The notes under the pieces are model-generated. The model searched no databases, was not told where the DNA came from, and saw only the letters and a list, made by a program, of their open reading frames with translations. From the NCBI GenBank assembly GCA_009599575.1, contig VWND01000008.1, positions 1 to 64,000 on the forward strand: a stretch of DNA of 64,000 bases, in the 5' to 3' direction. Below, in pieces: positions 1 to 64,000 of the stretch. The position numbers and the translations under genes are program-made. The stretch's first letter is position 1. Each line of letters opens with the position of its first letter. Source of the DNA: Blumeriella jaapii. Lineage: Eukaryota; Ascomycota; Leotiomycetes; Helotiales; Drepanopezizaceae.

Positions 1-1375
1 TTCGGTGTTTTTAATCAATAAGCAAATGCATTTAAAGAATTTTGTTTTTTTAAACAAAATAATTAACTCCTATTTATTTTTTTTCTTATCTGGCTAGAAA
101 TTAAAAATTATATTAAATTTAATAATAAAGCTGCTATCGCAATTTTACGCAAAGCTTTCTATTCTGATATTATTATTCGTTTGTCGTATATTAATTTTTC
201 CGATCTAAAAACCGATTTTATTAGTTTCTGCGCTTAAATGCGCGAAATGCCGATACCCGTTTTTCGATAATTAAATTTTAATTATTACAAAACAAAAAGC
301 CGCTACGTAGAAATAACTTTTTTTTTTTATTTTCGCATTTAAAACTATTATTACGACTATTATTCAAAACGATTTTATAAACTTTAGCGCTATTCAAAAT
401 TAAAACAATTATTTGGACCGCAATTAATATAGCGAAAAACAAACGTCTAATAGGAAATGCCGAAAAGCTAGCTCGCCGAATCTATTTTTTTTGCTAACAA
501 TTTCTGTTTATAATATGCTAGCGATAAACACCGAGCTGTTAATTGCCCCGATTTCTTTTAAATTAAAAAAGCTAAAGCCGAAGTAAAAAAGTCGGGAAAC
601 TAATTGTTTTAAATAATTATTACTATTAGAAACCTTTGAAAATAAATTAAAATTATTTGCTTTAAACGGCGTTCCGGAATTATATTTAATATTGCTTTGT
701 ATTATAATTATTAATAGTATATATATTAAAATTTATTTTTTAAACGATTCCGAAGCTATCGATAATTTTATTAATTATTTTTTTCGTGTAATATTACGAA
801 TTAATTTTTATTTTATTTATCAACCCACGTAAATTTACCGTAGTTAACGGTCGCTTTTTTATATACGGCGACGTTATTTACCAAATCTTTTTTTATATTA
901 AAATAGCCAGCTATACCGAATTAATTACAACTTTTATTACAAAAATAAAAAAATACGATTTTATTTTAAAAAAAACCTTGGCTCCGAAAATATAATTTTT
1001 ATATTAACTGAACCAAAAACACTTTTTGTTTTAATTCAGACTTTTTTGCCGTACGAATTGCTTATTTCAGCATTTTTTATTAATTAATTATTCTAGATTT
1101 AATTTAAAAACGCTATTTTTACAAAATAATCGTTTAAAAAAGGGGGTTGGCCACCACTACATCTCGTCGTACAAAAGCCGCTGTTTTTTACTATTAAAGC
1201 TTTTTTTAATCCGAAATAAAAGTGTTTTCCAGTGTTTTCAGCCTTTTTTATACGAAATTAATTAATAATTACAAAAGTTCGGCGCCGTAGCAAATAAAAA
1301 ACTTTAAACCATTATTTGAAAATCGATTAATTATACAAAAACGAGCTTTTTCAAACTGAACGACAACGCTTATTA
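1..1375 (+). pseudogene. Gypsy-1 gag end and protease, degenerate, cut by window edge
   Basis: Remains of the gag C-terminus and aspartic protease of a Ty3/gypsy retrotransposon, read on the plus strand through many stops. At 505-546 a nucleocapsid zinc knuckle C-x2-C-x4-H-x4-C can be followed, with the second Cys changed to Tyr (TGT to TAT) and the context SDKHRAVNC. At 746-757 a protease active site reads DSEA where DSGA is expected (GGA to GAA). About 50 codons on, a frame with YGDV and a KYDFIL motif matches the flap/C-terminal region of fungal gypsy proteases. The 5' LTR and start lie outside the window. Sequence resumes as reverse transcriptase after the TRE-A insertion. Family call from motif order; moderately sure. 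Confidence 0.7.
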
Positions 1376-1810
1376 CCGTACGGCTTATCTAGGGTCGGAT
1401 CACAACCGATTATACCCGTTTGCAAAACCGGGGTATACACCGATTATAATCGGTTTTAAAACCGGGTATACACCGATTATAATCGGTTTCAAAACCGAGT
1501 ATACACCGATTATAATCGGTTTTAAAAAACCGATTGTACACCGATTATTACCGGTTTTTTTAATCGATTACAATCGGTTTTAAAAAAACCGATTGTATAC
1601 CGATTATTACCGGTTTTAATCGATTACAATCGGTTTTAAAACCGATTATAATCGGTGTATACCCGGTTTTTAAAACCGGGTATATCGGTTGCTAATCGGT
1701 GTTAACACCGAAGTGGCGCGGTTTACTCTCACATCGATGTGACGATTTTACACCGAGTATAATCGGTGTTATCGAGTATAATCGGTGTATAATCGGTGTT
1801 AACATCAAAA
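1376..1810 (+). repeat. Left-end palindrome array of TRE-A
   Basis: Some 435 bp made of repeated palindromes of the type ACCGATTATAATCGGT joined by TTTTAAAA or GTATAC linkers, with variants ACCGAGTATAATCGGT and AACACCG/CGGTGTT. The outermost 8 bases CCGTACGG are themselves a perfect palindrome. The same array occupies the same end of every TRE copy (for example 31400-31789, 32378-32765, 46178-46580, 51450-51835). Such dense subterminal repeats often serve as transposase binding sites; that role is inference here. Confidence 0.85.
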
Positions 1811-1954
1811 CAAAACTATAAACTTATAAATTTATTATATTAAATCGATATTTAATATTAACCAAACCCTCGAAAATATATTAAAAAAACTTATATTAAA
1901 TTATTAATACGTTTATTAAACACTATTTTTTAATATTAATTTTACCAATACTAA

Positions 1955-2650
1955 CACTATCACCAATACTACCATTATCTCGTCGCCGACACTTCGCCGC
2001 CACTATTTCACTGTCGCCACCACCACACTATTACTAACACCACCATCATCAAACATCATCACCACCACCTCGCCGCCACCATCTTACTGTCGCCACTATT
2101 AACACTACCACCAACACCACCACTACCAACACCATCACCACCACACCACTACCACTTCGTCGCCACCACCTCGTCGCCACCACCTTATTGTCGCCAACAC
2201 CAAACCACCACCACCAACACCATTATTAACACCATCACCAACACCACCACTAACACTATTACCAATACCACTACCACCAACACCACCACCACCTCGCCGC
2301 CACCACTTCACTGTCGCCACCATCAAACACCACCACCAACACCACCACTACCAACACCACCCACCATTATTACCACCACCACCACCTCGCTGCCACCATT
2401 TCGCTGCCACCACCATTACTACTACCATTATTACCATCACTACCACCATTACCACTATTACCACTATTACTATCACTACCACCATTACCACCACTACCAT
2501 TACTACCACTATTACCATCACTACCATTATTACCACTACTACCACTATTACCACCATCACCACCATTATTATCACTACCACTATTATCTCGCTGCCACCA
2601 TCTCGCTGCCCACCATCTCGCTTGCTGCTATCACTATCACTTCGCTGCTA
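1955..2650. repeat. CCA-rich arm of TRE-A
   Basis: Low-complexity DNA of AYY triplets (ACC, ACT, ATT, ATC) mixed with blocks containing CGCTGCCACCA or CGTCGCCACCA. The pattern is what (ACC)n becomes after C-to-T transitions. It is the reverse-complement partner of the arm at 2756-3925. Open frames here (runs of V/M or H/T/P) are repeat translations and I do not call them genes. Confidence 0.9.
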
Positions 2651-2653
2651 CTA

Positions 2654-2755
2654 TTGTAACTACCCAGCTTATTCGGCTGTTCGGCTATTCGGCTGTTCGG
2701 GCTGTTCGGCTTTTCGTTATTTTTCTAGCAAAATAGTATTAGCGAAATAATAATA
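2654..2755 (+). repeat. Conserved centre module of TRE-A
   Basis: Spacer between the two complementary arms. It holds tandem 8-mers GTTCGGCT/ATTCGGCT, then TTTTCGTTATTTTTCTAGC and a near-duplicate pair AGCAAAATA / AGCGAAATA. The module lies in the same orientation relative to the ends in all five TRE copies (others at about 24321-24418 minus, 33060-33155 plus, 45286-45380 minus, 52501-52600 plus). It is far better conserved than the arms. Confidence 0.85.
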
Positions 2756-3925
2756 ATAATAGTAGTGGTAGTGGTGATAATGGTAGTGGTGGTGGTAGTG
2801 GTGGTAGTAATGGTAATGGTGATAGTGGTGGTAATAATGGTAGTAGTAATAGTGGTGGTAGTGGTGATAGTGATGGTAGTGGTGGTAGTGGTGATCGTGG
2901 TGGTAGTGGTTGGTAATGATGGTAATGGTGGTAGTAGTGGTAGTGGTGGTAATGTGTGGTCGTGGTGGTAATAGTGGTAGTAGTGGTAGTAGTAGTGGTA
3001 GTGGTGGTGATGGTGGTGGTGATGGTGGTGGCAGCGAGGTGGTGGCAGCGAGATGGTGGCAGCGAAATAGTGGCAGCGAGATGATAGTGGTAATGATAAT
3101 AGTGGTGGTAATAATGATAATGGTAGTAATGGTGATAGTGATAGTAGTAGTGGTAATGGTGGTAATAGTGGTAATGGTGGTAGTGGTGGTAATGGTAGTA
3201 GTGGTGGTAATGGTAGTAGTGATGGTAATAGTGGTAGTAATAGTGGTGGTGGCAGCGAAGTGGTGGCAGCGAGATGATGGCAGCGAGATAATGGTAGTAG
3301 TGATAATAGTGGTGGTGATAATGGTAATGGTGGTAATGATCGTAATGGTAGTAATAGTAGTAATAATGGTAGTGGTGGTAGTGGTGATAGTGGTGGTAAT
3401 GGTGGTAGTGGTGGTAATAGTGGTAATGATGGTAATAGTGGTAGTAGTAGTGGTGGTGGCAGCGAAGTGGTGGCAGCGAGGTGGTGGCAGCGAGATGGTG
3501 GCAACGAGGTGGTAGCAGCGAGGTGGTGGCAGCGAGGTGGTGGCAGCGAAGTGGTGGCAGCGAGGTGGTGGCAGCGAGGTGGTGGCAACGAGGTGGTGGC
3601 GACAGCGAGGTGGTGGCGACGAAGTGGTAGCGACGAAGTGGTAGCAGCGAGATAATGATGGTATTAGTAATAGTGTTAGTTGTGATGTTGGTGGTGGCGA
3701 CAGCGAGATGATGGCGACGAAGTGATGGCGACGAGGTGATGGTAGTATTGATAATAGTGGTGTTAATAGTAGTGTTGATGGTGGTGTTGGTGATAGTGTT
3801 GGTGGTGGTGTTGGTATTAGTGTTGGTATTGGCGACAGTGAAGTGGTGGCGACGAGGTGGTGGCGACGAGGTGGTGATGGTGTTAATAATGGTAGTGTTG
3901 ATAGTGGTATTAATAAAAGCGTTGA
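2756..3925. repeat. TGG-rich arm with 14-bp minisatellite, TRE-A
   Basis: RRT triplets (GGT, AGT, AAT, GAT) alternate with tandem copies of a 14-bp unit GAGGTGGTGGCAGC, clearest at 3455-3640. Variants are GAAGTGGTGGCAGC and GAAATGGTGGCAGC, so the differences are G-to-A transitions. Because 14 is not a multiple of 3, three units give a 14-residue protein repeat in every frame, which explains the long but meaningless open frames on both strands. Confidence 0.9.
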
Positions 3926-4148
3926 TAAAGGGTAATAACTAATTCGTATAAGATTTGTATTTTTCTCGAAGCTCTGAATTATTACACAATCTATTGTATT
4001 TATTAATCTTTAGTAACTCTAAGATTAATTTTCATTTAATCGCGTATTAATTCTGATTATACTCGGAGTTAATTTTACGCCAAGTGTTAACTCGGATTTG
4101 ACTCGGTGTTGAATCGGTTGTAATCCCACCCACAGGCGCCCCTAAGTA

Positions 4149-7140
4149 GCCGATTTTTACTTCGCCGAAGCTTTTTTAAAAAATATTCGTTTGGTTTTTT
4201 AAACTAAACCGCTAATCGATTTTCGAATAAAACTTTTTCGATATTATTATTATTATTTGGCCGCTTTTGACCTTATTAAAGCCGATAAACTTGCATTTTA
4301 TAAAAAAAGCGTTGATTATACGATAAAGCTACGATTTGGGGCTATTTTTTTATATAATTTTTTATATAATATATCAGTTGACGAATTTTAAGTTTTGCGC
4401 AAGTTTTTTTAAAAGAATTTCGAAAAAGGTTGAATTTAGGCCAGCTTTTTTTTCGCAGTTTTATTCGTTTTATTCGCGAAAAAACTAAAAAATGGATTAC
4501 GGTTTTGCGTCGATTATAAAACTTTTAACGTTATAATTATTAAAAACCGGTACTTTTTATTATTAATTTAAAAAACATTTTTTCGATTAAGCAAAGCGAA
4601 ATTTTATATTAAATTTAACGTTTTCGCCGCTTTTAATAAAATTCGAATAAAAAAGAGCTATAAATAGCTTATCGCGTTTAATACAAAATATAGTTTATTC
4701 GAATTTTTGATTATGCCTTTCGGATTATACAACGCTTATGCTAATTTTTAATCTCGTATAAACGATATTTTACGATTTTATTTAAATATTTTTTGCACAG
4801 CTTATATAAACGATATTTTAATTTGTTTAAACGATTTTTAAAAAACAAAAAACACGTCCCCCCCCCCCCCCCCCTTTAATAATTTTATTTTTTAAACTTT
4901 TTACCGACGCTAGTTTGCAATTAAATATAAAAAAGTGCGAATTCGAAGTTTAAAAAATCGTTTATTTAAAAATAATTATTTTTATTATTAAAATTAAAAT
5001 AAATTCTAAAAAATTTAAAGCTATTATTGGTTGAAAGCTTTTTTTTAATGTTAAAAACGTATAAGCGTTTTTAGATTTTGCAAATTTTTATCGAAAATTT
5101 ATTAAAAGCTTTTTTCGTATCGTTATTCTTTTAATAAATTTAACGAAAAAAAATATTAAATGGAATTTTAACGACGATTGTATTAAGGCTTTCGAGTTTC
5201 TTAAATCAGTTTTTATTACGGCATTTACGTTGGCCTATTTCAATTCCGATAAAAAGATATTTATTAAAACCGACGCTTTTAATTACGTTTTTTTAGGAAT
5301 TTTTTCTTAGAAAAACGATACAAAAGTATTTTATTTAATCGCTTTTATATTAAAAAAATTCGATTTAGCCGAATGCAATTACGAAATCTACGATAAAAAA
5401 CTTTTCGCTATTATACGCTGTTTCGAAAATTAGCGAGCCGAATTACAAAAAGCTGTTTATCCGATCCGAATATTTATAAACTACCGAAATTTGAAATATT
5501 TTATAATAATTAAGCAATTTAACCGACGTTAAATACGATAAAACGAGTTTTTAGCTAGTTTTGATTTTGTAATTATTTTTAAATTTGGAAAACAAAATAG
5601 TAAACTTAATTTTTTAACCCGACGTTTTTAAAACTTTTTTCAGAACTTTTTAAACGAAAGGATCTAGTTTCAAAACCAAGCTTTTTTTAAAAAACACTAT
5701 TTAATTAAAGTTTTTAAACGCTTTTCCAGTTTTGCTAAAATTAATATCCGAAACAAACGACGAAAAGCTTTTACGACTTTTGGATAAATATTATTTTATT
5801 AACAAACTGTAAATTATTATTAAAAAAAAAATATTTAAATCAAAAAAGTATTTCGAAATCCAAGATTTTACAACTTTCCGAATGTATTATACGCAATAAT
5901 AAATTATATTTCCGAAACCGATTATACGTTTTTAATATACCAGATTTAAACGTTTTTTATTCGTATCTGGTTTTTACAAATGGCCCACGATTTAATAAAA
6001 ACAAATTATTTCCGGCAAAAACAAGTTTTATAAAATTATTAATAAAAATTATTATTAATTATTAATTTTTAAAAATTGCAAAAGATTTGTACGGAATTGC
6101 AACGGCTGTTTTCGCAATATAAGCACTAATTAACGATATTAAAGTTTTCTTTAAACCCCTACCTATTCCGTTACGCCGATAAAGTTATATATCGGTCGAT
6201 TTTATAAGCTTTTTTCCTGTAAAAAAATATAAAAATCGAAATAATCTGATTATAATAATAATTTATCGCCTTACTAAAAAACGATATTATACAGCTTGCT
6301 ATACTGTTATAAAAGCAACAGATTTAGCCAAATTATTTTGCAGAAATATCTGGCGTTTATATAATCTTTCCGATTTTATAATTTCCGACCGAGGTTTTTT
6401 TTTGTTTGTTTTACAATTTTGAAAAGTTATTAATTATCGTTTCGGAACTAATATTACGCTATTTATCAGCTTTTATTTCGAAACAAACGGCCAAATCGAA
6501 AACGCGAACGTATATTTGTTTTTTTATTTAAAGCAATTTATTAAATACGCTTAAAAAAACTGGGAAAATTAGCTTTTTTTAGCCGAATTCGCAGCCAATA
6601 ACGTTGTAAACGCTTTTACCGGAGTTTTCCTTTTTTACGCTAATAAAAGTTTCCATTTACGAATAAGCCTTTTTCTATTTAAATTTATTTTAAAATTTTT
6701 ATTTTACGCATATTACAAATAGCAAATATTAAAAAAAACAATTTTGCCGATAAAATAAAAAAGATAAAACTGTTTTTTACGCACGAATCTGATTTTAGCG
6801 CTGGCCGACCAAAAAATATTATTTTAACCGAAACCGCCAATCAGCGCTTGCTTATCGAATAAGAAACAGCGTATTTTTTAATAAACGCAATATAATTTCC
6901 ATTAAATTAATTAAAAAGCTTGATAATAAGTTTTACGATTTTTATAAGATCGCCGAAGTTTTAAGCTTTTATAATTATAAGCTGAAACTGCTTTTTCGAG
7001 CAAAAACTATTTATTTTGTTTTTTATATTAATTTGCTTAAATCTGCCTACGACGATTTTTTTCTAGGGCAGAAAAATCTTTTTCCACCGCCAGTTTTTAT
7101 AAACGCCGATAAAAGTTTATTATAAATTATAAATATTATT
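4149..7140 (+). pseudogene. Gypsy-1 pol: reverse transcriptase, RNase H, integrase (degenerate)
   Basis: Continuation of Gypsy-1 after TRE-A. The reverse transcriptase starts near 4250; the segment CVDY of the fingers reads RMDY-like near 4490, and the catalytic box reads YINDI at 4803-4814 where YLDD is expected. RNase H follows at about 5200-5560 with [17 protein letters not shown] and HRNLEYF-like motifs (seen as YRNLKYF). Integrase zinc-binding and core regions run from about 5950 to 6700, with a DxTNGQIEN-like stretch near 6480 and AEFAANN at about 6580. Stops replace Trp and Gln codons throughout, as expected from RIP. Frame is broken at the C tract (4858-4874). Clearly Ty3/gypsy, not functional. 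Confidence 0.85.
4858..4874. repeat. C17 homopolymer tract
   Basis: Seventeen consecutive C residues inside the degenerate reverse transcriptase of Gypsy-1, just after the catalytic box. It is exceptional in a sequence where unmutated C is scarce outside CpG. Slippage or an assembly artefact are both possible. Confidence 0.95.
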
Positions 7141-7658
7141 TTTGATTTCAAACGAAATTCTAACTTTTTTTATTTTATATAATAGCGTAGCTACAGCGCG
7201 GAAAACCAGTTTTAGGAGCTATAAAAAACGTTGTTAACGCATATAATTTTATAATAGAATTCGCTTTAAAATTCTTTTATAAATTTCATCCGACCAAATC
7301 AAAATTGGCTAGAGCCAGAACTGTTAATAAAAAACGTATCAAAATCATAAATAACGAAAACAATATTATACTATCAAAAAAACTTTTATAATACGTACCA
7401 CGCATAAAACGATTATAACTAATTTTTTTTCCGTCGCCAAAACACCTGTTGTTTTGCTACCGAAACTAAAAAAACCTGCTTTTTTTACAAATTCAGCTAA
7501 ATCTCGCATTCGTTTATAAACGCGCTTCGCGAACGAAGCTCGTTTTATAAAAGTAAATTCTAACGATAAAAAAATCGAAAAAAAAAAAATAAAAAAAAAA
7601 AATTATATATAAAAGAATAAAATAACAGTTCGTTGGTTACGTAATTCGAAAGTCACGT
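7141..7658 (+). other. Gypsy-1 3' region, possible chromodomain remnant
   Basis: AT-rich continuation of Gypsy-1 pol. A stretch near 7215-7290 translates as NVVNAYNFIIEF, resembling the end of a chromodomain (the usual form is a W-E-P-x-x-N-x-x-N-A motif followed by an acidic helix), so Gypsy-1 may also be a chromovirus. The rest to 7658 is low-complexity with A-runs and no reading frame I can assign. Confidence 0.4.
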
Positions 7659-7792
7659 TGTTATTACGTAATATCGAAGCCACGTAATTATCCGCATATA
7701 CTATATCCTAAAGTTCGCGACATCTCTAATTTAGAATCTCGTAGTTAATGCAAATCATCTACGAACCTTCTGCTCGTTCGCACCCCTTGACA
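7659..7792 (+). repeat. Possible short LTR ending Gypsy-1
   Basis: A 134-bp stretch beginning TGTTATTACG and ending CCCCTTGACA, richer in GC than its neighbours and lying directly after the Gypsy-1 tail. It has TG...CA ends but no second copy is in the window, so the call is weak. Its right edge is a sharp junction with the truncated Gypsy-2 LTR at 7793. Confidence 0.35.
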
Positions 7793-8157
7793 TCTGTCTT
7801 CTATTAACCTTCGAATAGTATTTTTTACGGATAGGCCGTGGGGGCCGGATAGTATTATAAGGGCTGGAGATAATATTTAAGTAAAACATTTTATAGGAAT
7901 AATTGCTAAAAAACCAATTATTAGGGTTATATTAAAAAAGATTAAAAAAAGATCGGAATAAGGGCTGAAAAAGCATATTAAATAAAATTGGCCTGGTTTT
8001 TTAGAAAATACTTTTCTCGAGGGCTCCACCCCTTCTTTTATACTTATACGCGCCTTTTATTAAAAATGTAAAAAATAAAAATCAGTATAATTATTAACTT
8101 AATTTTATTTAAGCTTTATTATTTGAATTAATATTTTTTTGCTTTTCAATTTTTACA
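7793..8157 (+). repeat. 5' LTR of Gypsy-2 copy 1, truncated
   Basis: Matches the 413-bp Gypsy-2 LTR from its position about 49 (TCTGCTTCCTACC region, here TCTGTCTTCTATT) to the end TTTTTACA. The usual first bases TGTCAGGAACC are missing and replaced by the end of the preceding sequence. It keeps the block GGATAGGCCGTGGGGGCCGG and the TATA-like stretch near 8040 that are shared with all other copies. Confidence 0.85.
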
Positions 8158-8199
8158 TTTTGATTTTTCTATTTATCAAAACGGCAAGTCGATATTATT

Positions 8200-9760
8200 A
8201 AAACAATCTTTTATTATATTATTATATTTATATCGTTATTATCGATATTATAATTTTTCGCATTCGCAGTAAATAAGCATTTCCGGCTATTTAAAAAAAC
8301 CCAGCGCTTTCGGCTGCTTAAAAAAACTTCGTATTATCGTTTTCCCTGACGTTACCAGCTTTATTAAAAGTCGAAAATACCCTATTATTAAGGCGCGACG
8401 ACTTTTTAATTTTTTTTATTTAAAAAATTATTAAAAAAGGCCACGTTTAAAACGATTCGAAAAAATCTTCCACCGAAACCCTGATTTATTTAGCTGATAA
8501 ACGAATTCGCGCCGAATAAAAAAAAAATAATAAACGTAAAAAAATAAAAAAAATACGAATTAAAATAAAACAGAAAAAAACTGAAAAAAAAATCTACGAA
8601 ATAATTAAAAGATTCGAAAAGCCAAAAAACGCCGAAACGAATTCCGAAAAAAAATTAAACAATTTTAACAAAAACTTAACGCTTTCGAAAATATCGAAAA
8701 AAAGGTTTTTATATTTTTTAATACCGTTTTAATTAAAAAAAAAAAGAAAATAATTTAAGCCGGCGATTATTATAAAATATCCTCGAAGCATTATAATAAT
8801 AATACTTATTAAAAACGATCTAGCATTTTTTTTAAGCATATTATACCTTTTGTAAAAAACATAACGAATTCGAGCCGAAAAGTATTAAAAATAAAAAACT
8901 TTTTAATATATCGACAAAAAAATATTAAAAAAGCTTAATTTTTTATTCGGCGTGCAAAGCGAAGTTTTCGCCAAAATAAAAAAGTAATATTTTGTATTAA
9001 TCAAAAAAAAATTAACGCTTATATTTTAGTTTTCGACGATAAAAAAAAAAAAATCGGATACGAACGACGTTTTACGAATATTCGAATTATATAAAACGAT
9101 TTTAAAAAATAAATATTAGACTTTTTAATAAATGCGGAAAATCGAGAAATCGCGGCTTCGAATTTATACGATAAAACGAAGCAAAAAAAATATAAATCAA
9201 TTAACGATTTTATTATTTATTTAAAAAATTTCGAATAGCAATTGTAAATAATAAACGATGCGATTAAAAAAAGAATGCTTTTCGTAAAACTCCGATTTAC
9301 TTTTCAAAAAAAAATTATTAAACGAAGCAATATTGCAGCTATAAGCTCGTACGAAAAATTAATATTAATCGCTCGTCGTATCGAAAATGCTAATAAAATT
9401 ATTAGCGACGAAACGAAAAATAATAAACGACGAAACGAACGCAAAAAAAAAAAAAAAAAAAAAACTTATATTTACGATTAAAACTTAAAAGCTAAAACAG
9501 ATATATACCGTTTTCGATTCGAAAATACGTTATAAAAAAAAACGAAAGCGAAAAAACGACAATTTTAATAAAAAATTTTAGAATCCTAAAATTCTTAACG
9601 ACTTTTTTTATTTTTCGAAATACAATCGCTATTAAAAAGCAAAGCATCGCATAATTAATTATTTAAAAATCGAATATTATAAATACAACAGAAAAAGATA
9701 TATAGTTTTAAATTGCTTCGAAGCTAACAAATTTAAAAATTCGGAAAAAGCTTCCGCTCG
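8200..9760 (+). pseudogene. Gypsy-2 copy 1 gag (degenerate)
   Basis: Capsid/nucleocapsid precursor. From about 8500 a Lys/Glu-rich coiled-coil-like segment (RIRAE, KRKKIKK, EIIKRFEK) is visible. The piece at 9275-9481 (KLRFTFQKKIIKR...SSYEKLILIARRIENA) corresponds to the C-terminal part of a retrotransposon gag domain, followed by a basic tail. At about 9605-9720 two zinc knuckles can be followed in which most Cys codons have become Tyr (TGC/TGT to TAC/TAT): KYNRY...KAKHR and EYYKYNRKRYIVLNC. The start codon cannot be fixed because the region upstream is stop-rich. Confidence 0.7.
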
Positions 9761-9769
9761 ATTTTAATT

Positions 9770-12700
9770 TCGTCGCTGCTAATAAAATCGAACGAAAAAA
9801 AAAAGCAAAAAATAATAATTTCAATCGAAATTAAAAAAGCTAAAAGCGAAATTCGTACGAAACGAGTTTTTATCGATTGCGGCGCGGAAAAAAACTGCGT
9901 AATCCAAAAGTTATTAATTAAATATAAATAAAAACTAATTCAAAAACGTATTAATTTATTTACGATTAAAAAAAAAAGTAATTATTTACAATACGCATAC
10001 GCAATTTATTCGCGCTATTAATAATTATAAAATAATTAAAAAAATACAAAGCGATTTCGTAGCTTGCGATATAAATATTTCAGGAATTTTATTTATTTTA
10101 AAATTTTTTGGTTGCGAAATATCGACCCCGCTATAAGCTTTCGAGCTAAATCGTGGCGATATTTAATCGAACGCTTATAATTTAATTTAGTTATAATCAA
10201 ACGTTTTAAAAAAAAATCCAAAAAAACAAGCGTTTTATATCGTTTTAAAAAAAGCTACTGAAAAACAATATTAATTACTTTTTAAATACGACGATTACGC
10301 CGACGTATTCGACGATACCGCCGCGGTTATCCTAGTTTTTTATTATTTTATAAAATATTAAATAAACTTCGCGAAAAAAAAAATCTTTTTTAAAAATCAA
10401 TTTATTTTTTATCGGAATCTGAATTTACCGAATTGCGCGAATATTTCGATTCGAGCTTAAAAAAAAACTGAATAAAAAAATCTATTAATTTTGCCGGCGC
10501 ACCGGTAATATTTATACCGAAAAAAAAACGGAAATTTACGATTATGCGTCGATTATAAAAGTTTAAACGCAGTTACGATTAAAAATCGAATTTTTTTATT
10601 TTTTATAAGCGAAACTTTGGACCGTTTGAAAAAAGCTAAAATATTTATTAAATTAAATTTTATTTAAGCGTACTACCGCTTTCGAATAAAAAATAAATAA
10701 ATAAAAGACTGCGTTTCGTATTCGTTACGAACATTTCGAATATTACGTATTATTCTTCGGCTTTTCGAACGCATTAGCAATTTTTCAAGCGTATATTAAT
10801 CAAGTTTTAGTCGGTTTAATAAATATTACGTGTATAATTTACCTCGACGATATTTTAATATTTTCCGAAAACTCCGACGATTATATAAACGCGATAAAAA
10901 AAGTTTTCGAAAAACTTTGTATTAATAAATTTTACGAAAATCTGAAAAAATATGCTTTCGATACGAATACGATTAAATTCCTAAGCTTCGTCGTTATTTC
11001 TACGGAAATTAAAATAAACCTAAAAAAAAAAAAATAATATTCGGAAATAACCCCTTTTTATTACGTAGCGAAATATTTAAATATTTTTAGGTTTTACTAA
11101 TTTTTACAAACGTTTTATTAAAAACTACGCTAAGCTTTGCCGATTTATTACAGATTTTTTAAAAAAAATACAACGAAAAAAAATGTCGGGATTTTTTCGT
11201 ATTTTATTCGAAGCGAAAATCGCTTTTTTATTTTTAAAAAAAAAGTTTTGCTAAGCGCCGATTTTACGCTATTTCGATTTTCGATTAAAAATTCAAATCG
11301 AAACAAACGCTTCGAAATTCGTTATAAGCGAAATATTATTTTGATTATTCGGAAAAAATACGAAAATACGTTAGCATTTTATCGCGTATTATTCGAAAAA
11401 GCTTTTTTTTATAAAACAAAAATACAAGATTTACGACGCTAAATTAATAATTATAATTTACGTTTTCAAATAATAAAGCTAATATTTACGTAGCGCTTTC
11501 GACGTTATTATTATACGTATAAATTATTACAATTTAAAATATTTTTTTACGAAAAAACGTTTAAACGGACGCCAAGCGAAATAGGCCGACGAACTAGCTA
11601 AATACGATTTTGCAATCGAATATAAAACAGTTTTTAATTCGGCGGATGGTTTTTTTCGCCGGCCAAATTTAAAAAAAAATTAAAAAAAAAATAACGAACA
11701 GCTGCTTACGCTGTATCGTAAGCTAAAACTAGCTTATTTAAAAAATTTTAAAATGTTTTCCGTAATAAAAACACGCTTAAAATCGAAGTATAAATTATTT
11801 CGCGCCGATAAATATTCGGAACTTTTATTAACGGAATTAAAAAATAAAAAACAAACGGAAAAAAATCAAATAAAAAGCTTTTTCGCCGGATTGTTTTTTG
11901 CTAATATTACTAATTGCAAATAATATATACTACGGAACGTAGCCGTTATATTATTATAATCCGAAACGGCTAATAACGAACTAGCAAAACCGATTTATAA
12001 AATTATTTTTAAATTGCAAAAATCTGATTTTTTTATATTACAAAAAACGTACGAATCGGCTTCGCAAAACAGTCGAACCGAATCCGAAAAACACTGGCGT
12101 ATAAGCCAAAATGAATTATTATATTATAAAAAACGTACGTATATTTCGATTAAAAACGTTATTAAAAGCGAAATATTAAAAATTAATTATAACGATCCGA
12201 TCGCCGGCTATTAAGATTTTCGGCGAACGTTAAAATTGGTCGAAAAAAAGTATTTCTGGCCTGGTTTACGAAACGACGTAAAGCGTTACGTTAATACGTA
12301 TAAAAAATGCTAAAAAAGCAAATTTAAAAAGCACCGATTTTATAGCGAATTAGCTTTTTTTTCGGTTTTTACGAAACTTTAGAAAAAAATAATTATAAAT
12401 TTTATTACGGATTTATTTTCTAGCAAAAAACGAAATCGTATTTACGATTCGATATTCGTTATAATAAACCGATATACGAAACTGTCGAAATATATATCGA
12501 TATAAAAAACGATTTTAGCCTTAGATTTGGCTAAAATATTTATATAATATATTTATAAAAATTTTGGCTGTTTTAAAAAAATTATTACAAATAAAAAGTC
12601 AGTTTTTATTAATAAATTCTGGTTTTTAATAATATTTTATTTATAAATACGACGTCGATTAAATACCGTTTTTCATTTTCAGACCGATAGCCAAACGGAA

Positions 12701-13663
12701 CGTCAAAATCAAATTTTAAAATTTTATTTTCGCACGTACTGCGATTATCGATAAAACGATTAGGCTACGAGGCTTTTTTTAGCCGAATTTACATATAATA
12801 ATTCGATATACGCTTTTACGGGTTTTACTCTTTTTCGCATATTATACGGCTTTTATCCAGAATTTAATAGCAACGTCGAAAGCGACGTCGTAAAAAAAAA
12901 GATATCGTTAGCGAAAAAACGAATTAAAATATTGCAAAAAAAAAGAAAAATACTTAGTAAAAAGCTAAAAAAAGCTAACGCGAATTACAAAAGATTTTAC
13001 GACGCTAAATATAAAAAAACTAGATTTTAAATAAGCGACAAAATATTATTATCGATTAAAAACTTTCGATAGCTGCGATTTTTTCGAAAGCTTTTAAATA
13101 AATATCTAAAGTTTTTTAAAATCAAACGAGTTATATACGAATACGGCCAAGTTTATTAATTCGAGCTTTTTTTTTAATATCGTATTTACGATATTTTTTA
13201 CGTTTTTCTATTAGAATTTTAGCAAAATCGAAATAATACCGAGCCGAAAAATAATATAATAAAATTTTAAAAACCCGAAAGATACAAAATCAAATTAATA
13301 TAAATTTATAAAAATATAAAAAAAAGCCGATATTATTTAATGCGATAAAAAAGTTATTTATTAAGCGAAAATTCGTAAAAGCCAAAAAATTATTTTACAA
13401 ACGTAAAAAAAATTATAAAAAAATATTTGAAAAATATAATAAATAATAGCAATAAAATAATAACGAATGCGCGCCGTAAAAGCAAGAAAAAAAACAAAAA
13501 CATTTAAAAAACTTTAAAACCGCCGCTAAAACGATTTATTATTCGTATTATTATTATTATTTCTTTTTTTATTTTTATCGTTATTTTTTTCAAATTTAAA
13601 AACAGCGGCAAATTAAAAAAAATTAATATTAAACGAATTCGCAAAATATTCGATTTATTTTAA
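9770..13663 (+). pseudogene. Gypsy-2 copy 1 pol: PR-RT-RNase H-integrase-chromodomain (degenerate)
   Basis: Protease DCGA at 9875-9886. Reverse transcriptase about 10430-11120, with [15 protein letters not shown] and the intact catalytic box YLDD at 10840-10851, followed by ILIFSEN. RNase H about 11250-11650, ending ADELAKYDFAIEYK and SADGFFRRP. Integrase zinc-binding and core region about 12195-12700: LVEKKYFWPGLRNDV, then NFITDL and the segment around TDSQTERQNQI. Chromodomain at about 13330-13420 (YYLMR-KSYLLSENS-KPKNYF, where dashes are stops replacing Trp). A Lys/Arg-rich tail follows, ending RKIFDLF with stop at 13661-13663. Stops sit at expected Trp and Gln codons. The tail overlaps an antisense ORF by 35 nt. 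Confidence 0.9.
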
Positions 13664-14192
13664 TTAAAGCTTTTACGATAGCCGTAATCGAATTTTAAAT
13701 TGCAATTACGATATTTTCGTAAAAATCCAAAATTTAATTTAATTAATTAAAATAAATCCGAGCGACGTTTTCGAAACGTCGGAAAATACGTTTTATATTA
13801 GCGTCGTTAAATAAAAAGGCCGGCGCAGCCAAAGCTTTTAAAATAGCAGCAGCCGCTAAACCGGCAAAAGCGGGCGCAATAATAGCAGCGGCAGCCCGAG
13901 CCGCGGCGCGATTCGTACGATTTTCGATTATTATAAAAATCGAAACGTTATTTTTTTTTAAACGATTTATATAAACGTCGTAAATAATAAAATCGATAAA
14001 AGTTTTAGCAAAAGTTTTAGCTTCGATAATAAAAAATAAAAAAACGGCAGCGGCGATAATAGCATCGAAACGATTTATAAAATCGTTAAAATCCGAAAAA
14101 AAAGTTTGCGCTTCGGCGGCGCGTACGACAAAAACTTATAGCTAACTAAAAGCGAATCCGAATAAAAATTTAAAAAATTTATAAAAAAGCAT
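13629..14192 (-). pseudogene. Antisense Ala-rich ORF of Gypsy-2, copy 1
   Basis: A reading frame of 188 codons opposite to pol in the space between pol and the 3' LTR. It starts at an ATG (14190-14192) and ends with stop at 13629-13631, overlapping the pol stop tail-to-tail by 35 nt. The product has an Ala-rich middle (AAAR-AAAAA-PA-AGLAAAAV type) and conserved flanks KTFIDFI, NRFKKNNA and RIFRRFENVAR. The frame remains open upstream toward 14360 apart from stops that could be mutated Gln or Trp codons. Homologous frames are in copies 2 and 3. Function unknown; no domain recognised. Confidence 0.6.
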
Positions 14193-14362
14193 TAAATATA
14201 CGAAGTTTTGCAGCGGTTGCATTTTACGTTAAAAAATTCGAAAACGCAAAAAAGCAAAAAGGCCGCTGTAATGCTTTCGCGTAAAATCAAACGTGTATAC
14301 CGAAAGCAAATAAAAATCAAAAGCATTTTGAAAATTCGCGGCGAACGCGGCGAAAAACAATT

Positions 14363-14366
<4 letters not shown>

Positions 14367-14406
<40 letters not shown>
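14367..14406. repeat. A40 tract
   Basis: Forty consecutive A residues upstream of the antisense ORF of Gypsy-2 copy 1. The equivalent place in copies 2 and 3 holds interrupted T-rich tracts (about 57063-57110 and 42048-42078), so length varies by slippage. Open frames through it are poly-Lys or poly-Phe artefacts. Confidence 0.95.
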
Positions 14407-14408
<2 letters not shown>

Positions 14409-14664
14409 AAACAGAAAAATTGCGGCCATTTTAAAAAAAAAAAGGCCCTTTTAAACGAAAATACAAGCGCTACCGAAAACAAAAAAAAACAAAATAACAA
14501 AACAGCTATAATTCACGACCGAAAGCGAAAAAAACAGCTATAATTTACGATTAAAAACGAAAAAACCGCACGTTATTTCGAAAGCGTAACGCACGTTATA
14601 TACGAAAGCATACGCATAAAAAAATCAATCGCTTTTAAAAACCAAAAGCTTAAAAAAAAAGTAA

Positions 14665-15077
14665 TATTAAAAACTAATATTACGTATATAAATCAAATAA
14701 TCCGCCAAAACCTTCTGCTTTTTATTAATCTTCGAATAATATTTTCTGCGAATAGGCCGTAAAGGCCGGATAATATTATAAAAGCTGAAAATAATATTTA
14801 AATAAAATATTTTATAAAAATAATTATTAAAAAATCAATTATTAAAATTATATTGAAAAAGATTAAAAAAAGTCGGGATAAGGGCTGGAAAAGCATACTA
14901 AATAAGGTTCGCCTGGTTTCCTGGGAAATACTTTTTTCGAGGGCTCCACCCTTTCTTTTGTATTTATACGCGCCTTCTACTAGAAATGTAGAAGGTAGAA
15001 ATCAGTCTGACTATTAATCCAATCTTATTTAAGCTTTATTGTCTGAACTAGTGTTTCTCTGCCTTTTAATCCTTACA
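14665..15077 (+). repeat. 3' LTR of Gypsy-2 copy 1
   Basis: A 413-bp LTR from TATTAAAAACTAATATTACG (mutated TGTCAGGAACC start) to CCTTTTAATCCTTACA. It contains GAATAGGCCGTAAAGGCCGG and a TATTTATACGCGCC promoter-like element at about 14960. The last 200 bases keep much more GC than the first 200, so the LTR is unevenly mutated. Confidence 0.9.
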
Positions 15078-16191
15078 TAAGCTTTGAATTTTTTGACTTA
15101 GCGAATTATTATAAAAATTTATTAAAAAAAGCGATAATATCGCGAATTTGTTAACGATCGTGGTTTCGGAATTCCGATTTCAAAACTTTAATTAGCTTAC
15201 GCCAGTTTCGAACCCCAATAGCCTTTTATTTATTTATCGATTTAATAATATTTTTAATAATTAGGTCATAATAGCGAAGAAATTTATCGAATATTTCAGT
15301 TTTAAAAACTTCGAAATTTTTACAAGTTTTTTATATTTTTCGATAAAATCGGTAACGTTGGCGCTATTAAATAAAAATGCACTAGGGGAGCCAAAAAAAA
15401 GCATGCGGCCTCGTATAAGAAAACTAAAAGCGTCGTTGTTTATAATATTAGCGAAAGTGTTAGTAGGGTTTGAATTAAATAAATAAGTGTTTTTTGAAAT
15501 TGCAAATTAAAGGTTTTTAATATAAAAGAAATCGTTTTCAATAAAAAAGCTATTAAAAAGGTTTTTGTGTTTTTTGAAAGAATTAAATAAAATAAAATTA
15601 CGTTTAAATATTTGAATAGTATATTAAAAAACTTGTTTTTTAATAGGTTAATTGGATTAATATAGGTAATATTATTATATAATCTACGGTTTCGATATTC
15701 CGTGGCTTAGGCCAATGCACGTACAGCCATCTTTTTATTATTTTTAATAAAAAATCGCAAATTATAATTGCTATAATCATAAAACCTAAAATTAGAAGAT
15801 TGAGTTTTCGCCAGGCGTTTGACCAAAAAAGATTTAGTTCAAAAAAGCCGAGCGCAGCGGTCGAAACGTACGAACTAATATTCGATTTATTATTTTTTAA
15901 CAAAAAAGCGATTTTCGAGCTTTAAATTTCGTACGGTTCGGAATTGCCTAACCGTAATTTCAAACGTTTTTAAAATATATTGCACTTTTGTAATTTAATA
16001 ATTATGCGCAAAATAAAAAAAGCTATTAGAAATCTTTTATATAATGCAACTGCGAATAATATCATATAAAAGGTTTTTTAAGCCGTAATAGCGAAATATC
16101 GAAATCGATTTTAATTGCGAATTTAAAAAATGCATCGGCGAATATTTAAAAACGAAACACCGAAGTTTGAATTTCTGCGTAGATTATCAAA
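15078..16191. other. Unresolved retroelement relics
   Basis: About 1.1 kb without an intact gene. A minus-strand open frame at 15640-15903 (87 codons; contains AWRKLNL and VHWPKPRNIETVDYII) has no stop but I recognise no domain. On the plus strand, 16095-16190 translates as EYLKTKHRSLNFCVDYQ, which looks like the fingers region of a gypsy reverse transcriptase (K-x-G-S-L-R-x-C-V-D-Y). It is cut off by the 267-bp block at 16192. Confidence 0.4.
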
Positions 16192-16458
16192 TGTAAAAGT
16201 AGGTAGAAAAACCAAACTGATACGGCCATATATCGGTAAGTAAAATAATCTAAGAAATTCTTAAAAAAAACTGAAGAAAAAAAAAGAAAAATAAATAAAA
16301 ATATGAATTAAATTGCGTATTTATAATATTATCTAAAAAAATGCTTTGCTTTTATACCTGTTGAAGGTAGTCAATAGCAGAGGATCTCGGAGGGGTCCAT
16401 GCCTCGACCATAGCTAAAACTACCAAATCCCATTAATACAAAGTATCACCGTTTTACA
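16192..16458 (-). repeat. 267-bp LTR-like block, copy a
   Basis: Reads TGTAAAAGTAGG...CCGTTTTACA on the plus strand, so it has TG...CA ends in either orientation. On the minus strand it contains a TATA box GGTATAAAAGC and a conserved CTCGGAGGGGTCCATGCC (plus-strand wording) segment that stands out by its GC content. Two further copies are at 17979-18244 and 40102-40368. Orientation is assigned from the TATA box. No flanking target duplication is seen, and its two sides belong to different elements. Confidence 0.7.
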
Positions 16459-17978
16459 CCAAGCTTTCGTTTTTAGTAAAAAATGCAATTTTTAACGAAA
16501 ACTTTACAATTTTCGAAGCATTTTTTTTATTAAAAATCGTTTTTGATTCGGTAATAAATAATTTTAATTTTTTTATAAAATATTTTTTCGTAGGTTTTTT
16601 TTATAATTTAAAACTTATCGGCTTTATTGTTTATTATTAAGCGTTTTTAATATATATTATTTTTTATTTTATACAGCTTTTTATCGGCTAAAATATAATC
16701 GAAAGCTTAGTTTTTAAATTTTTTAAATTAATAATTTAATACGTTAAATAGTTTAAACAAAATAATTAAATAATATATAATTAAATAAAAATCCTCGGTT
16801 TTGTAATTATCGATCAAAAATTTATTTTCGTCGTTAATCGATTTAGTCCGATCGTTTTCGGTTAAATTTATTTGCGGTGCCAGCCGAAATAATAACGCGA
16901 ATGCTTTTTCGGCCCGAAAATTAATGTTTTTTATTCGCGGTGCCAACCGAAATAGCAATACGAATAATTTCGGCTTTATAAAACCCAAAGCGTAAATAAT
17001 AAAACAGCCGATTTCGTTAGCGATTTATTCGTCGATATTTTATTCGCTTTGTTTAATAAAATCAAACGAATAAAAGCGTTTTCGTTTGAAAAAGCCGTCC
17101 GCAGCTGTATTAATCGTTTTTTTAATATATCTGATTTCGAAATTTATAAGTTTTATTTAAGCTATTTAATTAATAACGAATACTTTCGCAGGTTATTAGC
17201 TTTTTTATTTAATTAATCGACAAAAACTTTTGCGTTCGTTTTTAAAATAAAATATACGTTATATAATTCGCTTTTTATTTTTTTTTATTATTTTAAAAAT
17301 ACTTCGATATTTTCGTTTAATAGCGTCGTAGCGTGCTTTTGCGAAAAATGATAAGCCGCTTTCGAATCGTAAAAAATACCGCTTTTTGTTTTCGTCGATT
17401 TGTTATAATATAATTTTCCAACCAATAATGCTGGCGTCGATAATTAAAATGATTTTTTTAGCGTCTAAGCTGTAATCGATCCGCATAAACGATAAAGCCG
17501 ATAAAAAATCGTTTTTAAAAATTTTCATAGCTTTGTTCTGTTTTTTTTTCTAAACGAAATGGATTTTTTTTTTATCGTAGCGTAAATAAATGCAGTTTTT
17601 TAAAAAAAGTTTTTAATTTAATTGCGATAATAAATTATAACGCTAATAAAAGCTTTGGTTTCGGTAATATTTTTATATTTTTTTTATTCGTATATTTTTT
17701 TAATTTTTGTTCGTTAAAAGTGGCGATTAGCGTTACTAATTACATAACTAACGATATCTATTTCGGATATGCAAAATTTTAATCGAAGGCTAATAATAGC
17801 TTTGGTTTTTTCGAAGCAAATTATAATTTTATCGATGTTTGAAATATATTTTATTATATAACGTCGAATTTCAAAAAGAATTTTTTTATTATTATAATAT
17901 AATCTGGAGCTTTTTATTTCGACGTCGTTAACGTAAAAAAAAGTAATATTAAAAATGCAAATTATAAAAACCTTATAT
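16459..17978 (-). pseudogene. Gypsy-3 copy 2 fragment: RT end, RNase H, integrase zinc region
   Basis: Minus-strand fragment homologous to 22876-22959, 31792-32375 and 34303-35150 of Gypsy-3 copy 1. It begins at the catalytic box YVND (17924-17935, expected YVDD) and runs through the RNase H region to the integrase zinc finger, ending near a CKNE-like remnant at 16470. The stretch 16728-16988 is an 86-codon open piece nearly identical to 34652-34882, including LLFRLAPRIKNINFRAEKA. Both edges are 267-bp blocks. It supplies the uninterrupted allele for the TRE-B and TRE-C insertion sites. Confidence 0.8.
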
Positions 17979-18244
17979 TATAAAAGTAGATAGGAAAACC
18001 AGACTGATACGGCCACATATCGGTAGGTAAAATAATTTAGGAAATCCCTAGAAAAAACTGAAAAAAGGAAAAAAAAATGAGTAAAAGTATAAATTAAACT
18101 GCGTGCCTATAGTATTATTTAAAAAAGCGCTTTGCTTTTATACCTGTTAAAAGTAATTAATAGCAAAAGATCTCGGAAGGGTCCATGCCTCGACCATAGC
18201 TAAAATTACCAAATCCTATTAATACAAAGTATTATCGTTTTATA
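17979..18244 (-). repeat. 267-bp LTR-like block, copy b
   Basis: Homologous to 16192-16458, with mutated ends TATAAAAG and CGTTTTATA. It separates Gypsy-3 copy 2 from block X (-). The sequence on its right (TTCTGTTTTAAATAATATACG) is the reverse complement of that on the left of copy c at 40102, so b and c share one flank and belong to duplicated structures. Confidence 0.7.
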
Positions 18245-20988
18245 TTCTGTTTTAAATAATATACGTAATCATTTCTGACTACGACTAAAAAAATATATAA
18301 CTTTAATAAATACAATTTAATTTATTTCATATAATTTAAAAACTAATTAATTAAAAACCGAACTTTTTAATTTTAAACTTCTTTAGTCTTTTAACCCGTT
18401 TTTAATTTTTTTACTATTAGCTTCTGCGGAAAAATAGCGTTTCGCTTATCGTATAAATCATTTTGTTTATTCTGCTTTTTTAAAAAATAATTTAATAAAA
18501 CGTTAATCGAAATATCGTTTTAATCTACGAACGTTTTAATAGCTTTTTCGTCGTTAATATTATTAAGCGTCGCGGCGACGAAAGCTTTTTACGATTTTTT
18601 TTCGTAAATAATAAATTCCAGCTTTTAAACGTAGTTCTACGCTTTGCAAAAAGCGCTGAAAAGTTTTGTATTAAAATCGTAAAAATAATCGATTAATTCG
18701 TCGTAATTAAAACCGATTAACGCTTTTGCTTCGCGTAAAACTAATAAATCGGATTACGACTGTTTACCGACGAATGCTTTCGAAAAAGCTTCGAAGCTTA
18801 TAAAAAAAACTATTTTACGAAATAATTCGGAAATAATCGTTTGTAATCGAAACTATCGAAAATATTATAATTGCTTTCGTCGCAATACAAATAGCGTTAA
18901 GTTATTTATCGAAGCGTCGTTTTCGAAATAATTTTTATATTTTTGCGCCGTATAATTATTCGAACAAATTAATATCGCGCCGTCGGTTTTTTGGATTTTG
19001 AATTTAACGAACATTTTTTGCTTAATCGAAAAGCTAACAAAAATTATTACATTTTTTATTTCGTAGCCTTCGGTTTCGTAATCCGATAAAATAATTAAAA
19101 CCATTGTTTTAAACGCGTTGAAATACGAAAAACTAAGCTTTTTAAATAATTTTAATTAGCTTGGCGTCGTAATATAATTGCAAATAAGCTTCGATTATTT
19201 TCGAATTATATACGAATATAAACAAAACGTAATAATCGAAAATAGCGTCGGTAAAATCTTCGATTTTTTCTTTTTTCTGAAAATCGGCGATATCGAATTT
19301 TATAATTATAATACGGTCGGAACCAACGAGACCTAAAGCGATCGGAACGTTAAAATATATTATAAAACAGCAGTTTCCGAAATTCCGAATAATTAAAATA
19401 GCGAAGTAAAAGCCGAAATGCATTTTAAAAGATTACTAAATAAAATTGTAAAATATATTAGCAAAAAAAGCTATAAGCGCTTTTTAGGTTTTAATTAATC
19501 GAAAATAATATTTATATATAATTACTTTTTTTTATAAAATACAATAATAATTTGTTTTTTTCGTTGTAAAACCCTACGTAATTAACGAATTCGCAGTTTA
19601 ATTCAGGCAGACTTTAAAGCATATTTTCGGTCGAAAAGCCATAAAAGTCGGCTTTTGAAAATACTCGTTGTTTTTATTTTTTTTTATTTTAATCGAGCTT
19701 TATAATCGCGCTGAAAGCTTTAAAATCTGCTTTAAAGTTTGCGTAGCCCAAATAAGCCTTAGCTCGCGCTTTAATAATCCTCGCAGTTTTTCGTCGGAAT
19801 ATAAATTAATTATTAAAATTAATTTCGAACACGTCGTAATCCGAATTTTTAATAATAACGAATCGGCCAGCGAAGCCGATTACGTCGATTTTTTTTGTAA
19901 TCAAATCGTAATACGCCGCGTAATAATATACGTAAAAATAATAAAACTTGCCGTTTTTTTTTAACGTTAATATTATTCGTAAAAACGAAATTAAAAAATC
20001 GAAGTTTTTTAGCGAAAAATAACTCGAATAAAAACGGATTACCGTTTTCAAAAATCTTTTTTATTTGCTTTAGCGTATTATATTTGCAATTTTTCGAAAA
20101 AAATTTAATTTAGTTTTCGTTTAAAGCAAAAAAAAAAGCTGACGGATTTATTTAATATTTGCGTAAAAATATCGAAATAAAATTTTTAAATCGTAGAGTC
20201 GTCGAAAGCGAAAGTTTTAAATAAAATAATCTGATTTTGCGCTTTTTATATAATTTCTTCCGCAATAACTTCGATATTTTTTTTCAAGCTTTTTCGGTCG
20301 AATCGTATAATAATCGAGATTTTAAATACTTTTATTAAAATCTGAAATATTAATGCAAATAATACGACGTTTTAGAACGCAGCAAGCGTTTTTAGCGTTT
20401 GCGTATTGAATTTCGAAAAATTAAAATCAAAATCGTTTGAATTTTTTCTTTTCGAAATACCAAAATTTTTTAAATTTGATTTTATAAAATCGTCGCGTTT
20501 TTTATTAATTAGCTTAAAAGCTATAATTTGGCGTCGATTTCCGGCTGTTTTTATTCGTGGTGCTTTTTTTATTAACGACGCGAATAATTTTTTTCCGAAT
20601 AAAAAAAGTTTTAAAAATATCGGCGCGCTTTTTTACGTTTTCCGTTTTTATTTTTTTCGAAATCGTTTTTATAAATATAATAAATTTTTTGTATTCGAAT
20701 AAGCGGTTGTTTATTATTACGCTTTTGATTTCGTTTTCGAATTCGTTTTCGATAATTAAAAATAAAAATCGCCGAATTATTTTAGCTGCTTTAAAAATAT
20801 TAATTGCTACCGCGTATATTTTTTCGAATTAAACGAAAATAATATTAGTTTTCTCGTTTTCTTCGTCGTCGTAGATTTAAAATATCGGAATAGCGTCGTT
20901 TTCTTTTTTTAATATAAAAATGCCGCATTTAGCGACGCTTAATTTTTTATTTTAAAAAAAAAATTAAATTTAGAATTTCGCAGCCGAC
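18245..20988 (-). pseudogene. Block X, minus-strand copy: unknown coding sequence, degenerate
   Basis: Inverted copy of about 37371-40101. Two minus-strand pieces remain open: 18865-19104 (SDYETEGYEIKN, SIKQKMFVKFKIQKTDGA) and 19142-19423 (GLVGSDRIIIIKFDIADFQ, YYDAKLIKII). Their near identity to plus-strand pieces of the other copy supports a real ancestral frame in this direction. I see no retroelement hallmark (no zinc knuckle, protease, DD box or integrase). It lacks the upstream 600 bp present in the plus copy because Gypsy-3 copy 1 starts at 20989. Function unknown. Confidence 0.55.
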
Positions 20989-21180
20989 TGTTACGATCCT
21001 GGCTAGTGGTATAGTTGCCAGTGGTATGATTGCTGGTGGTGTTTTGGATTAAGATTTGGGCACGGACCACCTCGGCCACTAGGCCTCGCGCTAAGTCACG
21101 TGACCCATAAGCGCAACCCACTGTATATAAAATTCGCGACCCCGAGCATTTTAGCTCGGTGTTTTTTTTTCAATTTATAT
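20989..21180 (+). promoter_or_regulatory. LTR-like promoter block at the start of Gypsy-3 copy 1
   Basis: Begins TGTTACGATCC exactly where homology to block X stops, as an LTR start would. It is much richer in GC than its surroundings. It holds a 10-bp palindrome GTCACGTGAC (21095-21104, E-box type), a TATA box TATATAAAA (21124-21132) and a hairpin CCGAGC-ATTTTA-GCTCGG (21142-21159) followed by a T run. The right edge and a matching 3' LTR were not found, so the LTR reading is likely but not proven. Confidence 0.5.
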
Positions 21181-22380
21181 GCGTACCTTTTGGTCTATAT
21201 TATTTTTCTGATTATTTTTAAGCTAGCTATAAATAAAAAAAACTAAATAATTTTCGCTAAAAGCTTTATATTTACGGTTAAAAACTCGATCTGCTTTTGC
21301 AATTCGAACTTTTTTCAGGCCGCCCGTACCGACGTTTATTTATCGGTGTTTTAATTAAAACTCTTTTTTATTAATTTTGTTTTCAGAAAAAGCTAGAGTC
21401 TTTTTTTTTTATTAATTCGATCTGCTTTTGCAACTCGAATCGTCTTTTTATAATATACCTTATGCTTTTTTTATAAATCGACGCGGCATTCGAAAACGAA
21501 CGCAATCCGTACGATTCGGCTTCGAATTAGCATTTCCATTTTCAGCTTTTGCTTTTAACGCTTACGAATTTCTATTCGTTCTAAGCTTTTTCGACGATTT
21601 GAAAAGCGAATTTTTATTTTACGACTTTTCTATCGAATTATAATTATTTGCTGAATCCTTTCGTTTTATTATCGAATTTAAGATCGAATTATACGACGCT
21701 GATATTTTAATATTTTTAAACCGACGAATATTTTCAAACCGAATATCTATATATCTGCTAACGCTAAAAAATTTATTACGGCTTAGCAGTTTCAAATCGT
21801 TTAAATAATCACTTAAGTTATTGCCGCCGTTCGCTTTTTAGCCTTTTCCGCTAATATCGCCCGCGACGCCTTTTTTTTATTTCGAATTTCGCGCGCTTTT
21901 ACAACGGATTTTTAATTAATTTCCGAATATTATCTTTCAGCATTCACGTCGTTAATCGAAATGACACCGCGAATAAAATTGGCTAATATTAAGATTTTTG
22001 GCTATTAATTCGGAAATAAAAGTTTCGAAGATTTCGTTTTCGTATTAAACAAACCCAATTTATACGCTTTATTTTTTTATATTAATATCAGCACTTTTTA
22101 CAAACGCAAAGCTAATAAAATACGATTGGTAAATCTTAGTAAATCCGATGGAAATATTTCCGAAGAAATGAACGATTGATTCGAAAAAAACGAAGCAATA
22201 AAACCATTTTAATTAATTATTAGCGAATTCGAAAGATTTATTACCGGCCGATTTTCCAGTTTATTATTTGGCAGCCGATTTACAAAAAAACGATTTAATA
22301 ATTTAGCAATCGAAATTTAATTTTTGCTAAAAAAAAATTTTTTTTATACGAAGTCTTACGCAACCGAGAAAAGGCTATAG
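21181..22380 (+). pseudogene. Gypsy-3 copy 1, 5' internal region (gag/protease expected), degenerate
   Basis: Region between the LTR-like block and the reverse transcriptase, where gag and protease should lie. The longest open piece is 21428-21643 (71 codons, with RRGIRKRTQSVRFGFELAF and LSFFDDLKSEF). No zinc knuckle or protease motif can be recognised through the mutations, so the assignment rests on position. Confidence 0.4.
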
Positions 22381-22959
22381 TTTTCGATTTTACCGAAATG
22401 GATTAATTCAGCTTTGACGTAACGTTTTATATCGATATCAAAACCCTATTTTACGAAACCTGGCAAAAAAAGACTTTTTCAGTTTCTAAAGCTTTTTAAA
22501 ACAAAATAGTCGAAATGCTAAAAAAACGAATTAAGCAAAAAATCTTCGAATTTTGCTACGGCCTATACAAAAACAAATAATTTATCGTTGCGAAAAAAAA
22601 AAAAAAGTATTTATAAATTTATTACCGCAATCGTCGAAATAAATAAAATAATAATACGAAACGCTAACGTGCTATTTAACGTCGATTAATTTTTAAACGA
22701 ATTCGTAAAATTAACGATCGTTTTTTTTTTCGATTTGTTTTTAAGCTACGATTACTTAATGCTTAATTTACGATTTCGAAATATAACGGCAATTTAAATT
22801 TCAATCGGTTTGCTGCGTATAACGAAAATACTTATAAGAACTATTAATTCAGTCGCTTAATTCGTAAAAGTCGTATATAAGATTTTTATAATTTGAATTT
22901 CCGATATTGCTTTTTTTTACGTTAACGACGTCGAAATAAAAGGCTTTAAATCGTATTAT
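22381..22959 (+). pseudogene. Gypsy-3 copy 1 reverse transcriptase, N-terminal and catalytic part
   Basis: Degenerate reverse transcriptase of a second gypsy lineage. The fingers read ETWQKKTFSVSKAF and KNK-FIVAKK; the following region reads TIRNANV-like (IIIRNANVLFNVD), then DLFLSYDYLMLNL (expected DL-SGYDQ). Next comes ISIGLLRITK with TINSVA-FVK at about 22835-22870, and the catalytic box YVND at 22918-22929, one G-to-A step from YVDD. TRE-B enters 32 bases after the box; the frame continues at 31792. This pattern (GYDQ, TPLGL, ATNSVAQF, DDVG-KGP) is typical of one class of fungal gypsy polyproteins. Confidence 0.8.
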
Positions 22960-24774
22960 TACTTAGGGGCGCCTGTGGATAGGATTACAACCGATTTAAC
23001 ACCGAATCAAATCCGAGTTAATATTTAGCGTAAAATTAACTCCGAGTATAATCAGAGTTAACACGCGATTAATTGAAAATTAATCTTAGTATTATTAAAA
23101 ATTAATAGGTACGATAAGTTGTATAAAAATTCAAAGCTTCGAGAAAAATACAAATCTTATACGAATCTGTTATTACACTTTATCAACGCTTTTATTAACA
23201 CTACCTCGCCGCCACCACCTCGTCGCCACAACCACCACCACCACCACCATTATTATTACCACCACCACCTCGCTGCCACCACTTCGCTGCCACCACCTCG
23301 CTGCTATCATCTCGCTGCCATCACCTCGCTGCCACCATCTCGCTGCCACCACTTCGTCGCCACCACTTCGTCGCCACCATCATCACTACCACTACCACCA
23401 CTACCACCACTACTACTACTACTATTACCACTACCATTATTACTACTACTACTATCATTTTGCTGCTACCACCTCGCTGCCACCACCTTGCTGCCACCAC
23501 CACCGTCGCCACCACTACCACTATCATCATCACTACTATTACTACCATTACCACCACTACTACTACTACTATTACTACTACTATTATTACTACTACTACT
23601 ATCATTTTGCTGCCACCACCTCGCTGCTACCATCTCGCCGCCACCACCTCGTCGCCACTACCACCACTACTACTACCATCATTACCACCACTACTACCAC
23701 TACCACCACTATTACTACCACTATTTCGCTGCCACCACTTCGCTGTGCCACCCACCACCTCGCTGCCACCACCTCGCTGCCACCATCTCGTCGCCACCAC
23801 CACCACCACCACCACCATCATTACCATCACTACCACCACCACCACCATTACTACCACCATTTCGCTGCCACCACCTCGCTGCCACCACTTCGCTGCTACC
23901 ACCTCGTCGCTACTATCATCACTACGACTACTATTACTACCACCACCATTATTACTACTATCACTTGATCGCCACTACCATTACCATTATTACCATCACT
24001 ACCACTATTACTATTATTACTATTATCACCACCATTATTACTACTACTATTATTATTTTGCTGCCACCATCTCGCTGCCACCATCTCGTCGCCATCACTA
24101 TTACCACCACCACTATCACTACCATTACCACCACCACCATTACTATTACTACCACCATCTCGTCGCTACCATTATTACTACCACCACCTCGCTGCCACCA
24201 CCTCGCTACCACTATTTCGCTGCTATTATCTCGCTGCTACCACCTCGATGCCACTATTTCGTCGCTATCACCACCACTATTACTATTATTATCACTATTA
24301 TTACTTCGCTGCTATTATTATTATTTCGCTAATACTATTTTGCTAGAAAAAACAACGAAAAGCCGAACAGCCGAACAGCCGAATAGCCGAACAGCCGAAT
24401 AAACTAAATAATTACAATAGTGGCAGAAAAGTGGTGATGATAATAATAGTAGTAGTGGTAATGGTGATAGCGATAAAATGGTGGCAGCGAGATGGTGGCA
24501 GCGAAATAATAGCAGCAAAATAATGATAGTAATAATAATAATGGTAGTGATAATGGTAATAGTGGTAATAATGGTAGTGGTGGTAGTAGTAATAGTGGTG
24601 ATAATAATAGTAATAATAATAGTGATAATAGTAGCGACGAGGTGGTGGCAGCGAAATAGTAGCAGCGAAATGGTGGCAGCGAGATGGTAGCAGCGAAATA
24701 ATGGTAGCGAGATAGTGGCAGCGAGATGGTAGTAGTAATAATAATAGCGACGAGATAATGGTAGTAATGGTAAT

Positions 24775-24983
24775 TGTTGGTATCACATAAGGGGGGGGGG
24801 TTGTGTGTATACACAGGGGTTGAGATATTGCAATAACTGGGGTTGTATTGCGAAAGAGATCTAAGGAGTAAACTAGCTATCGCACGGGTATATGTAGGTA
24901 GGGCTGCACGCTTGCAGCCTACCGTGGTTACGTGGGCTGATCATATGATTGTGCGCATGATCAGCCACCACCATATACCCATA
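24775..24983 (-). repeat. 3' LTR of the copia element
   Basis: Coding-strand ends are TATGGGTATATGG (mutated TG start) and ATACCAACA. It includes a run of ten G on the plus strand (24791-24800), a 7-bp-arm hairpin GGCTGCA-CGCT-TGCAGCC (24902-24919) and a larger hairpin with arms GGCTGATCATR/CATGATCAGCC (24935-24966). Confidence 0.93.
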
Positions 24984-25072
24984 TTGGCAACTCTTTTATA
25001 AAGATTAACCATAGCTAGCTAGTCTTCTTCTAATTATATATATAATCGTCTTTTTTTCTACTCGTCTCCTTT

Positions 25073-28000
25073 CTACTGTTTCTCTACCCAACCTTCTATT
25101 ACGTCAATTTCGTTTTTGTTAATAAAGGTAGTAAAAGCTTTATTAGGGTTTGCTTTCGTTATAGCATCCGCCGGATTGTCTTTTCCGTTAATCCATTTCA
25201 CTTCTGATAACTTTTTTTTTTTATAACTCTGGCGGAAAGCTATAATATCGATTATAAAGCGTTTCTTTTTTATTATTTTTAATTTAATTAAACACTTATA
25301 CAAAAAGTATAAATCCGTGCAAACTATTATTGAAATATCGGGGAGATTAAGCTTTTAAGTGATTATACGTAAAGTTGTGGCGATGCAAATAGCGATATCT
25401 ATTCCAAAAACCATTTCGTATATTTCTGAAGCTAATACGCTTCGTATAACTCTCTGACACTTGATTAAGCTCGCTGCAATAAGATTCCCTTTTATTTTAA
25501 ATAAATTGTTATTAAACTGCATTTTATTAGCTAAAAAAACTTCGTAGCCAATTTGCGAACTGCAATCTTTGTTATTAGCAAATAAGCCGTCAACAAATAC
25601 AAATAGCTTTGCAATAGAAAGGTCGATTTGTATAAATAAAAAGCTTCGATTTTGATTATTTATTATTTATCGAATGCGCTTGTTAATTATATCGATATTT
25701 AACTGGATAAGATTTTCCATTTATATTTGTGCAGTTATTAAAAGGTCGAAAATAACTTCGGGTTAATATAGACTAGTAATATAAGCTCTTCGAACGCGTT
25801 GGGCGAAATAATTGTTCTTATCGTTTTTAATTAGCTCGAGTTTTTTTGCTTAGTTCTTTTTTGTTTTAAAAAAAATAAAGCTATTTGACTTATATAGGGC
25901 TTCTCCGTTGAAAATCAAAACGTTGCTTTTACTCAATATGTCCTTGGGCTTTGCATTGAAATCTGCTGCTTGCAATTCGGCTTTTTTCAAAGCTGAAAAA
26001 GCCTTATCTGCTAGCTACAACGTATCGTCTGTTTGCATTCCTACGATTGCGAAAGCAGAAATAGTAGAAATAAGTAAGCAAAGGTCGTATATTAACGTAG
26101 TTATATAAAGCTTGTTTTTATGATGCTTGTAATACGTATTCTACCAATACGTGTCTGCTTTTGTTATATCGTACAAAAGCTTATAAATTAGCAGAATCGA
26201 GCTTTCTGGATAGCTAAATCGTAGCTTTTTAAAAAGGTGCGCTAGAATCTGTTTTTCTAGAAACCTATTAGCGCTTATATAAGCTTGAGTAATATCCCTC
26301 AAATGCAATATAGCGTTGCAAATATATTCGAAGATTAAAGCGAAAGCTATAATTAATTTTTGGCTGTTTCGCTAAATAATGAATAATTAAGTGAAAATAT
26401 CGTATTTTTTATTATCGTTGTAAGCTTAAATTACTAATTTAGATTTCTCGAATAATATAGTTGTATTTTTGCTCTTGATTTTATTTATAATTCGTAAATT
26501 AAAAATTCGGCCGTAGTAAAAAGTGGGATTGTATTATACAATTTTAAAAACGCTTTTCTCGATCAAACCTTTTATTTCCATTTTTTTAAAAGCTTCGAAA
26601 GGCTCGCCGGAGATTATAATAACACCTTTTTGGCGTAGCTTAACTAAGCATTTAGCATTTGCCTTTTTTTTATGTATAAGATAGCTTGTAAGGTAGCTTG
26701 CAATATAATCGTCGAAAAAATTAGTTTTGGTAGTTTTTATAAAAAACAATATATTAATATTATTTTTTTTTATATTTTTTTTTTCAAGCTCGTAAAACTC
26801 GTCAGTTATAAATAATTGCTGCTGTTGCTTTTTAATTTTTCGGGAAAAAACGCGTATTTTGGTGCTTTGGCGAATTTATATAATTTTTGGAAATTGAATT
26901 AATACAATCAGTTTTGCAACAGGCTGTATAATTGCAGCTGGTGCAATAGTCGCAGCTGATGGTGCAATTTTTTTCTTTTTAACAACTGGTTTAGCAAAGA
27001 GGGTTTTATCGTCCAATTCGCTATAATAAGGCTTAATTGACGTAATTCGGAAATCTGAAGTTTTATCGTTGATTTAAACTTTGCAGGTATTGCTATTTTT
27101 TAAAATAAGCTTATAAAGGCCTGACCAACTTTTCTTTTTTTTATATACGCGTACGTCTGATTGCAGAGAAAGATTAAATGTTTCTAAAGTATTCGGGCCA
27201 TTTTTAGTACGTAGGGCTTCCGAAACTTTGCGTTCGGCCTGGATTCGCCGAATTTTTTAAGTTGCAAAACGTAATGCATCGCGTTTTTTCGTTACAAAAG
27301 CAGAAAAAGCGTCTGTTTCTGATAGACGGGGGTATGCGTTATATACTAGTAAAATGGGTATAATACCGCCTGGATTTGCAATATCGTTTATAGCTTTAAA
27401 AGCTATTTTCAGAATTATATGTTTATCGAGGCTTTTATTTTTTAATTGCTTTTTCAGAATATTATAAATTCGTTTAAAAAAGCCGTGGTAACGTTTTATT
27501 TTGCCAATATTATTATAAGCTTCGATTGGGACGATTTTAATATTATATTTTATAAAGCGTGCTTATTAACGAAACTTCTGAAAAATTAGATTAGTTTCTA
27601 AATCAACGACAATTACGTCGGATGGATTTAAATAAAAATCGATTTAATACAGCCGAAATATATTTTATACGTGTTTTGCAATTATATTTTTTAAAAAACT
27701 ATTAAAGCTGTAAATGATCGCTGAATCTACGATATAAAAAACTGAGTCGCCGTTAATATATATAATATTTATAATTATCGAATAATTGAATTTATAATTG
27801 TTTTTTAATAAAATTTTAAATCGGCGAGAAGCTTGCTCGTATAATTAGCATTGGAAATAATATTTGGCAATTTTTTCCAGAATAGCAATTTCGAATTTCT
27901 GTTCTGCTCGTTCCAGAATAGCTGCAAAGCGCTGTACAAAAAAGTGTTTTTATCGTTTATAAATCTGACGTAATTCGAGTTTTGTAAAATAGCAAAATAA

Positions 28001-28290
28001 GGTTTTTTAGGTATTAAGCAGCATAAATAAATATTTCTATTTCCGAACTATTGGTACGCCAAAGCTATTTTTTTGTATAAATATATTATACAAATTATCG
28101 AAATAAATATAAAAAGCATTTATATCTTTTAGATAAATCAAAAAAAAAGTATTAATATTAACGATATAAAATTTAATTTTGCTAATGGATGTTACAACAA
28201 AAACTGTTTTTTGGATATTTGCAGAAATTATTTCAAAGTTAATCGTATTTTTTTTTCGAAAAAAGGTCAAAAGCAAGCTGGGATAGCAAT
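25073..28290 (-). pseudogene. Copia pol: integrase, reverse transcriptase, RNase H
   Basis: One nearly continuous minus-strand frame. 28037-28276 holds FYIVNINTFFLIYLKDINAF and VPIVRK, the linker region before integrase in fungal copia polyproteins. Integrase covers about 26900-28000 with KRYHGFFKRIYNILKK near 27480. Reverse transcriptase about 25750-26760: GVIIISGEPFEAF..GLIEKSVFKIV at 26534-26640, QAYISANR near 26270, catalytic box QTDD at 26024-26035. RNase H about 25073-25640: VDGLFANNKDCSSQIGYEVFL, then VKWINGKDNPADAITK and stop at 25073. About eight internal stops, mostly at expected Trp or Gln positions, make it a pseudogene. No frameshift was noticed. Confidence 0.88.
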
Positions 28291-28989
28291 CTTTTTAAAA
28301 GCTTTAAACTGAAATATATTATTTAAAAACTTGCCAGCTGCATCTGAATCTAAAAGGAATTCTTGGAATTTATATAAAAAGTATTTCGAGCCCGAAATAT
28401 ACGTTTCCAATAGGGGTTTATCGTTCTTTTAAATAAAAAAGTTTATAAGATTAAGCTTTGTAAAAGCGTGGTAGGCAGATCGTTCTTATAAAATAATTAA
28501 AACTTCGATTTCTATTATTTTACCAGCTTTTGTATAAAAAATTTGAATAAAAAAATTGTCGTTTTTGATACTTATTCCTATCGTAATAGCCGTTTTCGGC
28601 GCTCTATATATTATATTAATCAGAAGGAAAAAAAAGGGTAAAAGAGGCAGGAGTGTTTTCCAAGCCTTCAACGTTTTCGTATTGCGTAAGGAAACTTATA
28701 TATTATTGCATAATCGAAAAAGCTTTAATAAAATAAGCTTTGTTAGCGCTGTATTCGTCGTATGCTTTTTTACGTTTTTTTGGAAAGTGTTTTGTTAACC
28801 AGCAGTTTATTTTTTTGCATATCTAATATTTTTTAGATTAGGAAAAACTGTTAGAATTGCTTAAATAATCTTTTCGGCTTCGGAATTCTTTTTTTTTTTT
28901 TTTGAATAAGCTTCTGCCTTGGTAATTTTTACCGAAACGTTTTTCGCGACTTCTGCTTTTATAGATTCGGTTTATATAATAGCTTTTAT

Positions 28990-29830
28990 TTTGATTTGCA
29001 AAAGTTTAAAAAAGCTGGGAGGTGATAAAAGTTAATTTTCGCAATTGAACTTTTCGCTTAATGGTTCCAATTGCATTACGCAGCTGGGATGCGACGCTTT
29101 TATACGTATTTGCAGGGTTTATTAAAGCGTGTTTGCACTTTTGTACGCTATTGCAAACGCTAATAACCTGGTTTCGCAAATAGTTGTCTGATTCGTACTT
29201 TTTAATAAAAGCTTGTTGACACAGCGCTAGTTTTTCGAATATAATCTTCAAGCATTTCAAGCGTAATTTGCCAAGGTTTTCAGCCTGTATTTCTTTTTGT
29301 ATATAATTGTACGCTATGCTGTCAGGTAGAACTTGCGATTTTTAGTCGTTTCGAAATAAGCTTTTATAAAACTAATTATTACGCTAAACTGGTAGTTTTT
29401 ACGAATTATAGTATTGCAATAATAAGCGTTAGCTGTTTTTTTTAAGCATATGCGGGAAGGCCTTTGCGTATAGGCTTTCAGAAAGATTGCATAAATCGCA
29501 CAAATTGTAAAACTTTTTCAGTTTTACGTGGAATATATCCTATATTCCACTTCCGTATTTTATTTTATTTTTATAATATATTTTGCTAAGGTTCAGAACT
29601 AGCTGTACAAAATCGTTTTTTTTGTAAGGTCTGACTTCTGCTTTTTCGTCGTCGCTTTTATCAAAAGGGTCAGGATCGTTATTTTTAACTTTAGGAATTT
29701 TCGTTTTGTTTTTGAAATTGTATAACGTTTTGCCTCGTGTGAAAAATGTATTACGTACGCCATTATCGCGTACGCTATTATCGCTACTTTTGGTAAGTAT
29801 TTTAGTTGTTCGTGACGCATATACGTTGGC
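28990..29830 (-). pseudogene. Copia gag (partly degenerate)
   Basis: Upstream of pol on the same strand. The piece 29006-29260 (LCQQAFIKKYESDN, LRNQVISVCNSVQ, LINPANTYKSVASQLRNAI) matches the helical capsid-type gag of fungal copia elements. A second open piece at 29599-29820 is basic and Lys-rich. I could not recognise a zinc knuckle. The boundary with pol and the true start are not resolvable; the region 29830-30772 up to the 5' LTR holds leader sequence and more degenerate gag. Confidence 0.6.
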
Positions 29831-30772
29831 TAGGCTGTTTCTTGCTTTTTAAAATCCACTTTTATTATTTTCGATGTAAACATTTCTATTATTATAATAA
29901 TTTTCGTTCCCAGCAACAGATTTAAATAGAAGGGGTAAGGGGGTTTTTTCTTTTTACTTTTGAAAGTTATTTTGTAGCTAAATCTTTTAATTTTTATTTG
30001 TTATCGTTTTTTATTTGCAAAAGTAAAAAAGATAGGTTTATTTTTCTGGAATATCGCTGCCAAACGATCTGCATAGCTATTATCTCGGTTTTTAATAAAT
30101 GGAGCCATATTAATTTTATAAATAAACAAATGGTTGTAAAAATTGCGTTTTAAAAAAGCGTATGCAATATTAAATAAATCGGCGTTTTAATTAGCAAAAT
30201 TTTTTTGAAAAAGCTTTTATAAGCCCTTTTTTTAAACGTATTTATATTCTGCCTTGTATCGCTTTAGAAAAAGATAGATTTATTTATTTACGGCAGAAGC
30301 GGTTTTAAAAAATAGCTGATTTTGGTTTAAATTGCTTTAGCCAAAAGTCGGTATCGATTTCGAAATTTAAATCGAATAAAAGATTTCGAATGGGATAGAA
30401 AGATATTTTCGATATTTTGGCTGCTTTTGCTTGTAATCAAAAGGGTTGCAAGGTAGATTGTAAAATTGCAAGATCGAATTAGATTAGTTATTGCTGTTTT
30501 TGATGCGCAGGCTGCAGGCTCGGGCTTGGCGCAAATAAGTGGGTTTTTGTTAATTTCGGTTTTGTTTTGGTTGCGCAGGCTAGGCGCGAGCGTGTAAGAC
30601 GCGTACAGTCAAAAGGTCACTTTTTAGTATCTGATTTTAACTATTCCGAAAAAGTCGTCGATTTTAGCGTAGCTCCAAATGCAAGCAGAAGTCGCTTTTT
30701 GCACCGTTTTGCTACCTTTTTTTAGTAAACCTAGCTGCTTTGTATTTAACAGTAAAATCAACCATTGATCAG

Positions 30773-30982
30773 TGTTGGTATTATATAAAGGGGGGGGGTT
30801 TGTGTATATACACAGGGGTTGAGATATTGCAATAACTGGGGTTGTATTGCGAAAAAGATTTAAGGAGTAAACTAGCTATCGCACGGGTATGTGTAGGTAG
30901 GGCTGCACGCTTGCAGCCTACCGTGGTCACGTGGGCTGATCATGTGATTATGCGCATGATCAGCCACCACCATATACCCACA
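30773..30982 (-). repeat. 5' LTR of the copia element
   Basis: Coding-strand start TGTGGGTATATGG, end ATACCAACA. It carries CACGTG at 30928-30933, the GGCTGCA-CGCT-TGCAGCC hairpin at 30901-30918 and an 11-bp-arm hairpin GGCTGATCATG/CATGATCAGCC at 30934-30965. The 3' LTR has the mutated forms of several of these positions, so this copy is closer to the ancestral sequence. Confidence 0.93.
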
Positions 30983-31791
30983 GTAATAATGGTGGTGATA
31001 ATAGTAGTGATGGTGGTGGTAGTAGTGGTGATGGCGACGAGATGGTGGCAGCAAGGTGGTAGCAGCGAGATGATGGTAGCGAAGTGATGGTAGCGAAATG
31101 GTGGCAGCGAAGTGGTGATAGTAATAATGGTAGCGACGAGATGGTGGTAGTAATGGTAGTGGTGGTGGTGGTAATGGTAGTGGTGGTGGCAGCGAAGTGA
31201 TGGCAGCGAGGTGATGGCAGCGAAATGGTGGCAGCGAGGTGGTGGCAGCGAGATGGTGGCAGCGAGGTGGTGGCAGCGAGGTGGTGGCAGCGAAAATATT
31301 ATTAAATATAATATTAAATAAACGTAGTTTAATATAAAATTTTTAATTTAAATTCGAAAAGTTTGATATATATTAAATATCGATTTAAATTAGTTGTATA
31401 AATTTGTTTCGGTGTTAACACCGAATATAATCGGTATTAATACCGATTATAATCGGTAATACCGATTATATTCGGTGTTAAATCGTTATATCGATATAAA
31501 AGTAAACCGCGCCACTTCGGTATTAACACCGATTAGCAACCGATTATACCCGGTTTTAAAACCGATTATATACCGATTATAATCGGTTTTAAAACCGATT
31601 ATAATCGATTATAATCGAATTAAAATCGGTTATAATCGGTGTATAATCGATTATAATCGATGTATAATCGGTTTTGAAACCGATTATAATCGGTGTATAT
31701 CCGGTTTTAAAACCGATTATAATCGGTGTATATCCGGTTTTGCAACCGGGTATAATCGGTTGTAATCCGACCCTAGATAAGCCGTACGGTA

Positions 31792-32375
31792 TAATAAAAA
31801 AATCCTTTTTAAAATTCGACGTTATATAATAAAACATATCCAAAATATCGATAAGATTATAGTTTGCTTCGAAAAAGCCAAAGCTATTATTAATCTTCGA
31901 TTAAAGTTTTGCATGCCCGAAATAAATATTATTAGCTATATAACTAACAGCGCTAATCGCTATTCTTAACGAAAAAAAATTAAAAAGATATACGAATAGG
32001 AAAGGTGTAAGAATATTACCGAAGCCAAAGCTTTTATTAGCGCTATAATTTATTACCGCAATTAAATTAAAAACTTTTTTCAGAAAGCTGTATTTATCTA
32101 CGTTATAATAAAAAAAAAATCGATTTCGTTTAAAAAGAAAAGCAGAGTAAAGCTATGGAAATTTTTAAAAACGATCTTTTATTAGCTTTATCGCTTATGC
32201 GGATCGATTATAATTCAGACGCGAAAAAAATTATTTTAACTGTCGACGCTAGTATTTTCGATTAAAAAGCTGTATTGCAACAGATCGACGAAAATAAAAA
32301 GCGGCATTTTTTACGATTCGAAAGCGGCTTATAGTTTTTCGCGCAGAAGCACGCTACGACGTTATTAAACGAAAA
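31792..32375 (+). pseudogene. Gypsy-3 copy 1: RT thumb and RNase H start
   Basis: Continues the frame interrupted by TRE-B. It reads NITEAKAFISAIIYYRN-IKNF at about 32010-32080 (fungal gypsy form: NVTE-RAFIG...YR-WIKNF) and then LTVDASIF, VLQQIDENKKRHFLRFESG and FFAQKHA at 32235-32360, the start of RNase H with its first catalytic Asp. TRE-C enters at 32378 in the middle of RNase H. Confidence 0.8.
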
Positions 32376-32377
32376 TA

Positions 32378-34300
32378 CCGTACGGCTTATCTAGGGTCGG
32401 ATCACAACCGATTATACCCGGTTGCAAAACCGGGTATACACCGATTATAATCGGTTTTAAAACCGAGTATATACCGATTGTAATCGGTTTCAAAACCGAT
32501 TATATATCGGTTATAATCGATTATACACCGATTATACCCGGTTTTAATTCGATTATAATCGATTATAATCGGTTTTTTAAAACCGATTATAATCGGTATA
32601 AAATCGGTTTTAAAACCGAGTATAATCGGTTGCTAATCGGTGTCAATACCGAAGTGGCGCGGTTTGCTTTTATATCGATATAACGATTTAACACCGAGTA
32701 TAATCGGTATTACCGATTATAATCGGTATTAATACCGATTATATTCGGTGTTAACACCGAAACAAATTTATACAACTAATTTAAATCGATATTTAATATA
32801 TACCAAACCTTTCGAATTTAAATTTAAAATCTTATATTAAACTACGTTTATTTAATACTACATTTAATAATATTTTCGCTGCCACCATCTCGCTGCCACC
32901 ACCTCGCTGCCACCACCTCGCTGCCACCACCTCGCTGCCACCACCTCGTCGCCACCACCATCACCACCACCACCACCACCACCACCATTACCACTATTAT
33001 CACCACCACCATTACCACCACTACCACCATTATTATCACCACCACCTCCCTGCCACCATTGTAACTATTCAGCTTATTCGGCTGTTCGGCTATTCGGCTG
33101 TTCGGCTGTTCGGCTTTTCGTTATTTTTTCTAGCAAAATAGTATTAGCGAAATAATAATAATAGCAGCGAAGTAATAGCAGCGAAAAAATAAATATAATA
33201 AACTTTTATATTTTTTTGAAAATACAAATAAAAGTGGTAGTGATAGTAACAGTAGTGATGGTGGTGGCGACGAGGTGGTGGCAGCGAGGTGATGGCAGCG
33301 AGGTGGTGGCAGCAAAATAATAGTAGTAGTAGTAATAATAGTAATAATAATAATAGTGGTAGTAATGATGATAAGGATAATAATAATAGTAATAATAGTG
33401 GTAATAATAGTGGCGACGAAATAATAGCGACGAGGTGGTGGCGACGAGGTGATGGCAGCGAGATAATAGTAGCAAAATGATAGTAATAGTAGTGATAATA
33501 GTAATAATAATAGTAGTGGTGATAATAATGGTAATGGTGGTAATGGTGGTAGTAATGATAGTGGTGGTAATAATAGTGGTGATAATGGTAGCGACGAGGT
33601 GGTGGCGACGAGGTGGTGGCGACGAAGTGGTAGCGACGAGGTGGTGATAGTAGTAGTGATAATGGTAATAATGATAATAGTGGTGATAATGGTGGTAATA
33701 ATAGTAATAATAGTAATAGTAGTAGTGATGATGGTAGCGACGAGGTGATGATAGTAATAGTAATAGTGGTGGTAATGATAGTAGTCGTAATGATGGTAGT
33801 AACGACGAGATGATAGTAGTGATTATGATGGTGGTGGTGGTGGTGGTGGTAGTAGTGGCGACGAGGTGGCGGCGACGAAATAATAGTGGTGGTGGTGGTA
33901 GTAGTGTTGGTGGTATTGGTGGTGGTGTTAATAATAATGTTGATAGTATTGGTAATGGTGGCGACGAGATGGCGGCGACGAGGTGGTAATGGTGATAATG
34001 GCGACGAGGTGGCGGCGACGAAGTGATGGTGGTGGTGGCAGCGAAATGGTGGCAGCGAAGTTATTAATAAAAGCGTTAATAAAAGGTAATAATTAATTCG
34101 TATAAGATTTGTATTTTTCTCGAAACTTTGAATTATTACACAACCTATCGTATTTATTAATCTTTAATAACTTTAAGATTAATTTTCATTTAATCGCGTA
34201 TTAACTCTGATTATACTCGGAGTTAATTTTACGCCAAGTGTTAACTCGGATTTGACTCGGTGTTAAATCGGTTGTAATCCCACCCACAGGCGCCCCTAAG
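32378..34300 (+). mobile_element. TRE-C, triplet-repeat element, copy C
   Basis: Shortest copy, 1923 bp, between TA (32376-32377) and TA (34301-34302). Palindrome array 32378-32765, a CCA-rich arm of only about 180 bp (32878-33058), centre 33060-33155, an AT-rich oddity at 33187-33232, TGG-rich arm to about 34085, right end to 34300. The empty site is readable in Gypsy-3 copy 2 (minus strand near 17320), where AAACGAAAATATCGAAG runs through without interruption and with a single TA. Confidence 0.92.
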
Positions 34301-34302
34301 TA

Positions 34303-36144
34303 TCGAAATGCTTTTAAAGTAATAAAAAAGATAAAAAGCGAATTGTATAACGTATATTTTATTTTGGAAACAAACGCAAAAGTTTTTATCGATTAATTAA
34401 ATAAAAAAGCCAGCGATTTATTAAAAGCGCTCGTTATTAATTGAATAGCTTAAATAAGATTTATAGATTTCGAAATTAAGCATATTAAAAAAACGATTAA
34501 TACAGCTGCGAACGGCTTTTCCAAACGAAAACGCTTTTATCCGTTTGATTTCGCTAAACAAAAGAAATAAAATATCGACGAATAAATCGTTAACGAAATC
34601 GGCTGCTTCGCTATTTGCGTTTTAGATTTTATAAAGCCGAAACTATTCGCGTTGCTATTTCGATTAGCACCGCGAATAAAAAACATTAATTTTCGGGCCG
34701 AAAAAGCATTCGCGTTATTATTTCGGTTGGCATCGCGAATAGATTTGACCGAAAACGATCGGGATAAGCCGATTAATAACGAAAATAAACTTTTGATCGA
34801 TAATTACGAAACCGAAGACTTTTATTTAATTGTATATTATTTAATTATTTTGTTAAAATTATTTAACGTATTAAATTATTAGTTTAAAATATTTAAAAAC
34901 CAGGCTTTCGATAATATTTTAGCCGATAAAAAGCTGTATAAAATAAAAAACAATATATATTAAAAACGCTTAATAATAAATAACAAAGCCGATAAGTTTT
35001 AAATTATAAAAAAAACCTACGAAAAAGTGTTTTATAAAAAAGCTGAAACCATTTATTACCGAATCAAAAACGATTTTTAATAAAAAGAATGCTTCGAAAA
35101 TTGCAAAACTTTCGTTAAAAGCTGCATTTTTTGTTAAAAACGAAAGCTTGGCCGAAAAAAAAATCTATTATATCCGATATAGTTTTTTGGAATTTAAAAG
35201 AAAATCAATTTCGACGTTATACGCGTACCGATTACCGACCGCGGATATATATATTTTGTATTCGCTATCGACGATTTGTTTAAATAATTTAAAAAGCGAT
35301 TTTTTCGAAACGCTATTTTCGAAGCTATAGCGATTTTTTTTAAAAAAGACGTTGTATATCGATACGGTTTATTTAGCAAATTAAACGTCGATAATAAATC
35401 CGAAAATAAAAGCGTTATCGAAACTTTTATAAAAAAAATACGGCATTTAGCGTATTTAAATTTTAGCTTATAATTCGAAAAGCAACGGATTTGTTAAACG
35501 AGATTACAGAAATATTTTCGACGGCCTTTTAAAAACTATACGAAAAACCTATAAGCGTCGGTCGCGGAAATTTTCGGAAATGCTTTTTGTTATACGCATA
35601 TGCATATACGCCTTTATTGAAATAATTTTATTTTTTATTTAATACGGCAGAAACGTTCGACTGTTTTTAAAAACAAAATGGCCTGTATAAAGATTTTATA
35701 ACGTGGTTAAAATAAAAACGAAAGCAGATTTAATAGCAATAAGGTTTAAATAGTTAGATTACCGCGATATGAATATGAAAAAAATAATTTTAAGGAAAAA
35801 GAAATATAAGAAGGCAATTAAAAAAGTTTGAGATAAAATTAAAATTTAAAAAAAAACGCTAATTAAAAAAAAATTTGGTTTTAGTTTACGACGTTCAGCG
35901 CGCTATTAATAAATCGGCCGATATTAAACTTGACTATAAAAAGCTCGGATCTTACGAAATATACGAAGCCGAGTTGGATAAAAGCTATTACAAATTTACG
36001 GAATTCGATAACATAAAACTGAAAGAAACGTTCGTCGCCAACCGGTTGAAACGATTTTATAAAAGAAATCAGCAAGTTTATTTTTTAGATTTTGATTTAA
36101 ATACCAACTCCGATTTCAGCGATTTCGACGACGATTTCGATTAA
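34303..36144 (+). pseudogene. Gypsy-3 copy 1: RNase H end and integrase
   Basis: After TRE-C the RNase H C-terminus reads ISKLSILKK..TAANGFSKRK-like near 34460-34540. The integrase zinc finger is near 35000-35130 (AETIYYRIKNDF, ENCKTFVKSCIFCKKR), then the core region (35180-35700). The C-terminal segment 35875-36144 is an intact 89-codon piece: VYDVQRAIN, KLGSYEIYEAELDKSYYKF, LKETFVANRLKRFY, matching the integrase end of fungal gypsy elements. Stop at 36142-36144. The core is too mutated to place all three catalytic acids. Confidence 0.8.
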
Positions 36145-36779
36145 AGCGATTATATTTTTAAAAAAAAACTTTTTAGAAAAGTTTGGAAACAACCGAATAA
36201 TAATCCCGCTGCTGAAAAAACGATTTAAGTCGTGATTTCACCTATGATCGAAAAAGAGAAAAATACATACAAAATTGTTTACTAACTGTTTTATTATTTT
36301 TGTTGTTTATTATTTTCTTTTTTATTATATATTATTTTATTATTTTTGTTTTGCTTTATTTGTATACAATTTAGTTATTTTGTTTTATATATATTATTTA
36401 TTTTTAAAACCTTTTTTATGTTATTTAAAACATTTATTATATTTTCTTTTGTTTAATTGTATTTTTGTTTATTAAAACAAAAGCTTTATATATATTTAAG
36501 CCGCAAATCTGATATATTTATATCGCTCGCTTATTTTACGAAAACTGTTTTTTATGCATTTTATTATTTGCTACTTTTTGCATTATTTATTTTTTTCGTT
36601 GTTTTGAACGGATGCTTATTTAAACAGCTATAATTTATTAAAAAAAAAATATGCGAATTTCCGTGACTTTAAAATACAAATACTTTATAATTCTCGTATT
36701 TTTTTTCAATTATTTTTTAATAACTATAATATATTTTTTTGATTAATAAACCTATCGATATTATATCGTTTTTTAAGTA
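36145..36779. other. AT-rich stretch, no gene seen
   Basis: Very T-rich DNA after the Gypsy-3 integrase, with a purine run GAAAAAGAGAAAAA near 36248. A Phe/Leu/Tyr-rich 66-codon open frame (36275-36475) is best explained by T-richness. The 3' LTR of Gypsy-3 should be here but cannot be recognised against the block at 20989. Confidence 0.5.
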
Positions 36780-39700
36780 AGGCGTTGTTAAATCTGGCAA
36801 ATTTATTTTTAATTTATTTTAAAAAGGAACTATTATACGCAATTTTTCCGAATTTAAACAAGTATATAATACCGTTATTTTAAATTAATAAATTGCTTTC
36901 GTAAAAATATTTATAAAACAATTCGATATAATAATTAAAAACGTTAACGAATTTTTATTCGATTACGAAAACTTCGTTAAAATTAAATTCGTTCGTAAAA
37001 GCTTTGATTACGACAAATTCTTGTTAAATTACGATAACGTTTAAAAGCTTTCGCCGAAGCAAAAAAAGTTCGAAATAATAAAAAAAAGTAACAGATCGGA
37101 TTTTGCGCTTTTTACTAAATTAACAAAAAAAGAATATTTAAAAATACGTTTTTAGCAAAATCACCGGTGTTATTTCGTTTCGGCATTTCGTTTGTTTTTC
37201 GAAATTATTATTTTTACGAAAAAAGAAATTTGGATATTAAACGCTTATATTTTTAAAGCGTAAGCTTTGAAAGCTAATAACCCAAAAGCCCGCAGGTTTA
37301 TAGACTTTTTTACAGCTGTTTGCAAACTGGTCGACGACGTTATATAATCGTTAAAAAAAGTATTAATCGACTGCGAAACTTTAAATTTGATTTTTTTTTC
37401 AAAGCAAAAAACTAAGCGTCGCTAAATGCGGCATTTTTATACCAAAAGAAAAAAACGACGCTATTCCGATATTTCGAATCTACGACGACGAAAAAAATAA
37501 AAAAGCTAATATTATTTTCGTTTAATTCGAAAAAATATACGCGGTGGTAATTAATATTTTTAAAGCAATTAAAACAATTCGGCGATTTTTATTTTTAATT
37601 ATCGAAAACGAATTTAAAAACGAAATTAAAAGCGTAATAACAGATAATCGATTATTCGAATACAAAAAACTTATTATATTTATAAAAACGATTTCGAAAA
37701 AAATAAAACCGGAAAACGTAGAAAAGCGCGCCGATATTTCCGAAACTTTTTTTGTTCGGAGGAAAAAATTATTCGCGTTATTAGCAAAAAAGGCATCGCG
37801 AACAAAAACAGCCGAAAATCGACGCCGAGCTATAGCTTTTAAGCTAATTAACAGAAAACGCGACGATTTTACAAAATCAGATTTAAAAAACTTCGGCATT
37901 TCGAAAGAAAAGGATTTAAACGATTTTGATTTTGATTTTTCGAAATTAAATACGCAAACGTTAAAAACGCTTGCTGCGTTTAAAAAAGTCGTGTCATTTT
38001 CGTTAATATTTTAAATTTTAATAAAAGCATTTAAGATTTCGATTATTGCACGATTCGATCGAAAAGGCTTGGAAAAAATTATCGAAATTTTTACGAAAAA
38101 AATTATAGAAAAAATATAAAATCAGATTATTTTATTTAAAACTTTCGCTTTCGACGACGTTACGATTTAAAAGTTTTATTTCGATATTTTTACGTAAAAA
38201 TCAAATGAATCCGTTAGCTTTTTCTTTTTTGCTTCGAACGAAAATTAAATTAAATCTTTTTCGGAAAATTACAAATATAATACGCCAAAGCAAATAAAAA
38301 AGACTGTTAAAAACGGTGACCCGTTTTTACTCGAGTTTTTTTTCGTTAAGAAACTTCGATTTTTCAATTTCGTTTTTACGAATAATATTAACGTTAAAAA
38401 AAAACGGTAAGTTTTGCTATTTTTATATGCGCTATTACGCGGCGTATTACGATTTAATTACAAAAAAAATCGATATTATCGGCTTCGCTAATCGATTCGC
38501 TGCTATCAGAAACTCGGATTACGACGTATTCGAAATTGATTTTAATAATTAATTTATATTGCGAGAATTATTAAAACGCGAGCTAAAGTTTATTTAAGCT
38601 ACGCAAATTTTAAAACAGATTTTAAAGTTTTTAGCGCGATTATAAAGCTCGATTAAAATAAAAAAAAATAAAAACAACGAGTATTTTTAAAAGCCGACTT
38701 TTCTGGCTTTTCGACCGAAAGTGTGCTTTAAAATCTATTTGAATTGAATTGCGAATTCGTTAATTACGTAGGGTTTTACAACGGAAAAAACAAATTATTG
38801 CTGCATTTTATAAAAAAAAAAATTATATATAAATATTAATTTCGATTGATTAAAATCTAGAAAGCGCTTACAGCTTTTTTCGTTAATATATTTTATAATC
38901 TTATTTAATAAGCTTTCAAAATGTATTCCGGCTTTTACCTCGCTGTTTTAATTATTCGGAACATCGGAAACTGCTGCTTCGTAGCATATCCTAACGTTCC
39001 GATCGTTTTAGGTCTCGTTGGTTCCGACTGTATTATAATTATAAAATTCGATATCGCCGATTTTCAGAAAAAAGAAAAAATCGAAAATTTTACCGACGCT
39101 ATTTTCGATTATTACGTTTTGCTTATATTCGTATATAATTCGAAAATAATCGAAGCTTATTTGCAATTATATTATGACGCCAAGCTAATTAAAATTATTT
39201 AAAAAGCTTAGTTTTTTCGTATTTCAGCGCGTTTAAAACAATAGTTTTAATTATTTTATCGGATTACGAAACCGAAGGCTACGAAATAAAAATTGCAATA
39301 ATTTTTGTTAGCTTTTCGATTAAGCAAAAAATGTTCGTTAAATTCAAAATCCAAAAAACCGACGGCGCGATATTAATTTGTTCGAATAATTATACGACGC
39401 AAAAATATAAAAATTATTTCGAAAACGACGTTTCGATAAATAACTTAACGCTATTTGTATTACGACGAAAGCAATTATAATATTTTCGATAATTTCGATT
39501 GCAAACGATTATTTCCGAATTATTTCGTGAAATAGTTTTTTTTATAAGCCTCGAAGCTTTTTCGAAAGCATTCGTCGGTAAACAATCGTAATCCGATTTA
39601 TTAGTTTTACGCGAAGCAAAAGCGTTAATCGGTTTTAATTACGACGAATTAATCGATTATTTTTACGATTTTAATACAAAACTTTTCGACGCTTTTTATA

Positions 39701-40101
39701 AAGCGTAGAACCACGTTCAAAAGCTGAAATTTATTATTTACGAAGAAAAGTCGTAAAAAGCTTTCGTCGCCGCGACGTTTAATAATATTATCGACGAAAA
39801 AGCTATTAAAACGTTCGTAAATTAAAACGATACTTCGACTGACGCTTTATCGAGCCATTTTTTAAAAAAGCAAAATAAATAAAATAATTTATACGATAAG
39901 CGAAACGCTACTTTTTTACAAAAGCTAATAACAAAAAGGCCAAAAACGAATTAGAAAATTAAAGGAGTTTAAGATTAAAAAATTCGGATTTTAATTGATT
40001 GATTTTTTAAATTATATAGGATAAATTAAATTGCATTTATTAGAATTAAGTTTTTTTTTAATCGTAATCAAAAACGATTACGTATATTATTTGGAACAAA
40101 A
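36780..40101 (+). pseudogene. Block X, plus-strand copy: long coding sequence of unknown function, degenerate
   Basis: A long plus-strand frame broken by RIP-type stops. From about 36990 it reads DFALFTKLTKKEYLKIRF, FVSAFRLFFE, KARRFIDFFTAVCKLVDDV, then through 37544-38014 (acidic and Lys-rich, RRAIAFKLINRKRDDF, DLNDFDFDFSKLN) to DPFLLEFFFVKKLRFF near 38320. Next come an intact stretch 38921-39202 (NIGNCCFVAYPNVPIVLGL, IIIIKFDIADFQKKEKI) and SDYETEGYEIK near 39260. The end near 39970 is Lys-rich. Estimated original length is around 1000 codons. No domain recognised. It is followed directly by a 267-bp block. A gag/pol-like or DNA transposon protein are both possible. Confidence 0.55.
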
Positions 40102-40368
40102 TATAAAACGGTGGTATTTTGTATTAATAGGATTTGGTAGTTTTAGCTATAATCGAGGCATAGACCCTTCCGAAACCTTTTGCTATTAACTATTTTTAAT
40201 AAGTATAAAAGCAAGGCATCCTTTTAGATAGTACCATAAGCACGCAATCCAATTCATACTTTTACTTATTTTTCTTTTCCTTTTTTCAGCCTTTTCTAGA
40301 GATTCCCTAGACTATCTTACCCACCGACATATGGCCGTATTAGTCTGGTTTTCCTATTTACTTTTATA
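40102..40368 (+). repeat. 267-bp LTR-like block, copy c
   Basis: Starts TATAAAACGG and ends TTACTTTTATA (mutated TG...CA). TATA box GTATAAAAGC at about 40197. Left neighbour is block X (+), right neighbour is the integrase core of Gypsy-3 at a point about 20 nt downstream of where copy a touches Gypsy-3. No flanking duplication. Confidence 0.7.
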
Positions 40369-41373
40369 TTATATCCGACGTAGTTTTTTAAAATCTAAAA
40401 GAAAATTAATTTCGACGTTATACGCATATCGATCACCGACCGCGGGTATATATATTTCGTATTCGCTATCGACGATTTATTTGAATAGCTTAAAAAGCGA
40501 CTTTTCCGAAACGCTATTTTCGAAATTATAACGACTTTTTTTTAAAAACGTTATATATCGATACGGTTTATTTAACAGATTAAACGTCGATAATAAATCC
40601 GAAAACAAAAGCGTTATCGAAAGCTTTACAAAAAAATACGATATCCAACGTATTTAAATCTTAGCTTATAATTCGAAAAGCAACGGATTCGTTAAACGAA
40701 ACTATAAAAATATTTTCGACGGCCTTTCAAAAGCCATTCGAAAAAGCTATAAGCGTTGATCGCGGAAATTCTCGAAAATGCTTTTTGCTATGCGTATATA
40801 TATATACGCTCCTACTAAAATAATTCTATTTTTTATTTAGTACGGCAGAAACGTTCGATTATTTTTAAAAACAAAAAAGCTTATATAAAAACTTTATAAC
40901 GTAATTAAAATAAAAACGAAAGCAAAGCTATTAACAATAAAACTTAAGCAATTAAATTACCGCGATATAAATAAAAAAAAGATAATTTTAAAAAAGAAAA
41001 AATATAAAAAAACAGCTAAAAAAATCTGGAATAAAACCAAGATTTTTAAAAAAACGCTAATTGAAAAAAAAATTTAATTTTAATTTACGATATTCAGCGC
41101 GCTATCAACAAATCGGCCGATATTAAGCTTAACTATAAATAGCTCGAATTTTACGAAATATACGAAGCCGAATTGAATAAAAGCTATTATAAATTTATAA
41201 AACTCGATAAAACAAAACTAAAAAAAACGTTCGCCGTTAACCGATTAAAACGATTTTATAAAAAAAACTAACAAATTTATCCTTTGGATTTTAATTTAAA
41301 CACCGACTTCGATTTCAGCGACTTCGACGACGATTCCGATCAAAACGATTATATCTTTTAAAAAAAAAACCTT
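40369..41373 (+). pseudogene. Gypsy-3 copy 3 fragment: integrase core to C-terminus
   Basis: Homologous to about 35172-36180. The integrase C-terminal segment (41080-41360) repeats YDIQRAINKSADIKL-like, LYEIYEAELNKSYYKF and ANRLKRFYKKN motifs with more stops than copy 1. It ends abruptly at the first base of a Gypsy-2 LTR (41374). Confidence 0.8.
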
Positions 41374-41787
41374 TGTAAGAATTGAAAGGCAGGAAAACAC
41401 TAGTTCAGATAATAAAGCTCAGATAAGATTGGGTTGATAGTCAGACTGATCTCTACCTTTTACATTTCTAATAAAAGGTGCGTATAAGTACAAAAAAAAG
41501 AATGAAGCCTTCGAGAAAAGTATTTCCCAGGAAACCAGGCGAATCTTATTTAATATGCTTTTTCAGCCTTCATCCCGACCTTTTCTTAATCTTTTTTAAT
41601 ATAATTTTAATAATTAATTTTTTAGCAATCACTTTTATAAAATGTTTTATTTAAATATTATTTTCAGCTTTTATAATATTATCCGGCCTTTACGGCCTAT
41701 CCGCAGAAAATATTATTCGAAAATTGATAAAAAGTAAAAGGTTTTGGCGGATCATTTGATTTATATACGTAATATTAATTTCTGATA
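41374..41787 (-). repeat. 3' LTR of Gypsy-2 copy 3
   Basis: A 414-bp LTR; plus-strand reading TGTAAGAATTGAAAGGC...TTTCTGATA. On the coding strand a purine-rich tract AGAAAAAAGGG (41790-41802 region) precedes it, the expected polypurine primer site. Confidence 0.9.
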
Positions 41788-42052
41788 TTACCCTTTTTTC
41801 TAGGCCTTTAATTCCCAAAAACGATTGATTTTTTTATACGTATGTTTTCGTATACTTTATAATATGCGTTACGCTTTCGAAATAACGTGCGGTTTTTTTC
41901 GTTTTTAATCGTAAATTATAACTGTTTTCTTTCGCTTTCGGTCGTGAATTATAACTGTTTTGCTATTTTGTTTTTTTTTGTTTTCGATAGCGCTCGCATT
42001 TTCGTTTGAAAAAGCTTTTTTCCTTAAAATAGCCGTAATTTTCTTGCTTAAC

Positions 42053-42085
<33 letters not shown>

Positions 42086-42266
42086 TTTTTTTAATTAATT
42101 ATTTCTCGCCGCGTTCGCCGCGAACTTTTAAAATGCTTTTAATTTTTATTTGCTTTCGATACGCACGCTTGATTTTACGCGAAAGTATCACAACGGCTTT
42201 TTTGCTTTTTTGCGTTTTCGAGCTTTTTAATATAAAATGCAACCGCTGCAAAACTTCGCATACTTA

Positions 42267-42831
42267 ATGCTTTTCTATAAATCCCCTAAACTTTTATTTA
42301 AATTCGCTTTTAATTAGCTATAGGTTTCTGTCGCACGCGCCGTCGAAGCGCAAACCTTTTTTTCGAACTTTAACGATTTTATAAATCGTTTCGATATTAT
42401 TACCGCCGCTGCCGTTTTTTTTTTCTTTTGCTGCCGAAACCAAAGCTTTTGTTAAAACTTTTATCGATTTTATTATCTACGACGTTTATATAAATCGTTT
42501 AAAAAAAAATAACGCTTCAGCTTTTATAATAATCGAAAATCGTGCGAATCACGCCGCGGCTCGAATTGCCGCTGCTGCTGCTGCGCCCGCTTTTACCGGT
42601 TTGACGGCTGCTGCTGTTTTAAAAGCTTTAGCTGCGCCGGCCCTTTTATTTAACGACGTTAATATAAAACGTATTTTCCGACGTTTCGAAAACGTCGCTC
42701 GGATTTATTTTAATTAATTAAATCAAATTCTGAATTTTTACGAAAATATCGTAATTGCAATTTAAAATTCGATTACGGCCATTGTAAAAGCTTTAACTAA
42801 AATAAATCGAATATTTTGCGAATTCGTTTAA
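42267..42831 (+). pseudogene. Antisense Ala-rich ORF of Gypsy-2, copy 3
   Basis: Same frame as 13629-14192 and 57288-57848. ATG at 42267-42269, stop at 42829-42831, 35-nt tail-to-tail overlap with the pol stop (42797). It is one base longer than a multiple of three because the T tract near 42415-42430 gained one base, so the frame shifts there. Conserved parts TFIDFI, NRFKKNNASAFIII, APALLFNDVNIKRIFRRF are clear. Confidence 0.6.
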
Positions 42832-44169
42832 TATTAATTTTTTTTAACCTGCCGCTGCTTTTAAATTTAAAAAAAATAGCGATAAAAATAAAAAAAAATA
42901 ACGATAATAATACAAATAATAAATCGCTTAAGCGGCGGTTCTAAGGTTTTTTAAATATTTTTGTTTTTTTTTCTTTGCTTTTACGACGCGCATTCGTTAC
43001 TGCTCCGTTATTATTATTTATCGTATTTTTTAAGTATTTTTTTACAATTTCTTTTGCGTTCGTAAAATAATTTTCTAGCTTTTACGAATCTTCGCTTAAT
43101 AAATAACTTTTTTATCGCATCAAATAATATCGGCTTTTTTTTATATTTTTGTAAATTTGTATTAATTTGACTTCGTATTCTTCGGATTTTTGAAATTTTA
43201 TTATATTATTTTTCGGCTCGGTATCGTTCCGACCTTGCCAAAGTTCTAATAAAAAAACGTAAAAAGTATCGTAAATACGATATTAAAAAAAAAGCTCGAA
43301 TTAATAAGCTTGGCCGTGCTCGTATATAATTCGCTTAATTTTAAAAAGCCTTAAATATTTATTTAAAAGCTTTCGAAAAAATCGCAGCTGTCGAAAGTTT
43401 TTAATCGATAATAATTTTTTATCGCTTATTTAAAATTTAATTTTTTTATATTTAGCGTCGTAAAATCTTTTATAATTCGCGTTGGCTTTTCTTAGCTTTT
43501 TATTAAATACTTTTTTTTTTATAATATTCTAACTCGTTTTTCCGCTGACGATATTCTTTTTTTTACAACGTCGCTTTCGACGTTGCTACCAAGTTCTGAA
43601 TAAAAGCCGTATAATATGCGAAAAAAAGTAAAACCCGTAAAAGCGTATATCGAATTATTATACGTAAACTCGGCTAAAGCAAGCTTCGTAGCCCAATCGT
43701 TTTATCGATAATCGCAATATATACGAAAGTAAAATTTTAAAACTTAATTTTAACGTTTCGTTTAGCTATCGATTTAAAAATGAAAAGCGATGCTTAATCG
43801 ACGTCGTATTTGTAGGTGGAATATTATTAAAAACCAAAATTTACTAATAAAAACTGACCTTTTGTTTGTAATAATCTTTTTAAAGCAGCTAAAATTTTTA
43901 TAAATATATTATATAAATATTTCAGCTAAATCTAAAACTAAAATCGTTTTTTATATCGATATATATTTCGACAGCTTTATATATTAATTTATTATAACAA
44001 ATATCGAATCGTAAATACGATTTCGGTTTTTATTAAAAAATAAACTCGTAATAAAATCCATAGTTATTTTTTCCTAAAATTTCGTAAAAGTCGAAAAAAG
44101 GGCTAACTCGCTATAAAATCGGTGTTTTCTAAGTTTACCTTTTTAGCACTTTCCATACGTATTAAGGTA

Positions 44170-46580
44170 CTTAGGGGCGCCTATGGATGGAATTACAACC
44201 GATTCAACACCGAATCAAATCCGAGTTAATACTTAGCGTAAAATTAAACTCCGAGTATAATCAGAATTAATACGCGATTAAATAAAAATTAATCTTAAAA
44301 TTATTAAAAATTAATAAATACAATAGATTATGTAATAATTCAAAGCTTCGAGAAAAATACAAATCTTATACGAATTAGTTATTACCTTTTATCAACGCTT
44401 TTATTAACACCACCACCAACAACCACCACCACCACCTCGTCGCCACCACCTCGCCGCCACCACCTCACTGTCGCCAACACCAATACTAACACCACTATCA
44501 ACACCACTATCAACACCATCACTACCAACACCACCACCACCTCGTCGCCACCACCTCGCTGCCACCACCTCGCTGCCACCACTTCGCTGTCGCTGTCATC
44601 ACCTCGCTGCCACCACCTCGCTGCCACCACCTCGTCGCCACCACCACTACCACCACCACCACTACCACCACCACTACCACCATTACCACTATTACTACCT
44701 ATCACCTCGCTGCCACCACCTTGTCGCCACCACCACCATTACTATTACCACCACTACCACCACAAAATACACCACCACCACCACTATTATCACCACTACC
44801 ACCACCACCTCGCTGCCACCACCTCGCTGCCACCACCTCGCTGCCACCACTTCGCTGCCACCCACTTCGCTGCCACCACCTCGCTGCCACCACCTCGCTG
44901 CCACCACCATCATCACCACCACCACCACCACCACCACTACCCACTTAATACGACCACCACTACCAGCACTACCACCACTACCACCATTAAAAACCATTAC
45001 CACCACTACCACCACTACCACCACTACCACCACGACCACCACTACCACCACTACAACCACCACTACACCACTAACCCTCACGACCACCAATTATTACCAC
45101 TACCACCACTATCCCCCACCACTACCACCAACTACCACCACCTACCACCATTACCACCACTACCATCACTACCACCATTATTACCACTACCACCACTATC
45201 TGCCCCACTACCACCATTACCACTACTACCACCACTACCACCACACCACCATTATCACCACTACCACTACTATTATTATTATTATTTCGCTAATACTATT
45301 TTGCTAGAAAAATAACGAAAAGCCGAACAGCCGAACAGCCGAATAGCCGAACAGCCGAATAAGCTGGGTAGTTACAATGGTAGCAGCGAGGTGATAGCAG
45401 CGAGGTGGTGGCAGCGAGGTGGTGGCAGCGAGATAATGATGGTAATAATGATAATAGTGGTGATGGTGGTAGTGGTGGTAGTGGTGGTAATGATAGTAGT
45501 GGTGGTAGTGGTGGTAGTAGTGGTAATGGTGGTAATAGTGGTAGTGATGGTAATAATGGTAGTGATGGTAATAATGGTAGTAATGGTAGTGGTGGGTGGT
45601 GGTGGTGGTGGTGGTGGCAGCGAGGGTGGTGGCAGCGAGGGTGGTGGCAGCGAAGTGGTGGGCAGCGAGGTGGTGGCAGCGAGGTGGTGGCAGCGAGGTG
45701 GTGGTGGTAGTGGTGATAATGGTGATGGTGGTGGTAGTGGTGGTAGTGGTGGTAATAGTAATGGTGGTGGTGGCGACGAGGTGGTGGCAGCGAGGTGGTG
45801 GGTGGTAGTGGTGATAATGGTGGTGATGGTGGTGGTAGTGGTGGTAGTGGTGGTAATAGTAATGGTGGTGGTGGTGGTGGCGACGAGGTGGTGGCAGCGA
45901 GGGTGATAGCAGCGAGGTGGTGGCAGCGAGTGGAGGGCGGGTGGGGAGGGGTGGTGGCAGCGAGGTGGTGGCAGCGAGGTGGTGGCAGCGAGGTGGTGGC
46001 AGCGAGGTGGTCGCAGCGAGGTGATGGCAGCGAAATGATGGCAGCGAAATAGTGTTAGCGAAAATATTATTTAGTGTAGTATTAAATAAACGTGGTTTAA
46101 TATAAGATTTTTAATTTAAATTCGAAAAGTTTGATATATATTAAATATCGAGTTAATTTAGTTGTATAAATTTGTTTCGGTGTTAACACCGAGTATAATC
46201 GGTGTTAACACCGAGTATAATCGGTATTAATACCGATTATATTCGGTACTACCGATTATATTCGGTATTAAATCGTCATATCGATGTAAAAGTAAACCGC
46301 GCCATTTCGGTGTTAACACCGATTAGCAACCGATTATACTCGGTTTTAAAACCGATTATACACCGATTATAATCGGTTATAAAACCGATTATAATCGATT
46401 ATAACCGAAATTAAAACCGGTTATAATCGGTGTATAATCGATTATAATCGGTGTATAATCGGTTTTGAAACCGATTACAATCGGTGTATACCCGGTTTTA
46501 AAACCGATTATAATCGGTGTATACCCCGTTTTGCAACCGGGTATAATCGGTTGTGATCCGACCCTAGATAAGCCGTACGG
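44170..46580 (-). mobile_element. TRE-D, triplet-repeat element, copy D
   Basis: 2411 bp between TA (44168-44169) and TA (46581-46582), minus orientation. Right end 44170-44395, CCA-rich arm 44400-45285, centre 45286-45380, TGG-rich arm 45381-46065, palindrome array about 46178-46580. The empty site is readable in the other Gypsy-2 copies (59175-59190 and minus strand near 12290), where CGTATTAACGTA runs straight into the integrase sequence. Its arms keep the most GC of all copies, so it may be the least mutated. Confidence 0.92.
45935..45951 (+). other. G-quadruplex motif
   Basis: GGGCGGGTGGGGAGGGG: four runs of at least three G with one-base loops, inside the TGG-rich arm of TRE-D. Shorter GGT/GGC runs around it add further potential. 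Confidence 0.8.
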
Positions 46581-47615
46581 TAACGTTTTTTACGTCGCTT
46601 CGTAAACTAGGCCAGAAATACTTTTTTTCGACCAGTTTTAGCGTTCGCCGAAAACTTTAATAACCGGCGGTCGGATCGTCGTAATTAATTTTTAATATTT
46701 CGCTTTTAATAGCGCTTTTATTCGGAATATACGTACGTTTTTTATAACGTAATAATTTATCTTAGCCTATACGCTAATATTTCTCGAATTCGGCTCGATT
46801 ATTTTGCGAAGCCGATTCGTACGTTTTTTATAATACAAAAAAATCAAATCTTTGCAATTCAAAAATAATCTTATAAATCGGTTTTGCTAGCTCGTTATTA
46901 GCCGTTTCGGATTGTAACAACACAACGGCTACGTTTCGTGGTATATATTATTTGCAATTAATAATATTAGTAAAAAACAATCCGGCGAAAAAACCTTTTA
47001 TTTGGCTTTTTTCCGCTTGCTTTTTATTTTTTGATTCCGTTAACAAAAGCTTCGAATACTTATCGGCGCGAAATGGTTTATACTCCGATTTTAAACGTAT
47101 TTTTATTGCGAAAAATATCTTAAAATTTTTTAAATAAGTTAATTTCCGCTTACGATACAACGTAAGCAGCTGCTCGTTATTTTTTTTTAAATCTTTTTTT
47201 AAATCTGGCCGGCGGAAAAAAAACCATTCGCCGGATTAAAAACTTTTATTTTATATTCGATTGCAAAATCGTATTCAGCTAGCTCGTCGGCCCATTTCGC
47301 TAAGCGTCCGTTTAAACGTTTTTTTTTCGTAAAAAAGTATTTTAAATTATAATAATTTATACGTATAATAATAACGTTAAAAGCGCTACGTAAATATTAG
47401 CTTTATTGTTTAAAAACGTAAACTATAGCTATTAGCTTAGCGTCGTAAACTTCGTATTTTTATTTTATAAAAAAAAAGCTTTTTCAAATAATACGCGATA
47501 AAATGCTAACGTGCCTTCGTATTCTTTCCGAATAATTAAAATAATATTCCGCTTATAACGAATTTCGAAGCGTTTGTTTCGATTTGGATTTTCAATCGAA
47601 AATCGAAATAGCGTA

Positions 47616-48974
47616 ATAGTGGGCTGCCTTCCCACATTTATTCTGCGGGCACTCGAATAATGTGGGGGAAAGCAAGTGTCCCATTGCATCCAAGTGTCCC
47701 ATCTCAGTTCATGATTTTTTACTATCGTATTTTATATTAAAACACTACCAACGCCAGATATTTAATTATACTAAATTAAATTATAATAAAAGCAAGCAGT
47801 TATTTTCAGATTTCGAATTAAAAAGTTAAATTTTATTAATAAAAACCAATTTAAACAAATGTTTTATACGCATTTTCAATTTTTTTTTCGCTTTTTCGCT
47901 TTCAGAAAGCCTATTTACATTTGTTTGCAATTAAAATATTTTATATAATAATTCAGATTAACCTTTTTAATCGGTTATAAGCTATTCGATAATTATTAAA
48001 GCTTTATTAAGCTCGCATTTTATTATATAGCAAGATTTTCGGCTAAAAAAATGCAATTTATTATTTTTAATACGATTTTTTTTTGTTTTACAGCTTTATT
48101 GCTTTTACAATTTAAAATCCAAGGCTCGTAAGCAGCTTCTTTTACTTATTATACGCTTAAGCAAAAGCTTCTCGTAAAACTAACGGTTTTCTTTTACCTT
48201 TTGCCTTTTGTTTATTATCTTCCGAATATAAATATTATACCGATATTTAAAAGCTGAAAAGCAAATGTAAAATAGCTAGAAAGCCAAAAAAAAATAAGCT
48301 TTATTTAGTTTTAATAAAAGTATATTATATTTGTACGATTCGTAGCCGTTTAATTAATACAATTTCTGATTGGAAATGCGTATGAAAACGATTTAAATTA
48401 CTTTCACTTAATCAAAAATGAATGTTCCGACGTAGAATTTAATATAATGTCTATAAATTCTATTCGAATGCAAGCTGAACTTATTTTTTCTCAGTTTATT
48501 ATAATTAAAGAACTGGCGTTGGAAATATTTTAATTTAAAATACGATTATAAAAAATAACAAATTAAAACAAAATATTTCGTTTTAAAACTTTTAATTAAT
48601 AAAAATGAAAGTTTTAACTTATAATTTAATAATAGCTTTCTGTTTTTATTATTTATCAACTTATTATAATTTAATATCTGGCGTTGATAGTGTTTTAATA
48701 CAAAATGCGATAATAAAAAATAAAAAATTCAACGAAAATATATAATTTAATAACTTTTAATTAATAAAAATGAAATTTTTAATTTAAAATCTAAAAATAG
48801 CTTCCTGCTTTTATTACTTTTCAATTTGGCGTAATTAAATAATAATGTTTTATTATAAAATGCGATCGTCAAAAATCATGAATTGAGATGGGACACTTGG
48901 ATGCAGTGGGACACTTGCTTTCCCCCACATTATTCGAGTGCCCGCAGAATAAATGTGGGAAGGCAGCCCACTAT
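47616..48974. mobile_element. 1.36-kb TIR element (MITE-like), TA target
   Basis: Both ends read ATAGTGGGCTGCCTTCCCAC inward and stay nearly identical for about 100 bp, with weaker similarity to about 130 bp. TA flanks it (47614-47615 and 48975-48976). The empty site is in Gypsy-2 copy 4 (minus strand of about 56354-56370), where GCGTAGAATCGG is continuous. The right half has a roughly 150-165-bp tandem repeat. No transposase frame; probably a non-autonomous Tc1/mariner-type element. Its TIRs are GC-rich and almost free of RIP-type change, so it is young or escaped RIP. Confidence 0.9.
48514..48974. repeat. Tandem subterminal repeats of the TIR element
   Basis: Three units begin at 48514, 48679 and 48827, each opening with TTGGCG or CTGGCGTTG followed by an AAAATRCGAT motif and AATTAATAAAAATGAAA. 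Spacing is 165 and 148 bp. An inverted partial unit lies near 47740-47790 (CGCCAGATATTTAATTA). Confidence 0.6.
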
Positions 48975-50429
48975 TAGAATCGGTGCTTAGCAAAACTTTT
49001 TTTTTAAAAATAAAAAAGCGATCTTCGCTTCGAATAAAAAACGAAAAGGGCCCGATATTTTTCTTTATTGCATCTTTTTTAAAAAATCTGTAATAAATCG
49101 GCAAAGCTTAGCGTAATTCTTAATAAAACGTTTGTAAAAGTTGGTAAAACCCAAAAACACTTAAATATTTCGCTACGTAATAAAAAAAGGCCATTTCCGA
49201 ATACTATCTACTTTTTTTAAATCTATTTTAATTTCCGTAAAAATAACAACGAAGCTTAGAAACTCAACCGTATTCGTATCGAAAGCATATTTTTTCAGAT
49301 TTTCATAAAATTTATTAATACGGAATCTTTCGAAAACCTTTTTTACCGCGTTTGTATAATCGTCGGGGTTTTCGAAAAATATTAAAATATCGTCGAAGTA
49401 AATTATACACGTAATATTTATTAAAACGATTAAAGCTTAATTAATATACGCTTAGAAAATTTCTAATGCGTTCGAAAGGCCGAAAAGTAATACGCAGTAT
49501 TCGAAATGTCCGTAACGAATGCGAAACGCAGTTTTTTATTTTTTTATTTTTTTATTCGAAAGCGATAGTACGTTTAAATAAAATCTAGCTTAATAAAAAT
49601 TTTAGCTTTTTTCAAACGATTTAAAGTTTCGCTTATAAAAAATAAAAAAAATCGATTTTTAACCGTAATTGCGTTTAAACTTTTATAATCCACGCATAAT
49701 CGTAAACTTTCGTTTTTTTTCGGTATAAATATTATTAATACGCCGGCAAAGCTAATATATTTTTTTATCCAGCTTTTTTCTAAGCTCGAATCGAAATATC
49801 CGCGCAATTCGGTGAATTTAAATTCCGACAAAAAGTAAATTGGTTTTTAAAAAAGATTTTTTTTTTCGCGAAATCTATTCGATATTTTATAAAATAATAA
49901 AAAGCTAAAGTAACCGCGGCGGTATCGTTAAACACGTCGGCGTAATCGTCGTATTTAAAAAGTAATTAATGCTGTTTTTTAATAGCTTTTTTTAAAACGA
50001 TACAAAACGCTTACTTCCTTTTAGATTTCTTTTTAAAACGTTTGATTATAACGAAATTAAATTGTAAGCGTTCGACTGAATATCGCTACGATTTAGCTCG
50101 AAAGCTTATAACGGAATCGATATTTCGCAACCAAAGGAATTCTAAAATAAATAAAACTTTTGGAATATTTATATCGCAAACTACGAAATCGTTTTGTATT
50201 TTTTTAATTGTTTTATAATTATTAATAGCGCGAATGGGTTACGTATGCGTGCCGTAAATAATTACTTTTTTTTTTAATTGTAAATAAATTAATATGTTTT
50301 TAAATTGGTTTTTATTTATATTTAATTAATAACTTTTGAATTACGCAGTTTTTCTTCGCGCCGCAATCGATAAAAGCTCGTTTCGTACGAGTTTTCCTTT
50401 TGGCTTTTTTAATTTCGACTGAAATTATC

Positions 50430-53400
50430 ATTTTTTGCTTTTTTTTTTCGTTCGATTTTATTAGCAGCGACGAAATTAAAATCGAACGGAAGCTTTTTCC
50501 GAATTTTTAAATTTGTTAGCTTCGAAGCAATTTAAAATTATATATTCTTTTTTATTGCATTTATAATATTCGATTTTTAAACAATTAGCTATGCGATGCC
50601 TTGCCTTTTAACAGCGATTGCATTTCGAAAAGTAAAAAAAATCGTTAAAAGTTTTAAAATTCCAAGGAATTTTGTTAGAATTGTCGTTTTTTGGCTTTCG
50701 TTTTTTTTTTATAATATATTTTCGAATCGAGAACGGTATATATTTGTTTTAGCTTTTAAATTTTAATCGTAAATATAAATCTTTTTCTTTTTTTTTTTTT
50801 TTTTGCGTTCGTTTCGTCGTTTATTATTTTTCGTTTCGTCGCTAATGATTTTATTAGCATTTTCGATACGACGAGCGATTAATATTAATTTTTCGTACGA
50901 GCTTATAATTATAGTATTGCTTCGTTTAATAATTTCTTTTCGAAAAATAAATCGGAGTTTTACGAAAAGTATTTTTTTTTAATCGTATCGTTTGTTATTT
51001 GCAATTGCTATTCGAGATTATTCAAATAAATAACGAAATCGTTAATTAATTTATGTTTTTTTTGCTTCGCTTTATCGTATAAATTCGAAGCCGCGATTTC
51101 TCGATTTTCCGCATTTATTAAAAAATCCAATATCTATTTTTTAAAATCGTTTTATATAATTCGAATATTCGTAAAACGTCGTTCGTATCCGGTTTATTTT
51201 TTTTCCATTTTATCGTCGAAAGCTAAAACACAAGCGTTAATTTTCTTTTAATTAGTACAAAATATAATTTTTTTATTTTGGCGGAAACTTCGCTTTATAC
51301 GCCGAATAAAAAATTAAGCTTTTTTAATATTTTTCTTTCGATATATTAAAAAATCTTTTATTTTTAATGCTTTTCGGCTCGAATTCGCTATGTTTTTTAC
51401 AAAAGATATAATATGCTCAAAAAAAATGCTAAATCGTTTCCAATAAGTACCGTACGGCTTATCTAGGGTCGGATCACAACCGATTATACCCGGTTGCAAA
51501 ACCGGGTATATATCGATTATAATCGGTTTTAAAACCGGGTATATACCGATTATAATCGGTTTTAAAACCGATTATACACCGATTATAATCGATTATACAC
51601 CGATTATAACCGATTTTAATTCGATTATAATCGATTATAATCGGTTTAAAAACCGATTATAATCGGTATATAATCGGTTTTAAAACCGGGTATAATCGGT
51701 TGCTAATCGGTGTTAATACCGAAATGGCGCGGTTTACTTTTACATCGATGTAACGATTTAACATCGAATATAATCGGTATTACCGATTATAATGGGTGTT
51801 AATACCGATTATATTCGGTGTTAATACCGAAACAAATCTATACAACTAATTTAAATCGATATTTAATATATACCAAACCTTTCGAATTTAAATTAAAAAT
51901 CTTATATTAAACTACGTTTATTTAATATTATATTTAATAATATTTTCGCTAACATTACTTCGCTGCCATTATCTCGCTGCCATCACCTCGCTGCCACCAC
52001 CTCGCTGCCACCATCTCGCTGCCATCATTTCGTCGCTACTACCATCACCACCACCACTATCACCACCATCTCGCTGCCACCACCTCGCTGCCACCACCTC
52101 GCTGCCACCACCTCGCTGCCACCACCTCGCTGCCACCATCTCGCTGCCACCATCTCGTCGCTACCACTACCACCACCACCACTATTACCACCACTTCGCT
52201 GCCACCACTTCGCTGCCACCATTTTACTGCTACCATTTCGCTGCCACCATTTCGTCGCTATCACTATTATTATTACCATTATTACTATCATTACTATTAT
52301 TATCACTATTATTATTACCACCATTTCGTCGCTACTATTATTACTACTACCACTTCGCTGCCACCATCTTGCTGCTATTATCTCGCTGCTATTATTTCGC
52401 TGCCACCATTTCGCTGCCACCACCTCGTCGCCACCATCACCATTACTATTATTACCACCATTATCACCATTATTATTATCACTACCTTTCTGCCACTATT
52501 ATAATTATTCAGCTTATTCGACTGTTCGGCTATTCGGCTGTTCGGCTGTTCGGCTTTTCGTTGTTTTTTTTAGCAAAATAGTATTAGCGAAATAATAATA
52601 ATAGCAGCGAAATAATAGTAGTAATAATAGTAGTGGTAGTGGTAATAGTGATAGCGACGAAATAATAATAGCGAGATGGTGGCAGCGAAGTGGTAATAGT
52701 AATAGTGGTAGCGACGAGATAGTGGTAGTAGTAGTGATGATGATGGTGGTAATGGTAATGATGGTGATAATGATGATGGTAGTGGCGACGAAATGGTGGC
52801 AGCGAGGTGATGGTAGCAAAATGATAATAGTAATAGTAATAATGGTGATAATAATAATAGTGGTGATAATAGTGGTAATAATAGTAATGGTAGTAATGGT
52901 AGTGGTAATGATGGTGGTGATGATAGTAATAATGGCGACGAAATAGTAGCAGCGAGATGGTAGCAGCAAAATAATAATAATACTAGTGATAGTAATAGTA
53001 ATAATAATAGTAATAGTAATAGTGGTAGTAATAATAATAATAGTAATGGTAATAGCGACCAAGTGATAGTAGTAATAGTGGTGGTGGTGATAGTAATAGT
53101 AGTCGTGGTAGTGGTAGTAGCGACGAGGTGGTGGCAGCGAGGTGGTGGCAGCGAAATGGTGGCAGCGAAGTGGTGGCAGCGAAATAGTGGTAGCGAGGTG
53201 GTGGCAGCGAAGTGGTGGCAGCGAAATGGTGGCAGCGAAGTGGTGGCAGCGAGGTGGTGGCAGCGAAGTGGTGGTAGCGAGGTGGTGGTGGCAGCGAAAT
53301 GATAATGGTAATGATGGTGGTAGTGGTAATAGCGACGAGATGGTGGTATTGGTAATGATAGTGGGATGGTATTAGTAATAATGTTAGTAGTAGCGATAAT

Positions 53401-54450
53401 AAGGTGGTGACGGCGAAGTGTCGGCGACGAGGTGATGGTGTTAGTGGTGATGGTAGTAATAGTGTTGGTTATGGGTGTTGGTGGTGGCGACAGCGAGGTG
53501 GTGGCGACGAGGTGGTGGCGACGAGATGGTAGTAGTATTAATAATAATGGTGTTAGTAATAATGTTAATAAAAGCGTTGATAAAAGGTAATAACTAATTC
53601 GTATAAGATTTGTATTTTTCTCGAAACTTTGAATTATTACACAACTTATTGTATTTATTAATCTTTAATAATTTTAAGATTAATTTTTATTTAATCGCGT
53701 GTTAATTTTGATTATACTCGGAATTAATTTTACGCCAAGTGTTAACTCGGATTTGACTCGGTGTTGAATCGGTTGTAATCCCACCCATAAGCGCCCCTAA
53801 GTATTGTTATCGTAATGCTTCGAAAATATCTTATAATAATCGCCGGCTTAAATTATTTTCTGTTTTTTTTTTAATTAAAGCGGTGTTAAAAAATATAAAA
53901 ACCTTTTTTTCGATATTTTCGAAAGCGTTAAGTTTTTATTAAAATTATTTAATTTTTTTTCGGAATTCGTTTCGGCGTTTTCTGGCTTTTTCGAGTTTTT
54001 TAATTGTTTCGTAAACTTTTTTTTTAATCTTTTTCTGATTTATTTTAATTCGTATTTTTTTTACTTTTTTACGTTTATCGTTTTCTTTTTGTTCGGCGCG
54101 GATTCGTTTATTAATTAAATAAATTAAAATCTTAGTAAAAGGTTTTTTCGAATCGCTTTAAGCGTGGCCTTTTTTAATGATTTTTTAAATAAAAAGAATT
54201 GAAAAGTCGTCGCGCTTTAATAATAAAATATTTTCGACTTTTAATAAAGCTGGTAACGTTAAGGGAAACGATGGTACGGGGTCTTTTTAAGCAGCCGAAA
54301 GCGCTAGGTTTTTTTAAATAGCTGGAAATGCTTGTTCGCTGCGAATGCGAAAAGCTATAATATCGATAATAACGATATAAATATAATAATATAATAAAAA
54401 GTTGTTCTAATAATATCGAACTGCCGTTCCGATAAATTAAAAAATTAAAA
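50430..54450 (-). pseudogene. Gypsy-2 copy 3 gag, split by TRE-E
   Basis: Minus-strand gag in two parts (50430-51447 and 53804-54450). The zinc-knuckle region is near 50515-50640, the gag C-terminal helix region near 50800-51000, and the Lys/Glu-rich coiled segment near 53930-54130. Plus-strand Phe-rich open frames over this region are shadows of the Lys-rich coding strand. Confidence 0.7.
51450..53801 (+). mobile_element. TRE-E, triplet-repeat element, copy E
   Basis: 2352 bp between TA (51448-51449) and TA (53802-53803). Palindrome array 51450-51835, CCA-rich arm about 51950-52500, centre 52501-52600, TGG-rich arm about 52610-53590 with a clean 14-bp minisatellite at 53130-53300, right end to 53801. 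Empty site: Gypsy-2 copy 2 at 62680-62705, where GTTTCTAATAAATATTATTATCG is continuous (quoted bases here shortened in sense: TAATAAATA then TTATTATCG). Confidence 0.92.
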
Positions 54451-54863
54451 TATAAAAATTAAAAAGCAAGAAAATATTAATTTAAATAATAAAGCTCAGA
54501 TAAAATTGGATTAATAATCAAATTAATTTTTACTTTTTCTATTTTTAGTAAAAGCGCGTATAAATACAAAAGAAAAGGTGAAGCTTTCGAAAAAAGTATT
54601 TCCTAAAAAACCAAGCGAATTTTATTTAATATGCTTTTTCAGCCCTTATTCCGATTTTTTTTCAATTTTTTTTAATATAATTTTAATAACTGGTTTCTTA
54701 GCAATTATTTTTATAAAATGTTTTACTTAAATGTTATTTCCAGCCTTTATAGTATTATCCGGCCCCTACGGCCTATCCGCAGAAAGTACTATTCGAGGGT
54801 TGGTAGAAGGCAGAGGGTTTTGGCGGATCACCTGACTTATATACGTAATGTTGGTTCCTGACA
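54451..54863 (-). repeat. 5' LTR of Gypsy-2 copy 3
   Basis: A 413-bp LTR; plus-strand reading TATAAAAATTAAAAAGC...GGTTCCTGACA. The coding-strand start TGTCAGGAACCAACATTACG is unmutated here, whereas the far end is strongly mutated: the mirror image of the uneven pattern in copy 1. Confidence 0.9.
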
Positions 54864-56390
54864 TTTCGTTACTGCCAATAAAATCGAGCGAAAAAAAAAA
54901 GCAAAAAATAATAATTTTAATCGAAATTAAAAAAATCAAAAGCGAAATTCGTACGAAACGAACTTTTATCGATTGCGGCGCGAAAAAAAATTGCGTAATT
55001 TAAAAATTATTAATTAAATATAAATAAAAACTAATTTAAAAACGTATTAATTTATTTACGATTAAAAAAAAAAGTAATTATTTACGGCACGTATACGCAA
55101 TCCATTCGCGCTATTAATAATTATAAAACAATTAAAAAAATACAAAGCGATTTCGTAGCTTGCGATATAAATATTTCAAAAGTTTTATTTATTTTAAAAT
55201 TCTTTTAATTGCGAAATACCGACTCCGCTATAAATTTTCGAGCTAAATCGTAGCGATACCCAATCGAACGCTTATAGTTTAATTTCGTTATAATCAAACG
55301 TTTCAAAAAAAAATCCAAAAAAAAACAAACGTTTTGTATCGTTTTGAAAAAAGCTATTAAAAAACAATATTAATTACTTTTTAAATACGACGATTACGCC
55401 GACGTATTTAACGATACCGCCGCGGTTATTCAAGCTTTTTACTATTTTATAAAACATCGAATAAATCTTGCGGAAAAAAAAACCCCTTTTTAAAAACCAG
55501 TTTATTTTTTATCGAAATCTAAACTTACCGAATTGCGCGAATATCTCGATTCGAGCTTAAAAAAAGCTGGATAAAAAAATCTATTAATCCTGCCGGCGCA
55601 CCGGTAATATTTATACCGAAAAAAAACGAAAGTTTACGATTATACGTCGATTATAAAAGTTTAAACGCAATTACGATTAAAAATCGAATTTTTTTATTTT
55701 TTATAAGCGAAACTTTAGACCGTTTGAAAAAAGCTAAAATATTCACCAAACTAAATTTAATTTGGGCGTACCACCGCTTTCGAATAAAAAAGGAAAATAA
55801 ATAAAAAACTGCGTTTCGCATTCGTTACGAACATTTCGAATACTACGTATTACTTTTCGGCCTTTCGAACGCACCAACAATCTTTCAAGCGTATATTAAT
55901 CAAGCTTTAATCGGTTTAATAAATATTACGTATATAATTTACTTCGACGATATTTTAATATTTTCCGAAAACTCCGACGATTATACAAACGCGGTAAAAA
56001 AGGTTTTCGAAAAATTCCGTATTAATAAATTTTACGAAAATCTAAAAAAATATGCTTTCGATACGAATACGGTTAAATTCCTAGGCTTCGTCGTTATTTT
56101 TACGGAAATTAAAATAAACCCAAAAAAAGTAAATAATATTCGAAAATAGCTTTTTTTTATTATATAGCGAAATATTCAAATGTTTTTAGGTTTTATTAAC
56201 TTTTACAAACGTTTTATTAAAAACTACGCTAAGCTTTGCCGATTTATTACAAATTTTTTAAAAAAATGCAAAAAAAAAAATATCGGACCTTTTTCGTTTT
56301 TTATTCGAAGCGAAAATCGCTTTTTTACTTTTAGAAAAAAAATTTTGCTAAACACCGATTCTACGCTATTTCGATCCTCGATTAAAAATC
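54864..56390 (+). pseudogene. Gypsy-2 copy 4, protease and reverse transcriptase
   Basis: Fourth Gypsy-2 copy, plus orientation, lacking gag and 5' LTR. The protease active site reads DCGA near 54971-54982. The reverse transcriptase has [32 protein letters not shown] sequence around 55590-55680 and the catalytic box YFDD at 55940-55951. It ends at 56390 with TSD base AAATC (56386-56390) of the inserted copy 2 and resumes at 63751. Confidence 0.85.
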
Positions 56391-56804
56391 TGTAAGGATT
56401 GAAAGGCAGGAAAACACTAGTTCAGACAATAAAGCTCAGATAAGGTTGGGTTAATAGTCAGACTGATCTCTACCTTCTACATTTCTAGTAAAAGGCGTGT
56501 ATAAATACAAAAGAAAGGGTGGAGCTCTCGAAAAAAGTATTTCCTAGAAAACCAGGCGAATTTTATTTAATATGCTTTTCCAGCTCCTATCCCGACCTTT
56601 TTCTAATCCTTTTTAATATAATTTTAATAATTGATTTTTTAGCAATTATTTTTATAAAATATTTTACTTAAATATTATTTTCAGCTTTTATAATATTATT
56701 CGGCCTCCACGATTTATCCGCAAAAAATACTATTCGAAAGTTGGTAAAAAGCAAAAGGTCTTGGCGAATCACCTGACTTATATACGTAATATTGGTTCTT
56801 GATA
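56391..56804 (-). repeat. 3' LTR of Gypsy-2 copy 2
   Basis: Plus-strand reading TGTAAGGATTGAAAGGC...TTCTTGATA, 414 bp. A polypurine tract AGAAGGGGG on the coding strand (about 56809-56820) lies just before it. Confidence 0.95.
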
Positions 56805-57287
56805 TTACGCCCCCTTCTAAGCCTTTGGTTTTCAAAAGCGATTGATTTTTTTATACGTATGCTTTCGTATATAACGTGCGTTACGCCTTCGAAATAACGT
56901 GCGGTTTTTTCCGTTTTCGGTCGTAAATTATAACTGTTTTTTTCGCTTTCGATCGTAAATTATAATTATTTCGCTGTTTTATTTTTTTTGTTTTCGATAG
57001 CGCTCGCATTTTCGTTTAAAAAAGCCTTTTTTTTTTAAATGGCCGCAATCTTCCTATTTAACTTTTTTTTCTTTTTTTTTATTTTTATTTTCTTATCAGC
57101 TTTTTTTTATCCCAATCAATTGCTTTTCGCCGCGTTCGCCGCGAACTTTTAAAATGCTTTTAACTTCTATCTGCTTTCGGTATATCCGCCTAATCTTACG
57201 CGAAAGCATTACAACGGCCTTTTTGCCCTTTTGCGTTTTCGAACTTTTTAGCGTAAAATACAACCGTTGCAAAGCTTCGTATATTTA

Positions 57288-57848
57288 ATGCTTTTTTATA
57301 AATTTTCTAAATCTTTACTCGGATTCGCTTTTAACTAGCTACAAATTCCTGTCGCACGCGCCGCCGAAGCGCAAACCCTTTTTTCGAACCTTAACGATTT
57401 TATAAATCGTTTCGATATTGCTATCGCCGCTGCCGCTTTTTTTTTTTTTACTGCCGAAGCCAAAGCTTTTGCTAAGACTTTTATCGATTTTATTACTTAC
57501 GACGCTTATATAAATCGTTTCAAAAAAAATAACGCTTCGGCTTTTATAATAGTCGAAAATCGTACGAATCGCGCCGCGGCTCGGGCTGCCGCTGCTGCTG
57601 CGCCCGCTTCTGCCGGTTTAGCGGCTGCTGCTGTTTTGAGAGCTTTGGCTGCGCCGGCCCTTTTATTTAACGACGCTAATATAAAACGTATTTTTCGACG
57701 TTTCGAAAACGTCGCTCGAATCTATTCTAACCAATTAAATTAAATTCTGGATTTCCACGAAAATATCGTAGTTGCAATTCAGAATTCGATTACGGCTATC
57801 GTAGAAGCTTTAATTAGAATAAGTCGAATATTCTGCGAATTCGTTTAA
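57288..57848 (+). pseudogene. Antisense Ala-rich ORF of Gypsy-2, copy 2
   Basis: Best-preserved copy, 186 codons plus stop. ATG at 57288-57290, stop at 57846-57848, overlapping the pol stop (57814-57816) tail-to-tail by 35 nt. Only two internal stops (after GFAFN and after YSNQLN), both explainable as mutated Gln or Trp codons. Order of regions: LFYKFSKSLL, AEAQTLFSNLNDFINRF, TAEAKAFAKTFIDF, an Ala-rich stretch of about 35 residues, RIFRRFENVARI, then an ILDFHENIVVAIQNSI helix-like end. Upstream codons stay in frame to about 57117 apart from two more such stops, so the original product could have been near 245 residues. No known domain recognised. Confidence 0.65.
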
Positions 57849-60800
57849 TATTAATTTTTTTTAGCCTGCCGCTGCTTTTAAATCTGAAAAAAATAGCGAT
57901 AAAAAAAAAAAAAAAATAATAATAATGCGAATAATAAATCGCTTTAGCGGCGGTTCTAAAGTTTTCTAAATGTTTTTGTTTTCTTTTTTTTGCTTTTACG
58001 GCGCGCATTTATTATTGCTTCGTTGCTATTATTTGTCGTATTTTTTAAGTATTTTTTTATAATTTTTTTTGCGTTCGTAAAATAGTTTTCTGGCTTTTAC
58101 GAATCTTCGTTTAATAAATAGCTTTTTTATCGCATTAAATAATATCGGCTTTTTTTGTATTTTTGTAAGCTTGTATTAATTTGATTTCGTATTTTTCGGA
58201 TTTTTAAAGTTTTATTATATTATTTTTCGGCTCGGTGTCGTTTCGACCCTATTAAAGTTCTAGTAAAAAAACGTGAAAAATATCGTGAATACGATATTAA
58301 AAAAAAAGTTCGAATTAATAAGCTTGGCCGTGCTTATATATAACTCGCTTAATTTTGAAAAGCTTTAAATATTTATCTGAAAGCTTTCGAAAAAGTCGCA
58401 GCTATCGAAGGTTTTTGATCGATAATAATATTTTATCGCTTATTTAAAATCTAGTTTTTTTATGTTTAGCGTCGTAAAACCTTTTATAGTTCGCGTTGAC
58501 TTTTTTTAGCTTTTTACTAAATACTTTTTTTTTTTTTTGCAATATTTTAATTCGTTTTTCCGTTAACGATACCCTTTTTTTTACGACGTCGCTTTCGACG
58601 TTGCTGTTAAATTCTGAATAAAAGCCGTATAATATACGAAAAAAAGTAAAACCCGTAAAAGCGTATATCGAGTTATTATACGTAAATTCGGCTAAAGCAA
58701 GCTTCGTAGCCCAATCGTTTTGTCGATAATCGCAATACGTACGAAAATAAAATTCTAAAACTTGATTTTAACGTTTCGTTTGGCCATCGGTTTAAAAATA
58801 AAAAGCGGTGCTTAATCGACGTTATATTTATAAATAAAATATTACTAAAAACCAGATTTTACTAATAAAAACTGACCTTTTATTTGTAATAATTCTTTTA
58901 AAACAGCCAAAATCTTTATAAATATGTTATATAAATATTTTAGCCAAATCTAAAGCTGAAATCGTTTTTTATATCGGTATATATTTCGACAGCTTTGTAT
59001 ATCGGTTTATTATAACGAATATCGAATCGTAAATACGACTTCGTTTTTTATTAAAAAATAAATTCGTAATAAAATCTTTAGTTATTTTTTTTTAAAATTT
59101 CGTAAAAATCGAAAAAAAGGCTAACTCGCTATAGGATCGATGCTTTCTAGATTTGCCTTTTTGGCATTTTCCATACGTATTAACGTATCGCTTTACGTCG
59201 CCTCGTAAACCAAGCCAGAAATACTTTTTTTTAATCAATTCTAGCGTTCGCCGAAAGTCTTAATAGCCGGCGGTCGGATCGTCGTAATTAATTTTTAATA
59301 TCTCGTTTTTAATAGCGTTTTTATTCGAAATATACGCACGTCTTTTATAACGTAGTAATTTATTTTGATTTATACGTCAGTATTTTTCGGATCCGGCTCG
59401 ACTGTTTTGCGAGACCGATTCGTATATTTTCTGTAATATAAAAAAATCAAATTTTTGCAATTTAAAAATAGTTTTGTAAATCGGTTCTGCTAGCTCGTTA
59501 CTAGCCGTTTCGGATTATAGTAATACAACGGCTACGCTTCGTAATATATATTATTTGCAATCAGTAATATTAGCAAAAAACAATCCGGCGAAAAAACTTT
59601 TTATTTAGCTTTTTTCCGTTTGTTTTTTACTTTTTAATTTCGTTAATAAAAGCTTCGAATATTTATCGGCGCGAAATGGTTTATGCTTCGATTTTAGGCG
59701 TGTTTTTATTACGAAAAAATTTTTAAAATTTTTTAAATAAGCTAGTTTTAGCTTACGATGCAACGTAGACAGCTGTTCGTTATTTTTTTTTTAAATTTTT
59801 TTTTAAATCTGGCCGGCGGAAAAAACCATTCGCCGAATTAGAAATTTCTGTTTTATATTCGATTGCAAAATCGTATTCAGCTAGCTCGTCGGCTTATTTC
59901 GCTTAGCGTCCGTTTAAATATTTTTTTGTAAAAAAGTATTTTAAATTATAATAATTTATACGTATAATAATAACGTCGAAAGCGTTACGTAAATATTAGC
60001 TTTATTATTTAAAAGCGTAAATTATAATTATTAACTTAGCGTCGTAAACTTCGTATTTTTGTTTTATAAAAAAAAGCTTTTTCGAATAATACGCGATAGG
60101 ATACTAACGTGCCTTCGTATTTTTCTCGAATAATTAAAATAATATTCCGCTTATAGCGAATTTCGAAACGTTTATTTCGATTTAGATTTTTAATCGAAAA
60201 TCGAAATAGCGTAAAATCGATACTTAACAAAACTTTTTTTTTAAAAGTAAAAAAGCGACTTTCGCTTCGAATAAAAAACGAAAAAAGCCCGATATTTTTC
60301 CTCGTTGCATTTTTTTTTAAAAAATCTGTAATAAATCGGCAAAGCTTAGCGTAATTCTTAATAAAACGTTTGTAAAAATTAATAAAACCTAAAAACATTT
60401 AAATATTTCGCCACGTAATAAAAAAAGATTATTTCCGAATATTATTTATTCTTTCTAAATCCATTTTAATTCCCGTAAAAATAACGACGAAACTTAAAAA
60501 TTCAATCGTATTCGTATCGAAAGCATATTTTTTCAGATTTCCGTAAAGTTTATTAATACGAAATCTTTCGAAAACTTTTTTTACCGCGTTTGTATAATCG
60601 TCGGGGTTTTCGGAAAATATTAAAATATCGTCGAAATAAATTACACACGTAATATTTATTAAACCGATTAAAGTTTAATTAATATACGCTTGGAAGATTG
60701 TTAATGCGTTCGAAAAGCCGAAGGATAATACGCAATATTCGAAGTATTCGTAACGAATGCGAAACGCAGTTTTCTATTTATTTCCTTTTTTTATTCGAAA

Positions 60801-61640
60801 GCGATAGTACGCCCAAATAAAATCTAGCTTAGTAAATATTTTAACTTTTCTTAAACGATTCAAAGTTTCGCTTATAAAAAGTAAAAAAGTTCGATTCTTA
60901 ACCGTAACTGCGTTTACCCTTATAATCGACGCATAATCGTAAACTTCCGCCGTTTTTTTTCGGTATAAATATTACCGGTGCGCCGGCAAAACTAATAAAT
61001 CTTTTTATCCAGTCTTTTTTCAAGCTCGAATCGAAATATTCGCGCAATTCGGTAAATTTAAATTCCGACAAAAAGTAAACTGATTTTTAAAAAAGGTTTT
61101 TCCTTTTCGCGAAGTTTATTCGATGCTTTATAAAATAATAAAAAGCTAAGATAACCGCGGCGGTATCGTTAAACACGTCGGCGTAATCGTCGTATTTAAA
61201 AGATAATTAATACTATTTTTCAATAGCTTTTTTTAAAACGATACAAAACGCTTGCTTTTTTTTAAATTCTTTTTTGAAACGTTTAATTATAACGAAATTA
61301 AATTATAAGCGTTCGATTAAATATCGCCACGATTTAGCTCGAAAGCTTATAACGGAATCGATATTTCGCAATCAAAAAAATCCTAAAATAAATAAAACCT
61401 TTGAAATATTTATATCGCAAACCACGAAATCGCTTTATATCTTTTTAATTATTTTATAATTATTAATAGCGCGAATAAATTGCGTATACGTGCCGTAAAT
61501 AATTACTTTTTTTCTCTTAACCGTAAATAAATTAATACGTTTTTAAATTGGTTTTCATTTATACTTAACTGATAACTTTTGAATTACGCAGTTTTTTTCC
61601 GCGCCGCAATCGATAAAAGCTCGTTTCGTACGAATTTCGC
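57814..61640 (-). pseudogene. Gypsy-2 copy 2 pol: PR-RT-RNase H-integrase-chromodomain
   Basis: Protease DCGA codons near 61600-61613. Reverse transcriptase about 60430-61100 with the catalytic box YFDD at 60627-60638. RNase H about 59900-60400; integrase zinc and core region about 58700-59330. Chromodomain near 58095-58180 and a basic tail 57814-58008 (VKAKKRKQKHLENFRTAAKA, ending RRIFDLF). The tail has a run of Tyr/Phe codons that may be mutated His/Ser codons rather than a true membrane segment. RIP-type stops interrupt it. Confidence 0.88.
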
Positions 61641-61739
61641 TTTTAGCTTTTTTAATTTCGACTGAAATTATTATTTTCTACTTTTCTTTTTCGCTCGATT
61701 TTATTAGCAGCGACGAAATTAAAATCGAGCGAAAGCTTT

Positions 61740-63300
61740 TTCCGAATTTTTAGATTTGTTAGCTTCGAAGCAATTTAAAGCTATATATCCTTTTTTGTTG
61801 CATTTATAGCATTCGATTTTTAAATAATTAATTATACGATATCCTGCCTTTTAATAGCGATTGCATTTCGAAAAATAAAAAAAATCGTTAAAAGTTTTAA
61901 AATTTTAAAAAATTTTGTTAGAATTATCGTTTTTTCGCTTTCGTTTTTCTTTTTGTAACGTATTTTCGAATCGAAAACAATATATATCTATTTTAACCTT
62001 TGAGCCTTAATCGTAAATATAAATCTTTTTTTTCTTTTTTTTTTGCGTTCGTCTCGTCGTTTATTATTTTTCGTTTCGTCGTTAATAATTTTATTAGCAT
62101 TTTCGATACAACGAACGATTAATACCAATTTTTCGTACGAGCTTATAACTATAATATTGCTTCGTTTAATAATTTCTTTTCGAAAAATAAATCGGAGTTT
62201 TGCGAAAAGCATTTTTTTTTAATCGCATCGTTTATTATTTGCAACTGCTATTCGAAATTATTTAAATAAGCAACGAAATCGTTAATTAATTTATACTTTT
62301 TTTACTTCGCTTTATCGTATTCGTATAAATTCGAAGCCGCGATTTCTCGATTTTCCGCATTTATTAAAAAATCTAATATTTATTTTTTAAAATCGTTCCA
62401 TATAATTCGAATATTCGTAAAACGTCGTTCGTATCCGGTTTATTTTTTTTCCATTTTATCGTCGAAAGCTAAAATACAAACGTTAATTTTCTTTTGATTA
62501 ATACAAAATATTACTCTTTTATTTTGGCGGAAACTTCGCTTTACACGCCGAATAAAAGATTAAGCTTTTTTAATATTTTTTCTTCGATATATTAAAAAAT
62601 CTTTTATTTTTAATACTTTCGGCTCGAATTCGCTATATTTTCTACAAAAGGTATAATATGGTTAAAAAAAATGCTAGGTCGTTTCTAATAAATATTATTA
62701 TCGTAATATTCCGAAAATACCTTATAATAATCGCCGGCTTAAATTATTTTCTGTTTTTTCTCAGTTGGAACGGTGTTAAAAAGTATAAAAACCTTTTTTT
62801 CGATTTCTTCGAAAACGTTAAGTTTTTATTAAAATTATTTAACTTTTTTTCGGAATTCGTTTCGGCGTTTTTTGGCTTTTTCGAGTTTTTTAATTATTTC
62901 GTAGACCTTTTTCTCAATTTTTTTCTGCTCCACTTTAGCTCGTATTTCTTCTACTCTTTTACGTTTATCGTTTTTTTTTTATTCGGCGCGAATTCGTTTA
63001 TTAATCAAATAAATCAGGATTTCGGTGAAAAATTCTTTCGAATCGCTTTGAACGTGGCCTTTTTTAAAACATTTTTTAAATAAAAAAAGTTGAAAAGTCG
63101 TCGCGCCTTAATAATAAAATATTTTCGACCTTTAATAAAGCTAGTAACGTCAAAAAAAACGATAGTACGAAATTTCCCTAAGCAGCCGAAAGCGCTGGGT
63201 TTTTTTAAATAGCTGAAAATGCCTATTCGCTGCGAATGCGAAAAGCTATAATATCGATAATAACGATATAAATATAATAATATAATAAAAAATTGTTTTA
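61740..63300 (-). pseudogene. Gypsy-2 copy 2 gag
   Basis: Zinc-knuckle region near 61780-61880. The C-terminal gag piece 61988-62212 is open (KLRFIFRKEIIKRSNI, SSYEKLVLIVRCIENANK). The upstream coiled segment at about 62850-63010 reads NKRIRAE, KRKRVEEIRAKVEQKK, KKVYEIIKKLEKAKKRR. The 141-codon plus-strand open frame across 62658-63083 is a Phe-rich shadow of this Lys/Glu-rich sequence. Confidence 0.75.
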
Positions 63301-63341
63301 ATAATATCGAACTGCCGTTCCGGTAAATAAAAAAATCAAAA

Positions 63342-63750
63342 TATAAAAATTGAAAAACAAAAAAACATTAGTTCAAATAATAAAACTTAAATAAAATTGG
63401 GTTAATAATCAAACTGATTTTTACCTTTTATAAGTAAAAAACGTGTATAAATACAAAAGAAGGGGTAGAACCCTCGAAAAAAGTATTTTCCAGAAAACCA
63501 GGCGAATCCTATTTAATATGCTTTTTCAGCCCCTATCCCGACCTTTTTTTAATCCTTTTTAATATAACCTTAATAACTGGTTCCTTAGCAATTATTCCTA
63601 TAAAATATTTTATTTAAATATTATTTCCAATCCTTATAGTATTATCCGGCCCCCACGGCCTATCCGCAAAAAGTATTATTCGAGGGTTGGTAGGAAGCAG
63701 AAGGTCTTGGCGGATCACCTGACTTATACACGTGATATTGGTTCCTGACA
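63342..63750 (-). repeat. 5' LTR of Gypsy-2 copy 2
   Basis: Coding strand TGTCAGGAACCAATATCACG...TTTTTATA, 409 bp. Contains the GATAGGCCGTGGGGGCCGG block and a TATTTATACACG promoter-like element. Differences from the 3' LTR are almost all transitions. Confidence 0.95.
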
Positions 63751-64000
63751 AAATCCAAATCGAAACAAACGCTTCGAAATTCGCTATAAGCGAAATATTA
63801 TTTTAATTATTCGAGAAAAATACGAAGGCACGTTAGCATCCTATCGCGTATTATTCGAAAAAGCTTTTTTTTATAAAACAAAAATACGAAGTTTACGACG
63901 CTAAGCTAATAATTATAATTTACGCTTTTAAATAATAAAGCTAACATCTACGTAACGCTTTCGACGGTATTATTATACGTATAAATTATTACAATTTAAA
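63751..64000 (+). pseudogene. Gypsy-2 copy 4, RNase H continuation, cut by window edge
   Basis: Resumes copy 4 with the second AAATC. The RNase H frame reads QIETNASKFAISEILF-like at the start (first catalytic Asp changed to Asn) and then YYSKKLFFYKTKIRSL. A competing 80-codon open frame here is out of register with RNase H. Confidence 0.8.

Follow-up and report, generated by a model that had tools for sequence, protein, structure and literature searches.

The window, by which we mean the whole 64-kb stretch analysed here (the first 64 kb of contig C8), contains five copies of a repeated element, TRE. The left end, CCGTACGGCTTATCTAGGGTCGGAT, lies at 1376 (+), 31789 (−), 32378 (+), 46580 (−), and 51450 (+), and the right end, ...GCGCCCCTAAG, at 4146, 22962, 34300, 44170, and 53801. 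These five copies with shared termini had been proposed by the first-pass annotation, and we located the ends at all ten positions it gave, with TA on both flanks in each of the five. Copy 1 (1376..4146, + strand) is composed of a left module with a CCGATTATAATCGG array (about 1376-1950), a CCA arm (about 1960-2640), a centre (about 2645-2757), a TGG arm (about 2758-3936), and a right module (about 3937-4146), and has a gap-free empty paralogous site in L039. Gap-free empty sites are also seen for copy 2 (22962..31789, − strand, left end at 31789) in L035 and for copy 3 (32378..34300, + strand, centre at about 33069) in L013. The remaining two copies have their paralogous sites inside the window, with that of copy 4 (44170..46580, − strand, left end at 46580) at 59333-59040 and gapped at the junction, and that of copy 5 (51450..53801, + strand, centre at about 52517) at 8952-8656, empty and gap-free. 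Copy 2 reaches 8.8 kb only because an LTR retroelement, which is not TRE, is nested in one of its arms (24775..30982); it shows a GTAAT target duplication and LTRs at 24775-24983 and 30773-30982 (209 and 210 bp, identical in 198 of 210 alignment columns). All five window copies belong to the abundant short TRE form, which we read as non-autonomous derivatives of foldback type. Distinct from these, a unit resembling an element spans ~1.36 kb at 47614-48976 and has inverted repeats of 114 bp (96.5% identical).

The source assembly (47.4 Mb, 91 contigs) is that of a fungus, since PF11951, a transcription-factor family specific to fungi, has 10 matches in it (E up to 1e-10; best 6e-78) and none in 14 named control genomes; it is probably a member of the Pezizomycotina. 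Across this assembly, pattern searches recovered 75 TRE left ends, of which 66 match exactly and the rest with at most 3 mismatches, together with 59 right ends. The same patterns read backward gave no matches genome-wide for either end, so these counts are not due to chance. With respect to the nearest right end on the same strand, 46 of the 75 left ends have one at less than 3.6 kb, 1 at 3.6 to 9 kb, and 15 at more than 9 kb, while 13 are without any inside 40 kb. We extracted 48 end pairings, over which counts are expressed below; they represent 47 distinct elements, since the L015 pairing (3,578 bp) combines two of them, taking its left end from an outer copy and its right end from one inserted in that copy. 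TRE starts with CCGTACGG in 48/48 pairings and terminates in CCCCTAAG in 45/48, and none of the 48 shows a CA start or a TG finish. By eye, the outermost ~20 bases at the two ends are not related as inverted repeats, and an inverted match, GGATYACAACCGAT, is found just interior to them at both ends.

Starting from the left end, the short form consists of a ~480-bp stretch that contains a CCGATTATAATCGG-type array, followed by the CCA arm, a non-coding centre of ~100 bp, the TGG arm, and a right module of about 210 bp. The centre module is present in 47 of the 48 pairings (L020 is without it), and these 47 without exception carry the CCA arm between the left end and the centre, which confirms genome-wide that the polarity of the arms is fixed by element direction, as had been claimed for the window. 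With respect to the subterminal modules, the counts of CCGANT and ANTCGG (N = A, G, or T) are 10.1 and 9.5 for the left 480 bp and 0.0 and 4.0 for the right 230 bp, against base-shuffle expectations of about 0.2 (left) and 0.1 (right), and the repeats of the right module (~4) are in a single orientation. A CCGANT-type subterminal motif is enriched at both TRE ends; the earlier statement that the ends share only CTTA and GGATYACAACCGAT is therefore correct in that both are shared but too narrow in leaving this motif out.

The arms consist of triplets mixed with a 14-bp minisatellite unit. Arm comparisons were based on 43 of the 48 pairings, after dropping four longer than 3 kb and one without a centre, with trimmed arm lengths of 186-1061 and 552-1213 bp (correlation 0.21). 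We observe that an arm is more similar to its own partner than to arms of other elements after correction for GC and length (z = 7.7; 0/5000 permutations), with median similarities of 159 within the same element versus 112 between different elements, and the arm pair of L033 aligns over ~330 columns with a single gap. The best partner of an arm (n = 86) is nevertheless the same-side arm of another element in 73 cases, its own partner in 6, and another arm in 7, indicating that shared descent dominates arm similarity.

The flanking dinucleotides of the 48 pairings are TA/TA in 43, TT/TT in 2, AA/AA in 1, TA/TT in 1, and CG/TA in 1, the last being the mispaired L015. The first-pass description of the elements as TA-flanked is thus accurate for the five window copies and for 43/48 genome pairings, but not for the two with TT and the one with AA. 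In the empty-site test, the two flanks of each pairing were joined and matched against the retrieved genome sequence, with 3/48 flank pairs omitted as simple repeats. An uninterrupted paralogous site is present for 37/48 pairings, and the junction is gap-free within 15 bases in 33 of them. Two of the 37 sites (those of L028 and of the + copy of L043) carry little weight, because their flanks are repeat-like and match at many places. One TRE copy, in L037, is inserted within the centre of another TRE. Because of the 2-bp duplications and the uninterrupted paralogous sites, the mobility of TRE is shown directly, and TRE is a real mobile-element family of a fungal genome. L014 and L044 have different flanks and differ by 205 transitions and 1 transversion over ~2.8 kb; this pair shows transposition followed by RIP-type change.

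Following left ends with a distant or no near right end led to L047 and L048, which have an inner region in common (82-85% identity in the two longest BLAST pieces) and in which the short-form centre has no match. Six genomic loci contain a 441-base piece of the inner region, always on the same strand as a TRE left end. Both ends were read in 4/6 long copies (the others being those of C5 and C76, with the C76 copy interrupted), and from one end to the other these measure 11.6 kb (C51), 12.3 kb (C62), 13.5 kb (C12), and 13.9 kb (C16), the last two including nested copies of 1.8 and 2.6 kb, respectively. Without known nested copies, the long form measures 11.2-12.3 kb, of which the inner region takes up 8 kb. 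The C51 copy sits within another TRE-like arm. The outer flanks of these four are TA/TA in C12 and C51 and TT/TT in C62 and C16, and when the flanks of C12 or of C62 are joined, they match continuous sequence in the window, the four long copies thus having the same ends and 2-bp duplications as the short form.

A broken reading frame, antisense to the left-to-right direction of TRE, extends across the inner region; in the C12 copy, its 800 codons include 31 stops, of which 28 are TAA. The first-pass annotation had suggested looking for longer copies that encode a transposase between the same ends; such copies were found, and every gene examined in them is damaged by RIP-type mutation. The read-through translation of the long-copy gene, P0001, matched 6/6 long copies and, weakly, C18, C2, and C78, and its match at C17 (E = 4e-6), as well as five with E > 0.009, falls wholly or largely in a low-complexity stretch. 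Upstream of the putative transposase frame, open stretches on the minus strand at about 7650-8940 of L048, with counterparts in other long copies, gave no Pfam match over the cut-off and may be an N-terminal part of the transposase or a second gene. The inner region also holds a long tandem-repeat-like stretch with several frames open, at about 5350-6150 of L048 and with counterparts in L047 and L049-L051.

Protein searches queried with one damaged sequence at a time (two runs) returned nothing. A third, for which the query was a four-row alignment of in-genome relatives, recovered the intact protein P0002 (1,050 aa) at E = 2.4e-25, with no other of the 7,995 scored candidates (from a database of 5.8 billion) reaching E ≤ 1. 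P0001 and P0002 match each other directly (BLASTP, 4e-18; hhalign, 96.8%), and P0002 searched against the genome finds 6/6 long copies (E = 9e-13 to 7e-4) in addition to C18, C73, C2, and C78. A second, related family of damaged transposase genes is observed at C18:467976 (L053), C2:987304 (L052), C78:358433 (L055), and C73:1183557.

P0002 carries the residues D616, D699, C718, C721, H1010, H1014, and E1034 in the pattern D...D-x18-C-x2-C...H-x3-H-x19-E, which is the motif that defines the CACTA/EnSpm-Mirage-Chapaev-Transib (CMCT) clade (PMC12730594). The corresponding residues of mouse RAG1 are given as D600, D708, C727, C730, H937, H942, and E962 (PMC4914335). The two proteins have equal spacings from D to the cysteines (+19 and +22) and from H to E (+20), and unequal ones from D to D (83 in P0002 versus 108 in RAG1) and from C to H (289 versus 207), with H-x3-H in P0002 versus H-x4-H in RAG1. 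In the six long copies, the residues occur individually with their spacing preserved: the second D is kept in 1, the second C in 3, the first H in 2, the second H in 1, and E in 1. The first motif cysteine reads as tyrosine in 6/6 long copies and in 3/3 relatives examined, and the first D is kept in 0/5 long copies covering the position, being present in relatives only. The motif residues are mostly altered in the TRE copies, as RIP would do. The TRE long-copy enzyme probably belongs to the broad group of the antibody-gene-rearranging enzyme.

Profile and structure searches gave little for this protein. Pfam found no domain in the six frames of the inner region, only matches below curated cut-offs in inner-region pieces and read-throughs (many of them in the low-complexity stretch), and a single match of 0.22 to an unrelated family in P0002. 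No solved structure (PDB) matches the transposase, and the structure model of P0002 is unusable (pLDDT 32.5). The Plavaka and Transposase_21 profiles had no matches in the genome; these negatives are weak, because the controls were likewise empty or below the cut-off.

Nearly all differences between repeat copies are C/T and G/A transitions, the pattern that RIP would produce, with 9- to 36-fold more transitions than transversions in the inner region. C-to-T differences in the inner region affect 34-40% of comparisons before A, C, and T and 5% before G; a general preference of RIP for CpA has been described (PMC12543289). In the L014/L044 pair, C-to-T differences are found at 0/556 positions before G and at 6-19% before other bases, and two other TRE pairs show a weaker contrast (3% before G versus 5-11% before others). 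Two window stretches between TRE copies have CpG at ~3.4-3.5 times expectation.

The FB foldback elements are non-autonomous and have long inverted tandem-repeat arms around a variable middle, and Tc1/mariner elements combine a TA duplication with terminal inverted repeats. TRE resembles the former in having long inverted arms that contain tandem repeats and enclose a middle domain, with the arms placed internally rather than terminally. It departs from the latter, since TA is duplicated in 43/48 pairings but other dinucleotides are as well, and the outermost 20 bases of its two ends differ. Tetris elements are like TRE in being non-autonomous with long inverted tandem-repeat arms around a variable middle (PMC4079207). 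Tetris is described with terminal inverted repeats, 8-10 bp duplications, and a transposase that was not found (PMC4079207), whereas TRE has internal arms, unlike outer ends, a 2-bp duplication, and a likely transposase.

The plant CACTA/EnSpm elements (PMC8978399) have a transposase of the same clade as the one proposed for TRE. CACTA/EnSpm proper is recognized by CACTA ends and a 3-bp duplication, neither of which TRE has; it is also without a terminal inverted repeat, its duplication is of 2 bp, and it has giant inverted triplet/minisatellite arms, unlike CACTA/EnSpm as described (PMC8978399). TA or other 2-bp duplications are described in the CMCT clade, including in ESTA, the EnSpm-like transposons with TA duplications of Pucciniomycetes (PMC12730594). 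Three described ESTA families carry TET/JBP genes, with others lacking them said to be listed in the supplement, and triplet arms are unmentioned in the description of ESTA used here, with which TRE was compared by description alone (PMC12730594). Plavaka of Agaricomycotina is a fungal CMCT member with 2-3 bp duplications, PlavakaA having 2 bp like TRE, and its described termini, TGT..ACA or CATCA..TGATG, are unlike those of TRE (PMC12730594). The Plavaka Pfam profile matches neither the genome nor P0002, and one control genome responded below the cut-off. The reading we favour is that TRE forms a new CMCT-clade family, unusual in that its outermost 20 bases are not related as inverted repeats, its ends are not CA..TG, and its arms are built of triplets and a 14-bp minisatellite. 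The earlier assertion that no described family has this build went too far, given the CMCT motif of the homologue, the known 2-bp duplications of that clade, and the inverted tandem-repeat arms described for foldback elements such as Tetris (PMC4079207); in the open-access literature searched, we recognized no description of a triplet-arm foldback transposon in fungi.

We consider it very likely that TRE is a CMCT-type DNA transposon family in a RIP-affected fungal genome, with rare long and abundant short forms. The long form would comprise the left module with CCGANT-type repeats, the CCA arm, the 8-kb CMCT-transposase region, the TGG arm, and the right module, and the short form would have kept the ends and arms, with the non-coding centre of roughly 100 bp replacing the 8-kb inner region. 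The putative transposase of the long copies would have bound the subterminal CCGANT repeats and thereby mobilized both forms by cut-and-paste, with the short copies probably moved in trans, as the shared ends and duplications suggest. Template switching at hairpins, or gene conversion, may transfer sequence between the inverted arms, and RIP would have silenced the family. The simplest view of the origin of the arms is that they are a by-product of slippage and inverted exchange, and a role in pairing the TRE ends is possible. We count against this account that there is no Pfam or PDB match, that two distances and the H-x3-H spacing differ from those of RAG1, that the ends are not CA..TG and their outermost 20 bases not inverted repeats, and that most motif residues are changed in the TRE copies.

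A further reading, which we regard as rather improbable, would make TRE a separate fungal CMCT lineage in which asymmetric binding-site arrays and giant internal hairpin arms replace terminal inverted repeats. The arms would be kept alike by exchange within the element, and so the hairpin would be part of movement or of RIP recognition.

Tc1/mariner elements (pogo/Fot1) are the usual TA-duplicating superfamily in fungi, and the TA duplication of 43/48 pairings would fit short TRE being a MITE of such a transposon, with the long-copy transposase as cargo. We find this very unlikely, since TT and AA are duplicated as well (TT in 2/4 long copies read), the outermost bases of TRE are not inverted repeats, the gene in 6/6 long copies is of another type, and the homologue P0002 has the CMCT motif. 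The asymmetry of the ends would also be expected of a Helitron, Crypton, or Starship-like element without a DDE transposase, an explanation to which we give still less credence in view of the consistent 2-bp target duplication, the DDE-type motif of P0002, and the lack of any such Pfam domain in the inner region (a test limited by mutation damage). Segmental duplication or minisatellite expansion without transposition, which the repeated flanks and simple-sequence-like arms might have suggested, has practically no chance of being correct, given identical ends in unlike flanks, 2-bp duplications, and empty sites for 37/48 pairings; segmental duplication of the block is refuted by the empty sites, and the original proposal of a transposon with inverted triplet arms stands.

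TRE connects a repeat family of foldback type with long copies that encode its likely transposase, in contrast to Tetris, for which the moving enzyme was not found by its authors (PMC4079207). It would add to the CMCT clade a fungal family with 2-bp, mostly TA, duplications beyond the cases described from Pucciniomycetes and Agaricomycotina. Furthermore, its dozens of natural copies with empty sites provide material on how inverted minisatellite arms survive and co-evolve under RIP.
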